Shown: positions 1 through 58,127 of the stretch, in pieces
Position numbering within the stretch: the stretch's first letter is position 1
Layout: every line of letters starts with the position of its first letter
NCBI GenBank assembly: GCA_031292215.1
Contig: JARLHO010000081.1
Location: 1-58,127, forward strand
DNA: 58,127 nucleotides
Direction: 5' to 3'
DNA from: Syntrophobacteraceae bacterium
GTDB lineage: Bacteria; Desulfobacterota; Syntrophobacteria; Syntrophobacterales; Syntrophobacteraceae
Program-made: the position numbers and the translations under genes
Notes under the pieces: model-generated
Seen by the model: the letters and a program-made list of their open reading frames with translations, nothing else
What the model was told of the DNA's origin: nothing
The model's database searches: none

Positions 1-186
1 GCCGGCGGCGCGGTTCGTGGCGGCTACCGGGGGGCCTCGCATGCCGGCGGCGCGGTTCGTGGCGGCTTCGGCGGCGCCCCTCGTGGCGGCGGCGCTCCTC
101 GTGGCGGCGGCGCTCCTCATGGCGGCGGCGGTCCTCATGGCGGCGGCGGTCCTCATGGTGGCGGCGGTCACAACAACAAGAAGTAG
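1..186 (+). CDS. C-terminal end of a Gly/His-rich protein (partial)
   Basis: The reading frame is open from the first base of the window to a TAG at 184-186, so only the last 61 residues of a longer protein are visible. They are almost entirely Gly, Ala, Pro, Arg and His. The second half is a periodic run of GGGGPH units preceded by GGGAPR units, and it ends in HNNKK. A 24-base direct repeat (1-24 and 43-66) underlies the first part. A perfect hairpin follows at 254-287. The other frame through this DNA gives only an Ala/Leu string and is a shadow. Such tails bind metal ions in some chaperones or act as disordered linkers; the body of the gene is outside the window, so no function is assigned. 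Confidence 0.6.
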   Translation, partial: AGGAVRGGYRGASHAGGAVRGGFGGAPRGGGAPRGGGAPHGGGGPHGGGGPHGGGGHNNKK

Positions 187-253
187 TTATGTAATTTTCT
201 TTCGGGCAGTGTGAACCGGCAAGCGCTACGTCCGGCCCAGACTGTTTAGCATC

Positions 254-287
254 AAAGGGGTTGCGGCCAAAAAACCGCAACCCCTTT
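254..287 (+). terminator. Hairpin downstream of the Gly/His-rich gene
   Basis: A perfect 13-base inverted repeat, AAAGGGGTTGCGG and its complement, is separated by an 8-base A-rich loop. It lies 68 bases after the stop codon at 186. There is no long T-run after it, so it is a probable rather than classical terminator. Confidence 0.6.
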
Positions 288-409
288 ACTATTTGGCGTC
301 CATCCGGTTTTGGTGGGTACGATAAGACCTTACAATCACCTACACATACGCCAACTTACCACGTCCCCGGACTGATGCCTATTGGACAGTTGTTTCGTTT
401 TTTCCGGCT

Positions 410-599
410 CCGGCAGAGTAAATCCCCCCAACCCCCCTTTGAAAAAAAGGGGGGCGATCGCGCCAAGCCCGTCCTTGTGGTAATCGGGAAAGGGGGGGGG
501 CGGGCCAAGCCGTTCCATGTGCGTCATGGTGAAAGGGGGGCGATCGGGCCAGGCGCCTCCATGAAAGTCATTGCAAAAGGAGGTAAGTGGGTGATTGCC
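410..599. repeat. Dispersed C-run/G-run intergenic repeat, copy A
   Basis: This stretch holds a C-run block (AATCCCCCCAACCCCCCTTT) followed by an A-run and GGGGGGCGATCG, and then two further degenerate GGGGGG/CGATCGGGCCA units. It can fold on itself because the C-run and G-run blocks are complementary. Related copies are at 10392-10500, 25285-25338 and 53904-54045. Together with the hairpin at 254-287 it accounts for most of the gene-free interval 187-785; no gene was seen there. Confidence 0.85.
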
Positions 600-785
600 G
601 GGATAAGGGCGTGTGGCTACGGGGCGAAAAATAAGAAATTCGGGATCACGGCCATGTAGTCGATTAGAGCGAAAAGGTGTAAGATCCGCTCTCGAAAAAT
701 GGGTATTCTTTCTACGTGGTCTCCGGCGTCTCAGTGTCGCCCGGGTTCGATCTGGATTTGCAATTTGTGTGAGGTGAGTTTGAGA

Positions 786-1973
786 ATGGAAGCAGAGAAG
801 AAAAAGAAGCCGCCGCGGGGGCGGCCTTCGGTTTGGGTACTTGCCGCCATTTTGGCGGGTGTTACCTGTTATGGCGGGGTCCGGATGTTTTCGGCCGAGC
901 CCGCCGCAGGGCAACCTCCGCACTTCAAGATGAGCACCCCGGTGGTGGTGGAAGCTGTCGCGCGCTCCGACATCAATACGTATATAACGGGGCTCGGAAC
1001 GGTAATACCTCTTAATACCGTCACGGTTCACACCCGGGTAGACGGACAGATCATGAAAGTCGAGTTTAAGGAAGGAGATGTCGTAAAAAGGGGCGCTCCG
1101 CTCTTTGAGATCGACTCCCGGCCGTTCCAGGCGCTACTGGCCGAGGCTCTGGGGCAACTTGCACGGGACCAGGCGCTGCTTGAAAACGCGAAAATGGATC
1201 TCAAGCGCTATAACACCCTGGTAAAACAAAACTCCGTATCGACGCAGCAACGGGACACCCAGGTTTCTCTTGTGCACCAGTACGAAGGGACGGTTAAATA
1301 CGACCAGGGCCAGGTGGAGAGCGCCAACGTCAACCTGATTTACTGTCATATCGCCTCGCCTCTTACCGGGCGCATCGGGCTGCGTCTCGTGGACGGGGGA
1401 AACATCGTTCATGCCTCGGATACGACCGGGTTGGCGGTGATCGCGCAGGAGCAGCCCATAAGCGTTGTTTTTCCGATTCCCGAGGAAAGCCTGCAGGGTG
1501 TGCTCGCCATGCTGGAGACGACCAGGCACCCGCCAGTCGATGCTTTTGACCGCGAGCAGACTCGAAAAATCGCAACGGGAAAACTCCTGACCGTTGACAA
1601 CCAAATCGACACCAGCACGGGGACAGTGAAGCTCAAAGCGATATTTGCGAATAAACACCGTGAGCTTTTCCCCAACCAGTTCGTAAACGCGAGGCTTCTT
1701 CTCTCCACCGTGCGGGATGCCGTGGTTGTGCCGACATCCGCTATTGAGCGCTCGACCAAAGGGACGTTCGTCTATGTGTTGAACGCGAAAAACAGTACGG
1801 TTTCCATGCGGTGGGTAAAGCTTGGGCCTTCGGAAAAAGAACTGCAGGCGATCGCCTCGGGGCTTTCCCCGGGGGAATCGGTCGTGGTGGACGGGGCGGA
1901 GAAATTAACGGATGGGGCCAAAGTCCAAGCGCATGTTCTGCTGACCAATACCTCCGGTGGCAACGGCAAATGA
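786..1973 (+). CDS. mdtA: RND efflux membrane-fusion (periplasmic adaptor) protein, MdtA-type
   Basis: A 395-residue periplasmic adaptor linking an inner-membrane RND pump to an outer-membrane channel. A basic N-terminus (KKKKPPRGR) precedes one membrane anchor at about residues 16-36. The lipoyl-like half motif around [16 protein letters not shown] follows, then an alpha-hairpin and beta-barrel region typical of the HlyD/AcrA family. The ATG at 786 is preferred to an upstream in-frame ATG at 699 because it directly precedes the basic segment and membrane anchor. The stop overlaps the start of the next gene (ATGA at 1970-1973), which indicates translational coupling. Two different pump genes downstream are the MdtABC arrangement. 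Substrates cannot be read from sequence. Confidence 0.9.
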
Positions 1974-4900
1974 ACCCATCGCGAATTTTCATTGTAAGAC
2001 CTGTGGCGACAACGCTTATCATGGCGGCCATTTTGCTGGTCGGCGCCGTGGCCTATCATCTGCTGCCCGTATCCGCGCTGCCGCAGGTGGACTACCCGAC
2101 GATCCAGGTGCTCACTTTTTACCCGGGCGCGAGCCCCGACGTCATGGCCTCAACGATCACGGCGCCGCTCGAGCGGCAGTTTGGCCAGATGCCGGGGCTA
2201 AAGCAGATGACTTCGGACTCCTCGGGCGGGGGGGCGGTTATCGTTTTGCAGTTTGGCTTAAATCTTGGCCTGGACGTAGCCGAGCAGGAAGTACAGGCGG
2301 CCATAAACGCCTCCGGCTCCTTTCTTCCAAGGGATTTGCCCAACCCTCCGGTCTACAGCAAGGTGAATCCGGCCGATGCTCCGATTTTGACCCTGGCTCT
2401 TACCTCGGATACCCTTCCTCTTCCAAAGGTCGAGGACCTGACCGACACGCGGCTTGCCCAAAAGATTTCTCAACTACCGGGGGTAGGGCTCGTGAGTATA
2501 AGCGGGGGAGAGCGGCCGGCGGTTCGAATTCAGGCAAACCCGACCGCTCTTGCCGCCTATGGCCTGGGGCTGGAGGATTTGCGCTCAGCGGTTGTAGCCG
2601 CCAATATCAACCAGGCCAAGGGGCAGTTCGACGGTCCCAGGCGCTCGTTTATCATCGGGGCTAACGACCAGCTTCTTACCAGCAGCGAATATCGGCCCCT
2701 TATCATCGCCTACCGAAACGGCGCCCCGGTTACGCTCTCCGATGTCGCAACGGTTATCGACGGAGCGGAGAACGTAAAACTTGCGGCCTGGATGAACGAT
2801 ACCCCGGCGGTGATCGTAAACATTCAAAGACAGCCCGGGGCAAACGTCATCGAGGTGGTGGACAGGATCAAACGGCTGCTGCCGGTGTTGCAGAGTTCGC
2901 TCCCCAGCTCGGTCAAGGTACACATGCTGACCGATCGCACGGTTACGATTCGCGGTTCGGTAAGGGATGTGCAATGGGAATTGCTGCTGGCGGTGGCCCT
3001 GGTCATCATGGTGATATTTCTTTTTCTGCGCAACCTCTCTGCCACCTTGATTCCCAGCGTCGCCGTTCCGCTGTCTCTTATCGGAACGTTCGGGGTAATG
3101 TATCTTCTGGGTTTTAGCCTCAATAACCTCTCGCTTATGGCCCTGACGATCTCTACGGGTTTTGTGGTCGATGACGCCATCGTCATGATCGAAAACATTT
3201 CGCGCTATATCGAGCAGGGGGATTCGCCACTGGAGGCCGCGCTCAAAGGGTCGGCGCAGATCGCCTTTACGATCGTGTCCCTTACCGTCTCGCTCATCGC
3301 CGTTCTCATTCCTTTGCTGTTTATGGGAGACGTCGTGGGGAGGCTTTTCCGCGAGTTCGCGATAACTCTTGGCGTGACTATTCTCATTTCGGCGCTCGTC
3401 TCGCTCACCTTGACCCCCATGATGTGCGCGCGCTTTTTGCGCCATACGCCCGAGGAAAAACAGGGGGAGTTCTATAAAAAATCCCAGCGGGGCTGGGACG
3501 GGATCTTAAGCGTCTACGGCAGAACGCTCCGCTGGGTGCTGGAGCGCCAGGGCGCGACGCTTCTAGTGGCCGTGGCGACCCTTATAGCGACGATAGTGCT
3601 CTATATCGTGGCGCCCAAAGGATTTTTTCCCGTCCAGGATACCGGGCTTCTCCTGGGGATTTCCCAGGCGCCCCAGTCGATTTCCTTTGACGCCATGGCC
3701 AAAAGGCAGGAGGCCCTGGCCAAGCTGGTGTTAAAAGACCCGGCTGTCCAAAGCCTTTCGACCTTTATCGGGATCGATGGGACCAATGTGAGTCAAAATT
3801 CGGGCCGGATGATGATAAATCTCAAGCCCATAGGGGAACGGCCTGAAAGCGCGAGCGCTGTGATTCGCCGTCTTGACGCGGAATCGGCCAAACTCGAGGG
3901 CATCAAGTTGTACATGCAGCCGGTGCAAGACCTCTCGGTCGAGGACCGGGTGACACGGACGCAGTTCCAGTACAGCCTCGAAGATCCGGACGTAAAAGAA
4001 TTGAGTGATTGGACGCCCAAATTTGTCGCATCCCTGCAAAAACTTCCCGAGCTGCGCGATGTGAGCAGCGATCAGCAAGACGGGGGACTTGCGGTAAATC
4101 TCGATATAGACCGCATCACCGCTTCCCGCCTGGGGATAACCCCGCAGCTCATCGTGGACACCTTAGACGATGCTTTCGGCCAGAGGCAGATTTCGACGAT
4201 TTTTACCCAGTTAAACCAGTACCGGGTGATACTTGAGGTAAAACCTCGATTCCAGGCAGGCCCAAAAGGGCTCGGTGACATCTATATCGGTACTCCCGGG
4301 GGCCGGGAAGCGCCCCTGGCGTCGATGGCGAAAGTGTCCGAGTCGACCACCCCTCTTGTTATCAGCCACCAGGGGCAGTTTCCGGTTGCAACCGTTTCTT
4401 TTAACCTGGCCCCCGGGGTCTCGCTGGGAGAAGGGGTTAACGCCGTGGAGGCAACAGCTAAAAGGCTGGGGATGCCCGGATCCATCTGGGGCGGCTTCCA
4501 GGGGACCGCCGAGGCTTTCCGGGCCGCTCTCGCCAATGAACCGATCCTGATCCTGGCCGCCCTTATAACCGTCTACATCGTTTTGGGCGTGTTGTACGAG
4601 AGCTTCATTCACCCGATAACCATACTTTCGACACTGCCTTCGGCAGGCATCGGCGCTATCCTCGCTCTTCTTCTCTGCCACACCGAATTTAGCGTGATAG
4701 CCCTAATCGGTATTATTCTGCTTATAGGAATCGTTAAGAAAAACGCGATCATGATCGTCGACTTCGCTCTCGAGGCCGAGCGCAAGGAGGGCAAGAGCCC
4801 GGTTGAGGCGATCTATCAGGCAAGCCTTCTACGGTTTCGGCCGATCATGATGACGACGATGGCGGCCCTTCTGGGCGCCCTTCCTCTTGCGCTGGGAAAA

Positions 4901-5047
4901 GGGGTGGGCTCGGAGCTTCGGCGCCCCATGGGCATCGCCATAGTGGGCGGCCTTATTTTCAGCCAGGTGCTGACTCTTTATACCACGCCCGTCATCTACC
5001 TGTGGTTTGACCGTCTGTCTCGCCGCCTGCGCGGAAGTGATGTGTAA
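1970..5047 (+). CDS. mdtB: RND efflux transporter subunit, MdtB-type
   Basis: A 1025-residue inner-membrane proton-driven pump of the AcrB/MdtB family, full length. It begins [16 protein letters not shown], the usual first transmembrane helix, followed by a large periplasmic loop. The first helix bundle contains [14 protein letters not shown], carrying the conserved Asp pair of transmembrane helix 4. The second half repeats the layout and contains [14 protein letters not shown] with the conserved Lys of helix 10. The ATG at 1970 overlaps the stop of the adaptor gene and matches the family N-terminus. With the paralogue that begins 6 bases after its stop it probably forms a mixed B/C trimer, as MdtB and MdtC do. 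Confidence 0.93.
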
Positions 5048-5052
5048 CGCTC

Positions 5053-8000
5053 ATGAATTTATCCTCAATTTTTATCAAACGGCCGGTAGCAACGACTCTT
5101 CTTACCATCGGGATGGCCCTGGCGGGAGTGGTCGCTTTTCACTCTCTGCCGGTCTCTCCCTTGCCGCAGGTGGATTTTCCGACTCTTTCGGTAAGCGCGG
5201 GTCTTCCCGGGGCCGATCCGGAGACGATGGCCACCTCGGTTGCCGCCCCGCTGGAACGCCAGTTCGCCCATATTGCCGGGGTTTCCGAAATGACCTCGAC
5301 GAGCTTTCAGGGTGAAACGGTCATCGCCCTGCAGTTCGACCTGGACCGCGATATCGATGGGGCCGCAAGGGATGTGCAGGCCGCAATAAGTGCTGCGAGA
5401 ACCTATCTGCCCTCCGATCTGCCAAGCAACCCGACCTACAGGAAAGTAAACCCCGCCGGCGCGCCGATCCTCATCATGTCCCTTACCTCGGATACGGTGA
5501 GCAGGGCGCAGATGTATGACGAGGCCTCAACCGTTTTGCAGCAGAGGATCTCGCAGGTGAGCGGAGTGGGCCAGGTCGTGGTGGGGGGCGGCTCACTTCC
5601 GGCGGTCCGAGTCGAACTCAACCCGAGCGCCCTGGACAAATACGGCATAGGTCTCGAAGACGTGCGAACCATGCTGCAGGCAACCAATGTGAGCCGGCCC
5701 GCCGGAAAGTTGTCAAGCGGGCGCCGCACCTGGGAAATCCAGGCAAACGACCAGTTGCACAAAGCCTCGCAGTACAGTCATCTGATCGTTCGGTACACGG
5801 CCGGGGCGGCGGTGCGGTTGTCGGATCTTGGCGAGGTGCGGGATTCGGTTGAAAACGTTCGAAACGCCGGGTATGTGAACGGAAAGCCTGCGGTAATGAT
5901 GCTCGTATTCCCGCAGCCCGGAGCAAATATTATCGAAACGGTTGCAAGTGTTCGAAAGATTTTACCCCAGCTCGCAGCAACCTTGCCCGGAAGGGTTAAC
6001 TTCTCGGTCGTACTCGATAGAACGCCCCCGATTCGGGATTCGCTTCGCGAGGTCGAGCTTGCTCTTATCATTTCTGCTATTCTCGTAATCCTTGTGGTTT
6101 TCGCCTTCCTGCGAAATGCGCGCGCAACGCTCATCCCGGCGGTGGCGGTGCCGGTCTCGCTCGTTAGCACCTTCGCGGTTATGTATCTTTTCGGCTACTC
6201 CCTCGACAATCTATCTCTTATGGCCCTTACCGTCGCCACGGGCTTTGTCGTAGATGACGCCATCGTCGTTGTGGAAAACATCATCCGCTACATCGAAAAA
6301 GGAGAGACCCCCATGGAGGCGGCCATGAGGGGGGCGCGGGAGATCACCTTCACGGTGATCTCGATGAGCCTGTCGCTTGTGGCCGTATTCATTCCGCTGC
6401 TCATGATGGGGGGAATGGTGGGACGTCTTTTCCGCGAATTCGGCGTAACGCTTGCCGTGGCGGTGACGATCTCGCTTCTGGTTTCTCTAACCCTGACTCC
6501 GATGATGTGCGCGAGGCTGCTCGGGAAGGAAAAACCACGCGCTCACGGCCATCTCTATCGGGCCAACGAATGGCTTTTCAACCAGATGAAAGACTTATAC
6601 GATGTCGGCCTGCGATGGGCTCTGCGCCACTCCCTGCTCATGCTGGCCCTCACCTTCGTAATGATTGTCTCCAGCATCGGGTTATACGTTTTTATCCCCA
6701 AAGGCTTTTTTCCTGAACAGGATAATGGGCGTTTGATGGGCATTATCCAGGCGGAGCAGGATATCTCCTTCCAGGCCATGGACAAGAAGCTGACACGGGT
6801 GATGGGTATTATCAGGAAGGACCCCGATGTGGCCGATGCGATCGGGTTTACCGGTGGAATGGGCGCAACGAATGTCGGGCGAATGTATATAACACTCAAG
6901 TCTTTCGACAAGCGGAAGGCGTCGGCAAAGCAGGTCATCGGGCGGCTTTATAAAAAACTGGCCGGGGTGTCCGGGGCGCCAACATATCTTATCCCTACCC
7001 AGGAACTGAGCATCGGCGCCCACATGGGGACCCTTCTCTATCAGTATACGATTAACGCCGATTCCCTGGCGGTGCTAAACAAGTGGGCGCCCCTTATCCT
7101 CGAAAAACTCGAGTCTTTGCCCCAGTTGTCCCATGTCAACAGCGATCAACAGGAAAGCGGCCTTATGACCTCACTTGTCATAGACCGCGCGACGGCTTCC
7201 CGGTTGGGGATAAACACCCAGTTAATCGACAATGTTCTCTACGACGCGTTCGGCCAGCGGCAGGTATCGATTACCTACATGCCCCTAAACCAGTATCATG
7301 TGGTCATGGAAGTGGCCCCGCGCTACTGGCGGCGGCCAGATATTTTGCAAAAGCTCTTCGTTCGCTCACCTGCCGGCGATGAAGTCCCGTTAAGCGATTT
7401 TGCCCGCTACGAACCGAAAGCGACCTCTCTTTCCATCGACCATTCCGGCCAGTTCCCCTCGATTACCTTCTCGTTTAACCTGGCCAAGGGGTATGCCCTG
7501 GGGGATGCGGTAAACGCCATCGAGGCGGCCACGAGCAAAATGGTGATGCCGGCAACCATTTATGGCTCTTTTCCCGGTACGGCCGGCGCATTCAAGGCCT
7601 CCCTTTCCAACCAGCCCTTCCTTATTTTTGCGGCCCTTGCCGCGGTCTACATAGTGCTTGGCATCCTCTACGAAAGCTACATTCACCCGGTGACGATTCT
7701 GTCAACGCTTCCGTCTGCGGGCGTAGGGGCGCTGGTGGCGCTGATTTTGCTTCGCATGGATCTTACCATCATCGCCATTATCGGGATTATCCTCCTTATC
7801 GGCCTGGTGAAGAAAAACGGCATCCTGATCGTCGATTTTGCCCTGGAGGCGGAACGAAAAGAGGGGATGGAACCCGAAAGAGCCATCTATGAGGCGAGTC
7901 TACTAAGGTTTCGGCCGATCATGATGACCACCCTGGCGGCCCTTCTCGGGGCGTTGCCCCTGGCGTTGGGCATGGGAGTTGGCTCCGAGTTGCGCCGGCC

Positions 8001-8136
8001 GCTCGGTATATCGATCGTTGGCGGGCTCATTTTTAGCCAGATGCTCACCTTGTTTACGACCCCGGTTATTTACCTGTATATGGACCGCTTGAGACTTTGG
8101 TTGCAGCGCGTGCGGGGAAAAGGCACAGTAGCGTAA
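5053..8136 (+). CDS. mdtC: RND efflux transporter subunit, MdtC-type
   Basis: A 1027-residue RND pump closely similar in layout to its neighbour, starting MNLSSIFIKRPVATTL. The helix 4 motif [14 protein letters not shown] and the helix 10 motif LVKKNGILIVDFAL are intact, so the proton relay is present in both paralogues. It follows the MdtB-type gene by 5 bases. A hairpin follows at 8139-8167, which closes a three-gene operon. No outer-membrane TolC-like gene or regulator is adjacent within the window. The B and C labels are assigned by operon order, since the two pumps cannot be told apart with confidence by eye. Confidence 0.92.
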   Translation: MNLSSIFIKRPVATTLLTIGMALAGVVAFHSLPVSPLPQVDFPTLSVSAGLPGADPETMATSVAAPLERQFAHIAGVSEMTSTSFQGETVIALQFDLDRDIDGAARDVQAAISAARTYLPSDLPSNPTYRKVNPAGAPILIMSLTSDTVSRAQMYDEASTVLQQRISQVSGVGQVVVGGGSLPAVRVELNPSALDKYGIGLEDVRTMLQATNVSRPAGKLSSGRRTWEIQANDQLHKASQYSHLIVRYTAGAAVRLSDLGEVRDSVENVRNAGYVNGKPAVMMLVFPQPGANIIETVASVRKILPQLAATLPGRVNFSVVLDRTPPIRDSLREVELALIISAILVILVVFAFLRNARATLIPAVAVPVSLVSTFAVMYLFGYSLDNLSLMALTVATGFVVDDAIVVVENIIRYIEKGETPMEAAMRGAREITFTVISMSLSLVAVFIPLLMMGGMVGRLFREFGVTLAVAVTISLLVSLTLTPMMCARLLGKEKPRAHGHLYRANEWLFNQMKDLYDVGLRWALRHSLLMLALTFVMIVSSIGLYVFIPKGFFPEQDNGRLMGIIQAEQDISFQAMDKKLTRVMGIIRKDPDVADAIGFTGGMGATNVGRMYITLKSFDKRKASAKQVIGRLYKKLAGVSGAPTYLIPTQELSIGAHMGTLLYQYTINADSLAVLNKWAPLILEKLESLPQLSHVNSDQQESGLMTSLVIDRATASRLGINTQLIDNVLYDAFGQRQVSITYMPLNQYHVVMEVAPRYWRRPDILQKLFVRSPAGDEVPLSDFARYEPKATSLSIDHSGQFPSITFSFNLAKGYALGDAVNAIEAATSKMVMPATIYGSFPGTAGAFKASLSNQPFLIFAALAAVYIVLGILYESYIHPVTILSTLPSAGVGALVALILLRMDLTIIAIIGIILLIGLVKKNGILIVDFALEAERKEGMEPERAIYEASLLRFRPIMMTTLAALLGALPLALGMGVGSELRRPLGISIVGGLIFSQMLTLFTTPVIYLYMDRLRLWLQRVRGKGTVA

Positions 8137-8138
8137 AA

Positions 8139-8167
8139 CAAAAGCCGAGGTCCGGAGCCGGCTTTTG
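8139..8167 (+). terminator. Terminator of the mdtABC operon
   Basis: An inverted repeat CAAAAGCCG / CGGCTTTTG with an 11-base spacer begins 3 bases after the mdtC stop. It is followed by GCGCG rather than a T-run, so termination may be partial. The DNA from here to 8369 shows no gene. Confidence 0.6.
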
Positions 8168-8369
8168 CGCGCGTGGAAAAGGGGCCAAACGGGCGGAACC
8201 GGCCCTAAACCCTGGAATCGCAGGGGGCGGTCGAAACGTGTGAGAACCATGATGGGAAGAGGGCCGACTGGTGGAGTTTTATCCAACCCCAAGGGAGTAT
8301 GGGAATCGCAAACTCCTGAGTTTTAAGATGACGGTTTCGGCATGCGAGTAGAAAATCTTGCGAAATGGA

Positions 8370-8384
8370 TTTACATTATGTAAA
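8370..8384 (+). promoter_or_regulatory. Palindromic operator in front of brnTA
   Basis: The perfect palindrome TTTACATTATGTAAA ends 8 bases before the brnT start codon. A TTGCGA at 8358-8363, with a TAAATA 17 bases later (8381-8386), could be the promoter it overlaps. BrnA-type antitoxins repress their own operon, so this is the obvious candidate binding site; that role is inferred. Confidence 0.55.
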
Positions 8385-8392
8385 TACGTAGG

Positions 8393-8674
8393 ATGCGATA
8401 CACGTGGAATGAAGAGAAAAACAGCCAAAATATTTTGCGGCACGGGATTGCCTTCGAGGATGTGGTACGAATTTTCGACGGGCCGACAGTCGAACGGTTG
8501 GAAGACCGGTTTGACTATGGCGAGGATCGTATATATGCCATCGGCCTGGTAAACGGAATAGAAATCACGGTGATCTACACCGATACGGGTGCTGATGAAA
8601 GACGCTTAATATCGGCTTGGAGAGCAGAACCTTATGAAAGACTTTACTACTGGAAGAAAATCGAAGGTCGTTGA
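8393..8674 (+). CDS. brnT: BrnT family type II toxin (ribonuclease)
   Basis: A 93-residue protein with the BrnT layout: N-terminal YTWNEEKNSQNILRHGIAFED (about residues 3-23), a central I-YAIGLVNGIEITVIYTD strand pair and C-terminal RRLISAWRAEPYERLYY. BrnT is a RelE-fold ribonuclease that blocks translation. The residues usually linked to catalysis (the Trp/Glu/Lys region at the start and the Arg-rich SAWRA segment) appear intact. The ATG at 8393 gives the family N-terminus. It overlaps the antitoxin gene by 41 bases, the usual tight coupling with toxin first. It may be active because the antitoxin is also intact. Confidence 0.92.
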   Translation: MRYTWNEEKNSQNILRHGIAFEDVVRIFDGPTVERLEDRFDYGEDRIYAIGLVNGIEITVIYTDTGADERRLISAWRAEPYERLYYWKKIEGR

Positions 8675-8939
8675 ACGCGAGACGGATTGGGAAAAATTAC
8701 GTTCCATGAGCGATGCCGAGGTGCACGCCGCCATCGAGTCCGATCCGGAGGCGCGCCCTACCGACGAAGAGTTCTGGCAAGACGCTGAGGTGGTTTTGCC
8801 TCAGCGCAAGCAGGTTGTGACCATGCGGATCGATGCGGACGTGCTCGAGTGGTTTAGGCGGCAGCCGGGTTATCAGACAAGGATCAACGCAATCCTCCGG
8901 ACTTACATGAAGGCGCATAAAGATAACCAGGCAGTATGA
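8634..8939 (+). CDS. brnA: BrnA family antitoxin
   Basis: A 101-residue antitoxin. The acidic middle part (SDPEARPTDEEFWQDAEVVL, about residues 41-60) is the toxin-neutralising type of segment, and the C-terminal half (TMRIDADVLEWFRRQ..YQTRINAILRTYM) is a ribbon-helix-helix DNA-binding domain. BrnA binds BrnT and represses the operon, probably at the palindrome at 8370-8384. The ATG at 8634 lies within brnT. Immediately downstream (from 8940) is a broken YafQ-like toxin that may once have used an antitoxin of its own. Confidence 0.92.
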   Translation: MKDFTTGRKSKVVERETDWEKLRSMSDAEVHAAIESDPEARPTDEEFWQDAEVVLPQRKQVVTMRIDADVLEWFRRQPGYQTRINAILRTYMKAHKDNQAV

Positions 8940-9192
8940 GACTGGGAACGGTTGGCTCGGTTAGGCCGCTACGACATGAACCGGCTCAAGGAGGCTATGC
9001 TGCTTCTTGTTGCTAATGATGGCTCGCTTGGACCTGAATGGGTAGACCATCCGTTGGGCGGCGATTGGGCAGGACAATCGGGAATGCCACATCGGTGGCG
9101 ATTTTCTCCTGGCATATAAGATCGATAACAGCCGAAATTCAGGTTTGATTGTGTTCGTTCGCGCGGGCACGCATGCTGAGCTGTTCGCGTAG
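8940..9192 (+). pseudogene. Frameshifted remnant of a YafQ/RelE-type toxin
   Basis: From 8940 one frame reads DWERLARLGRYDMNRLKEA and continues to WVDHPLGGDWAGQ; after a +1 shift near 9080 the next frame reads ECHIGGDFLLAYKID and ends GLIVFVRAGTHAELFA at a TAG (9190-9192). Joined, these give the typical core and C-terminus of a YafQ mRNA interferase (DHPL-GDW, ECHI-DFLL-YK, G-HAEL). The N-terminal strand (usually about 15 residues) is missing, since the open frame abuts the brnA stop. A plausible intact relative is on the minus strand at 26069-26350. The gene is therefore truncated and frameshifted, and probably inactive. Confidence 0.75.
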
Positions 9193-9212
9193 GCTTTGCA
9201 AAGGAGACGAAA

Positions 9213-9698
9213 ATGGAATGGCGAGAAGTGGTCGAACATCCAAGCCTGCAAGACCTGCCTTTCAAGATCGAAACCAATGCGGAAGGGTACATCATGATGG
9301 TCGCGGCCAAGAATAAACACAGGGGTTATCAGGCGCGCATAACGGCTTGGTTCGAGCACCATGGAGAGGAAAACAAAGCGATACCGGCATGCAGTATCCA
9401 GACTTCCGATGGGGTTAAGATTGCCGATGTCGCATGGAGAAGCACGGAGTTTATTAAAAGAAACAAGTATAATGATCCCTACGAGGAATCTCCCGAAGTC
9501 GTTGTCGAAGTGATATCGCCTTCCAACAGTGAAAAGGCGATGAAAGGCAAAATGTCATTATATTTCGAGGCCGGGGCTAAAGAAGTCTGGTTCTGCGACG
9601 ATGAGGGCAATATGCGTTTCTTTAATCCTCAAGGGGAATTGGGAAAAAGCGGGCTTTTCGGTCAATTTCCGGGACGTATCGACATCGGCATCGAGTGA
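9213..9698 (+). CDS. Uma2 family (DUF820) putative endonuclease
   Basis: A 161-residue protein of the Uma2 family, which has a PD-(D/E)XK nuclease-like fold. It begins MEWREVVEHPSLQDLPFKIE. The segments VKIADVAWRS (about residues 66-75) and ESPEVVVEVISPSNS (about 90-105) carry the acidic residues, and KMSLYFEAGAKEVWFCDDEG (about 114-133) the following lysine and conserved GAKEVW. The ATG follows a good ribosome site (AAAGGAG). A paralogue with nearly the same ends is at 14959-15447. The biological role of the family is not established; frequent association with mobile DNA is general knowledge, not shown here. Confidence 0.85.
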   Translation: MEWREVVEHPSLQDLPFKIETNAEGYIMMVAAKNKHRGYQARITAWFEHHGEENKAIPACSIQTSDGVKIADVAWRSTEFIKRNKYNDPYEESPEVVVEVISPSNSEKAMKGKMSLYFEAGAKEVWFCDDEGNMRFFNPQGELGKSGLFGQFPGRIDIGIE

Positions 9699-9731
9699 GC
9701 AACGTGAATCAGCGGGAAATAAGGAGCATAT

Positions 9732-10136
9732 ATGAACATCGCGATAACCACGGCCGGTCCAACCCTGGACAGTAGTGTTTTTTACGAATTCGCGCAGACG
9801 CCTTATCTACTCATCGTCGACGTGGACAACATGGCCTGCACTCCCATTGCACACACCTGCTCTACGGGCTCCGATCAGGAACTGGCCCGCACTGTCCTGG
9901 AATATCGGTGCGAGGCCGTTATAACCGGCAAACTGAACGAAAAGGCCTTCGATTTGCTTGCAGACGAGGGCGTGACGCGCTATAGCGCAGCCGATGTGTC
10001 GGCGCGGGCGGCTCTTGAAGCCATGGAAAAAAGAGAATTGGATTTGATCCGCAATGCTGACGGCTCGCCCACCTGCTCTGGTGAGCTCCACAGCGGGTCG
10101 GACAGCGCGGGCTGCGAACATAAGCACCTCCACTGA
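9732..10136 (+). CDS. NifX/NafY-like iron-molybdenum cofactor binding family protein
   Basis: A 134-residue protein starting MNIAITTAGPTLDSSV, the usual first strand of the dinitrogenase Fe-Mo cofactor family (PF02579 type). GSDQELARTVLEYRCEAVITGKLNEKAFDLL (split here across about residues 47-77) and the following GVTRYSAADV complete the small ribonuclease H-like fold. The last 25 residues form a Cys/His tail (CSGELHSG, GCEHKHLH) that could bind metal. No nitrogenase gene is in the window; such orphan proteins are common in anaerobes, and their cargo is usually unknown. Confidence 0.75.
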   Translation: MNIAITTAGPTLDSSVFYEFAQTPYLLIVDVDNMACTPIAHTCSTGSDQELARTVLEYRCEAVITGKLNEKAFDLLADEGVTRYSAADVSARAALEAMEKRELDLIRNADGSPTCSGELHSGSDSAGCEHKHLH

Positions 10137-10189
10137 ACCCGAGCCGGTCGGGGCGATATGGGTGGCGAAGAGCCGTAGTCGCTCCGCCT

Positions 10190-10396
10190 CGCCAAGCTGG
10201 TTTTTCGAGTTTTTGTAATTTCTCCCGGAGCGATTCCACTCGCTTTCTAGAGAAGAAAACCGGCGTAAGGCTTTGTGGCGTCGCCGGACGGGTAGCTGGG
10301 CTTTTAGAATGTTTTCGGCTTCTTTGCAGGTGATGGAGTCCCGTTTGGCAAGACGGGTGGCCTGTTCTTTGGCCGAGGTGTGGACGACGCGTCATT
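10190..10396 (-). pseudogene. Degenerate duplicate of the coaE 3' end
   Basis: Read on the minus strand this DNA encodes VHTSAKEQATRLAKRD, then KEAENILKAQLP, and after a frameshift and a roughly 27-base deletion RKRVESLREKLQKLEKPA. These match the last 70 or so residues of the complete coaE gene at 11219-12631 (VHISAEEQAIRLAKRD, QEAENILKAQLP, KKRVESLWEELQKLEKPA). The copy has no start and cannot be functional. Between it and the real coaE lie a dispersed repeat, a HicB-like gene and a 42-codon open frame. Confidence 0.88.
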
Positions 10397-10500
10397 GCAA
10401 GCGGCGGGAGAGTAAATCCCCCCAACCCCCCTTTGAAAAAAAGGGGGGCGATTGAGCCAAGCCCCTCCGTGCGACTTTGCAAAAGGGGGGGGCGATTGAT
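10392..10500. repeat. Dispersed C-run/G-run intergenic repeat, copy B
   Basis: CATTGCAAGCGGCGGGAGAG followed by TAAATCCCCCCAACCCCCC, an A-run, GGGGGGCGATTGAGCCAAGC and a second G-run unit. The leading CATTGCAAGCGGCGGG segment is shared, in inverse orientation, with copy D (53904-54045), so the repeat unit is longer than the C-run block. It abuts the coaE relic. Confidence 0.85.
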
Positions 10501-10571
10501 CCTGGGGAGTATGGAGCCCCGGGTACGAAGCGACCTGTATGAGCAACAGGAAATTTTTTTTTATTTTTAAC

Positions 10572-10654
10572 ATCTGGAAAGACTCGCCCGTGGACGTGGT
10601 GCAGATCAAAAATATTCTGGAGGGCTAAGAGAACCGGGCTGTTGACTCGTCCCA
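10572..10654 (+). pseudogene. Relic of a small gene ending in ILEG
   Basis: An open stretch reads IWKDSPVDVVQIKNILEG and stops at TAA (10626-10628). The 41 bases 10614-10654 match, in inverse orientation and with about five differences by eye, bases 26640-26680, where another frame ends ARVKKILEG. Only the 3' end and trailing sequence of some small gene appear to survive at both places. The parent gene is unknown. Confidence 0.5.
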
Positions 10655-10727
10655 CCCCGTGTGCCTACATAAAGCTCATGGACTGCCTTGTTGGCCGCTG
10701 CTTTTCTGCGAGTCGGGAGATCAAACG

Positions 10728-11090
10728 ATGGAAGCTCCATCCGGTGCGGTAACCTTTAGCATCCTGATCAAGAAGACCGAACAATACGGCTTCGTCGCTC
10801 ATTGCCTGGAACTTGACCTGGTGGCCACTGCGGCTACCATGGAGGCGGTAAAGGCCGATATTTTCGATGTGATTGTGGCCCAGGTTCACCATGCCTTCGC
10901 CAATGACAATCTCGAATATCTTTACCACCCAGCCCCCTCCGAGGTCTGGAAAGAATTCTATGAGGGCCGTGAACAGCAGATCGACTATTATCCCGTATCC
11001 AAAAATAAAGAAGACGAAAAGCTCGAAAAGTTTGTGCCGCCCTGGATAATTGGACATACCTGTCACTCCATGGGGGCGCAGCATGTCTAA
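10728..11090 (+). CDS. HicB-like protein
   Basis: A 120-residue protein. Residues about 8-55 (VTFSILIKKTEQYGFVAHCL, then ELDLVATAATMEAVKADIFD) have the partially degraded RNase H-like beta-strand pattern of HicB antitoxins, but the usual C-terminal helix-turn-helix is not visible; instead there is an aromatic and charged tail with PPWIIGH. The ATG at 10728 is chosen over one 69 bases upstream because the family pattern begins shortly after it. It overlaps a 42-codon frame by 8 bases. No HicA-type toxin with its double-stranded RNA-binding fold is recognisable, so a toxin-antitoxin function is only a possibility. Confidence 0.6.
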   Translation: MEAPSGAVTFSILIKKTEQYGFVAHCLELDLVATAATMEAVKADIFDVIVAQVHHAFANDNLEYLYHPAPSEVWKEFYEGREQQIDYYPVSKNKEDEKLEKFVPPWIIGHTCHSMGAQHV

Positions 11091-11211
11091 AGGCTCCCAA
11101 TTCACCATCAAAAACCACGGCATGGGGATAGAGATAACCGTTCCTGTCATCAATGCGGCGCTCAGAAGATTTGATATAGACTCGAAAGAATTTTGGGGAG
11201 AGACGCCATGA
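11083..11211 (+). CDS. Small 42-residue protein coupled to the HicB-like gene
   Basis: The frame begins ATG at 11083, inside the end of the HicB-like gene, and reads MSKGSQFTIKNHGMGIEI to the end DSKEFWGETP. The 8-base overlap suggests translational coupling. It ends 7 bases before the convergent coaE stop. I do not recognise it. It could be the partner of the HicB-like protein, or a chance frame. Confidence 0.45.
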   Translation: MSKGSQFTIKNHGMGIEITVPVINAALRRFDIDSKEFWGETP

Positions 11212-11218
11212 GCCGGCG

Positions 11219-12631
11219 TCAAGCCGGTTTTTCGAGCTTTTGTAACTCTTCCCAGAGCGATTCCACTCGCTTTTTAGTCGTTTCCAGATCGCATTCATTG
11301 TCTAGAAGAAAACCGGCGTAAGGCTTTTTGGCCTCGATGGGCAACTGGGCTTTTAGAATGTTTTCGGCTTCTTGTAAGGAGATTGCGTCACGTTTGGCAA
11401 GACGGATCGCCTGCTCTTCGGCCGAGATGTGGACGACGACAACGGTATCGAAAAGATAGACAAGGTTTAGCTCGATAAGAAGGGGAACGGCCACCTGGAT
11501 GATGGCCCCGGGGTTTTTTTGGGTTATGGCTTCGACCTGGCGGAAGAATGCGTCGTAGATGGGGGGGTGGGTGAAGCTCTCCAGCTTTTTACGCTTCTCC
11601 AGGTCATTAAAGACGATTTTGGACATGGCCTTTCGGTCCAGTCGCCCATCGGGCTCAAGGACCTGTTTTCCGAAGTAATCGACGATTTTTGCCAGCGCAT
11701 CGGAGCCGGGTTCCACGACCTGCCGGGCGATGAGGTCGAAGTCGATAAGGGGTGCGCCCAGTTTTTCAAGCACGGCGGATACCGTCGTTTTGCCGCAGGC
11801 AATGCCTCCGGTGATCCCGACCAGAAGCGGTTTGCCTTTGCCCCTGGCTTTGGACAGGATTTCGTCGAGTTTTTCGTAGGAAAGGGGAAACTGCGGCGCC
11901 AGATCGGTTTCTATTCCCGCAAAGCTTATGGGATAGCGGACTCCTCTTCGGTAGAGCGCCTCCATGCCGTGGAGGGCCTTTTGCAGAAGCCCCGCAGGGA
12001 GCGCCATCGCCAGGTCTTCATCCTGCGCATGGCCGTAGCGCCTTTCCCCGTAGCAGGGAATGTAGAGCGAGGGTTTGCCGGTGTTAAAACAGCGCGCGAT
12101 ACCATCGGAGCAAGACGATTCTCCCACGCAGTAAAACTCCATGACCTCGTAGCGGCTAAACTGCAGCGAATTTATAAGAAGCATCATCTGCGCGGGGTTG
12201 GCGTAGATGAGAACCATGTCGGGCTCAAAAGGGTTATAGGCAAGGGGCGCCAGGACCACCGCATCATAATTTCCGGTGGAAATCCTCGGGATGGAGGCCT
12301 CCATTTTGCGGCCGTCCTCTTTGGTGGCGGTCCAGACGATGCTTCGAAAGGAGCCGTCCTTGTGGGTTGCGGGAACCTCGCAGAGCCCCAGGATGGAGGG
12401 GCAGGTGGAAAAGAGGAAATCGTCTGCTACTGCTCCAACGGTCCAGTCGAAACTGCGGACCTGACCGATTAGCTGGCAGAGGGTGACCTTGTTGGCGGGT
12501 CTTCTCAGGAAGGGGACTTTGCCGAGTTGCGATCTGTCTTTTAGCATCTTTACGGCTACCGGAAAGTACTTGAGGCGCATGAGGGCTTCCAGGCGCCGAA
12601 CAAGTTTTCCCCAGTCATTTTTTTCTTCCAT
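11219..12631 (-). CDS. coaE: DUF169 domain fused to dephospho-CoA kinase
   Basis: A 470-residue two-domain protein. Residues about 1-255 form a DUF169 domain (FPVAVKML, CQLIGQVRS, DDFLFSTCPSILGL, IYANPAQMM, CYGERRYGHAQDED), an uncharacterised family with conserved cysteines. Residues about 268-465 are dephospho-CoA kinase, which phosphorylates dephospho-CoA in the last step of CoA synthesis. The P-loop GITGGIACGKTT is at 272-283, with IDFDLIARQVVEPG, the THPPI motif and VPLLIE following. Ordinary CoaE is about 200 residues. The ATG at 12631 has GGAGA 8 bases upstream. There is no stop or frameshift between the domains. The 3' end is duplicated at 10190-10396. Confidence 0.9.
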   Translation of the reverse strand: MEEKNDWGKLVRRLEALMRLKYFPVAVKMLKDRSQLGKVPFLRRPANKVTLCQLIGQVRSFDWTVGAVADDFLFSTCPSILGLCEVPATHKDGSFRSIVWTATKEDGRKMEASIPRISTGNYDAVVLAPLAYNPFEPDMVLIYANPAQMMLLINSLQFSRYEVMEFYCVGESSCSDGIARCFNTGKPSLYIPCYGERRYGHAQDEDLAMALPAGLLQKALHGMEALYRRGVRYPISFAGIETDLAPQFPLSYEKLDEILSKARGKGKPLLVGITGGIACGKTTVSAVLEKLGAPLIDFDLIARQVVEPGSDALAKIVDYFGKQVLEPDGRLDRKAMSKIVFNDLEKRKKLESFTHPPIYDAFFRQVEAITQKNPGAIIQVAVPLLIELNLVYLFDTVVVVHISAEEQAIRLAKRDAISLQEAENILKAQLPIEAKKPYAGFLLDNECDLETTKKRVESLWEELQKLEKPA

Positions 12632-12658
12632 GCTACGTTCTCCTTTTCGGAAAGCCGT

Positions 12659-13858
12659 CTAGAGAGCGGCGGTTTTTCGGATCATTTCCGATCGAAAGGC
12701 GACTGGAACATACTTCTTGCTCTTTAGCGCCTGGATGAGTTGGGCTTCCGTATGAACCTCGACGAAAAATCGGGTGGCATACCTTCCGACTTCCTCTGCC
12801 CGGTGCGCGTCACTGCCCCCCGTTGAGGGGAGTTGGAGCAGTTCGGCCACACTCAAGGCAAACCCGTTTTCCTTGTCGGTCACTTTCCCGTTTAGCACTT
12901 CCACGCCATCCACCAATTGGAAAAGAGGCCTTTGGGCTGCAAGCTCGGTGGTGAGCCCCAGTTGAACGGTGCTAAAGGTGAGAAAGCCCCGGAAGGGATG
13001 GGCGGCGATCAAAAATCCCCCGGCCCTGGTAACTTCCTCTCTTAGCTCTTCGAGCGTTACGATTCCCGGGATGTTCTTTTCCAAACCAAATACGAGCATG
13101 TCCCCCTGGTTGGTCGTTATTTCGTTTCCCCGGAAAACGGGGAATCCGTGTTTTTGTCTCAAATCCTCCGCCTGGTCCACTGACCAGAAATGGTTATGGT
13201 CGGTGAGGCAAATCCCGCCAAGGCCTATGCGCCGGGCTTCCTCGATCAGCTCATCTACCGAAGCGCTGCTGCAGGAGGAGGCCGGAAAGGAGTGAGCGTG
13301 GAGATCTATTACAAACCCTCCGGACCTTTTATCTTTTACCGGTATTTCCGGCTCGCTGCGGGGCGTTGCGCGAGAAAGAGGATGGGGTAAAGGGGGCGGG
13401 TCTTCTTTTTCGGAGAGGAGGTCTTGCGGGATGTCTTCTTCTCTCCGGGCCTTTTGCTCTTCTAGATAACTTTGGATGCTAAGAGCCGGCCTGGCGAGTC
13501 TTTCGTTTTTCCACCGAATCACCCTTGCGGCTTCGGTTGCCGCATGGCAGCATTCGAGCAAAAGGTTTGCAAAATGGCGGCAGCCTTTTCTGCTAAGAAC
13601 CTTGTTTATCTTGTCGCCGATTTTTTCATCTATCGGCTCACCCTTCATTTCCTGGAGAAACGGGACGGCCCGGGGGCATTCCGGGGTGGTCCAGCGGTTC
13701 CATTTCCCGGAGATCGATTGGATTTCAAGGTTTGTAAGCCCTACTAAAAGATCGATCTCCAAACCGTAAATATCATCGTCTAAGACAGCGTGAATCGAGA
13801 GCGTATCCCGGTCCTTCGCGGCGACCGAGACCAGCTTGTTTCGAGCGAATGTGAGCAT
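12659..13858 (-). CDS. DUF2889-PHP domain fusion protein
   Basis: A 399-residue protein. The N-terminal part (about 1-125: RDTLSIHAVLDDDIYGLEID, ISGKWNRWTTPECPRA, CCHAATEAARV) resembles DUF2889. A Pro/Glu-rich linker (about 125-180) leads to a PHP phosphoesterase domain, with the metal motif DLHAHSFPASSC (HAH at 187-189), LTDHNHFW, HPFRGF and a terminal GGSDAHRAEEVGRY. PHP enzymes are metal-dependent phosphoesterases or nucleases; the substrate is unknown. It lies 27 bases upstream of the DUF169-coaE gene, in the same direction and probably the same operon, and just downstream of a second DUF2889-type gene. Confidence 0.82.
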   Translation of the reverse strand: MLTFARNKLVSVAAKDRDTLSIHAVLDDDIYGLEIDLLVGLTNLEIQSISGKWNRWTTPECPRAVPFLQEMKGEPIDEKIGDKINKVLSRKGCRHFANLLLECCHAATEAARVIRWKNERLARPALSIQSYLEEQKARREEDIPQDLLSEKEDPPPLPHPLSRATPRSEPEIPVKDKRSGGFVIDLHAHSFPASSCSSASVDELIEEARRIGLGGICLTDHNHFWSVDQAEDLRQKHGFPVFRGNEITTNQGDMLVFGLEKNIPGIVTLEELREEVTRAGGFLIAAHPFRGFLTFSTVQLGLTTELAAQRPLFQLVDGVEVLNGKVTDKENGFALSVAELLQLPSTGGSDAHRAEEVGRYATRFFVEVHTEAQLIQALKSKKYVPVAFRSEMIRKTAAL

Positions 13859-13891
13859 GTTTTCACCCTCTTTTTCTTTTCTTGGAGCCCC

Positions 13892-14389
13892 TTATTGGGG
13901 TGGCCCGGTCCCCTCGACCAGCCTGCTTCCCGGGGCGAAGGCGGCGCAACGGTTATAGAGCCGAATGTTTTCGCGAACCATTCCGGAGAAAAATTCCAGC
14001 TTTTGTTCTTCGCTCTCAGGCGCCTGCGCCAGGATGTCTTTAGTAAGGGAGATGATGATCGCCTGGCAGCATTCTTCGACCATGTAGCCGATCTGCCTCG
14101 ATTCGTCTTTTTCCCCGACCAGCCCCTTTATGATTTTTAGCATACCCGGCCCTATGCGCATCCCCGGCAGTTTCCGCAAAATGTCTTCGAGATCGGGAGG
14201 CTTTAGCCATTCGTGGTGGAATTGCGCCCGGGCCGTGAGGATCTCGAGGTCCGGGAGGCGGGCCACGATCTCGGCGGATGCGCAGGTGAAGGTGTCGCTA
14301 AGGCGGCTTACGGATCGCAAAGTGTTGTCGTCCATACGCTCCACTGTCGTGCACCGGTTCATGGAGAATTTGAGGATATTTTCCGACAT
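13892..14389 (-). CDS. DUF2889-like protein
   Basis: A 165-residue protein starting MSENILKFSMNRCTTVERMD. The pattern of an early strand set (TLRSVSRLSDTFTCASAEIV), a Pro-Pro-Asp segment with a hydrophobic helix (PGMLKIIKGLVGEKDE) and CCQAIIISLTKD parallels the N-terminal half of the protein encoded just downstream (12659-13858), so the two are probably paralogous. The start at 14389 is chosen for its GGAGG 10 bases upstream; an upstream ATG at 14527 lacks one. DUF2889 has no established function. Confidence 0.7.
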   Translation of the reverse strand: MSENILKFSMNRCTTVERMDDNTLRSVSRLSDTFTCASAEIVARLPDLEILTARAQFHHEWLKPPDLEDILRKLPGMRIGPGMLKIIKGLVGEKDESRQIGYMVEECCQAIIISLTKDILAQAPESEEQKLEFFSGMVRENIRLYNRCAAFAPGSRLVEGTGPPQ

Positions 14390-14750
14390 CGTGCGGTTTG
14401 CCTCCGTTTCTGTTTTAGTGTCCGATCTTTTAAAAATTGCCCGGCCGATCCGGCACGCTGCGTCCGGTTTCGATGATGCGCCATGAGCAAGCTGATTTTG
14501 CCTTTGTTTAGGCGTTTTATGCAACACGAAATAATCGATGGAGCCATTAAGAGCAACGTTAAAAATCCCACTAAAATTTCTTCGTATTATCTGAGATCCG
14601 CCCGAAACAGGGAGCAGGCCGGGGCGGGCGGGTTCTGTATGTCATTTTATGAAAACCAGGGGCAAAATAGCGCCCCGATAAGCCGCCAGGCGGGGTTCCC
14701 CGGGCGAAACGCGGCGGGAAAAGACCGCTGGTCAGGGCAAAAAAGAGATT

Positions 14751-14765
14751 GTATAGTAATTATAC
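14751..14765. promoter_or_regulatory. Short palindrome in the gap before the second Uma2 gene
   Basis: GTATAGTAATTATAC has 5-base arms around GTAAT. It is the only symmetric element seen in the gene-free interval 14390-14958, which otherwise has no convincing gene. It might be an operator or overlap a -10 region. Evidence is weak. Confidence 0.3.
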
Positions 14766-14958
14766 TGTGGATGGAACGGGGCCGTCTTCCCGTGCCCGTT
14801 TCGGGCAGCGCGGGTGGATCGACAGTCGAGCCGCGAAGGGGATCTTTTGGAGCGTTGCAGGTGGAGGTTCCCCAAAATGATGGCGATAGACTTGCGGTGA
14901 GCGAGGCGTGGAGCTGGAGCTTTTTGTCACCAGGCGTCCCGGGAAAGGAGAAACCAAA

Positions 14959-15447
14959 ATGGAATGGCGTGAAGTGGTCGAGCATCCAAGCCTAAGAGAT
15001 CTACCTTTTAAGATCGAAACGAACGAGTGGGGGAAGATTATGATGGCTCCCGCCTCATACGCGCATGGGGTGTATCAGATGGAGATAGCAGGATTGCTAA
15101 AAAGCTTGGCGAAGGAAGGCAGGGTCTCAACGGAGTGCCCCGTTCAAACTTCCAAGGGCACGCGGGTGGCCGACGCTGCATGGGCAAGCGCAGCATTCCA
15201 CAAAAAGCATGGAATCAGGAAGTTGGCGCTTCCCGAATCCCCGGAAGTTGTTGTTGAAATAGAGTCTCCATCGAACAGCTCTGCCGAGCTGCAAGAAAAA
15301 AGGCTGCTTTATTTCGAGGTAGGCGCTAAGGAGTTCTGGCTTTGCGATGAGGATGGCAATATGCGCTTTTTCAATCCTCAAGGGGAATTGCAAAGAAGCG
15401 AGCTTTTCAGGGAATTTCCAGGACACATCGCAATCGATGTTATGTGA
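14959..15447 (+). CDS. Uma2 family (DUF820) putative endonuclease, second copy
   Basis: A 162-residue paralogue of the protein at 9213-9698. It shares the start MEWREVVEHPSL-DLPFKIETN, the nuclease core (VADAAWASA, ESPEVVVEIESPSNS, LLYFEVGAKEFWLCDEDG) and the ending NMRFFNPQGEL. The ATG at 14959 is chosen because it matches that paralogue and has GGAAAGGAG upstream; an in-frame ATG at 14908 has no such support. Similarity at the DNA level extends through the ribosome site, so the two genes derive from one another or from a common mobile source. Confidence 0.85.
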   Translation: MEWREVVEHPSLRDLPFKIETNEWGKIMMAPASYAHGVYQMEIAGLLKSLAKEGRVSTECPVQTSKGTRVADAAWASAAFHKKHGIRKLALPESPEVVVEIESPSNSSAELQEKRLLYFEVGAKEFWLCDEDGNMRFFNPQGELQRSELFREFPGHIAIDVM

Positions 15448-15596
15448 GAAACGAAAACACATGGGTGTAGCGGCGCGCACTCATGAGCTACGGGCGCAAA
15501 TTAAATGATTGTGCTGCCACCTCACTTTACTTGCAACCGGGATCGCAGCCATTCGATGCCAGGACGTCCTCGCCGCGATGTCGGCAGTCCAATTTT

Positions 15597-15632
15597 GGAA
15601 CGGGAGCGAGGGGCAGGGCGGCCCCCCGTTCC
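15597..15632 (-). terminator. Hairpin downstream of the AICAR transformylase gene
   Basis: GGAACGGG and CCCGTTCC arms enclose a GC-rich loop. It lies between the convergent ends of the Uma2 gene and the minus-strand gene at 15654. The minus strand does not continue into a T-run, so its terminator role is uncertain. Confidence 0.4.
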
Positions 15633-15653
15633 TATCGGTACATGATAAGTTTT

Positions 15654-16943
15654 TCAGTGCTTAAACGCCCGTTGCCCGGTAAAGACCATCGTCGCTCCGG
15701 CTTCATTGCAGGCCTCGATAACTTCGGGGTCTCTCATCGAGCCGCCCGGCTGCACGATAGCTTTTACCCCTTGGCGCAGCCCCACATCCACGCCGTCTCT
15801 AAAGGGGAAAAACGCATCGGAGACCATCGCCGAGCCCGTCAGCCCGCCCTTGGCCACGCGGGTAAGAGAATCGATTTCCTCTTTACTCTGTGCGGAGCGC
15901 TCCCCTTTTTCGACGGCCAACTCCAGTTCCTTGTAGGAGAGCTTGTGTTTTTCAAAACAGAGCGCGTCTGCGTATTTCTGATAGGCCTTGTAGACCGCAA
16001 TTTCTGCGACTCCGACCCGGTCCTGTTCGCCTGTCCCTATGCCGATAGTGCATTCGTCTTTTACGTACAGCACCGAATTGGATGTAACGCCCTGTTCGAC
16101 AAACCAGCCGAAAAGAAGGTCGGCGGTTTCCTGTTCGCTCGGCTTTCTTGCGATTTTATAGCTTTTCCCCTGGTAGGAGCACTCTGCGGCCTTTAAGTCG
16201 GCCGCGCTTCGGATGGTGCAGGTCGGAGACTGCTGCACAATGAGGCCTCCGTCGATAAGGGATTTGAAATCGACAAACCTTTTACCTATGTAATCGGAGA
16301 GGCGGTCGAGCTTGGATATCTGAATGATTCGCAGGTTGGCCCTTTTTTTAAGAACGGCCAGGGCCCCCTCCTCGTAGTCGGGCGCTGCGACCACCTCGAG
16401 GTAGTTTTCCGAAATGAGCTCGGCCGTTTCGCGGTCGATGGCGCGGTTTACCACCAGGCAGCCGCCGAAGGCCGCAATCCGGTCCGCGCGCTCGGCCCTG
16501 TGGTAAGCCTTCGCCAGATTTTCGCCCAGGGCCGCCCCGCAGGGATTGTTGTGTTTCAGGATCACCGCGGCCGGCTTTCCGGTGAGAAACTTCAAAATGT
16601 TTAGTCCATTGTCGAGGTCGGTCAGGTTGATTTTCCCCGGGTGTTTGCCTTCCTGGAGCATGTCCTCTTCGGAAATGGCGCTTACCAGGCCATTGCCCGG
16701 ATCTATGAACCGACAGCCGCCAAGCGTTAGATTGCCGCCGATCAGTTCGTAGAGCGCGGCTTCCTGCCCCGGATTTTCCCCGTAGCGCAACCCCTTTTCG
16801 ATCAGCTCCCCCGTCTTGTCGTCTGGAAATTTCCAGGACCTTTTCCTGTATACGAGCGACTGGTCTCCGAAGCTCACCCGCAGTGAGTCCGGAAAATGAT
16901 CCTCCATGACCGTTCGATACATTTTCTTGAGATCTTCGCCCAT
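15654..16943 (-). CDS. purH: AICAR transformylase, single-domain PurH
   Basis: A 429-residue protein for the transfer of a formyl group to AICAR in purine synthesis. Visible motifs are LRYGENPGQEAALY (about 52-65), AVILKHNNPCGAA (about 125-137), ERADRIAAFGGCLVVNRAID, VLYVKDECTIGIGTGEQDRV and GSAMVSDAFFPFRDGVD. The N-terminal IMP cyclohydrolase domain of normal bifunctional PurH (about 200 residues) is absent, so cyclisation must be done by another protein. The ATG at 16943 has AGGAGG upstream. It is the lone gene on its strand here and diverges from the methyltransferase gene at 17130. Confidence 0.9.
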   Translation of the reverse strand: MGEDLKKMYRTVMEDHFPDSLRVSFGDQSLVYRKRSWKFPDDKTGELIEKGLRYGENPGQEAALYELIGGNLTLGGCRFIDPGNGLVSAISEEDMLQEGKHPGKINLTDLDNGLNILKFLTGKPAAVILKHNNPCGAALGENLAKAYHRAERADRIAAFGGCLVVNRAIDRETAELISENYLEVVAAPDYEEGALAVLKKRANLRIIQISKLDRLSDYIGKRFVDFKSLIDGGLIVQQSPTCTIRSAADLKAAECSYQGKSYKIARKPSEQETADLLFGWFVEQGVTSNSVLYVKDECTIGIGTGEQDRVGVAEIAVYKAYQKYADALCFEKHKLSYKELELAVEKGERSAQSKEEIDSLTRVAKGGLTGSAMVSDAFFPFRDGVDVGLRQGVKAIVQPGGSMRDPEVIEACNEAGATMVFTGQRAFKH

Positions 16944-17129
16944 TTAATCCTCCTAAGTGTTTGGTGGCAACATTAGTAAATCAGCAAAAGGCGTAAAAGC
17001 AAATAAAACTTGATAGACGGGAAAGTTCGGATTATTTCACGCTTTTGCGGATGGACGTTTCGAATCTTCGCGCCGCCGTTTTTTTCGGCCGGCGACGTAA
17101 TAGCCCACACACTGGAAAGGAGCCTCGCT

Positions 17130-18197
17130 TTGAATGATTTCCTTGGGTCTGGCTGCGCAACTCTCATCGGGAGCATGCCTCAAAAGGACCGCAAAAGCAC
17201 CATCGACCTTGTGTTGCGAACGGCCCCGGAGATTCCCGCATGGCCACAGTTGGCAAGGTTTGCCGCCGAACAGATGATGGAGCAGTATATCGAGGGTTTA
17301 CCCGGGCTTGTGAGAACGGAGGAGCGGCTGTTTGTAGATTCGGCATCGCCTGAGTTCGACAGGGAGGTGCTGGTTTTCTATGAGCAATTCCTTGCGGTAG
17401 AGGACGGGCGGCTAAAGGTTGAGGATTCGGGTTTTGGATTGGGCGAGCGGACCGGGGCGACTTTTCGAGCGTTTATGGAGGCCGTAGAAGGCGCCTCACC
17501 TGCTCCTCGCGCCCTAAAGGGGCAGGTCGTCGGGCCGTTTACTCTTCTTTGCGGCCTAAAGGACCAGGACGGCCGCGCGCTTATCTACGATGAGCGTTTC
17601 CTAGATATCGTGCCCAAGCTCCTGGGCATGAAGGCCCGGTGGCAGATCGAGCGCATGCGAACACTCGGGGCGCCGGTAATTATTTTCTTAGATGAACCGG
17701 GGCTCGCGGGATTTGGCTCCTCGGCCCTTATCACCGTCTCAGCCGAGCTGGCGCGCAGGGTTTTGGGGGAAGTGGTCGAGGCCGTTCACGCAGCCGGCGG
17801 TCTTGCCGGGGTCCACGTCTGCGCCAATACGGACTGGCGCCTGGCTTTCGATTCGAATTTCGACATCATAAATTTTGACGCCTACGGCTATTTCGATAAG
17901 TTCGCGATCTATAAAGAGGAGTGTTTCGATTTTTTTGGCAGGGGCGGAAACATAGCCTGGGGGGTAGTGCCCACCTCGGATCCCGATGCGATAGATTCTG
18001 AGACCCCCGAGAGCCTTGCCGCAAGATGGACGGGGCAGGCCGAAGCGTTTGCGGCGGGCAAGATGAGCCTGCAAGAGCTTAAGGAGCATTCCCTGTTTAG
18101 CCCGAGCTGCGGCTGCGGCAGTCTTTCGGAGGCGCGCAGCGAAAGGGTGCTCGAGCTTTTGCGGGGATTTTGCCGTATAATTGGCAAACAGGTGTAG
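17130..18197 (+). CDS. MetE-like (cobalamin-independent methionine synthase C-terminal type) methyltransferase
   Basis: A 355-residue protein in the UroD/MetE superfamily. It has the methyltransferase barrel motifs GSMPQKD, LKGQVVGPFTLLCGL, VIIFLDEPGL and GVHVCANTDW, and ends near SPSCGCGSLSEA. The His-x-Cys of HVC and the Cys of SPSCGCG correspond to zinc ligands of MetE, so a zinc-dependent thiol methylation is plausible. The N-terminal domain of full-length MetE is missing. The TTG at 17130 is chosen because GGAAAGGAG precedes it by the right distance; earlier in-frame starts from 17010 encode an unlikely hydrophobic leader. The methyl donor could be a corrinoid protein rather than a folate; this is open. 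Confidence 0.75.
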   Translation: MNDFLGSGCATLIGSMPQKDRKSTIDLVLRTAPEIPAWPQLARFAAEQMMEQYIEGLPGLVRTEERLFVDSASPEFDREVLVFYEQFLAVEDGRLKVEDSGFGLGERTGATFRAFMEAVEGASPAPRALKGQVVGPFTLLCGLKDQDGRALIYDERFLDIVPKLLGMKARWQIERMRTLGAPVIIFLDEPGLAGFGSSALITVSAELARRVLGEVVEAVHAAGGLAGVHVCANTDWRLAFDSNFDIINFDAYGYFDKFAIYKEECFDFFGRGGNIAWGVVPTSDPDAIDSETPESLAARWTGQAEAFAAGKMSLQELKEHSLFSPSCGCGSLSEARSERVLELLRGFCRIIGKQV

Positions 18198-18216
18198 GGT
18201 TGCGGGGGGTTGAGTA

Positions 18217-18245
18217 TTGACAAATGTCTCCGATGGCACTAGTTT
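18217..18245 (+). promoter_or_regulatory. Promoter of the hrcA-grpE-dnaK operon
   Basis: A perfect TTGACA (18217-18222) is followed after 17 bases by TAGTTT (18240-18245). The CIRCE operator begins 3 bases downstream, so a repressor bound there would block initiation. Confidence 0.7.
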
Positions 18246-18248
18246 TCT

Positions 18249-18275
18249 TTAGCACTCTTTTTTGACGAGTGCTAC
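18249..18275 (+). promoter_or_regulatory. CIRCE heat-shock operator
   Basis: TTAGCACTC, a 9-base spacer and GAGTGCTAC match the CIRCE consensus except for the last base. It is the binding site of HrcA, encoded just downstream, so the operon is autoregulated and induced when HrcA is inactivated by heat. Its position also argues that translation of hrcA starts after it. Confidence 0.95.
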
Positions 18276-18294
18276 CAACAGGGAGACTCAGGAT

Positions 18295-19344
18295 GTGATT
18301 GAGCTAACGCTTCGCGATCAGAGTGTTCTGGAAGCCATTATTACGGACTATATAGAAACGGGTGAGCCGGTAGGGTCGCGGACCATTTCCAAAAGAAGCG
18401 CCATGCACGTTAGCCCTGCGACCATTCGAAACGTCATGGCCGATCTAGAGGAAATGGGGCTCTTGCATCAGCCCCATACTTCGGCGGGGCGCATCCCTAC
18501 GGTCAAGGGGCTGCGGCTCTACCTCGATTCGATAATGCGCTCGAGGCAGCTTGGGGGATCGGAAAAAGAGCTGATTCGGGATGCGTTAAAGACCAGGCCC
18601 CAGGACTTAACCGAACTCCTTCGGGGCACCTCGCGGCTGCTTTCGCAATACTGCCGGCAGGCCGGTGTGGTGCTTTGGCCCAAGGTGTCGATAGCGGCGT
18701 TTAAACATATTGAATTTCTTCGGCTCGGCCCTTTTGACATAATGGTTATCCTTATTTCCAGGTCGGGGTTGATCCATCAGACCCACATCGAGTCGCGGGA
18801 AGAAATCGCGCAGGAAGAGCTCGACAAGTACAGTCTCTATATTAACGAGCTTCTGATGAATGTGCCCCTTTCGATGGTAAAGCAGCGCATCCGCGAGGAG
18901 ATGGAGGGGGAAAAAGCGGTTTTTGACCGGCTTTTTTCTCGGGCTTTGCAGATGGCCAACCGGGCTATCCAGTATGCGATGCAAGATAGCGAGATCTATA
19001 TAGAGGGACAGACCAACCTTTTGGATAACCCTGAGTTCGCCCATGTCGAGCAGATGAGGCGCATACTGCAGGCCTTTGAGGATAAGTCCAAGATGATCAG
19101 GCTTCTAGACGACACCCTCAAGGCCTCGACCGGAATTCAGATATTATTGGGGACCGAGGGCGAACTTTCCAGGGAGTGGCAGGAAATGAGCCTTGTTTCG
19201 GCCCCTTTTCGGCGGGGTGACACCCCGCTGGGAATTCTTGGAGTCATTGGTCCTCTGCGCATGGACTACTCCAGAATTATACCCATCGTGGAATTTACGG
19301 CGCAGTTCCTCAGTCAGATGCTTGAGATAGGCGATGAGGGCTAA
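18295..19344 (+). CDS. hrcA: Heat-inducible transcription repressor HrcA
   Basis: A 349-residue repressor with an N-terminal winged helix (VLEAIITDYIETGEPVGSRT, SPATIRNVMADLEEMGLL, TSAGRIPT) and the GAF-like and dimerisation domains of HrcA (FDIMVILISRSGLIHQTHI, ending LGVIGPLRMDYSRIIPIVEF). It binds CIRCE at 18249-18275. The GTG at 18295 is chosen because GGGAG lies 9 bases upstream and because a TTG at 18262, which also gives an open frame, sits within the operator. It is the first gene of an operon with grpE and dnaK; dnaJ is not present downstream. Confidence 0.93.
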   Translation: MIELTLRDQSVLEAIITDYIETGEPVGSRTISKRSAMHVSPATIRNVMADLEEMGLLHQPHTSAGRIPTVKGLRLYLDSIMRSRQLGGSEKELIRDALKTRPQDLTELLRGTSRLLSQYCRQAGVVLWPKVSIAAFKHIEFLRLGPFDIMVILISRSGLIHQTHIESREEIAQEELDKYSLYINELLMNVPLSMVKQRIREEMEGEKAVFDRLFSRALQMANRAIQYAMQDSEIYIEGQTNLLDNPEFAHVEQMRRILQAFEDKSKMIRLLDDTLKASTGIQILLGTEGELSREWQEMSLVSAPFRRGDTPLGILGVIGPLRMDYSRIIPIVEFTAQFLSQMLEIGDEG

Positions 19345-19431
19345 ATAATTTTTTTGGAGGGGGTGTTTTGGGCCTGCCCGAAGGTTATCCGGCGCCGGAA
19401 ATATTAGGTTGAACGAAACGGAGGGAACGGT

Positions 19432-20004
19432 TTGATAAATATTGATGGAAAACCCACGGAGAAAAAACCCGCCACCGAGGACCAGGTCGAAATCGGGGCC
19501 GAGGCCCAAAAGGATGTCGGGCCGGATTGGCAGGAACTTCTAAAGCAGCGGGAAACGGAGCTCCAGGAGGCCCGGGAGCGCACCCTGAGGCTGGCAGCAG
19601 AGCTCGATAACACCCGGAAGCGGCTGGAGAGGGAAAAAACCGAGGGCATATCGTATGCCAATGAAAGCATCATGCGCCAGCTTGTCGATGTGATCGACAA
19701 TCTCGAACGGGCGCTCGAACACGGCGAAAAAGACAATGAAAATTGCGGGAGTCTTTTGGACGGCGTGCGGATGACTCTAAAGAGTTTTCTCGATGTGCTC
19801 GCCAAGTTTGGCGCCGCGCCCTTTGAATCGGTGGGCGCCGAATTTGACCCCAACAAGCATGAGGCGGTAGTCCAGGAACAGAACCCGGACTGCCCCGACA
19901 TGACGGTGACTCGGGAATTTCAAAAGGGCTACACTTTAAGGGACAGGCTCCTTAGACCTGCAAGGGTTGGAGTGGCGAGAAGCGCAAAGAATAGCAACTG
20001 CTAA
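19432..20004 (+). CDS. grpE: GrpE nucleotide exchange factor
   Basis: A 190-residue co-chaperone that releases ADP from DnaK. The first 35 residues are acidic and unstructured; about 36-85 form the long coiled helix (LLKQRETELQEARERTLRLA, ELDNTRKRLEREK), and the C-terminal beta domain ends with GAEFDPNKHEAVVQEQNPDC and GYTLRDRLLRPARVGVA. The TTG at 19432 follows GGAGG by a short spacing. It lies 87 bases after hrcA and 79 bases before dnaK, so it is part of the same heat-shock operon. Confidence 0.93.
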   Translation: MINIDGKPTEKKPATEDQVEIGAEAQKDVGPDWQELLKQRETELQEARERTLRLAAELDNTRKRLEREKTEGISYANESIMRQLVDVIDNLERALEHGEKDNENCGSLLDGVRMTLKSFLDVLAKFGAAPFESVGAEFDPNKHEAVVQEQNPDCPDMTVTREFQKGYTLRDRLLRPARVGVARSAKNSNC

Positions 20005-20083
20005 ACATATCTCATGGCGGAGCCGGGAGTTCTCACCCCTGCACGGCCCGGGAGAAAAGGGCAAACCCCAAGGAGGCGTTTAA

Positions 20084-21994
20084 ATGAGTAAAGTTATAGG
20101 AATCGATCTCGGGACTACCAATTCAGTGGTCGCGATCATGGAGGGAAAGGAGCCAAAGGTTTTGACCAACGCGGAGGGCAGCCGGCTCACCCCTTCGATG
20201 GTGGCCATCACCGAGTCCGGCGAGCGGCTGGTCGGCCAGGTTGCCAAACGGCAGGCCATAACCAACCCGGAGAATACCGTTTCCGCGGTGAAACGGCTCA
20301 TCGGCCGAAAATTCGACACACCGGAAGTCCTAGACGATACGAAGGTTCTTCCCTACAAGATCGTACGCGCGAGCAACGGGGATACCGACTTAAAGATTCG
20401 AGGCCGGGATTACAGCCCGACCGAGATTTCGGCTTTTATCCTGACCAAGATGAAGCAAACCGCCGAAGACTACCTCGGGGAGAAGGTGACCGATGCAGTC
20501 GTAACGGTGCCCGCCTATTTCAATGACAGCCAGAGGCAGGCGACAAAGGACGCGGGAAAAATCGCCGGGCTAAATGTTTTGCGCATCATAAACGAGCCCA
20601 CTGCGGCATCTTTGGCCTACGGTCTGGATAAGAAAAAGGACGAAAAAATCGCGGTATTCGACCTTGGGGGCGGCACCTACGATATTTCCATTCTTGAAAT
20701 CGGCGAGGGCGTATTCGAGGTAAAGTCCACCAACGGCAACACGCACCTTGGCGGTGAAGATTTCGACCAGCGAATAATCGACTGGCTGGCAAACGAGTTT
20801 AAGAAAGACTACGGCATAGATCTGCGAACGGACAAGATGGCGCTCCAAAGGCTTAAGGAAGGGGCCGAGCGGGCAAAAATCGAGCTTTCCACAACGATGG
20901 AAACCGAGATCAATCTCCCGTTTATCACCGCCGATGCCTCGGGCCCCAAGCACATGAACATAAAGCTTACGCGGGCCAAGCTCGAATCGATGGTGGAAGA
21001 ACTCATCGACAAGTTGCTCCCGCCCATGGAGCATGCGCTAAAGGACGGGGGCCTTTCGCGCAGCGAAATCGACGAGGTGATACTGGTTGGCGGCATGACC
21101 AGGATGCCCCGGGTCCAGCAGAAAGTGCAGGAATTTTTCGGAAAAGAGCCTCACCGAGGCGTTAACCCCGATGAGGTCGTAGCGATCGGGGCGGCAATCC
21201 AGGGCGGAGTGCTAAGAGGGGATGTAAAAGACGTACTGTTGCTCGATGTCACCCCGCTATCGCTTGGGATCGAAACCTTAGGCGGCGTTATGACCAAGCT
21301 GATCGAGCGAAACACAACGATTCCGACCCGCAAGAGCCAGACGTTTTCGACGGCGGCCGACAACCAGACCGCGGTGTCCATACATGTGCTCCAGGGCGAG
21401 CGCGACATGGCCTCGGACAACAAGACCCTTGGGCGGTTCGAATTGGTCGGGATACCTTCTGCGCCCCGAGGCATTCCGCAGATCGAGGTTACCTTCGATA
21501 TCGACGCCAACGGCATCGTGCATGTTTCGGCCAAGGACATGGCGACCCAGAAGGAGCAGTCCATCCAGATCACCGCCTCAAGCGGCTTAAGCGATGAGGA
21601 GATAAAAAACCTGGTGCGGGAGGCCGAGGCCCACGCCGAGGAGGACAAAAAGAAACGCGAACTGATCGAGGCCAGAAACCAGGCGGATACTCTTATCTAC
21701 AGCACGGAGAAGACTCTGCGCGATATGGCGGATAAGCTCGACGCGAAGACCAAAGCGGACATCGAAGCCCAAATCGTCACGCTCCGGGCCACCATGGAGG
21801 GCGATAACGTGGAGGCCATTCAAAAGGACCTCGATGCATTGATGCAACTGTCCCACAAGGTGGCCGAAGAGGCCTACAAACGGGCGGCCGGCCCTCAGGG
21901 GCAACCGGGGGCGGGAGGCGAAGGCGAACCGCAGCAGCACAAAAAGTCCGATGACGATGTCGTGGACGCGGACTTCGAGGAAGTAAAGAAATAA
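20084..21994 (+). CDS. dnaK: Chaperone DnaK (Hsp70)
   Basis: A 636-residue Hsp70. Signatures are [13 protein letters not shown] at the start, [52 protein letters not shown] and [16 protein letters not shown] in the ATPase domain, the linker [19 protein letters not shown] and the substrate domain after it. The tail is acidic ([14 protein letters not shown]), as expected. The ATG has AAGGAGG upstream. It is the last gene of the operon; a hairpin follows at 22053-22083. Confidence 0.97.
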
Positions 21995-22052
21995 AAACAG
22001 AGGCAATAAATGTTCATTTAAACTTTTCTTGAAACGTTTTCCGATGTATTAA

Positions 22053-22083
22053 GGGGCACGCTGGCAGCGGTGCCCTGTTTTGC
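22053..22083 (+). terminator. Terminator after dnaK
   Basis: GGGGCAC and GTGCCC arms, extended inward by GCTG/CAGC, are followed by a TGTTTTGCTTTT stretch. It lies 59 bases after the dnaK stop. Confidence 0.7.
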
Positions 22084-22169
22084 TTTTCACCGGAGAAAAT
22101 CGGTCGAAGCGGGGCGTAAATTCATCCTTGTTTTATGGGCGTGTTGATTTCACGCAAAAGGCTTGGTGT

Positions 22170-24095
22170 ATGGGTGCTTATAAGAAAGGCGGATGGTTTT
22201 TTTGCCTGGTTATCCTAACGATTCTTACCGGCTGCGCGGGGGGCGGAAAACAAACGCCCCCCAATCTGTCGGCGAGCTTTACAACCGTTACTCCCCCGGA
22301 TGCCCAGAGGCTCTACCGGGAGGCCGAAAAGAGCTATCGCGCCGGGGACACGCCGGGGGCAATGGATGTTTGGCACAAAATCGTGAGGGGATATCCGGGG
22401 ACGGCCATTGCCGCCAGATCGATGAACAAGATGGGAGAGGTCTATCTGGCCGAGGACCGGTTGGACCTTGCGGCCCGGTATTTTAACTATATCGTGTACG
22501 AATACCCCTCCTGGGAGGGGGTCCGCGCCGCAAGACTAAATCAGCTCAAGGTGCTGGCTCGCATGGGCAAACAAAAAGAGGTCATGAGGGAGGCCGTCCC
22601 TTTGTTTCGGGACTCGCAGGGACATCCCGGCGTCCGATTGGGTCTAGCGAAGCTGATGGTTGGGATCTACAATGGGCGAAACGATATCGAGACCTCTTTT
22701 GAGTGGAGTTCTCGCGGCTTTTCTTCGGCTAAGACCGCGGAGCAAAAGCAAACGCTTTCCGATCTGACCAAACAGACGCTTGCAAGGGCCGGTGAAGGGG
22801 ACTTAAAAAAGCTCTACGGGAAAAAGCCCGGAGATTTCATGAGGGTCTTCCTCGATTTTCGCCGTGCTCAAATAGAGGCTGCAAACGGGCAAAAAGAAAA
22901 AGCCCGCCGGGAGCTCGCGCAGGACCTTTCGCAAAACCCGGGACATCCGCTCGCTCAAGACATTCAGGCTGTCATCCGCAGTGTCGGGGTCGTTGAGGGC
23001 GGCATCGCTTTCAACGCGGATAAAATCGGAGTTATGGTTCCGCTAAAGGGGACGAACTCGGTCTACGGGGACATGGTTATCCGCGGGTTAAACCTGGCGA
23101 TGGCGGATTGGCGCAATACTCATCCAAACGATAACATCACCCTCGACATTAAGGACGCGGGGCTTGACCCCGACACGGCGGCCCGCTCCTATAACGAACT
23201 GGTCAAAAAGGACGGTGTTATGGCCATCGTGGGGCCGCTTGGCGCCCAGGCAAACCGGACCGTTATCCCGCTTGCCAACCGCCAGGGCGTGCCGATGCTG
23301 TCTTTGACGCAAAAAGACGAGGGGACGGGGAGCGACACCTTTGTTTTGCACGCATTCATCGACAGCCGCGACCTGGTAAATACCCTTGTTCGCTACTGCC
23401 GTGAAAAACTAAACTTTAAACGTTTCGCGTGTCTTTACCCCGATGATCGCTATGGGCAAAAGCTCTCGAAGATTTTCGCCGAAGCGGTCCAAAAAAGTGG
23501 CGGGCAGATGATGGCCAGCGCCTCCTACACGGAAAAGAGCACCGATTTTTCCGCCGCTCTTAAGGCGCTTATGGATATCTCCAAGAAAAACGCGCCTCTT
23601 GAGTCGATTGAAGGAACCCCTTTTGACGCTCTCTTTATTCCCGACCAGGTGAGCACCCTTTCGCTCATAGCTCCGCAGCTTCCCTACAACAACATAGTGG
23701 GAGCGACCCTTGTTGGCACCAACCTGTGGAGCGAGCCTTCGCTGGTTCAGGCCGGGGGGGTGTATGTCGACCATGCGTTGTTTGCGACCTCCTTTTATCC
23801 GCAAAGCCAAAATCCCAAGGTGGTGGCGTTTGAAAAGGAATACGAAGCCCAATATCACGCGGCCCCGACGTATCTGGAGGCGCAGGCCTACGATGCGCTC
23901 ACGTTGCTGCTTGAGGCCAGGAGTGGCCAGGGCGGGGAGGTAAACCGCAATGCCCTGTTCCAGAGCCTTCTTGAGCAGGCCAAAAATTTCGAGGGGGTTA
24001 CGGGAAATTATTCTGTTGGCCCAGGCGGGGATCTCGTGCGCCAGTATTCCGTTTTTCAGGTTAAAAACGGGTCGATCGAGCAGGTTTATCCGTAG
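22170..24095 (+). CDS. Lipoprotein with tetratricopeptide-like and periplasmic-binding domains
   Basis: A 641-residue exported protein. The signal peptide ends in the lipobox LTGC, with Cys at residue 22. Residues about 45-290 are helical repeats (AQRLYREAEKSYRAGDTPGA, AARSMNKMGEVYLAEDRLDL, AARYFNYIVYEYPS). Residues about 300-640 form a type I periplasmic-binding fold (IGVMVPLKGTNSVYGDMVIR, KDGVMAIVGPLGAQANRTVI, FACLYPDDRYGQK). This is the architecture of LpoA-like activators of penicillin-binding proteins, and of some branched-chain amino acid binding proteins. The ATG at 22170 begins a proper signal peptide; an in-frame start at 22080 would add 30 residues ahead of it. Function is inferred from layout only. 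Confidence 0.75.
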   Translation: MGAYKKGGWFFCLVILTILTGCAGGGKQTPPNLSASFTTVTPPDAQRLYREAEKSYRAGDTPGAMDVWHKIVRGYPGTAIAARSMNKMGEVYLAEDRLDLAARYFNYIVYEYPSWEGVRAARLNQLKVLARMGKQKEVMREAVPLFRDSQGHPGVRLGLAKLMVGIYNGRNDIETSFEWSSRGFSSAKTAEQKQTLSDLTKQTLARAGEGDLKKLYGKKPGDFMRVFLDFRRAQIEAANGQKEKARRELAQDLSQNPGHPLAQDIQAVIRSVGVVEGGIAFNADKIGVMVPLKGTNSVYGDMVIRGLNLAMADWRNTHPNDNITLDIKDAGLDPDTAARSYNELVKKDGVMAIVGPLGAQANRTVIPLANRQGVPMLSLTQKDEGTGSDTFVLHAFIDSRDLVNTLVRYCREKLNFKRFACLYPDDRYGQKLSKIFAEAVQKSGGQMMASASYTEKSTDFSAALKALMDISKKNAPLESIEGTPFDALFIPDQVSTLSLIAPQLPYNNIVGATLVGTNLWSEPSLVQAGGVYVDHALFATSFYPQSQNPKVVAFEKEYEAQYHAAPTYLEAQAYDALTLLLEARSGQGGEVNRNALFQSLLEQAKNFEGVTGNYSVGPGGDLVRQYSVFQVKNGSIEQVYP

Positions 24096-24111
24096 CGGGC
24101 CGACATAGGAC

Positions 24112-24139
24112 TTGACATTGAATCGGCCGGATTTATAAT
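24112..24139 (+). promoter_or_regulatory. Consensus sigma-70 promoter of the zinc-ribbon gene
   Basis: TTGACA (24112-24117) and TATAAT (24134-24139), both perfect, are 16 bases apart. The start codon of the next gene is 48 bases further on. Confidence 0.8.
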
Positions 24140-24187
24140 GGTTTATACACTCTGTGGACCTATGTATAGTTGCGAGGAGGCGGATCT

Positions 24188-24466
24188 ATGCCAATCTATG
24201 AATACGAATGCTTGAAATGCGGCAAGACTACTGAAGCGATGCAAAGATTTTCCGACGCTCCCCTGTCTCAGTGCGGGGAGTGTAGCGGTCAACTCCGAAA
24301 GCTCATCTCCATGAGTACTTTCCACCTGAAGGGTTCAGGCTGGTATACGACCGATTATGCCGGAAAAAATCAAAGCACGGCAAAGCCTGCGGAAAACAAG
24401 ACCGGTTGTGCCGAGACTAAAACCGAGAGCAAAACCGAGAGCAGCACATCGGATAAGCATTCGTGA
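24188..24466 (+). CDS. FmdB family zinc-ribbon protein
   Basis: A 92-residue protein starting MPIYEYECLKCGKTTEAMQR, with a second pair CGECSGQLRKLIS. The two CxxC pairs at about residues 8-11 and 29-32 form a single zinc ribbon, as in FmdB-type regulatory or chaperone-like proteins. The C-terminal third is a Lys/Thr/Glu-rich low-complexity tail (TKTESKTESSTSDK). The ATG follows GAGGAGG. It has a consensus promoter and its own terminator, so it is transcribed alone. The function of the family is not well defined. Confidence 0.85.
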   Translation: MPIYEYECLKCGKTTEAMQRFSDAPLSQCGECSGQLRKLISMSTFHLKGSGWYTTDYAGKNQSTAKPAENKTGCAETKTESKTESSTSDKHS

Positions 24467-24515
24467 GCCATTGGATTTGAGTAAGTCCTAAAAAATAGGG
24501 CATTGTGAAAAGAGC

Positions 24516-24543
24516 GGCGGGTTTCGACCCGCCTTTTTTTTTG
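24516..24543 (+). terminator. Rho-independent terminator after the zinc-ribbon gene
   Basis: GGCGGGT, a TTCG tetraloop, ACCCGCC and a run of nine Ts. A textbook terminator, immediately in front of cobO. Confidence 0.95.
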
Positions 24544-24557
24544 TGAAATCGAGGGGG

Positions 24558-25085
24558 ATGGTGGAATCTCAAAAGGGCCTTTTGATAGTCTTTACCGGAG
24601 ACGGGAAAGGAAAGACCACCGCCGCGCTGGGTATGGCTTTGCGCGCCGCAGGACATGGCATGAGGGTGTTGGTGCTCCAGTTCATAAAGGGAGCGTGGAC
24701 CTACGGAGAGCTCGTATCTCTTAAGAAAATCGAAGAGATCGAAATTAAGCCTCTGGGGACCGGTTTTACCTGGAAAAAGGAAAATCTGGAAGAAGACAGG
24801 CGGCTGGCTGAGGCCGGGTGGCGGGAGGCTGTCTCGGAGATAAATGGGGGCAGGTGGGATATGTTAGTTCTAGACGAACTAAATATTGTGCTGTCTCTGG
24901 GGCTACTTGCGGTAGAAAGCGTGGTCGAGGTCTTGGGGAACCGGGCGAGCTGCCATATCGTTGCGACCGGAAGAAACGCTCCGCGGGAACTGATCGCAAT
25001 CGCAGACCTTGTGACGGAAATGAAGGTAATAAAGCACCCGTTCCTAGACCGGGGAATGAAGGCGAGCAAGGGAATCGAGTTCTAA
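24558..25085 (+). CDS. cobO: Cob(I)alamin adenosyltransferase, CobO/BtuR type
   Basis: A 175-residue ATP:corrinoid adenosyltransferase making the adenosylcobalamin bond. The P-loop TGDGKGKTTAALGMALRAAG is at about residues 13-32. VLVLQFIKGAW, MLVLDELNIVLSLGLL and ATGRNAPRELIAIADLVTEM are the other BtuR signatures, and it ends KHPFLDRGMKASKGIEF as usual. ATG at 24558 or GTG at 24561 could be the start. About 100 bases of its 3' part (24941-25041) recur in decayed form at 26769-26871. The neighbouring DNA downstream is a small accessory island. Confidence 0.93.
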   Translation: MVESQKGLLIVFTGDGKGKTTAALGMALRAAGHGMRVLVLQFIKGAWTYGELVSLKKIEEIEIKPLGTGFTWKKENLEEDRRLAEAGWREAVSEINGGRWDMLVLDELNIVLSLGLLAVESVVEVLGNRASCHIVATGRNAPRELIAIADLVTEMKVIKHPFLDRGMKASKGIEF

Positions 25086-25416
25086 GGTCGGGTCGCGTTC
25101 AAGCCACGCCGGCGTGTCGCCGCAGACGGGTTGCCAAGCCCCGACCTGCCCGACTGGCTGCGCCGGCGGCAGCTCGGACGGCAGTCCGCACCGCCTGCCG
25201 GGCAACGTATTCGCAAACTGAATTGTTAGGGCGCCGGCGCACTTAAATATTGTTTGCCCCAAGCGCATGAGCAGTAATTTAGAAAGGGGCTTGGCTCAAT
25301 CGCCCCCTTTTCTTCAAAGGGGGGTTGGGGGGATTTCAAGTCTTTTCGTACACCACGGAGTAAACTCCGTTCCAACATGCAAGGGATCAAAGCCATTAGC
25401 CGGTGATCAAAGCCGA
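25086..25416. other. Gene-free GC-rich stretch after cobO
   Basis: The first 170 bases are very GC-rich with short inverted repeats (for example around GCGCCGGCGGCAGC) but no supportable gene. Bases 25285-25338 are copy C of the dispersed repeat. A short palindrome ACGGAGTAAACTCCGT is at about 25358-25373. Confidence 0.5.
25285..25338. repeat. Dispersed C-run/G-run intergenic repeat, copy C
   Basis: GGGGCTTGGCTCAATCGCCC followed by a T-run and GGGGGGTTGGGGGGATTT. It is the shortest copy and is inverted relative to copies A and B. Confidence 0.85.
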
Positions 25417-25980
25417 TCAGCCCATCTCTTTTATATTTTTCCTGAGTATGCGTTTCTGCTCGGCTGCGTATTCTGCATCGATGTGTCCAGACTTTATCAG
25501 TTCATCATCACATCCTTCGAATATAGTGAGGAGTGCCATTCCTACGGCACTTAGCAGACCACGATAGATGTGATATCCACCGCTTTCGAGCAAATCGGCG
25601 GCCACATTCGATAGCATTGCATATACCCAGTCACGTGGGCTCGGATCAGGATGATTGGCGAGCGCCTTAAGGAAACGCCCAGGGTCTGACTTTAAAAGTT
25701 TTAAAATCGGAGCCACGGCGAGGTCGAAAGCTTCTTCATCGTAAATGCCGATCCGGACGAACCTTGACCTTGCCTCATCTATAGCGTTGAGAGCTAATTG
25801 GACAGCGTCCGAGTATCGGCCGTTTTTTAAGTTGTTGGCCAAAGGGGATGGGGGCAGCCCTTTCGATATCCTCGGCCACGTAGGAAACAGCACCAGGCTC
25901 AGGTTAACTAGATAATAGCATACGATTATAGCGACTGCCCATCCGATCGCTTGGATTATTTCACTCATCCTGCTGTTCAT
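25417..25980 (-). CDS. Hypothetical membrane-anchored protein
   Basis: A 187-residue protein that I do not recognise. One transmembrane segment at about residues 11-32 (AIGWAVAIIVCYYLVNLSLV) is followed by a helical soluble part with repeated short helices (AVQLALNAIDEARSRFV, APILKLLKSDPGRFLKALAN). It lies in the accessory island between cobO and its decayed copy. The start is uncertain between two nearby methionines (MNSRMSE). Confidence 0.6.
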   Translation of the reverse strand: MNSRMSEIIQAIGWAVAIIVCYYLVNLSLVLFPTWPRISKGLPPSPLANNLKNGRYSDAVQLALNAIDEARSRFVRIGIYDEEAFDLAVAPILKLLKSDPGRFLKALANHPDPSPRDWVYAMLSNVAADLLESGGYHIYRGLLSAVGMALLTIFEGCDDELIKSGHIDAEYAAEQKRILRKNIKEMG

Positions 25981-26068
25981 TTCTACTTGCCGGTTATGCG
26001 GCCTTTTACCGATCCCGGCCTACGGAGTGGGACGAAGCAAAAGGCTCTTTCAGCCCTCCAGGTGTCCG

Positions 26069-26350
26069 TCAAAGATCTAATTCGCTATGTGAACCCGGGC
26101 GCACAAGTTCTAGGTGATCGCCATCGGGTTTCCGGTAGATTAGAACCAAGTCTGGCCTGAGGTGGCAATCTCGATGATCGGCCCAGTCACCGGCCAGGGG
26201 GCGATCAAATTTATTCTGAGGTAGAGGCTTGTCGGCTACGAGTAAATTGATAACTTCCATCAGGACAGTATCCAGCTTTTTGCCGTGCAACCCGGATTTT
26301 TCCCGTTTATAGTCTCGGTCAAACCGGTGCGTTGTCCTAACAATCCGCAT
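26069..26350 (-). CDS. yafQ: YafQ family type II toxin (mRNA interferase)
   Basis: A 93-residue RelE-fold toxin that cleaves mRNA on the ribosome. It starts MRIVRTTHRFDRDYKREK, contains PLAGDWADHRDCHLRPDLVL and ends IYRKPDGDHLELVRPGSHSE. The catalytic-type His and Asp of the DHRDCH-D segment and the late His of GSHSEL are present. It overlaps the antitoxin gene by 14 bases. A broken relative is at 8940-9192. Confidence 0.9.
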   Translation of the reverse strand: MRIVRTTHRFDRDYKREKSGLHGKKLDTVLMEVINLLVADKPLPQNKFDRPLAGDWADHRDCHLRPDLVLIYRKPDGDHLELVRPGSHSELDL

Positions 26351-26600
26351 TCAGGTGCTCAAGGAGTTTGTCAGCCGTACCTTCCCATTCGAATTCGCCG
26401 CGCCTGGCGGCTTTCATAGCCTCGATGGTTTTCTCATTCGGGATGAAGGGTTCAAACGGCAGTTTTTTTTCTTTTGCGATACGCTCCATCATTAACCTGA
26501 AAGCATCGGAGGCCGTAAGCCCGATGGAAGCCAGGACGATTTCAGCCTCGGTTTTGATTTTACCGTCGATCCGCGCGCGAACAACAGAATTTTCGGCCAT
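26337..26600 (-). CDS. dinJ: DinJ/RelB family antitoxin
   Basis: An 87-residue antitoxin. AENSVVRARIDGKIKTEAEI and LASIGLTASDAFRLMMERIA are the ribbon-helix-helix dimerisation and DNA-binding part; the C-terminal half (PNEKTIEAMKAARRGEFEWE) neutralises the toxin. The ATG at 26600 has GGGAGG upstream. It forms a complete type II pair with the gene at 26069-26350 and should repress its own promoter. Confidence 0.9.
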   Translation of the reverse strand: MAENSVVRARIDGKIKTEAEIVLASIGLTASDAFRLMMERIAKEKKLPFEPFIPNEKTIEAMKAARRGEFEWEGTADKLLEHLNADC

Positions 26601-26639
26601 TTCAAATACCTCCCGGTGAGCTATCTGTAGCTCAAGCAG

Positions 26640-26740
26640 TGGGACGAGTCAATAAGGCGGTTCTCTTAGCCCTCCAAAATCTTTTTGACCCTGGCCGCTT
26701 CCTCTTCGGGGATAGGCAGAGCGTCCAGTCCTAATCCCCG
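26640..26740 (-). pseudogene. Relic of a small gene ending in ILEG
   Basis: On the minus strand an open stretch reads LGLDALPIPEEEAARVKKIL and stops after EG at 26666-26668. The stop region and the bases following it (26640-26680) match 10614-10654 in inverse orientation. No start codon or full reading frame is present. Confidence 0.5.
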
Positions 26741-26768
26741 CGGCGCAAATTAATCCCAACGCTTATCC

Positions 26769-26871
26769 CGGTCGAGCTGCCTTATCGTGGTGACAGGAAG
26801 AAATGGTCCGCAGGAACTGATCGCCATCGCCCATCTTGTGATGGAAATGAAGGTAATTAAAGCACCCATAA
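26769..26871 (+). pseudogene. Degenerate duplicate of the cobO 3' region
   Basis: About 100 bases align to cobO 24941-25041 with roughly 13 mismatches and one inserted T counted by eye (about 87 percent identity). The strand is the same. It encodes the remnant GRNGPQELIAIAHLVMEMKV of the cobO motif GRNAPRELIAIADLVTEMKV, then shifts frame. Upstream similarity to cobO is lost. Between the two copies lie the hypothetical membrane gene and the toxin-antitoxin pair. Confidence 0.9.
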
Positions 26872-26883
26872 GGCATGCTTAAA

Positions 26884-26918
26884 ATAAAAAAAGGGCAGTC
26901 AGAGAACCTGGCTGCCCT
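26884..26918 (-). terminator. Terminator of the gene at 27011-28156
   Basis: On the minus strand GGGCAGCCAGG, a short loop and CTGACTGCCC are followed by a run of eight Ts. It lies about 95 bases after the stop at 27011. Confidence 0.8.
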
Positions 26919-27010
26919 GGAATGGTCACTGAAACGGACAGGAAGCCCTGTGCATCCTATCCATCTTTTAAGTTTAGTACTACCGGTTCATCTGTCAATA
27001 GTCTAATTTA

Positions 27011-28156
27011 CTAAAAATTATAAACTTTTAGAGCGTCGGCCAGCTCATCCATGCACCCCGGAAGGCGGGCAGAGAGGAAGTCGCTTTCGTCGGCCTCGAC
27101 CATGCCATCGGAGGCGACGGCTTCGGCAAAGGCCAGTCTTTCTACGGGTGAGAGGGCATGGAAAAGCGAAAAAATCTCCTCGACTTTTGGTAAATTCGTA
27201 TCTTTTCGTAGGGTTTCCCAGGCTTGTCTAAACCCGCGAAGAATTCCCGGCAGGCAGTTCGGACCGGCCCAGGCAGGCTCTCCTACGCCGTCCAGCCGGT
27301 CTAGTCGCAATCTCAGGCAAAGATTAACGAAAAAATGGAGCGAGCCGACCATTTTGTCCATGGAGTCCGCCTGTCGTGACAGAAGAGGCCGATAGCCCCT
27401 TGCGGTTATCAGCTTGAGGCTCACCGGGCTTTGGCTGTCGTCGATTATGAAATCCCCGGCCGCGTTGTGCCAGGGATAGATTTGGGAAAAGGAGTCGGGG
27501 TCAAGGTAGGAGGTAAGGATTTTGGAGGCCTGGGCGTAGAGTTCGGGGACTTGGGCCGCAATGAGGGTTTGCGCCTTTCCAAAATCTTTCCATATCTTTA
27601 TGGCCGGGGGGGTGCCGCAGTCCTGCGCCGAGAGGTGAAACTCGTGATGGTTTTTAAACCACTGGGCAATGAAAAGCGAGATGCCCGGGGCCTTTGCGGA
27701 AATGAAGGGCAAAGGCAGATAGGGCAGATCGAATTTTTTGCCAAGGTCGCCAAGCAGTCCGGTCTCCACCTGAAGGAATGCCTGCTGCTCGGGCGAAAAG
27801 GCGCAGTTTACGGCAAATTCTATGGTATCATCGGGAAAGCGCAAGACGAGGCGCGAAACGCTGTAGAGGGCGCCGTGTTTTTCGGCTATGAGGTCGATAG
27901 AGGTGGCCGTCTCTAACTTTCCAACGGGTTTGGGCTGCTTTTCGAGAAGCTCTTTTAGGACTGTAAAGGAGTTGTCGCAAAGGATATCGGTAACCGCATG
28001 GAGGTATTGGCCGTAGGTGAGTCCGCTGCCTCCGGGCAGCTCCTGGCTGCTTATCGACTGTTTTTCGGACCCCGAGTCGAGTGGCGCCAAACCCGAGCCG
28101 GTGTTTACAAAGCATTGTATTGCGGTGGCGGCGCAAACCGCCTTTTTTTTGCCCAT
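27011..28156 (-). CDS. Hypothetical protein
   Basis: A 381-residue protein with no domain I can name. It appears soluble: no signal peptide or transmembrane helix. Visible features are a Gly/Ser-rich stretch near residue 25-45, VLRFPDDTIEFAVNCAFSPE, IYPWHNAAGDFIIDDSQSPV (which recalls the phosphate-transfer loop of some kinases, weakly), and a late acidic stretch. It is transcribed alone, with a terminator at 26884-26918, and diverges from the siroheme decarboxylase gene at 28309. Codon use looks like that of its neighbours. Confidence 0.65.
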   Translation of the reverse strand: MGKKKAVCAATAIQCFVNTGSGLAPLDSGSEKQSISSQELPGGSGLTYGQYLHAVTDILCDNSFTVLKELLEKQPKPVGKLETATSIDLIAEKHGALYSVSRLVLRFPDDTIEFAVNCAFSPEQQAFLQVETGLLGDLGKKFDLPYLPLPFISAKAPGISLFIAQWFKNHHEFHLSAQDCGTPPAIKIWKDFGKAQTLIAAQVPELYAQASKILTSYLDPDSFSQIYPWHNAAGDFIIDDSQSPVSLKLITARGYRPLLSRQADSMDKMVGSLHFFVNLCLRLRLDRLDGVGEPAWAGPNCLPGILRGFRQAWETLRKDTNLPKVEEIFSLFHALSPVERLAFAEAVASDGMVEADESDFLSARLPGCMDELADALKVYNF

Positions 28157-28308
28157 GATGGTGGCTTCCTCGTTGAAATTTTATGATGGCTCGAATAGTA
28201 GCAAAGCTTTGGTTGTCTTGGAAGTCGCCGGTGTATATAAAATGAAGATAAACGGGTGCATCTTTTTATTTTTTTGAGCTGCAGAACCTTTTTTCCTGGA
28301 GCATTTCC

Positions 28309-29301
28309 TTGGATTCGATAAACAGGGTCATTTTAGACAGGGTCCAACGTTTTTTCCCGATTGTACCGCGGCCTTACAGGGCGCTGGGTGAGGGTGTCGG
28401 GATCGGGGAAGCCGAGGCGCTCGAGCGGATCGGGGCGCTGAAAAATGAGGGCGTCATTCGCCAGATCAGCGCAATATTTAATACCGGGGCGCTCGGATAC
28501 CGAAGCAGCCTGGTGGCCATGGCGGTACCGGAATCGTCGCTCGATCGGGTTGCCGGGCTCATAAACGCATACCCTGGAGTTAGCCACAATTACCTGCGGC
28601 CGGCAAACTTTAATATGTGGTTTACGATAGCGGTGCCTCCCGGGCAAGATCTCGGGGGGGTGGTGTCGGGGCTTTCCCAAAGGGCCGGGGGGGCGCCCGT
28701 TCTCGTTTTGCCTGCCCTGAAAAAATATAAATTGGCCGTGGTCCTAGACGTTTTGGAGGAGGGGGACTGGGAGCCGGCGGAGGAGAAAATGAAGCTTCCG
28801 CTAACCGAATCCGGGGCGGGATTTAGGGCCACGCCGGCAAATATTGCGATAGTAAAGTGTATTCAGGAAGATCTCCCCCTGGTTCCAAGGCCTTTTGCCG
28901 CCTGGGCCGATGTGCTGCAAATGTCTGAGTCAGAGCTTATCGAAGTTGTTTCGGGCTGGATCGAGCTGGGCGCCATCCGGCGCTTTGCTGCCGTTTTAAA
29001 TCATCGCCAGGTTGGTTTTCGATCCAATGGGATGGTCGTTTGGGACTGTCCCGAGGAAAAAATTGACGGGATCGGCTCGATTTTGGCCTCCTATCCCGAA
29101 GTGAGCCATTGTTACAGTAGACCCGCCTGCCCTCCGGACTGGCCATACAATCTTTATGCGATGATTCACGCCCGAACGCCTGAGCTGTGCGAATCGATAG
29201 CGCAAGGGCTTGGGCGTGCAACGGGCCTTAGCGACTTCCGGATACTTTTTAGCACGAAGGAATACAAAAAAATCAGGCTAAAGCTTTTCTGGGATGAGTA
29301 G
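28309..29301 (+). CDS. Fused siroheme decarboxylase AhbA-AhbB
   Basis: A 330-residue protein made of two homologous Lrp/AsnC-like halves. AhbA and AhbB normally form a heterodimer that removes two carboxyls from siroheme, giving didecarboxysiroheme on the alternative haem pathway. The N-half (1-155) has GVIRQISAIFNTGALGYRSS and SHNYLRP (92-98) with NMWFT; the C-half (about 172-330) has GAIRRFAAVLNHRQVGF, SHCYSRP (266-272) and WPYN (278-281), as in AhbB. The TTG at 28309 has GGAG 7 bases upstream. In many AhbA-type proteins a His lies just before the YNLWFT-like segment; here it reads PANFNMWF. The enzyme would draw on the same siroheme used by DsrAB. Confidence 0.82.
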   Translation: MDSINRVILDRVQRFFPIVPRPYRALGEGVGIGEAEALERIGALKNEGVIRQISAIFNTGALGYRSSLVAMAVPESSLDRVAGLINAYPGVSHNYLRPANFNMWFTIAVPPGQDLGGVVSGLSQRAGGAPVLVLPALKKYKLAVVLDVLEEGDWEPAEEKMKLPLTESGAGFRATPANIAIVKCIQEDLPLVPRPFAAWADVLQMSESELIEVVSGWIELGAIRRFAAVLNHRQVGFRSNGMVVWDCPEEKIDGIGSILASYPEVSHCYSRPACPPDWPYNLYAMIHARTPELCESIAQGLGRATGLSDFRILFSTKEYKKIRLKLFWDE

Positions 29302-29361
29302 TGGTGAGACCGCTACCGGTTTTTTGACTGGACCCTTTTTTTTAATCCTTGCGAGTTCACG

Positions 29362-29718
29362 ATGAGCGACAATGAAGAATACGAGCGAAGAAAGAAGGCC
29401 GTCTTTGACGGCATGGCAAAGCGCGGGCAGGAAAGAATCCTCCGGATAGGCTATGAGAACTGGGATCCTTTCGAGTTGCCAAAGGACCCAAGGGAGAGGA
29501 TTTTTAGCTCGGCAAGCGTTAAAGCGGGCGCGCTCGTACAGGAGTTCTTAACGACTGCGGGCATCTCCTCGGAGTCCCCGGGCACCCATAAAGAGCTCTT
29601 CGACCTGTGCCGGGGACTTATCCAGGGGGAAAGACGCGCGGAGATCGTGGTGGATTTTTGCTCCTGGCTTTGCAAAAGGACCGGGCGGGGCGAAGCAAAA
29701 CAACCGCAGAGTCGGTAG
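29362..29718 (+). CDS. Small conserved hypothetical protein
   Basis: A 118-residue soluble, charged protein (MSDNEEYERRKKAVFDGMAK, RILRIGYENWDPFELPKDPR, LVQEFLTT, IVVDFCSWLCKRTGRGE). I do not recognise the family. It follows the AhbAB gene by 60 bases on the same strand. Its stop codon and last five codons lie inside a dispersed repeat starting at 29704, so the original C-terminus may have been replaced. Confidence 0.6.
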   Translation: MSDNEEYERRKKAVFDGMAKRGQERILRIGYENWDPFELPKDPRERIFSSASVKAGALVQEFLTTAGISSESPGTHKELFDLCRGLIQGERRAEIVVDFCSWLCKRTGRGEAKQPQSR

Positions 29719-29779
29719 AGGGCGCAGAGGAAAAGAATTGTAAATCTAGTTTCTGCCTCTACGCTCTCTGCGGCTTTTA
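29704..29779. repeat. Dispersed repeat with CGCAGAGG inverted arms, copy 1
   Basis: CCGCAGAGTCGGTAGAGGGC followed by GCAGAGGAAAAG, then about 20 bases later the near-complement CCTCTACGCTCTCTGCGGC. A related copy in inverse orientation is at 36385-36483. A further fragment of a GAAGCGGGAAGCGTGGAGCA type at about 29797-29823 resembles the repeats between dsrB and dsrN. Confidence 0.75.
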
Positions 29780-29901
29780 TCTGAGATAACCTGCGAAAAG
29801 AAGCGGGAAGCGTGGAGCAGGAAGAAAAACCGCGTCCCGGGTCTTTTCGTGGTTTCTGGGTGTTCAGCAGGGACATGAAATGCGGTGGATGTTTTTTCCC
29901 C

Positions 29902-30393
29902 TCAATTTTCTTTTTCCCCGTGTTCGCACGGGCGAAGAAACTCCAGTTCTTCAGCCAGAGCAGGCCTTACGAGCACCACTGTAAAATCGTAGCGGAGGTC
30001 TTGTCCCACGAGGGGATGATTATAGTCGAGCGTAATGGTTGAATCGGTTTTTTCTCTTACAAAGTAGCTGTACTGCGAGCCGGTTTCGCTATTTTTGGCG
30101 ATAGCCCATTTGCCGGCTACAAGCTCTTTTCCCGCTGGAAAGTCGGAGAGGCTAACGGTTTGTACCTGGCTCTCGTCGCGCTCGCCAAACCCCTCGCAGG
30201 CGGGGATGGTCACCTCTTTTTTAGCCCCCTGCTCAAGCCCGGTCAGCGCCTCTTCGAGGGCCGGGAGCAGTTGGCCGTAGCCGACTACGAAATTCATGGA
30301 GGCAGGGCTTGCTTTTTCCCCCCTGACATAGGAGCCATCGCTCAGCCTCAGGGTGTATTCGATAACTACAAAGCTGTCTTTTCCAATTTCCAT
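29902..30393 (-). CDS. slyD: FKBP-type peptidyl-prolyl isomerase, SlyD type
   Basis: A 163-residue prolyl isomerase and chaperone. DSFVVIEYTLRLSDG, then YGQLLPALEEALTGLEQGAK and the FKBP end TLDYNHPLVGQDLRYDFTV flank the inserted flap (IF) domain with ACEGFGERDESQVQTVS, which is the SlyD layout. The His-rich metal tail of E. coli SlyD is reduced to PCEHGEKEN. The gene lies 34 bases downstream of the TPR gene, on the same strand, likely in one operon. Confidence 0.9.
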   Translation of the reverse strand: MEIGKDSFVVIEYTLRLSDGSYVRGEKASPASMNFVVGYGQLLPALEEALTGLEQGAKKEVTIPACEGFGERDESQVQTVSLSDFPAGKELVAGKWAIAKNSETGSQYSYFVREKTDSTITLDYNHPLVGQDLRYDFTVVLVRPALAEELEFLRPCEHGEKEN

Positions 30394-30427
30394 TTGCTTC
30401 CTCGCTGACTTGTTTGCTTTTGCCTGC

Positions 30428-31033
30428 TTACTCTTGATTTTGCGAGTATCCCAGTTCTTTTGCCGCCCGGGTGTGCTCTTCGGCTTCCTCGTCTCTGCCC
30501 AAGGCGCGAAGGGCTATCGACAGGTTAAAGTGTGCGGCCGCCGGGGATTTGCCTTCCGCCAGCATTTTTTTGGAAAGTTCGGCGGAGGCCTCCACCCGGT
30601 CGGCAGCAATGTATGCGGCGGCGAGCAACTGGTAGGCTTTAGCCGAATCGGGCATGAGGGCCAGGGCTTTTTCCCCGTGGAGGAGGGCTTTTTCGGGTTC
30701 GTCGTCACGAAGGTAGACGAAGGCGAGGTTGCTGTGAGCCGCTCCCAGGTCGGGGTTAATTTCCAGCGCCTTAAGGTTTGCCTCTACACTTTTTGCCGGA
30801 TCGCTATCGCCGTAGAGACCTCCCAGGTTGACATAGGCCTCGGCGAGGTTGGGATCGCATTCGATGGCCTGTTTGAACTCGGAGATCGCCTCAGCGGGCA
30901 ACCCCTTGTGAACGTATGCCAGGCCGAGGTTGTAGTGAAGGGCCGCGGACTGAGGTTCGAAGGCCAGTTGCTCTTTCAGGAACTTGATGTAGAGGTTGAG
31001 TTTCGGGTTGATCTGACTTCCGGTATTTGTCAT
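30428..31033 (-). CDS. TPR repeat protein
   Basis: A 201-residue protein of about five tetratricopeptide repeats (ALHYNLGLAYVHKGLPAEAI, AEAYVNLGGLYGDSDPAKSV, AAHSNLAFVYLRDDEPEKAL, AKAYQLLAAAYIAADRVEAS, AAAHFNLSIALRALGRDEEA). TPRs bind partner proteins. The ATG at 31033 begins a normal soluble N-terminus; an in-frame ATG at 31165 would add a Lys/Arg-rich leader without support. It is paired with slyD and diverges from the dsr cluster, which starts about 390 bases away. Confidence 0.85.
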   Translation of the reverse strand: MTNTGSQINPKLNLYIKFLKEQLAFEPQSAALHYNLGLAYVHKGLPAEAISEFKQAIECDPNLAEAYVNLGGLYGDSDPAKSVEANLKALEINPDLGAAHSNLAFVYLRDDEPEKALLHGEKALALMPDSAKAYQLLAAAYIAADRVEASAELSKKMLAEGKSPAAAHFNLSIALRALGRDEEAEEHTRAAKELGYSQNQE

Positions 31034-31285
31034 TGTGTTTTCTTTCTCTATGGGGTATATAGCCTTGATTCGAATGAAAAGAGGCGGAAAACCCTGATAT
31101 TCATGGACCTTCCGCTTATGGGCGTATCCCGGTTGCCTGTTTGTCGCCTCTTTTGAGGCGCGCAAAATAGCATTCTAACTCAAGGGGGCCTCGTTGAAAA
31201 GCTTTTCGGTGGTTCCCCTCGGTGAGCGCGCGGGTCACTTTTTGCAAAGGCGCTCTGATGGCGCTGAAATATCGGGATTATTTTG

Positions 31286-31314
31286 TTGACAAACAATTAT
31301 CCCGGGGTTAACTG
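31286..31314 (+). promoter_or_regulatory. Candidate promoter of the dsr cluster
   Basis: A perfect TTGACA (31286-31291) is followed after 17 bases by TAACTG, a weak -10. It lies about 110 bases before dsrD. The leader after it contains a small GGGCCGGGCAAGGCCC hairpin at about 31328-31343. Confidence 0.5.
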
Positions 31315-31424
31315 GCGACAGTAAAGGGGGCCGGGCAAGGCCCCGTACACATATAGACTCCAATCCGGGGGTTAACGGTGTTGGCCCCTATTTTCACCCA
31401 GGCTAACGGCACAGGAGATCAAAG

Positions 31425-31661
31425 ATGAACGAAGAGGCAAAGGATAAAATTATCGAGTACGTCAAGCAGCAGAAGAAGAGCAAGCTCTATTTCAACGATC
31501 TTTGCAAGGCCGTTCCCGAAATCAAGATGATGCAGGCCAAAAAGGTCGTAAACGAACTGATAAGCGAAGGCAAGCTCAAATATTGGTCGAGCGGCAGTAC
31601 AACGATGTACATGCTCCCCAGTGAAGGCGACGTAGCGAAAGAAGAAGAGGGAATGAACTAA
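31425..31661 (+). CDS. dsrD: Dissimilatory sulfite reductase regulatory protein DsrD
   Basis: A 78-residue winged-helix protein; full family length. The signature YWSSGSTTMYML near the C-terminus (about residues 55-66) and KLYFNDLCKAVPEIK are those of DsrD. DsrD is now regarded as an allosteric activator of DsrAB that raises sulfite reduction, and it is a marker of the reductive direction of the pathway. In described sulfate reducers dsrD usually follows dsrB; here it precedes dsrA by 184 bases. No other copy is seen after dsrB. The gap to dsrA has no second gene. Confidence 0.93.
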   Translation: MNEEAKDKIIEYVKQQKKSKLYFNDLCKAVPEIKMMQAKKVVNELISEGKLKYWSSGSTTMYMLPSEGDVAKEEEGMN

Positions 31662-31845
31662 CCTGCCCTTCCCAACCTGCCGATGAGAACTTTCCATTGG
31701 GTATTTGTACGAATACCGGAAACCGAGATATTCGAGAAGACAAATATGCACTGCGAAAGGGAGGTGAGAAGAGATTACCCGACGGGTCCTGTGGCAAATC
31801 GTGTAAGAGTGGAAGTCTTAAAGAGACACTAACGGAGGAATACGA

Positions 31846-33120
31846 ATGGCGCTGAAACATGCAACCCCTATGCTTGATGAGCTCGAAAAGGGCCCATGGC
31901 CTAGCTTCGTAAGTGATGTGAAAAGATTGGCGGCCAAAGGCAATCTTATGTGCGAGGATTGGCTTGGGTTGATGGAATTGTCCTTCAAGGAAAAGGAAGG
32001 GCACTGGAAACACGGTGGTATTGTTGGGGTATTTGGATACGGCGGAGGCGTTATCGGCCGCTATTGCGACCGGCCGGACCTTTTCCCCAATGTCGCCCAT
32101 TTCCACACCATGCGCGTTAACCAGCCTGCGAGCAAGTACTACAACTCGGATGTGCTGCGAAAGATTTGCGATCTCTGGGATGCAAAGGGATCGGGGTTGA
32201 CCAACATGCACGGGTCGACCGGGGATATCGTATTGCTGGGGACGACCACCGACCAGCTTGAGCCTATTTTTTACGAATTGACCCATGATCTGAAAATGGA
32301 TCTCGGCGGTTCGGGCTCAAATCTGAGGTCTCCTGAAGGCTGCCTGGGAATGTCTCGCTGTGAATGGGCCTGTATCAACACGCAGGACATCATCTACGAT
32401 CTGACGCAGGAATTCCAGGATGCTCTTCACCGGCCGATGTTCCCGTATAAGTTCAAGTTCAAGTCGTCTGGCTGCCCGATGGACTGCGTTGCAGCCATCG
32501 CGCGCGCTGACTGCTCGATCATTGGAACGTGGCGTGACGATATCCGCATCGACCAGGAAGCTGTAAAGGGCTATGTCGGCGGCGAAATCGTTCCTCACGG
32601 CGGCGCCGGCGGTCCGCGAAAAGATTTTGATATCAAGGCCGAAGTGATCGATCTTTGCCCGACCAAGTGCATGGCCTTCGACGGGAAAACCCTAAAGATT
32701 GAAAACAGCGACTGCGTTCGCTGCATGCACTGTATCCGCGTTATGCCGCGGGCTCTTCGCCCCGGTGTGGACACCGGTGCTACGATCCTTCTGGGCGCCA
32801 AGGCGCCGATCCTTGAGGGCGCACAGCTTTCGAGCGTTGTCATTCCGTTTATCAAAATGGAATCGCCCTACACCGAGTTCAAGGAATTCGTGGAAAAACT
32901 GTGGGATTACTGGATGGAAAACGGCAAAAACCGGGAGCGCCTGGGCGAGCTCATTCAGCGCCAGGGCCTTCGCGAACTGCTAAAGGCCGTCGAGCTCGAA
33001 CCCGATCCACGCATGGTCAATACCCCCAGATACAACCCCTACATTTTCTACGATCCAGAGAAGGTACCCGGCGGTTGGGAACATGACGCCACCGAATATC
33101 GCAAACGGCATCAGGCTTAG
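31846..33120 (+). CDS. dsrA: Dissimilatory sulfite reductase alpha subunit DsrA
   Basis: A 424-residue subunit of the siroheme enzyme that reduces sulfite to the trisulfide held by DsrC. The siroheme-iron-sulfur ligands are complete: CX5C at 166/172 and CX3C at 210/214. The ferredoxin domain has C271, C275, C290, C293 and C296 in CPTKC and CVRCMHC. GSNLRSPEGCLGMSRCEWAC (158-176 region) and FKSSGCPMDCVAAIARADCS match the family. A strong ribosome site (CGGAGGA) precedes the ATG. Twelve bases separate it from dsrB. Confidence 0.98.
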   Translation: MALKHATPMLDELEKGPWPSFVSDVKRLAAKGNLMCEDWLGLMELSFKEKEGHWKHGGIVGVFGYGGGVIGRYCDRPDLFPNVAHFHTMRVNQPASKYYNSDVLRKICDLWDAKGSGLTNMHGSTGDIVLLGTTTDQLEPIFYELTHDLKMDLGGSGSNLRSPEGCLGMSRCEWACINTQDIIYDLTQEFQDALHRPMFPYKFKFKSSGCPMDCVAAIARADCSIIGTWRDDIRIDQEAVKGYVGGEIVPHGGAGGPRKDFDIKAEVIDLCPTKCMAFDGKTLKIENSDCVRCMHCIRVMPRALRPGVDTGATILLGAKAPILEGAQLSSVVIPFIKMESPYTEFKEFVEKLWDYWMENGKNRERLGELIQRQGLRELLKAVELEPDPRMVNTPRYNPYIFYDPEKVPGGWEHDATEYRKRHQA

Positions 33121-33132
33121 GAGGTGTGAGAA

Positions 33133-34233
33133 ATGGCTTTTGATCCAAACAATGTGATGCAAGATCGAATCACGGATATTGGTCCCCCGAGTTATGACAA
33201 GTTCTTTCCGCCGATTATAAAAGAGAATTTCGGCAAGTGGAAGTACCACGAAATCCTGGAGCCGGGCGTTCTGATGCACGTCGCGGAGTCCGGGGCCGCG
33301 CTCTACTCGGTTAGAGTCGGCTCGGCGCGCCTTATCAGCACCGAATACATCCGCGAAGTGTGCGCCATCGCCGATAAGTTCTGCGACGGCCACATGAGGT
33401 GGACCACCAGGAACAACATCGAATTTCTGGTAAGCGATAAGGCAAAGCTTGCGCCCCTTCTAAGCGATCTGCGCGGAAGAGGTTCCTGGTTCCCCATTGG
33501 CGGGACCGGAAACAGCATCACCAATATCGTCCATACCCAGGGTTGGGCTCACTGCCACACTCCGGCCATCGACGCCTCGGGTGTCGTTAAGGCTGTTATG
33601 GACGAGCTCTTCGATTATTTCGGAAGCCACAAACTGCCCGCGCAGGTCCGCATCGCCCTGGCGTGCTGCCTGAATATGTGCGGCGCCGTTCACTGCTCGG
33701 ATATCTCTATTCTTGGCGTTCACAGAAAGCCGCCCTTTGTGGAAAACGAGCGCGTTCAGAACGTGTGCGAGATCCCGCTGGTAATCGCCGCATGTCCGAC
33801 CGCTGCGATCAAGCCCAAAAAGTTTGGCGAGCGCAAGAGCGTCGAGATCAACAACAGCCGCTGCATGTTCTGCGGAAACTGCTACACCATGTGTCCGGCG
33901 CTTCCTCTGGCCGATGCGGAAGGCGACGGTATCGCTCTTTGGGTTGGCGGCAAGGTTTCCAACGTGAAATCGGCCCCGATGTTTTCCAAGCTGGCCGTTC
34001 CCTACATTCCCAACGAGCCGCCGAGGTGGCCCACCACCGTTCAGACGATCAAGACGATCGTCGAGGCCTATGCGGCCGGCGGACGCCGCTACGAACGAGT
34101 CGGCGAATGGATCAACCGGATTGGCTGGGAACGTTTCTTTGAAAAGACTGGCCTTGAGTTCGCTCATGAGCACATTGACGATTACCGTCTTGCCATGACG
34201 ACCTGGAGAACCACGACGCAGTTCAAGTTCTAA
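33133..34233 (+). CDS. dsrB: Dissimilatory sulfite reductase beta subunit DsrB
   Basis: A 366-residue subunit carrying the catalytic siroheme. C141 in GWAHCHTP, C178, C179 and C183 in ALACCLNMC are the ligand set of the catalytic siroheme cluster; the ferredoxin domain contains C221, C244, C247, C250 and C254 ([11 protein letters not shown]). All appear intact, so the enzyme should be active. AGGAGG precedes the ATG. It is followed by a 157-base duplicated hairpin region before dsrN. Confidence 0.98.
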
Positions 34234-34235
34234 GA

Positions 34236-34390
34236 GTTCAGGAGCTGGAAGCGAGAAGCGGGAATAAAGCACTTGGACGCCTGCTTCTCGCTCCATGCTT
34301 CGCGAGGGGTTCAGGAGCTGGAAGCGAGAAGCGAGGAGCGGGAATAAAGCCCTTGGGCGCCCGCTTCCTGCTTCTTGCTCCATGCTTCGA
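34236..34390. repeat. Tandem hairpin repeat between dsrB and dsrN
   Basis: Two direct copies (34236-34308 and 34309-34390) begin TTCAGGAGCTGGAAGCGAGA and end GCTCCATGCTTCG. Within each, GAAGCGAGAAGC at the left is complementary to GCTTCTCGCTC-type sequence at the right, so each copy can form a hairpin. The motif GAAGCGRGGAGC recurs at about 29797-29823 and throughout 43070-43290. The pair sits 10 bases before the dsrN start. Confidence 0.85.
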
Positions 34391-34399
34391 GGGTTTTGC

Positions 34400-35866
34400 A
34401 TGGAATTCAAAAGATCGCGCCTTATGATTGCAGCCTTGCGCGGCGGGGCGGGAAAGACGGTTATTTCCCTGGGTCTTGCTGCGGCATGGAAGCATCAATT
34501 GGGGCTGCGTATCTCGGCTTTTAAAAAGGGCCCTGATTATATAGACTCCGGGTGGCTCAGCGCGGCCTCCGGGGGGCCCTGTTACAATCTCGACCAGTAT
34601 CTGATGAGCTCCGAGCAGATCGTGGGCTCTTTTGCCGCCCGTTCTGCCCAAAGCGACGGGAGCCTGATCGAGGGCAACAGGGGAATCTACGACGGCGTAG
34701 ATGCCAAAGGCAGCTATTCGACCGCTGAGCTGGCCAAGCTTCTTGCCTGCCCGGTCGTCCTGGTCGTTGATGCCGCCAAGGTGACGCGAACGGTGGCGGC
34801 CATGGTCCTGGGATGTCAAAAGCTAGATCCGGGAGTAAACATCGCCGCCGTTATATTGAACCAGGTTTCCGGAAAGAGGCACGAAAAGGTGCTACGGGAA
34901 TCGATTGAAAAGTATTGCGGGATTCCGGTGCTGGGTGTAGTCCCACGGCAGGCCCGCAATTTTTTCCCGGAGAGGCATCTTGGACTGGTTCCGGCCGAGG
35001 AGGCCGCAGATGTTCCCGAAGCTGTCCTGGCTGCTGCCGATGTCATGGGCCACCACCTCGATGTGCGGGCCTTGTGGGAATTGGCGCGTTCAGCTTCGCC
35101 GCTCGCCTTTTCCGCGGCGCCCGAACCTTTTGGCACGCAAAGAGTGGGCGGGGGTGTCAAGATAGGGGTAATCCGGGATTCTTCTTTCCAGTTTTATTAC
35201 CCTGAGAATTTTGAAGCCCTTGAAGCCAATGGGGCATCTTTGGTCTGGATTTCCAGCCTCGAAAAAGCTCCTTTGCCCGAGATTGACGCCCTCTACATCG
35301 GGGGCGGATTCCCGGAGACCCATCTGGAGCAACTGGCTGCCAACCAGATTTTTCGCGATTCGATTCTATCCGCCGTTGAGGCCGGCTTACCTGTCTATGC
35401 CGAATGCGGTGGGCTGATGTTTTTGTGTCGTGGAATTCGCCGCGGGGATGTGCTTTTTCCCATGACGGGTGTGTTTCCCTTCGAGGTTAGTCTTGGAGCA
35501 AAGCCGCAGGGGCATGGTTACACGCTGATGCGTTGCGTTGGGGCCAATCCCTTTTTCCCGTTAGGCACAATACTTCGGGGGCATGAATTCCACTATTCGG
35601 GAATTGCCGGCTCTATCGATCCCGGGTCTTTGCCCTTCGCCTTTAAATTGGAAAAAGGCCATGGTGTTGTAGCTGGTTGGGATGGTTTATGCTATAAGAA
35701 TGTTCTTGCAACCTATTCGCATCTTCACGCCGCGGGAAACGACTTGTGGGCCCGCTCTTTGGCGAGGGCTGCGGAGTCATTTAAGAGTCTGAAAGCGACA
35801 ATGTCCGTTGATTCCGGGCTGGATTCTGTCCGGCCGGGGTCCCGAAGCTTACCTGTGGTCTATTGA
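34400..35866 (+). CDS. dsrN: DsrN, cobyrinate a,c-diamide synthase-like siroheme amidase
   Basis: A 488-residue CbiA/CobB-type glutamine amidotransferase. The N-terminal ATP-binding half starts RLMIAALRGGAGKTVISLGL, with KKGPDYIDSGWL and EGNRGIYDGVD; the class I glutaminase half has GGGFPETHLEQL, the nucleophile motif YAECGGLMFL and GHEFHYS with YSHLHAA near the end. Placed next to dsrAB, such genes are called dsrN and are held to amidate siroheme; a cobalamin role as CbiA is the alternative, and cobO is present elsewhere in the window. The ATG at 34400 gives the family start; 34 codons of the open frame before it lie in the repeat. Confidence 0.85.
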   Translation: MEFKRSRLMIAALRGGAGKTVISLGLAAAWKHQLGLRISAFKKGPDYIDSGWLSAASGGPCYNLDQYLMSSEQIVGSFAARSAQSDGSLIEGNRGIYDGVDAKGSYSTAELAKLLACPVVLVVDAAKVTRTVAAMVLGCQKLDPGVNIAAVILNQVSGKRHEKVLRESIEKYCGIPVLGVVPRQARNFFPERHLGLVPAEEAADVPEAVLAAADVMGHHLDVRALWELARSASPLAFSAAPEPFGTQRVGGGVKIGVIRDSSFQFYYPENFEALEANGASLVWISSLEKAPLPEIDALYIGGGFPETHLEQLAANQIFRDSILSAVEAGLPVYAECGGLMFLCRGIRRGDVLFPMTGVFPFEVSLGAKPQGHGYTLMRCVGANPFFPLGTILRGHEFHYSGIAGSIDPGSLPFAFKLEKGHGVVAGWDGLCYKNVLATYSHLHAAGNDLWARSLARAAESFKSLKATMSVDSGLDSVRPGSRSLPVVY

Positions 35867-35879
35867 AGGAGGATAATTG

Positions 35880-36197
35880 ATGGGCCAGATTGAATTTAAA
35901 GGCAAAAATTTTGAAGTAGACGAAGATGGCTTCATTGCCAGCTTCGACGACTGGACTACCGAGTGGGTCGACTATGTAAAGACCTCCGAAGGTATCGCCG
36001 AACTGACCGATGAGCACTGGGCAGTGATTCATGTGCTTCAGGACTATTACAGGAAACACGGAATTGCTCCGATGGTCCGGATTCTGACCAAAGTCACCGG
36101 CTACAAGCTCAAGTACATCTATGAGCTGTTCCCGTCGGGACCGGGCAAGGGTGCATGTAAGATGGCCGGTTTGCCAAAACCGACCGGTTGCGTCTAG
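35880..36197 (+). CDS. dsrC: DsrC, sulfur-carrier co-substrate of sulfite reductase
   Basis: A 105-residue DsrC/TusE family protein. The flexible C-terminal arm KGACKMAGLPKPTGCV carries both redox cysteines, C93 and C104, eleven residues apart, as in true DsrC; TusE-like proteins lack the first. DsrC receives sulfur from DsrAB as a trisulfide, which the DsrMKJOP complex then reduces. The ATG at 35880 follows GAAGGAGG. It lies 13 bases after dsrN, in the same operon. The membrane complex is not in the window. Confidence 0.96.
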   Translation: MGQIEFKGKNFEVDEDGFIASFDDWTTEWVDYVKTSEGIAELTDEHWAVIHVLQDYYRKHGIAPMVRILTKVTGYKLKYIYELFPSGPGKGACKMAGLPKPTGCV

Positions 36198-36219
36198 TTG
36201 CTCGTCTTAGTTCTTGGAC

Positions 36220-36268
36220 GCGGGGATCTTTTGGCGCAATCGTGTTGTTTCGCCGAAAGATCCCCCGC
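36220..36268 (+). terminator. Hairpin downstream of dsrC
   Basis: GCGGGGATCTTTTGGCG pairs with CGCCGAAAGATCCCCCGC across a 14-base loop, 22 bases after the dsrC stop. There is no T-run, but the stem is long. It probably marks the end of the dsr transcript. Confidence 0.65.
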
Positions 36269-36384
36269 TGTCTATCCCGGAATGGTCCGCCCTCGAAACC
36301 CTTCCCCTTTACCACCGAACTTGGCGATCCTTATCGCCTATCCAAAAAAAATCCACAGCTGAGTCCGGTCCTCGACCGGGTATG

Positions 36385-36483
36385 AAGAGAGCACAGAGGA
36401 AAAGCCATAACAGCCTTAAATCCCGTGTCCATGAGGTTTACCATGTTTTTGTCCTCTGCGCTCCCGACCGACTTTTGCGGCGG
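36385..36483. repeat. Dispersed repeat with CGCAGAGG inverted arms, copy 2
   Basis: GAGCACAGAGGAAAA at the left and TCCTCTGCGCTC at the right are complementary; the right end CTGCGCTCCCGACCGACTTT is the inverse of 29704-29733. It fills much of the gene-free interval 36198-36633, which otherwise holds only the hairpin after dsrC. Confidence 0.7.
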
Positions 36484-36633
36484 ATTTTTAGTCTGGCAGT
36501 TTTGCTATTTCCGGCTTGACATTACGTTTCGATGGGGGTACGAAAAGGCGTGCCAGCGTACGGAATCAATGGAATTGACTCCAATTCCTGAGGCAATTGC
36601 GGTTGGACTCTATTAAACTTACTGGAGGAATAA

Positions 36634-36822
36634 ATGAGCTTCAAAGTGACGGTTGACAAGGATAAATGCACCGGTGACGCCGAATGCGTCGATGTATGCC
36701 CTGTTGATGTATACGAGCTTGTAGACGGCAAAGCCGAAGCGGTAAACGAGGATGAATGCCTGGGCTGCGAGAGCTGCGTCGAAGTTTGCGAGCAGGGCGC
36801 GATCGTGGTTGAAGAAGTCTAG
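36634..36822 (+). CDS. Two-cluster ferredoxin with an aspartate in cluster 1
   Basis: A 62-residue ferredoxin. The second motif CLGCESCVEVC (42, 45, 48, 52) is complete. The first reads CTGDAECVDVCP: C12, D15, C18, C22, with Asp in place of the second Cys. This substitution is known in Pyrococcus furiosus and Desulfovibrio africanus ferredoxins, where the cluster interconverts between 3Fe-4S and 4Fe-4S. It is transcribed alone between a gene-free gap and a strong terminator. A role as electron carrier to or from dissimilatory enzymes is likely but not proven by position. Confidence 0.9.
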   Translation: MSFKVTVDKDKCTGDAECVDVCPVDVYELVDGKAEAVNEDECLGCESCVEVCEQGAIVVEEV

Positions 36823-36859
36823 CTTGCTTTTGTCCTGATCTTGGGGACAAAGGAAGTTG

Positions 36860-36905
36860 GCCGCCTGCTGCCCTACACCGGGGCAAGCAGGCGGCTTTTT
36901 TTTTG
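36860..36905 (+). terminator. Rho-independent terminator after the ferredoxin
   Basis: GCCGCCTGCTGCCC, a short loop and GGGGCAAGCAGGCGGC followed by a run of nine Ts. A very strong terminator 37 bases after the ferredoxin stop. Confidence 0.95.
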
Positions 36906-36937
36906 AGTCAATTTAGAGAAGCTCTTGTTCCCGTGGA

Positions 36938-38869
36938 TTAGCGTGGCGTGACGCTTGGGGATGCGCCGGAGGGACGGCTGGTCCCCGTGCGGTTGCAAGC
37001 AGTTACGGTGAAAGTGCATGGCTTCCCGCCCGCTAGACCCTTTACGATTATCGGGCTGCCCGACCCGTAACCTTTCTGCCCGGAACTCGCCGTGACGGTA
37101 TAGGAGGTAGTGTCACTGCCGCCACTTGAGGCGGGGGGGTGGAAGCTTACCTCCGCCTGCCCGTATCCGGTTTTAACGGACAGAATCCGCGGGGCATCCG
37201 GAACCTTGCCTGGGGTAATACTCTTGGAGGTCTGCGAGGGCGGACTCGTGCCGACATTATTTGACGTTGTAACATTGAATGTGTAGGGGGTCCCGTTTTT
37301 TAAATCGGATACGTGTATGGGACTGCCAATCCGCGATATTTTTACACCGCCGGGGTTTGCGGTTACCGTGCATTGGGTTATCGGCCGGCCGCCGTCATTT
37401 GCGGGGAGCTTGAAGTTTACGAGCGCCTGAGAGTCCCCGGGTGTTACGACCACGATGATGGGCGCTCCGGGCACAGCGGGGGCAGTTGGGGCTTGACTTT
37501 GCGCGGAGGGATCAGTCGCGGTCTGCGGCGGGGCGGCCGATTGGGTAGCCGGAGGCGCGGTAGCGCCGCCGGTGGCCTCGGATGGGGGCGGCTGGCCCCC
37601 GGCCGCCCGGGGGGCCGTATTGGCTGCGCTTTGCGGATTGCCGGCAACGCCTGCTGGGTGGGTGGTGGTGGTGGCGGCGCTCGATCCTCCCGGTGCGCTG
37701 ATGCTGGTTGCCGGGGAGGTGGAACTGCTGTATCCGGCCGAGGGAGTGCTGTAAGGGATTGATGTGCTGTACGGGGTTGAGGTCGTTGCGCCTGTTGACC
37801 ATGTCGCGGTCGAAGCGTTGCTCAATGCCGCCGAACTGGCGTTTGTAAGGATTAAGAGCTGGTGAGTCGCCCCATCGGACCAGGTGGTTGTTAAAACCAT
37901 AATGTCCATGTTGGGGTCGACGTAGCCTACGGCTTTCGCACCGAGGTCAAGCGTTACAAGCCCGCCGGGTGAAATCGACATGGAGCCGTTTTGGCTCTTT
38001 GATGTCCCATTGCTTGCCGAGGAGCTAAACATGCAGGTCCCGTCAGGGTCGACAAAAAGAAGTCCGTTTTGCCACCATGGGGCGCCGGGACCCGAAGCGA
38101 GACTGCTTACTTCCCAAAGGCCGACCAGTTTGGAGAGGGTATAGGAGGAGATCTGCCTGGTTAGAACGATCAGGTTGGCATCCTGGGTTGAGGTCGCAGC
38201 GCCGCTTGTTGCGACCATGACAGTGGCCGTGGGGTTGACAAAGGCGGTGTATGTCGCGTCCTTTGCATCGCTAACCGTGCCCGTGGAGGAAATGGAAAGG
38301 GACCCGGACGTGGCGCCGGTCGCGCCATCGCTTCTTGTATAGGTTCCCGTGAAGGTCCCATCGGATTTGATGGTCTCAATCACTTGTTCCCACGCCGAGG
38401 TAGGCCCGGAGGAGAGGAGGCTGCCTTGCCATGTGCCCGCCAGATCGGCCAGGGTGACCGAGGTGGCCTGCCGTGACAATATCGTGAGAGAAGAGGAGCC
38501 ATCGGATAGTGTGGCGGTGCAGGACATGATGGAATTGCTCGCATCGGTCATGCAAAGCGAGGCGGAGGACTGGCCGCTTAGTTTCATCTCGATCCCGCTC
38601 GAAGAAGTGGAAAAGGAACCGGAGGGGGTATCGGAGGCGCGGCTGCTTTTGGTTCCCGAACCGGTGAACGTTCCATCCCGGGCCACGGTGAGCGAGCCTG
38701 TTTCCCACGCCGGAGCGCCCGGGCCGGAAAGGAAACCGTTAAAATTCCAGACCCCAGACAAATCGTAGCTCTGCGCCCGGGCATCTTTGGGGACGAGTTG
38801 GCAAAGACAGAGGATAGCGAGGAGACTAAGCAGTCTGGTCAAATATTTCGATAGCGATGCTGGGCGCAT
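36938..38869 (-). CDS. Secreted protein with three beta-repeats and two fibronectin type III domains
   Basis: A 643-residue exported protein. A signal peptide of about 33 residues ends in ARA. Residues about 34-345 contain three roughly 100-residue repeats with the pattern L-G-W ... SGP...W ... DGTFTG ... G-S-S, suggestive of small beta barrels. A Ser/Thr/Ala/Pro-rich linker (about 345-465) follows, and then two fibronectin type III domains (VPGAPIIVVVTPGDSQALVN; VPDAPRILSVKTGYGQAEVS). I do not recognise the family. It could act in adhesion or binding of polymers at the cell surface. It lacks an evident membrane or cell-wall anchor. Confidence 0.75.
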   Translation of the reverse strand: MRPASLSKYLTRLLSLLAILCLCQLVPKDARAQSYDLSGVWNFNGFLSGPGAPAWETGSLTVARDGTFTGSGTKSSRASDTPSGSFSTSSSGIEMKLSGQSSASLCMTDASNSIMSCTATLSDGSSSLTILSRQATSVTLADLAGTWQGSLLSSGPTSAWEQVIETIKSDGTFTGTYTRSDGATGATSGSLSISSTGTVSDAKDATYTAFVNPTATVMVATSGAATSTQDANLIVLTRQISSYTLSKLVGLWEVSSLASGPGAPWWQNGLLFVDPDGTCMFSSSASNGTSKSQNGSMSISPGGLVTLDLGAKAVGYVDPNMDIMVLTTTWSDGATHQLLILTNASSAALSNASTATWSTGATTSTPYSTSIPYSTPSAGYSSSTSPATSISAPGGSSAATTTTHPAGVAGNPQSAANTAPRAAGGQPPPSEATGGATAPPATQSAAPPQTATDPSAQSQAPTAPAVPGAPIIVVVTPGDSQALVNFKLPANDGGRPITQCTVTANPGGVKISRIGSPIHVSDLKNGTPYTFNVTTSNNVGTSPPSQTSKSITPGKVPDAPRILSVKTGYGQAEVSFHPPASSGGSDTTSYTVTASSGQKGYGSGSPIIVKGLAGGKPCTFTVTACNRTGTSRPSGASPSVTPR

Positions 38870-39118
38870 TTGTGATCCATTCTCCGCAAAATCCCCACTG
38901 GAGGCAAATGAAGGAAGTCGGTCACAATGGGAATTGCGCGGGCTAAGAGCAAGTTAGATGGAAAGCTTGGAATGTATACCCTGGCTGCCAAATAGTAAAA
39001 CAGCTTTTATCGATTATATAACTTCCAAAGAGACCATCGCGTTTGCCGGTATTTTTTTTTACGGCGGCCGAGGTTGCTGCAATCAGCCAAGACTGATTGC
39101 CCGGGGATTTGGAGCCGC

Positions 39119-39155
39119 ATAAAAAAAGGGGCCGGCGCCACAGCGGCGCGAGCCC
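39119..39155 (-). terminator. Terminator of the cytochrome c3-like gene
   Basis: On the minus strand GGGCTCGCGCCGC and GGCGCCGGCCCC arms are followed by a run of seven Ts. It lies about 45 bases after the stop at 39198. The rest of the gap to 38870 holds no gene. Confidence 0.8.
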
Positions 39156-39197
39156 ATTTTTCGGTTCAAAAGCGTGGTCGTATCGAAACGGTTTTGC

Positions 39198-39647
39198 CTA
39201 TTTTGCCGCCGCGGGTTTATGGCATCCTGCGCATACGATGGGAGCGTTAACCGTTGGATGCTGGTTTTTCACCTTCCTGTGGCAGGTAATGCAAAGGTTG
39301 TGAAACGAGAGCTTGAGGTTGAGTTTTTTCTGCTCCGGGGTTAGTTTGTATTCCATCTGGGTGGTGGGTTCGTTATGGCACTTCTCGCATTTTTCTACCG
39401 GATCGCCTTCTTTCCATACGTTCTTGCCGTCTTTCATGATCATATGGCATTGATTGCAGGCGATCTTATCTTCGGTCACGTGTTTTTTGTGGCTAAACGT
39501 CACGAGCGGTTTGGTGAACGTTTTCCAGATGGAAGGTTTGATGGTGATCGTTTCGGGCGGTTGCTGCGCGGCCAATGCCAGCAGCGTCGCCGAAAGGATA
39601 ACTGCGGCCGTAATGGCCATACACGAAATAAACTTCCCCTTTTTCAT
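39198..39647 (-). CDS. Tetrahaem cytochrome c3-like protein
   Basis: A 149-residue exported cytochrome. A signal peptide (about 1-26) precedes four CXXCH haem sites: CNQCH (64-68), CEKCH (87-91), CITCH (119-123) and CAGCH (139-143). Extra histidines at 53, 56 and 116 can act as sixth ligands, as in class III cytochromes c3 of sulfate reducers, which carry electrons between hydrogenases or formate dehydrogenases and membrane complexes. It is transcribed alone, with its own terminator. The start at 39647 gives a normal signal peptide. Confidence 0.9.
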   Translation of the reverse strand: MKKGKFISCMAITAAVILSATLLALAAQQPPETITIKPSIWKTFTKPLVTFSHKKHVTEDKIACNQCHMIMKDGKNVWKEGDPVEKCEKCHNEPTTQMEYKLTPEQKKLNLKLSFHNLCITCHRKVKNQHPTVNAPIVCAGCHKPAAAK

Positions 39648-39805
39648 CCCGCAACCCCTCCTTTTTCAAGCCGTCCAAATGAATAAACCAAAGGAAAACG
39701 CCAACCTTACGGGCAGCGATTTTAGTTGTATTCTTTTTTTAACGCAAGATAATTTAATCCGTAAAAAAATGGCTTAAGTCAATTTTTTGTCAGGGGGAGG
39801 AGATT

Positions 39806-41032
39806 ATGCAATTTAAAAAACTCTATTTCGAGAACAGGGACGGAAAACGGCTGGCGGCGCGCCTGGACCTGCCACTTGACGAAAAACCGAGAGCCTTTGC
39901 CCTGTTTGCTCACTGTTTTACCTGCACCAAGAATTTCAACGCCGCGGTAAACATCAACCGGGCGCTAGGGGTTAATGGAATAGCGGTCCTGCGGTTTGAT
40001 TTCACGGGTCTGGGCGAGAGCGAAGGGGATTTTGCCGATACGAATTTTTCGACAAACGTGGAGGATCTGGTTTCCGCGGCACAGTTTTTGGAACAAACCT
40101 ACGAGGCGCCTCGTCTTCTCATCGGCCACTCTTTGGGAGGCGCGGCGGTGATTCAGGCGGCTGGAAAAATTGATTCGGTGGAAGCGGTTGCAACCATCGC
40201 GGCGCCGGCCGAGCTAACGGGCCTTTTTCGCTTCGTGGATTCGGCCTCGCTTGAAGAGCTGGAAAATCGGGGCGAGACCTCGATTGCTATCGAGGGGAAA
40301 AATTTCAAAATACGAAAGCAGTTTCTCGATTCCCTGGGGCAGGAAAATATGAATGAGTCGATTCGAAACCTCAGGAGGCCGCTTTTGGTATTTCATTCTC
40401 CGGTAGACCGGATCGTTTCGATCGATAATGCCGCAAAGATCTTTACGGCGGCAAGGCACCCGAAGAGTTTCATCTCGCTTGACAAGGCCGACCACCTGCT
40501 CTCGAGGCGCGAGGACTCTCTTTATACCGGTCAGGTGCTGGCCGCGTGGGCGGCCAAATATCTCGATACGGTCGGGAGTGGGTTTTCCGTGCCCCCCACA
40601 CCGGGGGATAACCGGGTGACGGCCTACACCGGCAAGACGGGATTTCGGACAGAAATTGTTGCCAACGGCCACAGGCTTGTGGCCGACGAACCCATTTCCG
40701 CGGGAGGGGAAAACCTGGGCCCCTCGCCCTACGACCTTTTGGGGGCCGCTTTGGGCGCATGCACCGCAATGACTCTTCGGATGTATGCGGACCGCAGGGG
40801 GCTGGCTCTGGACGGCGCGCTGATAAGAGTTACCCACAGCAAAATATACGCCCGGGACTGTCAGGATTGTGAAGACCCGGGGAGCAGAATAGATTATATT
40901 GAAAGGGAAATTGAGCTTTCGGGCGACCTTGACCGTCCCGCTCGGCAGAGGTTGCTTGAAATCGCCGGCCGGTGCCCGGTTCACAGGACGCTGGAATCGG
41001 GGAGCAAAATTGTGTCAAAACTTAAAGAATAA
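39806..41032 (+). CDS. Alpha/beta hydrolase-OsmC fusion protein
   Basis: A 408-residue two-domain protein. Residues about 1-255 are an alpha/beta hydrolase, with ALFAHCFTCTKNFNAA, the nucleophile elbow LLIGHSLGGAAV and a late SLDKADHLL histidine. Residues about 270-408 are an OsmC-like thiol peroxidase domain, in which the two redox cysteines sit in LGACTAMTLR and GRCPVHRTL. This fusion is a recognised family; the hydrolase may act on an ester or a thioester product, and the OsmC half on organic hydroperoxides. GGGGAGG precedes the ATG. It lies opposite and divergent to the cytochrome c3-like gene. Confidence 0.88.
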   Translation: MQFKKLYFENRDGKRLAARLDLPLDEKPRAFALFAHCFTCTKNFNAAVNINRALGVNGIAVLRFDFTGLGESEGDFADTNFSTNVEDLVSAAQFLEQTYEAPRLLIGHSLGGAAVIQAAGKIDSVEAVATIAAPAELTGLFRFVDSASLEELENRGETSIAIEGKNFKIRKQFLDSLGQENMNESIRNLRRPLLVFHSPVDRIVSIDNAAKIFTAARHPKSFISLDKADHLLSRREDSLYTGQVLAAWAAKYLDTVGSGFSVPPTPGDNRVTAYTGKTGFRTEIVANGHRLVADEPISAGGENLGPSPYDLLGAALGACTAMTLRMYADRRGLALDGALIRVTHSKIYARDCQDCEDPGSRIDYIEREIELSGDLDRPARQRLLEIAGRCPVHRTLESGSKIVSKLKE

Positions 41033-41127
41033 GGCTTCGTTTGGCCGTACCGATTCGAAGGCCTCCCTTTTTGCCCGTGGTTTTCAGGGAGGCTGTCTCT
41101 ACGCTAACAGTTACCAAGGAGGAACTC

Positions 41128-41658
41128 ATGAAATTACCGCTCGATATCAGTGCCCGCGACATGCGCATAAACGAGGAAACCGAGGAGCTTATCCGCGATA
41201 AGGCTTCCAAACTCGATAGAATCTACGATCAGATCATCGGTTGCCGCGTCAAGATAGATAAGCCTCATCGCAGCCAGCGAACCGGGATGACGTTTAACGT
41301 CAGTATAGATATCACCATACCCGGCCACGAGTTGGTAATCAAAAGGGAATCGGACCAGGATCTGCGAGTGGCGATCATGAGTTCGTTTGAAACCGCGCAG
41401 CGCCGGCTAAAGGAATACGCCGAAAAACAAAGAGGCGAGGTGAAAACCCATTTCGAAAAGCCGGTGGCAAGGGTCATCCGGATATTTCCCGAAGAGGGGT
41501 ACGGGTTTCTGGCAACCCCTGAGGGGCGAGAGGTCTACTTCCACGAAAATGCGGTCCTGGGCGGAAAGTTCCAAGCCCTAAATGTCGGCAGTGAGGTGAG
41601 CTTTACCGAGGAACAAGGAGACGAGGGGGCCCAGGCCATTTCCGTTTCTCCGGCATGA
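41128..41658 (+). CDS. Ribosome hibernation factor (HPF/RaiA) fused to a cold-shock domain
   Basis: A 176-residue protein. Residues 1-105 follow the HPF/RaiA (sigma-54 modulation) fold, with LDISARDMRINEETEELIRD, KASKLDRIYDQIIGCRVKID and DLRVAIMSSFETAQRRLKEY. Residues about 114-176 form a cold-shock type RNA-binding barrel (ARVIRIFPEEGYGFLATPEG, VYFHENAVL, GSEVSFTEE). HPF proteins stop translation by occupying the ribosome; the second domain could bring RNA binding. The ATG at 41128 has AAGGAGG upstream. The in-frame 41041 start would add a leader with no support. It follows the hydrolase gene by 95 bases. Confidence 0.88.
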   Translation: MKLPLDISARDMRINEETEELIRDKASKLDRIYDQIIGCRVKIDKPHRSQRTGMTFNVSIDITIPGHELVIKRESDQDLRVAIMSSFETAQRRLKEYAEKQRGEVKTHFEKPVARVIRIFPEEGYGFLATPEGREVYFHENAVLGGKFQALNVGSEVSFTEEQGDEGAQAISVSPA

Positions 41659-41756
41659 AAAAGCCGGGGAGGGGCTGAAATATTCGAAACGGCGACCTTT
41701 AACGTATCTTTTTCTTACGTGATATCGGATTCCATCGCGCCGATGGAGAAAGGCAG

Positions 41757-43070
41757 ATGTTCTGTGTAGTTTTCTATGTCTTGGTCCTCCTGCTGCTCAT
41801 CGTTTTGAACGGCTTTCTCGCGATGTCCGAACTCGCCGTGATGTCTTCGAACAAAACGCGTTTGCAGAGGCGAGCGCAGGAGGATAATTCGAACGCGGCC
41901 GCTGCCCTGGTTCTTGCCCGCAACCCGCATCGCTTTCTTGCGACCGTGCAGATCGGCATCACGCTCATCGGTGTTTTGAGCGGGGCTTTCGGGGGCGCAA
42001 GCCTTGCCGGCAGCCTTGCTCAAAAGTTGGCCGGGCTCCCCTACGTCGGCCCCTATAGCAGCGCGATTGCGATGGCGCTCGTTGTGAGCGCCATTACTTA
42101 CCTGTCGCTTCTTGCCGAGTTGATTCCCAAAAGAATCGCGGTGTACGCGCCCGAAAGCATAGCGGCCGCGATCGCCAAACCCATGGCGAAACTCTCAACT
42201 CTCGCCTCGCCCATTATCCATGTGCTAAGTGTTTCCACGGATTACGCCCTCCGGCTGCTGGGATTTACTCAGATGAAGCAGACCCCGGTAACCGAGGAGG
42301 AGATCCGCATCCTGATCGACCAGGCAACAGTCGCCGGGGTCCTGGAAGAAGCCGAGCAGGACATGGTGGAAAGGGTCTTCAGGCTCGGAGATCGCCGCGT
42401 CGGGGTGATGATGACGCCGCGAAACGAAGTGGTGTGGCTGGATATGAACGAGTCGCCGGAGAAAACGAGAAGAAAAATCGCAAGGTTTCCGTACTCCCGG
42501 TTCCCTGTGGGGCAGAAGGCGGGGAGTATCCAGGGGGTGGTGCATGTCCGCGACCTGGCCGTTCGGTGTCTCGCCGGAAAGCCTTTCGACCTGCGGGCCT
42601 CGATGCACAAACCGATCTTTGTGCACGAAGGCGCCAATGCTCTCAAAGCACTGGAGAGTTTCAGACGATCGGGTTTGCAGTTGGCGGTGGTTGTAGACGA
42701 ATACGGAACGATCGAGGGGATCATTACTCTTACGGACATCCTGGAAGCCGTAGTGGGCGATATCGCAACGCCGGAAATGCCCGAGGAACCCCAGATATTG
42801 CCAAAAGAGCAAAACGTCTGGCTCGTTGACGGCATGCTCCCGATAGATGAACTCATGGCTTTTCTGACCATCCCGAAACTTCCGGGCGGGCGCGCCGGTC
42901 TTTTTCGAACGGTTGGCGGATTTGTCATGTCTCACCTCAAACGCGTCCCCGTCGAGGGCGACTCTTTCGAGTGCTGCGGCTACGGATTTGAAGTGATCGA
43001 GATGGAGGGGCGAAGGGTCCGCCGGGTCCTGATAAAAAAAAGCACCGTAACGCAACCGTGCGAGGGGTGA
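41757..43070 (+). CDS. CNNM/CorC-type membrane protein with CBS pair
   Basis: A 437-residue HlyC/CorC (CNNM) family protein. Four hydrophobic segments in about residues 1-150 form the DUF21 transporter domain (MSELAVMSSNKTRLQRRAQE, TVQIGITLIGVLSGAFGGAS). Two CBS domains follow (MTPRNEVVWLDMNESPEKTR to about 270; HEGANALKALESFRRSGLQL, VVDEYGTIEGIITLTDILEA), and a C-terminal CorC_HlyC domain (LVDGMLPIDEL to the end). Members are ion transporters, magnesium or cobalt efflux being the usual proposal. The gene is followed by a long low-complexity repeat directly after its stop. Confidence 0.9.
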   Translation: MFCVVFYVLVLLLLIVLNGFLAMSELAVMSSNKTRLQRRAQEDNSNAAAALVLARNPHRFLATVQIGITLIGVLSGAFGGASLAGSLAQKLAGLPYVGPYSSAIAMALVVSAITYLSLLAELIPKRIAVYAPESIAAAIAKPMAKLSTLASPIIHVLSVSTDYALRLLGFTQMKQTPVTEEEIRILIDQATVAGVLEEAEQDMVERVFRLGDRRVGVMMTPRNEVVWLDMNESPEKTRRKIARFPYSRFPVGQKAGSIQGVVHVRDLAVRCLAGKPFDLRASMHKPIFVHEGANALKALESFRRSGLQLAVVVDEYGTIEGIITLTDILEAVVGDIATPEMPEEPQILPKEQNVWLVDGMLPIDELMAFLTIPKLPGGRAGLFRTVGGFVMSHLKRVPVEGDSFECCGYGFEVIEMEGRRVRRVLIKKSTVTQPCEG

Positions 43071-43290
43071 AGGAGCGAGGAGCGAGGAGCGGAGAAGCGA
43101 AGAAGCGAAGAAGCGGAGAAGCGAAGGAGCGAAGAAGCGGAGAAGCGGAGAAGCGAAGAAGCGAAGAAGCGGAGAAGCGGAGAAGCGAAGAAGCGAAGAA
43201 GCGGAGAAGCGGAGAAGCGGAGAAGCGGAGAAGCGAAGAAGCGAAGAAGCGAAGGAGCGAAGGAGCGAAGGAGCGAAGGAGCCGAGAAGG
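43070..43290. repeat. 9-base tandem repeat AGAAGCGRA
   Basis: More than 20 tandem variants of GAAGCGAA, GAAGCGGA and GGAGCGAA run without interruption from the stop of the CNNM gene. Both strands are open through it and translate to repeats such as KKRRSGEA or LLRFSASP, which are not real proteins. The rest of the gene-free interval to 43559 shows no gene. The same GAAGCG motif forms the repeats at 34236-34390. Confidence 0.9.
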
Positions 43291-43559
43291 GAGGGAGACC
43301 TTTTTCTGTCCCGGCGGGACATGAGGAGCTGTCTTGAAAAGCGAAGACGCGAAGGGACCTTTCGTGGTCCCGAGGCAACAAGAACCCGCTGCCCAAACCT
43401 GATTTAGCTGTTCCGAGATAATAGTAAAGGCTGAGTCGCGGCTTTACAAAAACATGGAATCGTTCTAAATTCGAAGGGCTCAAAAGAGTCGTCTGCCCGT
43501 TTCGCCGAGAATAGTTTGCGGATCGGCTTTCCCCATTGTTTCTTGACGGAGTCTAATCG

Positions 43560-44798
43560 ATGCTCGAGCTCTACAATACGATGACCCGCAAAAGAGAACT
43601 GTTTCGGCCGATGGATAGCCCGGTCCGGATGTTCACCTGCGGACCCTCGATCTATAGCGCCCCCCACATTGGAAACTACCGAACTTTTCTCTGGGAGGAT
43701 GTGCTCCTGAGGTACCTCGAGTATCTTGGCCACGATGTCGAGCGGGTGATAAACCTTACGGATATCGAAGACAAGGCTATAGAGGAAGCGGTATCGAGAG
43801 GCATGCCGGTAGGGGAGTTGACCGGGGGAAATGCCGAGCGTTTCGTGGATGAGGCGGGGCGGCTGCGCATTAAGTTGCCCGAGCGGATACCGCGTGCGTC
43901 CACAAGTGTCGACCAGGCCGTTTATCTCATTGGCCGGTTGCTCGATAAGGGCTATGCGTACCGGCATGAGGGCGACATTTTCTTTGATCCCCTCAAATTT
44001 AAGGATTTCGGGAAACTGTTTCGGCTGGACATGAGCAAGTGGCCCAAGACTAAAAAACGCTTTAAGCAGGATACCTATCCGGGGCGCAGGTGGAACCTTG
44101 GCGATTTCATCCTCTGGCATGGATGCGGGGAGGAGGATAAGGTTTGCTGGGATACCGCGATCGGCAGGGGGAGGCCTTCCTGGAACATCCAGGACCCTGC
44201 GATGATATCGGAGAGTCTGGGCTATTCGCTCGATATCTTTTGCGGCGGCATAGACAACATCTACAGGCACCACGATTATAATATCGCGGTGATGGAATCC
44301 GTATCGGGCAAGGAGCTCGCGCGCTACTGGCTCCATGCCGAACACGTCCTGGCGGGTGGAAAGAAAATGTCGAAAAGTCTTGGCAATATTGTCTATCCGG
44401 GGGATATGGTCGAGCGGGGATTTTCCTGGGAGCAAATCCGCTTTTATCTTCTGTCCAAGCATTACCGCAAAAGACTTAACCTTGACATGGACGCAGCCTC
44501 GGCGCAAGGGATGAGGCTACAGGGGATACGAGAGACGGTACGGGATTTGCTGACCCGAAACGGCCAGGGAGAAACGGTCCAAAAGGAAACGGTGGAAGGG
44601 CTGATCAACTCCCTTACGGTTTCATTCGAAGAAGCGATGAATAACGATCTGGACACGCCTTCGGCTGTCGCCGGTCTTTCAGAGACAGTAAAGCGATTGC
44701 AGGCCATTCATAGATCGGGCGGCCTGGGGGAAACCCATACGCAAATGATCGAAGACCGGTTGCGAAAGGCCGACTCGGTGCTCCAGTTTTTGTTTTAG
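43560..44798 (+). CDS. CysRS-like class I aminoacyl-tRNA synthetase homologue lacking canonical zinc ligands
   Basis: A 412-residue protein related to cysteinyl-tRNA synthetase, which is usually 450-480 residues. ATP-binding signatures are intact: CGPSIYSAPHIGN (27-39) and KKMSKS (268-273). Of the four zinc ligands of CysRS, the first Cys (C27) and a His (237/238) remain, but the Cys of WHxEC is replaced (WNIQDP, 208-213) and the Glu of HHENE by Asn (HHDYN). Zinc is used in CysRS to select cysteine, so a different substrate is likely. The C-terminal anticodon-binding part is short. It stands alone. A regular cysS is presumably elsewhere. Confidence 0.75.
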   Translation: MLELYNTMTRKRELFRPMDSPVRMFTCGPSIYSAPHIGNYRTFLWEDVLLRYLEYLGHDVERVINLTDIEDKAIEEAVSRGMPVGELTGGNAERFVDEAGRLRIKLPERIPRASTSVDQAVYLIGRLLDKGYAYRHEGDIFFDPLKFKDFGKLFRLDMSKWPKTKKRFKQDTYPGRRWNLGDFILWHGCGEEDKVCWDTAIGRGRPSWNIQDPAMISESLGYSLDIFCGGIDNIYRHHDYNIAVMESVSGKELARYWLHAEHVLAGGKKMSKSLGNIVYPGDMVERGFSWEQIRFYLLSKHYRKRLNLDMDAASAQGMRLQGIRETVRDLLTRNGQGETVQKETVEGLINSLTVSFEEAMNNDLDTPSAVAGLSETVKRLQAIHRSGGLGETHTQMIEDRLRKADSVLQFLF

Positions 44799-44825
44799 CC
44801 GGGCAGAAGGGGCAAAGCACATCCT

Positions 44826-46391
44826 TTAGGGCTGCACAAACTCCCAGGCGTCGCCTTTGGGGGTTTGGCGAACCTGAAGGCGTCCGCGCCATTTGCGGTC
44901 GTCTTGGCCCGGACGGTCTTCCCGGGAGTGCGAGCCCCGTGACTCGGTTCTTTTTTGCGCCGCCTTAAGTATTATCCATGCCACCCGCGCTGCCGAGAGC
45001 AGCTCGATTGCCTCGGCCTGGCCTGTTTTGCCGGGAAAATCCCGGATGCTCGCAGCAATTTCCAGGACCTGGTGTTGGCCATGGACAAGGCCGGCTTCCT
45101 CTCTAAGTATAGCGCCGTTTTCCCACATGACCTGCTGGAGTCTTTTAAAAAGGCCGGGTTCGGTCAATCGAAGAGACCCCCATTCCTCCCGCAGTTCTTT
45201 TACCTGGTCCGAAAGGGCCATTCGCCCGGTGGCGCCCCCTGCCCAAATTGCTGCGGATTTTCCCGCGCGAGCCCCGAAGACCAGCGCCTCGGCCAGCCCG
45301 TTTCCCCCCGTGCGGTTGGCGCCGTGCAACCCCCCCGCGACCTCGCCTGCCGCAAAAAGTCCCGGCGCGGAGGTAGCGCAATCGGAGTCGATGACGACTC
45401 CTCCCATCGTATGGTGAGCGGCTGGAGCAACGCGAAGCGGTTTGTCAAAGCCCCCGCACCGCACCCCCGGAACATGGGTTAAAGAAGCCGAAAACGGGTC
45501 TATCCGCCAATTTTTTTCGGGTATCGACCGCAGATCGAGATAGACTTTCTGACCGTTTCCGTAGATTTCGCGAAACAGCGCCTGCGAGAGCCGGTCCCGG
45601 GCGCGAGCCGCCGCCGGGCGCTCGTCTATTGCATATTTTTTCAGGATGTTTTCGCCGGACTCGTTTACCAGAAGCCCCTTGTCGGCAAGCCTTGGCGGGA
45701 CGACCAGGGGGCCGTGTCCCGGTTCGGCAAGGCACAGCGGGTAGAACTGGACAAATTCCATGTTCTCGATGGCTGCGCCGGCATCGAGCGCGAGCCTCAG
45801 GCCCTCTCCGAGCATGTGGCCGGGGTTGTCGTTTCGAAGGTAGAGAGAGGAAGCTCCCCCGGTTGCAACCACGACCGCCGAAGCGCCAAAGGCGACCCAC
45901 TCGCCCGAGGAAAAAAGCCCCAATAGTTGCCAGGAATCGTTTTCGCGGACCAGGCCGACCGCTGTGACTTTTCCGATAAAGCGGGCGCCAAGCTCCAGGT
46001 TCTTTTGGACAAGAGTGCGAACGATGTCCTTGCCCAAAAGGGGGGCGCGGCCCCGGGCGAAAAGGAAATCCTCGGATAGCTCGGCCTTCATGCCCCACCG
46101 CAGCAGTTCTTCGTTTCTTACGGGCGCGTCTTGGCATAGGGCCTCGGCAAGCTCTGGCCGGTTTATACCGCGCCCGCCCGTAAGGGTTCTTTCCAGGTGT
46201 TTTTGGACGGATGGCGCACCGGCGCCGGCGCCGGCGATCACCCCTCCGCTCACCAGGGTGCAGGTCGCCTTACCGGGAGATCCCTTGGAGACGATTAGTA
46301 CGTTTAGCCCCGCCCGGCGGGCGGAAATCGCCGCCCGAAGCCCTGCTGCGCCGCTGCCGACAACCAGTACGTCGCAATCGATAAATTCCAT
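44826..46391 (-). CDS. FAD-dependent fumarate reductase/aspartate oxidase family protein
   Basis: A 521-residue flavoprotein of the succinate dehydrogenase/fumarate reductase/L-aspartate oxidase group. FAD-binding CDVLVVGSGAAGLRAAISAR is at the N-terminus; the active-site region has MEFVQFYPLC, APAAHHTMGGVVIDSD and LFAAGEVAGGLHGANRTGGN, followed by a C-terminal helical domain. The fumarate reductase iron-sulfur and membrane subunits are not adjacent, and no nadA or nadC is seen, so the substrate is unknown. It reads toward the CysRS-like gene (convergent, 27 bases apart) and diverges from the acyl-CoA synthetase gene. Confidence 0.85.
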   Translation of the reverse strand: MEFIDCDVLVVGSGAAGLRAAISARRAGLNVLIVSKGSPGKATCTLVSGGVIAGAGAGAPSVQKHLERTLTGGRGINRPELAEALCQDAPVRNEELLRWGMKAELSEDFLFARGRAPLLGKDIVRTLVQKNLELGARFIGKVTAVGLVRENDSWQLLGLFSSGEWVAFGASAVVVATGGASSLYLRNDNPGHMLGEGLRLALDAGAAIENMEFVQFYPLCLAEPGHGPLVVPPRLADKGLLVNESGENILKKYAIDERPAAARARDRLSQALFREIYGNGQKVYLDLRSIPEKNWRIDPFSASLTHVPGVRCGGFDKPLRVAPAAHHTMGGVVIDSDCATSAPGLFAAGEVAGGLHGANRTGGNGLAEALVFGARAGKSAAIWAGGATGRMALSDQVKELREEWGSLRLTEPGLFKRLQQVMWENGAILREEAGLVHGQHQVLEIAASIRDFPGKTGQAEAIELLSAARVAWIILKAAQKRTESRGSHSREDRPGQDDRKWRGRLQVRQTPKGDAWEFVQP

Positions 46392-46656
46392 GCCGTACTA
46401 TCCTTCCTGATGGGTTGGACTTGCGCTCCACCCATCGCCAGTGCTCGGGTGACATTGCAGGAGAAACCTCTCCTTTTGACGCGGCTTGAACGCACCTTCC
46501 CAGTGCAACGCATTGCCAATGTACAGGAAGCTCCCTGGAAAAAGAATTATTTTCACTGGACAAAAGGGAGCGAGAAGATTCAAAAATGAATAATGAATAT
46601 CGTAGCAAGACGACTCGATCAAGATAACGTTAAACACCGTGTGCGGGGAATGAGCG

Positions 46657-48723
46657 ATGAAGAGTTGCCGGAAGAGTTTGGACAGGCTTTTTAACCCTGG
46701 CTCCATTGCCGTGGTCGGCGCTACGCGCGAGGAATCGAAGGCCGGATTCACTATGTTGCATGCGCTAAAGGATTTTCGCGGGGAGGTCTATCCGATAAAC
46801 CCTAAAGGGGGGGAGATCGACCATCGCAAGGCATACCCGAATCTAAAATCCATCGGTCGTCCGGTCGATCTTGTCGCCCTTTGCATTCCAGCCGCCATGT
46901 GTCTTAGCGCTTTGAAGGAAGCAGCGGAAGCGGGAGCGCGCGCAGCAGTTATAGCGAGCGGGGGTTTTGGGGAGAGCGGAAAAGAGGGGCTGGCTCTTCA
47001 GGAAGAGATCCTTTCGGTTTGCCGCGACCACTCGATGCGGCTTTTGGGGCCCAATACCGCAGGGTTTGTCAATCCGGGGGCCGGTGTGGCCGTTCATTTC
47101 AACCCGCTGGTTACACGGTTTAGACCCGGTCCCATCGGACTTATCACCCAGAGCGGCGCGATGAATGTCGTGGTCGGATCGATCCTGGAGAGCGAGGGGC
47201 TGGGAATAAGCATCGGAGCAGGGACGGGAAACGCCTTGGATATAACCGTTTCCGAGATGATCGGCTACCTTTCGCTCCGTGAGGACACAAGGTGCATCGC
47301 CCTCTATTTGGAAGGCGTCGAAGACGGACGCGAACTCTATGATGCGGTCTACGAAGCCTCGCTAAGAAAGCCGATTGTGGCCTTTGCCGTGGGGAAAGCG
47401 GATATTGGAGAATTTGCCGTTTCACACACCGGGAAGACGATCGGTTCCTTTGCGTTAAAGAAAGCCGCTTTGATCCAGGCCGGGGCCGTGGTTGTTTCTT
47501 CGAGCCGCGATCTTGTCGATGCGGCAAACGTGCTTTCCAAAGTGCGCTTGGCGCCCAAGCAAAATCCGGGGGTGGGGGTTCTAAGCGGCCAGGCCGGTCC
47601 AGCCATGGTTATTTCCGATTATCTTCGCAGTCGATCGGTCAATATGCCGCAGTTAGGCGAAGATACCATGGAGCGGATCGCCGGGCTCCTTTCGGTTAAA
47701 ACCTATATCAAAAACCCCGTGGATACCGCCCGGCCTTCGCCCGACTTATTTTTGGAAGTGCTTTCTCTCATGGCCGCAGAGGAACGGATAGATATCCTGC
47801 TCGCCTTCGCCCTTCATGTGGCGATCGAAGTAGAACCCGTGGCGCTTTTCCGCTCGGTTAGGGAGAGGACCCAAAAAGCGCTGATATTTGGGACCGCCGG
47901 CCTTGACGAAGAAATTGTTCCCACCGCAAAGGAGCTTTGCGCAATTGACGTTGCCGTCTTCAGGTCGCCGGACCAGGCCGCGGTGGCTGCCTGGGCGCTG
48001 ACGCAAGACTCGAGGGCGTACTATCGCAAGAAAAGGCAAAACCTGCGGGCCCGCTCGGCAATTGCCTCAGACACGCTGCGCGTCTCGCCGGACGAGGCTG
48101 AGGCCAAGTTGCTTTTACGGAAGATGGGGATCGATACGCCGATCTTTGTGGTGTGCGAGTCCCATGCGGAGGCCGTTTGGAGCTTTCGGAAGATGAAAAA
48201 ACCGTGTGTCGCCAAAATCCTTTCCGCCGCGATAGCTCACAAGACAGAAGTCGGGGGCGTCCATTTCCCTATCCAAACTGAGGAGCAGTTACTCGATGCG
48301 CTAAGAAAAATCGACGCCATCGAAGTCCCGGGGAAGACAAAATACCTGGTCGAAGAGATGGCCCCGGCGGGGCTTGAAATCATCGTTGGCGCCACAAACG
48401 ACGTAAGCTTTGGACCAACGGTGATGGCAGGTCTTGGGGGAACGGCCGCTGAGGCCTTAGGCGATAACAGCATGCGTCTTGCGCCTCTGGATTTGGAAGG
48501 GGCTTTGGAGATGATGTCCGAGCTGAGAGCCGCGCGCCTTTTCGACCGGTGGCGAGGCGGCCCCAGCTACGACAAAATGGCCGTTGCCGCCTTGCTGGTC
48601 ACAATCGGGCAGTTTATGGAGCAACATCCGGAGATAAAAGAAGTCGATCTTAACCCCGTTCGCGTTTTCGAAAAGGGCGTGGTAGTCCTCGATGCTCTTA
48701 TGGTGTGCGGTCCGCAGGAATAA
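46657..48723 (+). CDS. ADP-forming acetyl/acyl-CoA synthetase, alpha-beta fusion
   Basis: A 688-residue protein with both subunits of the ADP-forming enzyme in one chain. The N-terminal part (about 1-450) has the CoA-binding fold (LFNPGSIAVVGATREESKAG, GPNTAGFVNPGAG, GLITQSGAMNVVV) and the phosphohistidine region SHTGKTIGSFALKKAALIQA. The C-terminal part (about 470-688) is an ATP-grasp domain (LLLRKMGIDTPIFVVCESHA, PCVAKILSAAIAHKTEVGGV, DLNPVRVFEKGVVVLDALMV). It makes ATP from an acyl-CoA, or activates an acid in reverse, a useful step in anaerobes. Substrate specificity is not readable. It stands alone. Confidence 0.9.
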   Translation: MKSCRKSLDRLFNPGSIAVVGATREESKAGFTMLHALKDFRGEVYPINPKGGEIDHRKAYPNLKSIGRPVDLVALCIPAAMCLSALKEAAEAGARAAVIASGGFGESGKEGLALQEEILSVCRDHSMRLLGPNTAGFVNPGAGVAVHFNPLVTRFRPGPIGLITQSGAMNVVVGSILESEGLGISIGAGTGNALDITVSEMIGYLSLREDTRCIALYLEGVEDGRELYDAVYEASLRKPIVAFAVGKADIGEFAVSHTGKTIGSFALKKAALIQAGAVVVSSSRDLVDAANVLSKVRLAPKQNPGVGVLSGQAGPAMVISDYLRSRSVNMPQLGEDTMERIAGLLSVKTYIKNPVDTARPSPDLFLEVLSLMAAEERIDILLAFALHVAIEVEPVALFRSVRERTQKALIFGTAGLDEEIVPTAKELCAIDVAVFRSPDQAAVAAWALTQDSRAYYRKKRQNLRARSAIASDTLRVSPDEAEAKLLLRKMGIDTPIFVVCESHAEAVWSFRKMKKPCVAKILSAAIAHKTEVGGVHFPIQTEEQLLDALRKIDAIEVPGKTKYLVEEMAPAGLEIIVGATNDVSFGPTVMAGLGGTAAEALGDNSMRLAPLDLEGALEMMSELRAARLFDRWRGGPSYDKMAVAALLVTIGQFMEQHPEIKEVDLNPVRVFEKGVVVLDALMVCGPQE

Positions 48724-48885
48724 GACTTTGTTTCTCCGAGGGTCACGTTCGTTGTTGGGTGCGTCCCGGCTAATTGAGTCTAAACGAGGGTTCTACGGTT
48801 TAAGACCAGGTTGCGTTCAAGCCCGGCCGTCACGTCCTCGGACGCGGTTTGAACGAGATGAAACTTGAAGTTACGAAACTTCTGG

Positions 48886-48926
48886 CAGCGCGTCATCCCG
48901 GCAGTCCCGCGTTTTGAGGGATTCGA
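48886..48926 (+). repeat. Inverted repeat flanking the cyo operon, left arm
   Basis: GCGCGTCATCCCGGCAGTCC followed by CGCGTTTTGAGGGATT. It matches, in inverse orientation and with a few differences, 54080-54117 to the right of cyoA. It lies 70 bases beyond the cyoE stop. Confidence 0.6.
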
Positions 48927-48995
48927 GCGGGGGGGGGCGCGCGGCCCTTTCAATAAGCGGCCGGGCAAGGCGATAGGACGTGGTGACCCATGCCC

Positions 48996-49865
48996 TCAAC
49001 CGGCGCGTATCGCGTCGAGGGACATCATGAGGCTTAGGACCAGCATGGCGAGGATGGAAAAAATATAGAGTTTCCAGGCCCAGAGCCGTTCGTTGGATGT
49101 TTTGTTGCCTGACAAGGCGATAAAAAGCCAGATGAGGCCCGATGCCGTCGCAGCTGCCAGGTATCTGTAACCGGTGTAGCCGCAAAGGGTGAGCATGGGC
49201 GCAGCCGCCGTATACAGGAGAATATAGCAGACGATATGCCTTTTTGCGGCTGTTGCTCCCTGCTGTACCGGCAGTACCGGAATTTTTGCGGCCGCGTAGT
49301 CGTCACATCGAAAAATGCCGATCGCGTAGTAGTGGGGAACCTGCCACAAAACGAAGATCGCCGTAAGTATTGCGGCTCCGAGATCGAAGCGGTTTGCGGC
49401 CGCGCAGTATCCCGCGAGGGGAGGGGCGGCTCCGGCGAGGCTTCCAATCAAGGTGGCGTAGACGCAAGTGCGTTTTAGAAGCAGACTGTAGACGCCCACA
49501 TAGATGATAAAGCCTGCCGATACGACGACAAGACTCAGGGTGTTTACCTCCGTTTCGAGCAGCACCGCCCCGATTATGGCCAGAAAGGCCGCATAAAGAC
49601 AGGCGGCCCTGGCGGGTACGGCCCCTCTGGGAAGGACTCGGTTGCAGGTCCGCTCCATGATTTTGTCCAGATCTCTATCGAGATAATTATTGAAGACGCA
49701 AGCCGAAGCGACAACGAGGGAAACGCCGGTGACGGTTGCAAGAAGAAGCGCGGTGTCGACTCGGCCCCGGGAGGCAAGGAAAAAGCCTCCGGCCGTCGAG
49801 ACCAGGTTGGCGGACAGGATGCCCGGTTTGGCGATATCTACGTAATGTCTTATCGCTTTTACCAT
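48996..49865 (-). CDS. cyoE: Protohaem IX farnesyltransferase (haem O synthase) CyoE
   Basis: A 289-residue UbiA-type prenyltransferase that makes haem O for the oxidase. The prenyl-diphosphate motif NNYLDRDLDKIMERT (about residues 59-73) is intact, and nine hydrophobic segments are visible. A second Asp-type loop is near FRCDDYAAAKIPVLP. It is the last gene of the cyo operon, 4 bases after cyoD. It is oriented away from the acyl-CoA synthetase gene. Confidence 0.93.
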   Translation of the reverse strand: MVKAIRHYVDIAKPGILSANLVSTAGGFFLASRGRVDTALLLATVTGVSLVVASACVFNNYLDRDLDKIMERTCNRVLPRGAVPARAACLYAAFLAIIGAVLLETEVNTLSLVVVSAGFIIYVGVYSLLLKRTCVYATLIGSLAGAAPPLAGYCAAANRFDLGAAILTAIFVLWQVPHYYAIGIFRCDDYAAAKIPVLPVQQGATAAKRHIVCYILLYTAAAPMLTLCGYTGYRYLAAATASGLIWLFIALSGNKTSNERLWAWKLYIFSILAMLVLSLMMSLDAIRAG

Positions 49866-49869
49866 TTTC

Positions 49870-50193
49870 TCACATCATGCGGCCGTTTAGATCGTACATA
49901 ATCCAGATCGTTCCTCCGATGAAAATCGCCATGATTAATACGGTAAATATCAGCGCCAGGACATTCCATCGGGAAGAAGACGACATGTCGAGGTGCAAAA
50001 AGTAGTGAATATGTACCAGGCTCTGGACAAACGCTGCGCCAAAGATTGCAACAATGGTGACCGGTCGGGACAAGGCGCGGTTCATCACCAGGGCGAACGA
50101 AGCACCGGTAAGCAGTAGCGCCAGAAGAAACCCGGCGGCATAGGATTTGACAGTGGGTCTACCCGCGCCGAATTGGGTAAGTGAGCGGTTCAT
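49870..50193 (-). CDS. cyoD: Cytochrome o quinol oxidase subunit IV (CyoD)
   Basis: A 107-residue membrane protein with three hydrophobic segments (SYAAGFLLALLLTGASFALV, VTIVAIFGAAFVQSLVHIHY, LALIFTVLIMAIFIGGTIWI). VHIHYFLHLDMS is characteristic of CyoD. It lies directly after cyoC (adjacent start and stop) and 4 bases before cyoE. Confidence 0.92.
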   Translation of the reverse strand: MNRSLTQFGAGRPTVKSYAAGFLLALLLTGASFALVMNRALSRPVTIVAIFGAAFVQSLVHIHYFLHLDMSSSSRWNVLALIFTVLIMAIFIGGTIWIMYDLNGRMM

Positions 50194-50805
50194 TTATAAG
50201 ACTCCCAGCAGATAGACGGTGGTAAATACCCCGATCCAGACGATATCTAGAAAATGCCAGAACATGCTAAGCCGCATGAGCCGGGATTGAACGGGCGCGC
50301 TAAGCCCTTTACTCCCGACCTGGACGATGGCCACCGCCATCCACAGAAGGCCGAAGCCGACATGGAGGCCGTGCGTACCCACGAGGGTGAAAAAAGCGGA
50401 AAGAAATGCGCTTCGGCCCGGCCCGGCGCCTTCCAGGACCATCCTGTGGAACTCGCTTAATTCCAGGGAAAGGAAGCCGAGTCCCAGCGCAAAAGTTAAG
50501 GCCAGTCCCACGATGACGAGGGTCTTTTTCCCGTCTCGCATGGCTGTCATGGCCAGGCCGCAGGTGGCGCTGCTGGAAAGCAAAAGCATTGTTTCCAAAA
50601 GTACGTAGGGCAGATGAAACAACTCGCGGCCCGTCGGCCCCCCCGCGTAGTTGTGGCAGAGAACGGCAAACGTTCCAAAGATCGCCGAAAACAGCACCAG
50701 GTCGCTCATGAGATATATCCAGAAGCCAAACATCTGGTTTGTGAGCATCTGCTCGCCCGGTTTTTCGGCGGAAGCGTGATCGAGTGTGGAAGCGGAATTT
50801 GTCAC
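50194..50805 (-). CDS. cyoC: Cytochrome o quinol oxidase subunit III (CyoC)
   Basis: A 203-residue membrane protein of the cytochrome oxidase subunit III family. Five hydrophobic segments begin at [20 protein letters not shown], with the family segments [20 protein letters not shown] and [20 protein letters not shown]. The GTG start at 50805 overlaps the stop of cyoB by 4 bases, so translation is coupled. The family length and order match E. coli CyoC. Confidence 0.94.
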
Positions 50806-52835
50806 GTTTTACTCCTTTCTCCCAACCCGAAAGAAAGGTTTGTTCCCGCAAGGCGGCCACACCTTGCGGCCTCCAATTTTTCGAACCGCTCATTTTCGAT
50901 CCGTTCGACTTCCGGGGCGGTGATAATGCGATGGATATCGTCGTTAAAGGAGCGGCCGATCACGAGTAAAAGGATTGCCAAAGCAGAAGATGCGGCGAGC
51001 CACCAGATATACCAGATCAGTGCGAACCCCAGCAAAAAGGTGAGTACCCCGATGAGAAAACCGGCGCCCGAGTTTTTGGGAATTTCGATATCGTGGTATT
51101 GGGCCGGTCGGCTGTAGGCGACGCCCTTTTCCTTTAAGTCCATAAAAGCGTCGATGTCGCTCACCACGGGAATTTCGGCGAAGTTGTAGATGGGGGGCGG
51201 AGAGGAGGTCGCCCATTCAAGAGTTCGCCCATCATAGGGATCCCCTGTTGGATCGAGGGCGGTTTCGCGCTCCCTGATGCTCACAAACAATTGAACGAGG
51301 AGCAGGAATGTGCCGATCACGATGAGTGCCGTGCCCCCGGCGGCAACGAGCAGCCAGGGATGCCAGGCCGGGTTGCTGTAATGCCACATCCTGCGGGGCA
51401 TGCCCATCAAGCCGAGCAGGTAAAGAGGCCCGAAGGCGAGGTAGAAGCCGATAAGCCAGAAGAAAAAGGCCCGTTTTCCCCATAATTCGTTTAGGCGAAA
51501 GCCGGTCATTTTGGGGAACCAGTAGGAATATCCGGCGATAAGTCCAAACAGCGTGCCGGTTATGAGCATGGTGTGGAAATGCGCGACCAGAAACAGACTG
51601 TTGTGGATCACGTAATCGGCGGGGGGCTCTCCCATGAGCACTCCCGCCGCCCCGCCGGCAGTAAAGCTCGAGATAAACCCCAGGGTCCAGTACATCGGGA
51701 CAGTCAGCCGCACGCGGCCCCGGTACATGGTAAAGAGCCAGTTAAAGATTTTAACGCCGGTTGGAACGGCGATCACCATGGTGGTCAGGCCAAAGAACGC
51801 GTTGACATCGGGGCTTGCGCCCATGGTGAAAAAGTGATGCAGCCATACGCCAAAGGACAAGATCGTGATCGCCCCCGTGGCGTAGACCAAGGATTTATAG
51901 CCGAACAGCCGTTTTCCGGAAAATGTTGCGACGACCTCGGAGAAGATGCCAAAGGAGGGCAGGACAACGATATAGACCTCCGGATGTCCCCACATCCAAA
52001 AGAGGTTTACATAGGCCATCATATTGCCTCCGGCCGTGTTGGAGAAAAAATGCATTCCGAGGTAGCGATCGAGCGAGAGGAGAGCGAGGGCGACGGTTAG
52101 GACCGGAAACGAGCAAATCATAAGAACGGTTGTAAACAGCACGGCCCAGGTGAAAAGCGGCATGCGCATGAGATTCATCCCGGGGGCGCGCATCCTGAGG
52201 ATTGTGACAAAGAAGTTTATGGCCGACAGAAGCGAGGCGATACCGGCGATCTGGAAAGCCCAGGCCCAGTAGTCGACCCCCGTTCCGGGGCTGTAGAGCT
52301 TTTCGGTAAGGGGCGAGTACCCCGACCATCCGGCCTGGGAGAATTCCCCGATACCCAGGGACACCATCACCAGCAAGGCCCCGGCGACGGTCAACCAGAG
52401 GCTAAGGGAATTAAGGAAAGGGAAAGCCACATCGCGAGCGCCGATTTGCTGGGGAATAACGATATTCATGAGCCCGGCAATAAACGGCATGGCCATGAAG
52501 ACGATCATGATCGTACCGTGGGCGGAAAATACCTGGTCGAAGTGCCATGGGGGCAAAAATCCCTGGGAGCTCCCCACGGCAAGGGCCTGCTGAGCCCGCA
52601 TCATGACAGCGTCGGAGAGTCCGCGAAGCAACATGACCAGCGCCAGGATAAGATACATGACTCCGATCCTTTTGTGGTCAAGGCTTGTCAGCCACTCGTT
52701 CCAAAGGTACGACCATTTCCCGAGCCAGGTTATGAGCGCGACGATGGCCAAGGCGAGCAGGATGGAGCCGGCAACTGCGCCCATAATGATCGGGTCGTCG
52801 CAGGGAATGGCCGAAAGGGTAAGGTTTCCAAACAT
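50802..52835 (-). CDS. cyoB: Cytochrome o quinol oxidase subunit I (CyoB)
   Basis: A 677-residue haem-copper oxidase subunit of the bo3 type. Copper B and haem ligands are visible in [25 protein letters not shown] and VAHFHTM, and the first haem His in FSAHGTIMI. The quinol-site residues of E. coli CyoB (Arg and Asp in [13 protein letters not shown], and the His of FSAHG) are conserved, so this is a quinol rather than cytochrome c oxidase. It reduces oxygen to water and pumps protons. It overlaps cyoC by 4 bases and follows cyoA by 1 base. Confidence 0.96.
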
Positions 52836-52836
52836 A

Positions 52837-53760
52837 TCAATGGCCCCCGGCTGCGCTCTTTAAGATGTCTATGGTGGTGGCCGGGACCTTGCCGTTGGAC
52901 ATGGAGCCCATGGGTGCGTATTGCCTTAGGATCAGGTCGAAAAGACCGGGCGCAACGTTGGAAAAGTAGGCCACGTGATTGGCGGTGCTCGGTTTTTGGA
53001 GTTCCTTAAACCGGAGAGAGTCGAGTTTGTGCGGCGATCGCCCCACCTTTTCCAGCCATCCTTCGAATTCACCAAGGGATACCGCCCGCGCCTGAAAACT
53101 CATGTCCGCATACCCCTTGCCGCTGAATGCCTGGCTCTGGCCGTAATAGACGCCGGGTCTATCCGCCTTGAGATTTAGCCTGGTGACCATGCCCGCCATG
53201 GCGTACATCTGGCTGCCAAGCTGTGGAATGAAAAATGAGTTCATCACCGTATCGGAAGTGATCATAAAGCTTAGCGGGACACCGACCGGGAAAACAAGCT
53301 TGTTTACCACGGCGATTTTTTGGTCCGGATAGATGAAGAGCCATTTCCAATCCATGGCCACCACTTGAACGTTTATGGGTCTAACGCCCTTCTCGATGGG
53401 CCTGTAGGGATCGAGTTGGTGGGTTTTGCTCCAGGCGAGGTATCCAAGGACTGCTACGATGGCAACCGGGACCAGCCAGAAAACCAGCTCCAGCCTTAGC
53501 GAACCGCTCCACTTCGGAGCGTAGACGGCCTTTTTATTGGAGGCCGAGTATTTTAGCGGAAACCAAAGGGCCATGGCGATGACCGGGATTACGACAATCA
53601 GCATGAGCCCAAAGGCTTCAATGATCAGGTTTCGCTCGGCATTGCCTATTGGTCCTCCCGGATGCAACAAGACCACCTTGGAGCAGCCGCCAAGGATCGC
53701 GGCAATCCCAAGGGACGCCAAGCCGATAAAAAATAAATAACCTTTCCCCCTCCTCCTCAT
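52837..53760 (-). CDS. cyoA: Cytochrome o quinol oxidase subunit II (CyoA)
   Basis: A 307-residue lipoprotein subunit. The signal peptide ends LGGC with Cys at residue 26; two transmembrane helices follow (about 43-67 and 90-112), then a periplasmic cupredoxin domain. The stretch [20 protein letters not shown] is the CyoA type and lacks the cysteine pair that binds the CuA centre of cytochrome c oxidases. This confirms the quinol type. It is the first gene of the cyo operon; no regulator or promoter of known type was recognised upstream. Confidence 0.95.
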
Positions 53761-53903
53761 TTAGCCACTCGCATTCCTCGCTCGCCTCTATAGACTGTTA
53801 CACTCCGCAGTCTTGTGAAACTGCATTTGTAGCAAGGTTGGGCTGAGCGCAACGCAGCCCAACAAACAGGAGCCACATGCGCCCGCCCTGGCGGAGACTC
53901 CCT

Positions 53904-54045
53904 GGAAGGGGCTTGGCCCGATCACCCCCCTTTTTTTGCAAAGAGGGGTTGGGGGGATTTACTCTCCCGCCGCTTGCAATAACGTGCATGGACCGGCTTG
54001 GTCCGATCGCCCCCCTCTTTTTTTGCAACTTTGCAAAAGGAGGTA
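53904..54045. repeat. Dispersed C-run/G-run intergenic repeat, copy D
   Basis: Two units: GGGGCTTGGCCCGATCACCC with a T-run and GGGGTTGGGGGGATTTACTC, then GGACCGGCTTGGTCCGATCG with another T-run and GCAAAAGGAGG. Between them CCGCCGCTTGCAATAACG is the inverse of the head of copy B. It occupies the gene-free region 53761-54324 together with the inverted-repeat arm and the hairpin described next. Confidence 0.85.
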
Positions 54046-54079
54046 GGGGACGTATCTGTGGGTAATTGTAATCGGTTAA

Positions 54080-54117
54080 ATCCCGCAAAACGCAGGGACC
54101 GCCGGGATGACGCGCCG
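54080..54117 (-). repeat. Inverted repeat flanking the cyo operon, right arm
   Basis: Bases read as AATCCCGCAAAACGCAGGGA, then CCGCCGGGATGACGCGCC; the complement corresponds to 48886-48926 with a few differences. Together the arms lie outside cyoA and cyoE. It may simply be a dispersed repeat present twice. Confidence 0.55.
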
Positions 54118-54137
54118 CCTCAAGTTTTGTCCTCGAT

Positions 54138-54159
54138 AAAACCCCGTCTAAAAACGGGG
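54138..54159 (-). terminator. Hairpin with T-run downstream of queF
   Basis: On the minus strand CCCCGT, a 6-base loop and ACGGGG are followed by TTTTA. It is about 165 bases beyond the queF stop. A second stem, GTGGGCGG with CCGCCCAC, spans the queF stop itself at about 54315-54338. Confidence 0.6.
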
Positions 54160-54324
54160 CGGCCCCGCTTGTAAGACGAATCGTTTAGTGTATCGCTATA
54201 GTCCCTGAAAATGCCAGAGGATAGGAGTGGCTTCCTTAAAACCCGCAACCCGCGGCCCACACATAACAGCCGCCTACTCTCTTATGGGCTGCAGGGTGGC
54301 GTTGCAACCCCCTCGTGGGCGGGA

Positions 54325-54789
54325 TCAACGCCGCCCACCCCGATAGTCTGTCTCGCCAAGCGGCAAAAGAGCGCATGACGGAGGCAGCACTCCGGTTTGC
54401 ACCACGACGTCTATGGCGATTCCACCCCTTGCATTCCAGATGCCGGTTACCCGGATGAACTTGGGCGCCATGGCTTCCTTTAGCCGATCGTGGATATAGA
54501 CCGTGCAATCCTCGTGGAAGGTCCCGTGATTTCGGAAGCTCCCCAGAAAGAGCTTAAACGATTTGCTTTCCACCAGCCGCTCGGCGGGCGCATAATCTAT
54601 TACGATCACAGCAAAATCCGGCTGGCCGGTTATGGGGCAAATAGTGGTGAATTCCGGGGCCGAAAGGCGCACCACGTAGTCCGTACCCGGGCGAGCGTTT
54701 TGGAATGTCTCAAGGACGGCCTTTTGAGGGGTCTTGGCCGTCCTGGTTTTTTTCCCCAACTGGGTGAGTTCGTCAGTATCCGAAGCCAT
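54325..54789 (-). CDS. queF: NADPH-dependent 7-cyano-7-deazaguanine reductase QueF
   Basis: A 154-residue QueF of the short type, which reduces preQ0 to preQ1 in queuosine synthesis. The catalytic Cys is in [14 protein letters not shown], and [20 protein letters not shown] and [10 protein letters not shown] are family signatures. The start is uncertain: 54789 (MASDTD) is chosen as the closest family match; GTG at 54810 and ATG at 54801 are in frame. It follows queC almost directly, so the two form an operon. Confidence 0.93.
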
Positions 54790-54810
54790 ATTAAAATCCA
54801 TCCGTATCAC

Positions 54811-55506
54811 TTATGCATATTGTGTGGGGTCCGGTACGCCGGCCTGCGCAAACCCCATTTTTCGCAAAACGCAACTGTCGCATCTTCCGCACGCTCTTCC
54901 GGCCGGATCGGGATCGTAGCAGGAATGAGTAATCGAGTAATCGACCCCCAGTTCCACGCCCGCTTTTATAATCTGCGCCTTGGTCATGGCGATAAGAGGC
55001 GTATGAATGCGCATGCGCATGCGGCCTTCGACACATTCTTTTAGGGCAAGGTTTGCCATTTTTTCAAAGGATTCGATGTATTCCGGGCGGCAATCGGGAT
55101 ATCCGGAGTAATCGAGGGCGTTTACGCCGATGAAGATGTCGGCTGCGTGGAGCGTCTCGCCCCATGCCAGGGCCAGGGAGAGAAAAACCGTGTTCCTGGC
55201 GGGCACGTAGGTCACAGGTATTTGCGCCTGCATCTGCTCGAAAGCGACGTCTTTTGGCACCTCGATTGCGGCGGTAAGAGCGGAGCCGCCGATTGCCCCA
55301 AGAGGCAGAGCCAGGATGAGGTGCTCCTTTGCTCCAAAGGCCTTTGCGATTACTTTTGCCGCTTTTATCTCCGCCCTGTGCCGTTGACCGTAATCAAAGC
55401 TTAGCGCGAAGAGGTCGAAACCCTCTCGTTTGGCGATAGCCAGGCAGGTGGTCGAATCCAACCCGCCGGAAACCAGAACGAGAGCTTTTTTATTTTCTCC
55501 TGCCAT
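54811..55506 (-). CDS. queC: 7-cyano-7-deazaguanine synthase QueC
   Basis: A 231-residue ATP-dependent enzyme that converts 7-carboxy-7-deazaguanine to preQ0. The PP-loop [13 protein letters not shown] is at about residues 12-24, and the four zinc cysteines are in [33 protein letters not shown] and [15 protein letters not shown] match the family. AAGGA precedes the ATG. It lies between the NYN-domain gene and queF in one operon. queD and queE are not in the window. Confidence 0.96.
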
Positions 55507-55515
55507 GGAAGATCC

Positions 55516-57276
55516 TTAATCAAAGAGAAACATATAAAAATCGGCGACGTCAATCAAAGCGAAAATCTTTTCTTCGACAGCGGAAATGATGCCTTCGTCT
55601 CCGGTAACGAGCAGCACCTTGGAATCTTTTCTCGCTTCGATTTTTTCTATCAAGACCTCATCGGCCGAGTTTACGGCTTTGTCAGTGTAAATGATTTGCA
55701 GGTTGGCCGCAACGCTGCTCGACTCCTCGACCCCGTCAAAGACCAGCCAGACCCTGGAAAAGTTGGCGCTTTTGGCCGAAACGGCTTCGATAAACCGGTT
55801 GCGAAATTTTGTGAACTCCTGGCGGGTAAAATGTCCGTCTTCGCCGTGCGCCCTTAGCAGCACGTTGTAGCCGTCGATGTAGAGGTCATAGCGCCTGCTT
55901 TGTCCCGACGTGATGAAATCATCGAGGTAGCGGGGGCCGGTATTGCGCGCGGACGCTTTTCTTTTCGGCTCGAATTGAAAATAGAGCCGCTCAAGGATTT
56001 GGCGCCTTTTATGGCGCACGGCTTCCTCGACCCGGGCCGGATCGTTTGCGAGGCCGATTTCCGAAAGCGCTCCGGACAACTTCACCATTTCTTTTATCTT
56101 GGGCAAACTTGCCGGGACGGGGTCGAGCAGGTTTATCCGAGAGACGATTTCCCCTGCGCCGCGAGGATCTGCGCCGATGATTCTTTCGACCCCGGGGAGC
56201 TTTAGGAGGCGGGTCTTCTCGCTTAAAAGAGCATCCTTTACCTTTTCTACTTCTTTGTGCACGACAAGCGAGCCGGCGTAAACGGCCTCTATGCGCTCAA
56301 GCGAGAGGTCGATTTCGAGAAGCTTTGCGCGGATATCCGAGAGAACTCCGTATTCTTCGTCGGCCTTTTTTTGCAGTTCGAGGGCCCGCCTGGTCCTTTG
56401 GAGAAGCGATTCGATCCGTTCGGCTTCCTTTAGCGCCCCCTCCCTGTCAATGGACTGGTAGCGCGCAAACCACTCTTTTCTCTTCAGGCGGATCGAGCTG
56501 CTCAGTCTATTTTCAAAATCCGCCTCGCATTCCTTCATTTTTTTTCTCAGATCTTCATTTTCGGTCCTTAGGCCCCCAAGCTGCTCGGTTGCACGAACGA
56601 GTTCGGCCTGTACTTTTTTTAGTTTCTTTTCGACCTTTTTAAACGCTCCCCCGGCTGCGGGAGCACCGTTTTGCTCTTCTGCGGGCGAGTCCGATTCGAG
56701 GTCGAAAAGAAAACCGCCTCCGGCTTTGCTGTCCAAAAATTTTTCGGAAATATCGGGATAATGTTCGATAAATTCGCCCCAGATGGAAAGGGTGGGTACG
56801 AGGATATCGAAAAGGGCGGCCTCGGGTGCTCGCGACCAGAAGGCGTCTACCTCTATTGCTTCCAAAACCCCCTCCATGTCGAGGAGGCCAAGCGAGCAAA
56901 GGCCGGCGCAAAGGCGGACAGGACCGAAAAGATCTCTTAGCTTCCAGAGGTTTTTAGAAATAAAATCGGGGCAAAACATCGCAAGATAGGAAACATTGAT
57001 ATCCTTTTCCACCCTCCACCGGGCAAGGACTCTTTCGAAAAAGAGCGCGTTTTTTTGAAGCTCCCGGCAAAGCCGCTCCCTTACCGGCGCCCAGTGCAGT
57101 ATTTGCGAGACCCTTGCCTTCCTGCTGGAATAGCCTTCCAAAATATTTTTCTTTTCATTAGGATGCGAGTCGAGGATCTGGTCCCAGGCTGCCGGGGGGA
57201 TGTCCCTTATAATCAGTTCGAAAAATGGGACGGGCAGCTTCGAAAAAACCCTGCTGTCTTTGAGGCTTGGTTCCAC
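55516..57276 (-). CDS. Coiled-coil protein with C-terminal NYN/YacP-like nuclease domain
   Basis: A 586-residue protein. The first 200 residues are helical and unfamiliar; a coiled coil at about 210-320 (KKVEKKLKKVQAELVRATEQ, LGGLRTENEDLRKKMKECEA) is followed by another helical stretch. The last 120 residues are a PIN-like NYN domain: YDLYIDGYNVLLR, FSRVWLVFDG and NSADEVLIEKI with VLLVTGDEGI carry the acidic residues expected of the nuclease site. The GTG at 57276 is chosen since upstream frames run into cutA; AGGA lies near it. It leads the queC-queF operon with 9 bases to queC. An RNA-processing role would fit but is an inference. Confidence 0.72.
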   Translation of the reverse strand: MEPSLKDSRVFSKLPVPFFELIIRDIPPAAWDQILDSHPNEKKNILEGYSSRKARVSQILHWAPVRERLCRELQKNALFFERVLARWRVEKDINVSYLAMFCPDFISKNLWKLRDLFGPVRLCAGLCSLGLLDMEGVLEAIEVDAFWSRAPEAALFDILVPTLSIWGEFIEHYPDISEKFLDSKAGGGFLFDLESDSPAEEQNGAPAAGGAFKKVEKKLKKVQAELVRATEQLGGLRTENEDLRKKMKECEADFENRLSSSIRLKRKEWFARYQSIDREGALKEAERIESLLQRTRRALELQKKADEEYGVLSDIRAKLLEIDLSLERIEAVYAGSLVVHKEVEKVKDALLSEKTRLLKLPGVERIIGADPRGAGEIVSRINLLDPVPASLPKIKEMVKLSGALSEIGLANDPARVEEAVRHKRRQILERLYFQFEPKRKASARNTGPRYLDDFITSGQSRRYDLYIDGYNVLLRAHGEDGHFTRQEFTKFRNRFIEAVSAKSANFSRVWLVFDGVEESSSVAANLQIIYTDKAVNSADEVLIEKIEARKDSKVLLVTGDEGIISAVEEKIFALIDVADFYMFLFD

Positions 57277-57306
57277 GGTAACAGTCCTGTATACGGAAGG
57301 CACAAA

Positions 57307-57636
57307 ATGAGCGAAACATCCATCGTGTTTGTAACCGCCGGCAGCGAAGAGGAGGCCGCTCATATCGGGCGCACGCTTGTCGAAGAGCGTCTTGCGGCCT
57401 GCGCAAACATTATACCCGCTCTCCGGTCCATCTACCGCTGGAAGGGGGAAATCTGCGACGAACGGGAAGTTCTTATCATCATCAAGACCAGGACGTCAAA
57501 GTACGAATCCCTCGAAAAGAGGGTAAAAGAGCTCCATAGCTATGAAGTGCCGGAAATAGTGTCGTTTTCCGTGGATAGAGGCCTTCCGCGGTATCTGGCC
57601 TGGGTGGCGGAGGAAACGGAAGCCGAGAGCGATTAG
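57307..57636 (+). CDS. cutA: Divalent-cation tolerance protein CutA
   Basis: A 109-residue CutA1 protein forming a trimeric ferredoxin-like fold. SIVFVTAGSEEEAAHIGRTL, LAACANIIPALRSIYRWKGE and SYEVPEIVSFSVDRG are the family signatures. The ATG at 57307 is chosen over in-frame upstream starts because these would overlap the divergent gene. Genetic studies in E. coli linked it to copper tolerance; its molecular function is still debated. It diverges from the NYN gene with only 30 bases between the chosen starts. Confidence 0.93.
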   Translation: MSETSIVFVTAGSEEEAAHIGRTLVEERLAACANIIPALRSIYRWKGEICDEREVLIIIKTRTSKYESLEKRVKELHSYEVPEIVSFSVDRGLPRYLAWVAEETEAESD

Positions 57637-58015
57637 GGGGGCGCCTTTAACTTGCCTGCGGGTATCTCATCCAAGGTCCCATTTAAGGGGGGGAAGGTTA
57701 AAGCCGGGGAAGTCCCTATTTTCCGGTCTTGAGGCGCTTTTTAATTGCGCCGGGATACGACGGACCTCTTCGACATGCTCGGCGTTTTTGCCCCTCCGGT
57801 CGTCATCTTCGTAAAGTTTTTAAAGGCCGCGATGCCGAAAACGTTTTATCATGAGAGGATTGGAAATCGTCAGTTGTCACTTAGTCTTTAACCACGGTGA
57901 TTCGGTTCAACGATATTTTCATTGTAAAACCAATTACGTGAACTAACTTCCGGTCTTTCCCCGCCCAGTGATGTATAGGGGAAAACACAATACATCGTTC
58001 GGGAGGTGATCCGCT
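57637..58015. other. Gene-free stretch before the last gene
   Basis: No supportable gene. A small hairpin GGCGC / GCGCC is at about 57733-57750. The stretch around 57881-58000 is more AT-rich and might be the left end of a mobile element that continues past the window, but terminal repeats cannot be tested. Confidence 0.4.
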
Positions 58016-58127
58016 TTGAACCTGTCTGAGATTTACGTCCGACCAGTTGAGAGACCTGAAGAAGGCCGTTTCCAGGAATTGATGGGTCAGCATCATTACC
58101 TGGGGCGGCTTCCCAAGATAAGTGAAA
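58016..58127 (+). CDS. DUF4338-type (DruA/transposase-associated) protein, N-terminal part
   Basis: The frame starts at a TTG at 58016 with a very strong ribosome site (GGGAGGTGA) 6 bases upstream and stays open to the end of the window. The 37 visible residues include PEEGRFQELMGQHHYLGRLP, the pattern (ELM..HHYLG..P..GE) seen at the start of DUF4338 proteins, which are found in IS-like elements and in the Druantia defence protein DruA. The gene is cut by the window edge. Only the N-terminus supports the call, so element and function stay open. Confidence 0.6.
   Translation, partial: MNLSEIYVRPVERPEEGRFQELMGQHHYLGRLPKISE

Follow-up and report, generated by a model that had tools for sequence, protein, structure and literature searches.

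Approximately 1.7 kb of DNA has been inserted directly behind cobO in the window (the whole 58,127-nucleotide stretch of a Syntrophobacteraceae genome analyzed here), with duplication of the end of the gene. The intact gene and a dead copy of its 3' segment now lie on either side of a cargo that includes a toxin-antitoxin pair, while close relatives have the site empty. The same layout of gene, cargo, and dead gene end is found at coaE, and both islands sit between convergent genes. Both insertions fit a pattern already described as "insertion with long target duplication"; at cobO, the cargo includes toxin-antitoxin genes.

Insertion at cobO

Intact cobO (24564–25085, forward strand) encodes a corrinoid adenosyltransferase that matches Pfam PF02572 over its full length, with the CobA_CobO_BtuR domain complete (Pfam positions 1–172 of 172). 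It ends in TAA, after which foreign sequence begins immediately; among ten relatives inspected, the cobO stop is TGA in seven, TAG in two, and TAA in one. By sequence comparison, the dead copy occupies 26768–26867 on the forward strand and is missing the last ~45 coding bases. In a DNA search of the own genome, in which all 14 of 14 candidates were scored, 24941–25039 matched 26768–26867 at 86% identity (E 9.7e-26), and the ungapped part (24941–25033 against 26768–26860) was 85% identical over 93 bases. A sequence-only reading of this DNA had reported that the 3' end of cobO recurs at about 87% identity with one inserted base, as is borne out here, and the inserted base is real in the alignment (GTAA-TAAAG versus GTAATTAAAG). 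That reading placed the repeat at 24941–25041 and 26769–26871; the repeat itself stands, and its right end exceeds the detectable homology, which stops at 26867, by a few bases. The functional (left) copy of the duplicated segment is taken as 24941–25085 (forward strand), with homology to the dead copy detectable over 24941–25039, and we infer that the duplicated segment originally reached the stop codon at 25085. No third copy of the segment was found by DNA search in the whole own genome. A query of 26600–27010 against the whole own genome matched its own stretch, cobO, and a single piece close to coaE, and nothing else, so that the cobO segment is not a dispersed repeat.

cobO is present in 39 of 40 genomes including the own genome, and its neighborhood was compared in 13 relatives. 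In four congeners (G001, G007, G009, and G010), cobO is adjoined convergently by the counterpart of the window's neighbor gene (27011–28156, reverse strand), with no island between; in G003, this gene is ~4 kb from cobO, and it was not seen in the fetched stretch of the remaining eight of the 13 relatives. The native downstream region (26881–26974, no strand), in which an inverted repeat is visible by eye, also follows cobO in two congeners: by alignment, its counterpart begins 75 bases after cobO in G001 (80% identity) and directly after cobO in G007. The inverted repeat was not listed by the terminator scan. In the window, the region sits beside the dead copy and not beside intact cobO, and the own genome holds no second copy of it. 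Since the native flank adjoins the dead copy, and since the site is empty in relatives, the dead copy holds the ancestral position, and ~1.7 kb was inserted together with a duplication of the gene end.

The inserted DNA (25086–26767, no strand), which is absent at the relatives' cobO loci, contains two dispersed repeats. R1 (25110–25214, forward strand) is a dispersed repeat of ~100 bases with dozens of copies in the own genome at 93–99% identity; it is present in G007 too, and had no match in G001. By eye, R1 often sits inside a second, palindromic-looking repeat. We dropped an identification of the repeat after cobO as an integron attC, considered in view of the attC consensus, because the element is the ~100-base dispersed repeat. 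R2 (25209–25405, forward strand) is a further dispersed repeat with partial copies elsewhere in the own genome. An orphan open reading frame (ORF) of 187 amino acids (25417–25980, reverse strand), a putative membrane protein in the sequence-only reading, had no Pfam or PADLOC match, and no match in 58 other genomes, ranging from the same genus (10 genomes) out to the same phylum. Beyond it, also on the reverse strand, are a YafQ-family toxin (26069–26350; PF15738, YafQ_toxin, 85.4 bits against a cut-off of 30) and a RelB-family (DinJ-type) antitoxin (26337–26600; PF04221, 63.1 bits against a cut-off of 22.4), by which Pfam confirms the YafQ/DinJ pair read earlier from the letters.

A parallel insertion at coaE

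The Pfam scan identified an intact DUF169-coaE gene at 11219–12631 (reverse strand). Sequence comparison placed a dead copy of its 3' end at 10190–10389 (reverse strand), and between the two is an insert (10390–11216, no strand) with an ORF of 143 amino acids (10659–11090) that has no Pfam match. The dead copy carries a deletion: 10190–10389 and 11217–11438 are 75.7% identical with gaps counted and 87.2% identical over 196 aligned columns, and the homology ends within ~4 bases of the stop codon. In G007, coaE converges with a gene whose protein is 86% identical to that of the window's RND gene, at a distance of 324 bases, versus 3.1 kb in the window; within the stretches fetched, this RND gene was seen near coaE in one of five relatives (G007). 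The parallel with coaE that had been proposed from sequence thus held up, with an empty site in G007. A native intergenic flank was not recovered at coaE, where the best match of the G007 coaE–RND intergenic DNA to window positions 8101–11300 had an E of 0.45.

Across the two inserts, no integrase was found by Pfam scan among the three ORFs at cobO and the one at coaE, and PADLOC matched none of these four. Rfam gave no match in the window, and the terminal inverted repeats of the two inserts scored 16 and 13, below the shuffled 95% points of 19 and 16.

Relatedness and decay of the copies

At both loci, the intact and dead copies resemble one another more than either resembles the relatives compared. 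For cobO, they are 86.3% identical, and either is at most 82.1% identical to four relatives (two of these, G001 and G007, themselves share 86.3% identity); for coaE, the values are 87.2% between the copies and at most 75.0% against five relatives. The cobO copies also have four bases in common that relatives lack. When changes at cobO and coaE were polarized by the relatives, the numbers were small, with 24 derived changes on the dead copies, 10 on the intact copies, and four unassigned; at codon positions 1 and 2, the dead copies had 12 and the intact copies five. From these comparisons, we infer that the duplications probably postdate the divergence from G001 and that the dead copies would have been under weaker constraint, given the small numbers.

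A module shared by the two inserts

The inserts at cobO and coaE have a short module in common. Upstream of the antitoxin, it lies at 26617–26688 (reverse strand) and is 82% identical to 10606–10678 (forward strand), which lies upstream of the 143-amino-acid ORF in the coaE insert and slightly overlaps the longest reading of that ORF. A weaker copy (26043–26060, reverse strand) precedes the 187-amino-acid ORF. All three occurrences of the module (TGGAGGGCTRARAGARCC..TTGNYTCGTCCCAC) in the window lie within the cobO and coaE inserts, whereas its first half with up to three mismatches would be expected 0.18 times. Its distance upstream is 58 bases for the antitoxin, 62 for the 187-amino-acid ORF, and 23 or 92 for the coaE-insert ORF, depending on the start codon. 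At an E threshold of 1e-3, the own genome has no matches besides the two strong copies, and a search of the genus found matches in other genomes only outside the module. In the sampled stretches, a module profile gave one weak match outside the window (G007, E 0.056), and the exact core was found at 8 of 332 loci, each of which belongs to the contig of the window. A 167-base query had no match in plasmids, and an exact pattern had none in viral contigs. RNA structure was rejected as an identity for the module (z-scores 0.37, −0.52, and 1.49). By eye, TTGACT in the module is a candidate −35 box, which the promoter scan did not list.

The shared module suggests that the two inserts have a common source or belong to a common element. 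A further-reaching possibility, which we regard as speculative and quite unlikely, is that this lineage recurrently adds addiction-type cargo at gene ends without an integrase, with the end of the target itself serving as the anchor that is duplicated, and that the cargo units are travelling cassettes marked by the upstream module found before all three units.

Other spaced duplications in the genome and its relatives

We surveyed low-copy repeats (60 bases or longer, 75% identity or higher) lying within 6 kb of each other, with at most five copies in the sample. The first sample, 751 kb of the own genome counting overlaps and with the window among its stretches, was not random but came from contigs already met in the repeat search; it held 13 direct and no inverted pairs (18 direct and two inverted low-copy pairs under looser limits). 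A second sample of a further 400 kb also held 13 direct and no inverted pairs, which brings both samples to 26 direct versus 0 inverted. From the first set, we dropped L123, in which the repeat was inside one ORF, and from the second L293, L294 (three pairs), and L305, which were paralogous or internally repetitive genes. After this, and after merging pairs at one place, 13 places remained. Further examples are therefore present in the sampled own genome, and the sequence-only reading, for which their absence would have counted against a common process, did not meet with that outcome; support from empty sites is available for cobO and, less completely, for coaE.

A recognizable gene end was duplicated at seven of the 13 places: cobO, coaE, the 3' end of a tRNA-Pro gene (L118), the 3' end of brnA (L106, three copies in the sample), and the 5' ends of three genes named from translations read by eye, namely a hydroxyacid oxidase-like gene (L110), an isochorismatase-like gene (L119), and an ATPase-like gene (L122). 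Because L110 and L119 duplicate the 5' ends of genes, gene-end duplication is not specific to 3' ends. The other six places are L102, L103, L108, L109, L306, and L310. L103, L106, and L109, with three, three, and five copies in the sample, may be repeats of another kind. Gene ends may be favored because only insertions that duplicate a gene end leave the gene whole.

In relatives, where pairs were counted and not inspected singly, we found four direct and no inverted pairs in 400 kb of G007, three and none in 220 kb of G010, and two and none in 180 kb of G009. The single-contig genome G015 held three direct pairs and one inverted pair in 400 kb, and all three of the direct pairs were within long ORFs. 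G007 looks similar to the own genome in its rate of spaced repeats, these rates being rough as the stretches were non-random.

At L110 (7603–12390, G000:C8), the dead 5' part is separated from the intact gene by genes for Vsr, a type II restriction enzyme, and a type II methyltransferase. The intact copy has ~100 upstream bases in common with G001 that are missing from the dead copy. In the second block of the duplication (159 bases), the dead copy is 78.0% identical to G001 and 72.3% to the intact copy, which is itself 82.4% identical to G001. In the first, larger block, the dead copy matches the intact one at 91.7% identity, and over both blocks these two are closest (85.0%). Derived changes at L110 number 41 on the dead copy and 28 on the intact copy. 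At L118 (3768–5638, G000:C2), the 3' end of tRNA-Pro(CGG) and bases downstream of it are present on both sides of a gene for a ParA-like ATPase, and the ORFs listed there include no recognized integrase. On our reading, the duplicated part begins within the T arm, and the case resembles a classical attachment site.

How the insertions arose

The proposal that the two loci reflect a common process stands in part. The same layout at both loci, the empty sites, the shared module, and the further spaced partial duplications speak for it; an attachment core, a recombinase in the scanned insert ORFs, and a restriction to 3' ends were not supported. An attachment-like core, which the earlier reading had raised, found no support, as the longest word common to the duplicated segments of cobO and coaE is 7 bases, against a shuffled median of 8. 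Across five sites, none of the ten pairs exceeded the shuffled 95% point, and a core common to the sites was rejected, since in all ten pairs the longest exact words were no longer than shuffling produces. As for a recombinase elsewhere, which it had suggested seeking, the genome has eight tyrosine-recombinase matches, seven of them over the cut-off and none on the window's contig (C11).

Our leading reading, which we hold to be about evenly poised between right and wrong, is a one-ended integration, at cobO and coaE, of DNA that brought along a gene end of its own. Observed are the insertion itself, the empty site in relatives, the native DNA adjoining the dead copy of cobO, how closely the two copies are related, and the surplus of derived changes on the dead ones; to these the reading adds a joining that would have been one-ended and anchored by homology, and a donor that was probably close to the present species. 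In the incoming DNA, the cargo would have been attached to a version of the gene's end. Homologous recombination within the gene would have given the intact gene its present end from the incoming DNA, and the other end of the cargo would have been joined illegitimately, slightly upstream of the resident gene end; alternatively, the whole piece may have entered as a circle through one crossover. The resident gene end would thereby have been displaced beyond the cargo, to decay there. Homology that ends at the gene boundary, as at coaE, and a TAA followed by foreign DNA, as at cobO, would be expected if the incoming piece shared the gene and not the intergenic DNA. At L110, the upstream sequence kept by the intact copy and the 159-base block fit an imported version of the gene better than simple copying in place. 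However, the four bases common to the cobO copies and missing from relatives would be explained equally well by local duplication, and the larger L110 block, as well as both blocks together, place dead and intact closest. As to a donor, no match to the DNA of the insert or to any of its three proteins was found in 122 cobO loci, some of which are the same contig twice, one source set being 80 of 464 relatives, with no close sister genome included.

Three other routes would yield this structure. The cargo may have been captured in place at a staggered break, with no donor copy of the gene end involved, which we think somewhat unlikely. The genome encodes Ku adjoining a LigD-type ligase with a 3'-phosphoesterase domain (L125, G000:C3), by which such capture would be possible, and it would fit both the closeness of the two copies at cobO and coaE and the long variable direct repeats, which resemble those of restriction-modification insertions in the parts of two papers available (PMC1643837, PMC3874152). 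It leaves unexplained, however, why the homology stops at the gene boundary at both loci, and why the intact copy at L110 has extra upstream sequence in common with G001. Unlikely, in our estimate, is a tandem duplication of the gene end that decayed, with cargo and repeats entering the spacer later. The excess of direct over inverted low-copy spaced repeats (26 versus 0, or 18 versus 2 under looser limits) agrees with it, and L106 fits it; but the native downstream region is single-copy in the genome and follows only the dead copy, so that the duplicated unit would have to have ended at the stop codon. A mini-island mobilized in trans by a site-specific recombinase, with its attachment site in the 3' end of the gene, resembles our loci in layout, as do islands by which a gene end is restored. 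The tRNA-Pro case at L118 and the tyrosine recombinases encoded in the genome point the same way. With no integrase in the scanned insert ORFs, no core common to the sites, and 5' ends duplicated too, we consider this very improbable. The gene-boundary endpoints together with L110 lead us to favor one-ended homologous import among the four routes, over in-place capture, tandem duplication, and site-specific integration.

Five-base words are shared across the junctions 25086/26768 (GGTCG, cobO) and 11216/10389 (TGACG, coaE); they may be microhomology at the illegitimate joint or coincidence.

Relation to known systems

In genomic islands that carry an integrase and sit at gene or tRNA 3' ends, the gene end is restored on one side and a remnant is left on the other. 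Our loci are alike in both respects, but have no integrase in the scanned insert ORFs and no common core, and their inserts measure 0.8–1.7 kb.

Insertion with long target duplication was described by Nobusato et al. 2000 (Gene 259:99), as cited in PMC1643837 and PMC3874152, and the available portions of the literature tie it to restriction-modification systems (PMC1643837, PMC3154945, PMC3031569, PMC3874152, PMC2654758, PMC5361080, PMC3784515). As far as these portions go, the present insertions have in common with it the empty site in relatives, the direct repeats of ~100 bases, and the addiction-type cargo, and L110 is a restriction-modification example in the same genome. The insert is absent from the orthologous site in G001, G007, G009, and G010 (cobO) and in G007 (coaE); the flanking direct repeats, for which ~100 bases or more are typical of the pattern, are 100 bases at cobO and 200–222 bases at coaE; and at cobO, the repeat is derived from the target, with one copy joined to each native flank. 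In contrast to the restriction-modification cargo of the original description, the cobO cargo is a YafQ/RelB toxin-antitoxin pair with an orphan ORF. The copies here have also diverged by ~13–14%, and the duplicated segment ends at a gene boundary, unlike in the accounts available. A literature search combining long target duplication with toxin-antitoxin systems found no described toxin-antitoxin case within its coverage, outside of which are Nobusato 2000 and Furuta 2010.

The one-ended import that we favor is similar to homology-facilitated illegitimate recombination, with one homologous anchor and one illegitimate joint, and excerpts of the same sources indicate that displacement of resident sequence behind new DNA has been proposed for T6SS immunity-gene arrays (PMC3240628, PMC5361080). 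The anchor, the joint, and the displaced resident sequence proposed here all have parallels in those excerpts. The anchor here, however, would be the end of a housekeeping gene, and the 122 cobO loci held no donor.

Toxin-antitoxin genes spread widely without an obvious vehicle. Two kinds of addiction gene would be linked to one insertion route by a long-target-duplication insertion with toxin-antitoxin cargo and a restriction-modification example elsewhere in the same genome. Dead gene ends may be found beside such cargo because only insertions that duplicate the end spare an essential gene.

Elsewhere in the window, 9213–9698 and 14908–15447 encode members of a protein family, presumably resembling Uma2, that has many paralogues here and in G007, and 43045–43332 is an array of an 8-base tandem repeat.
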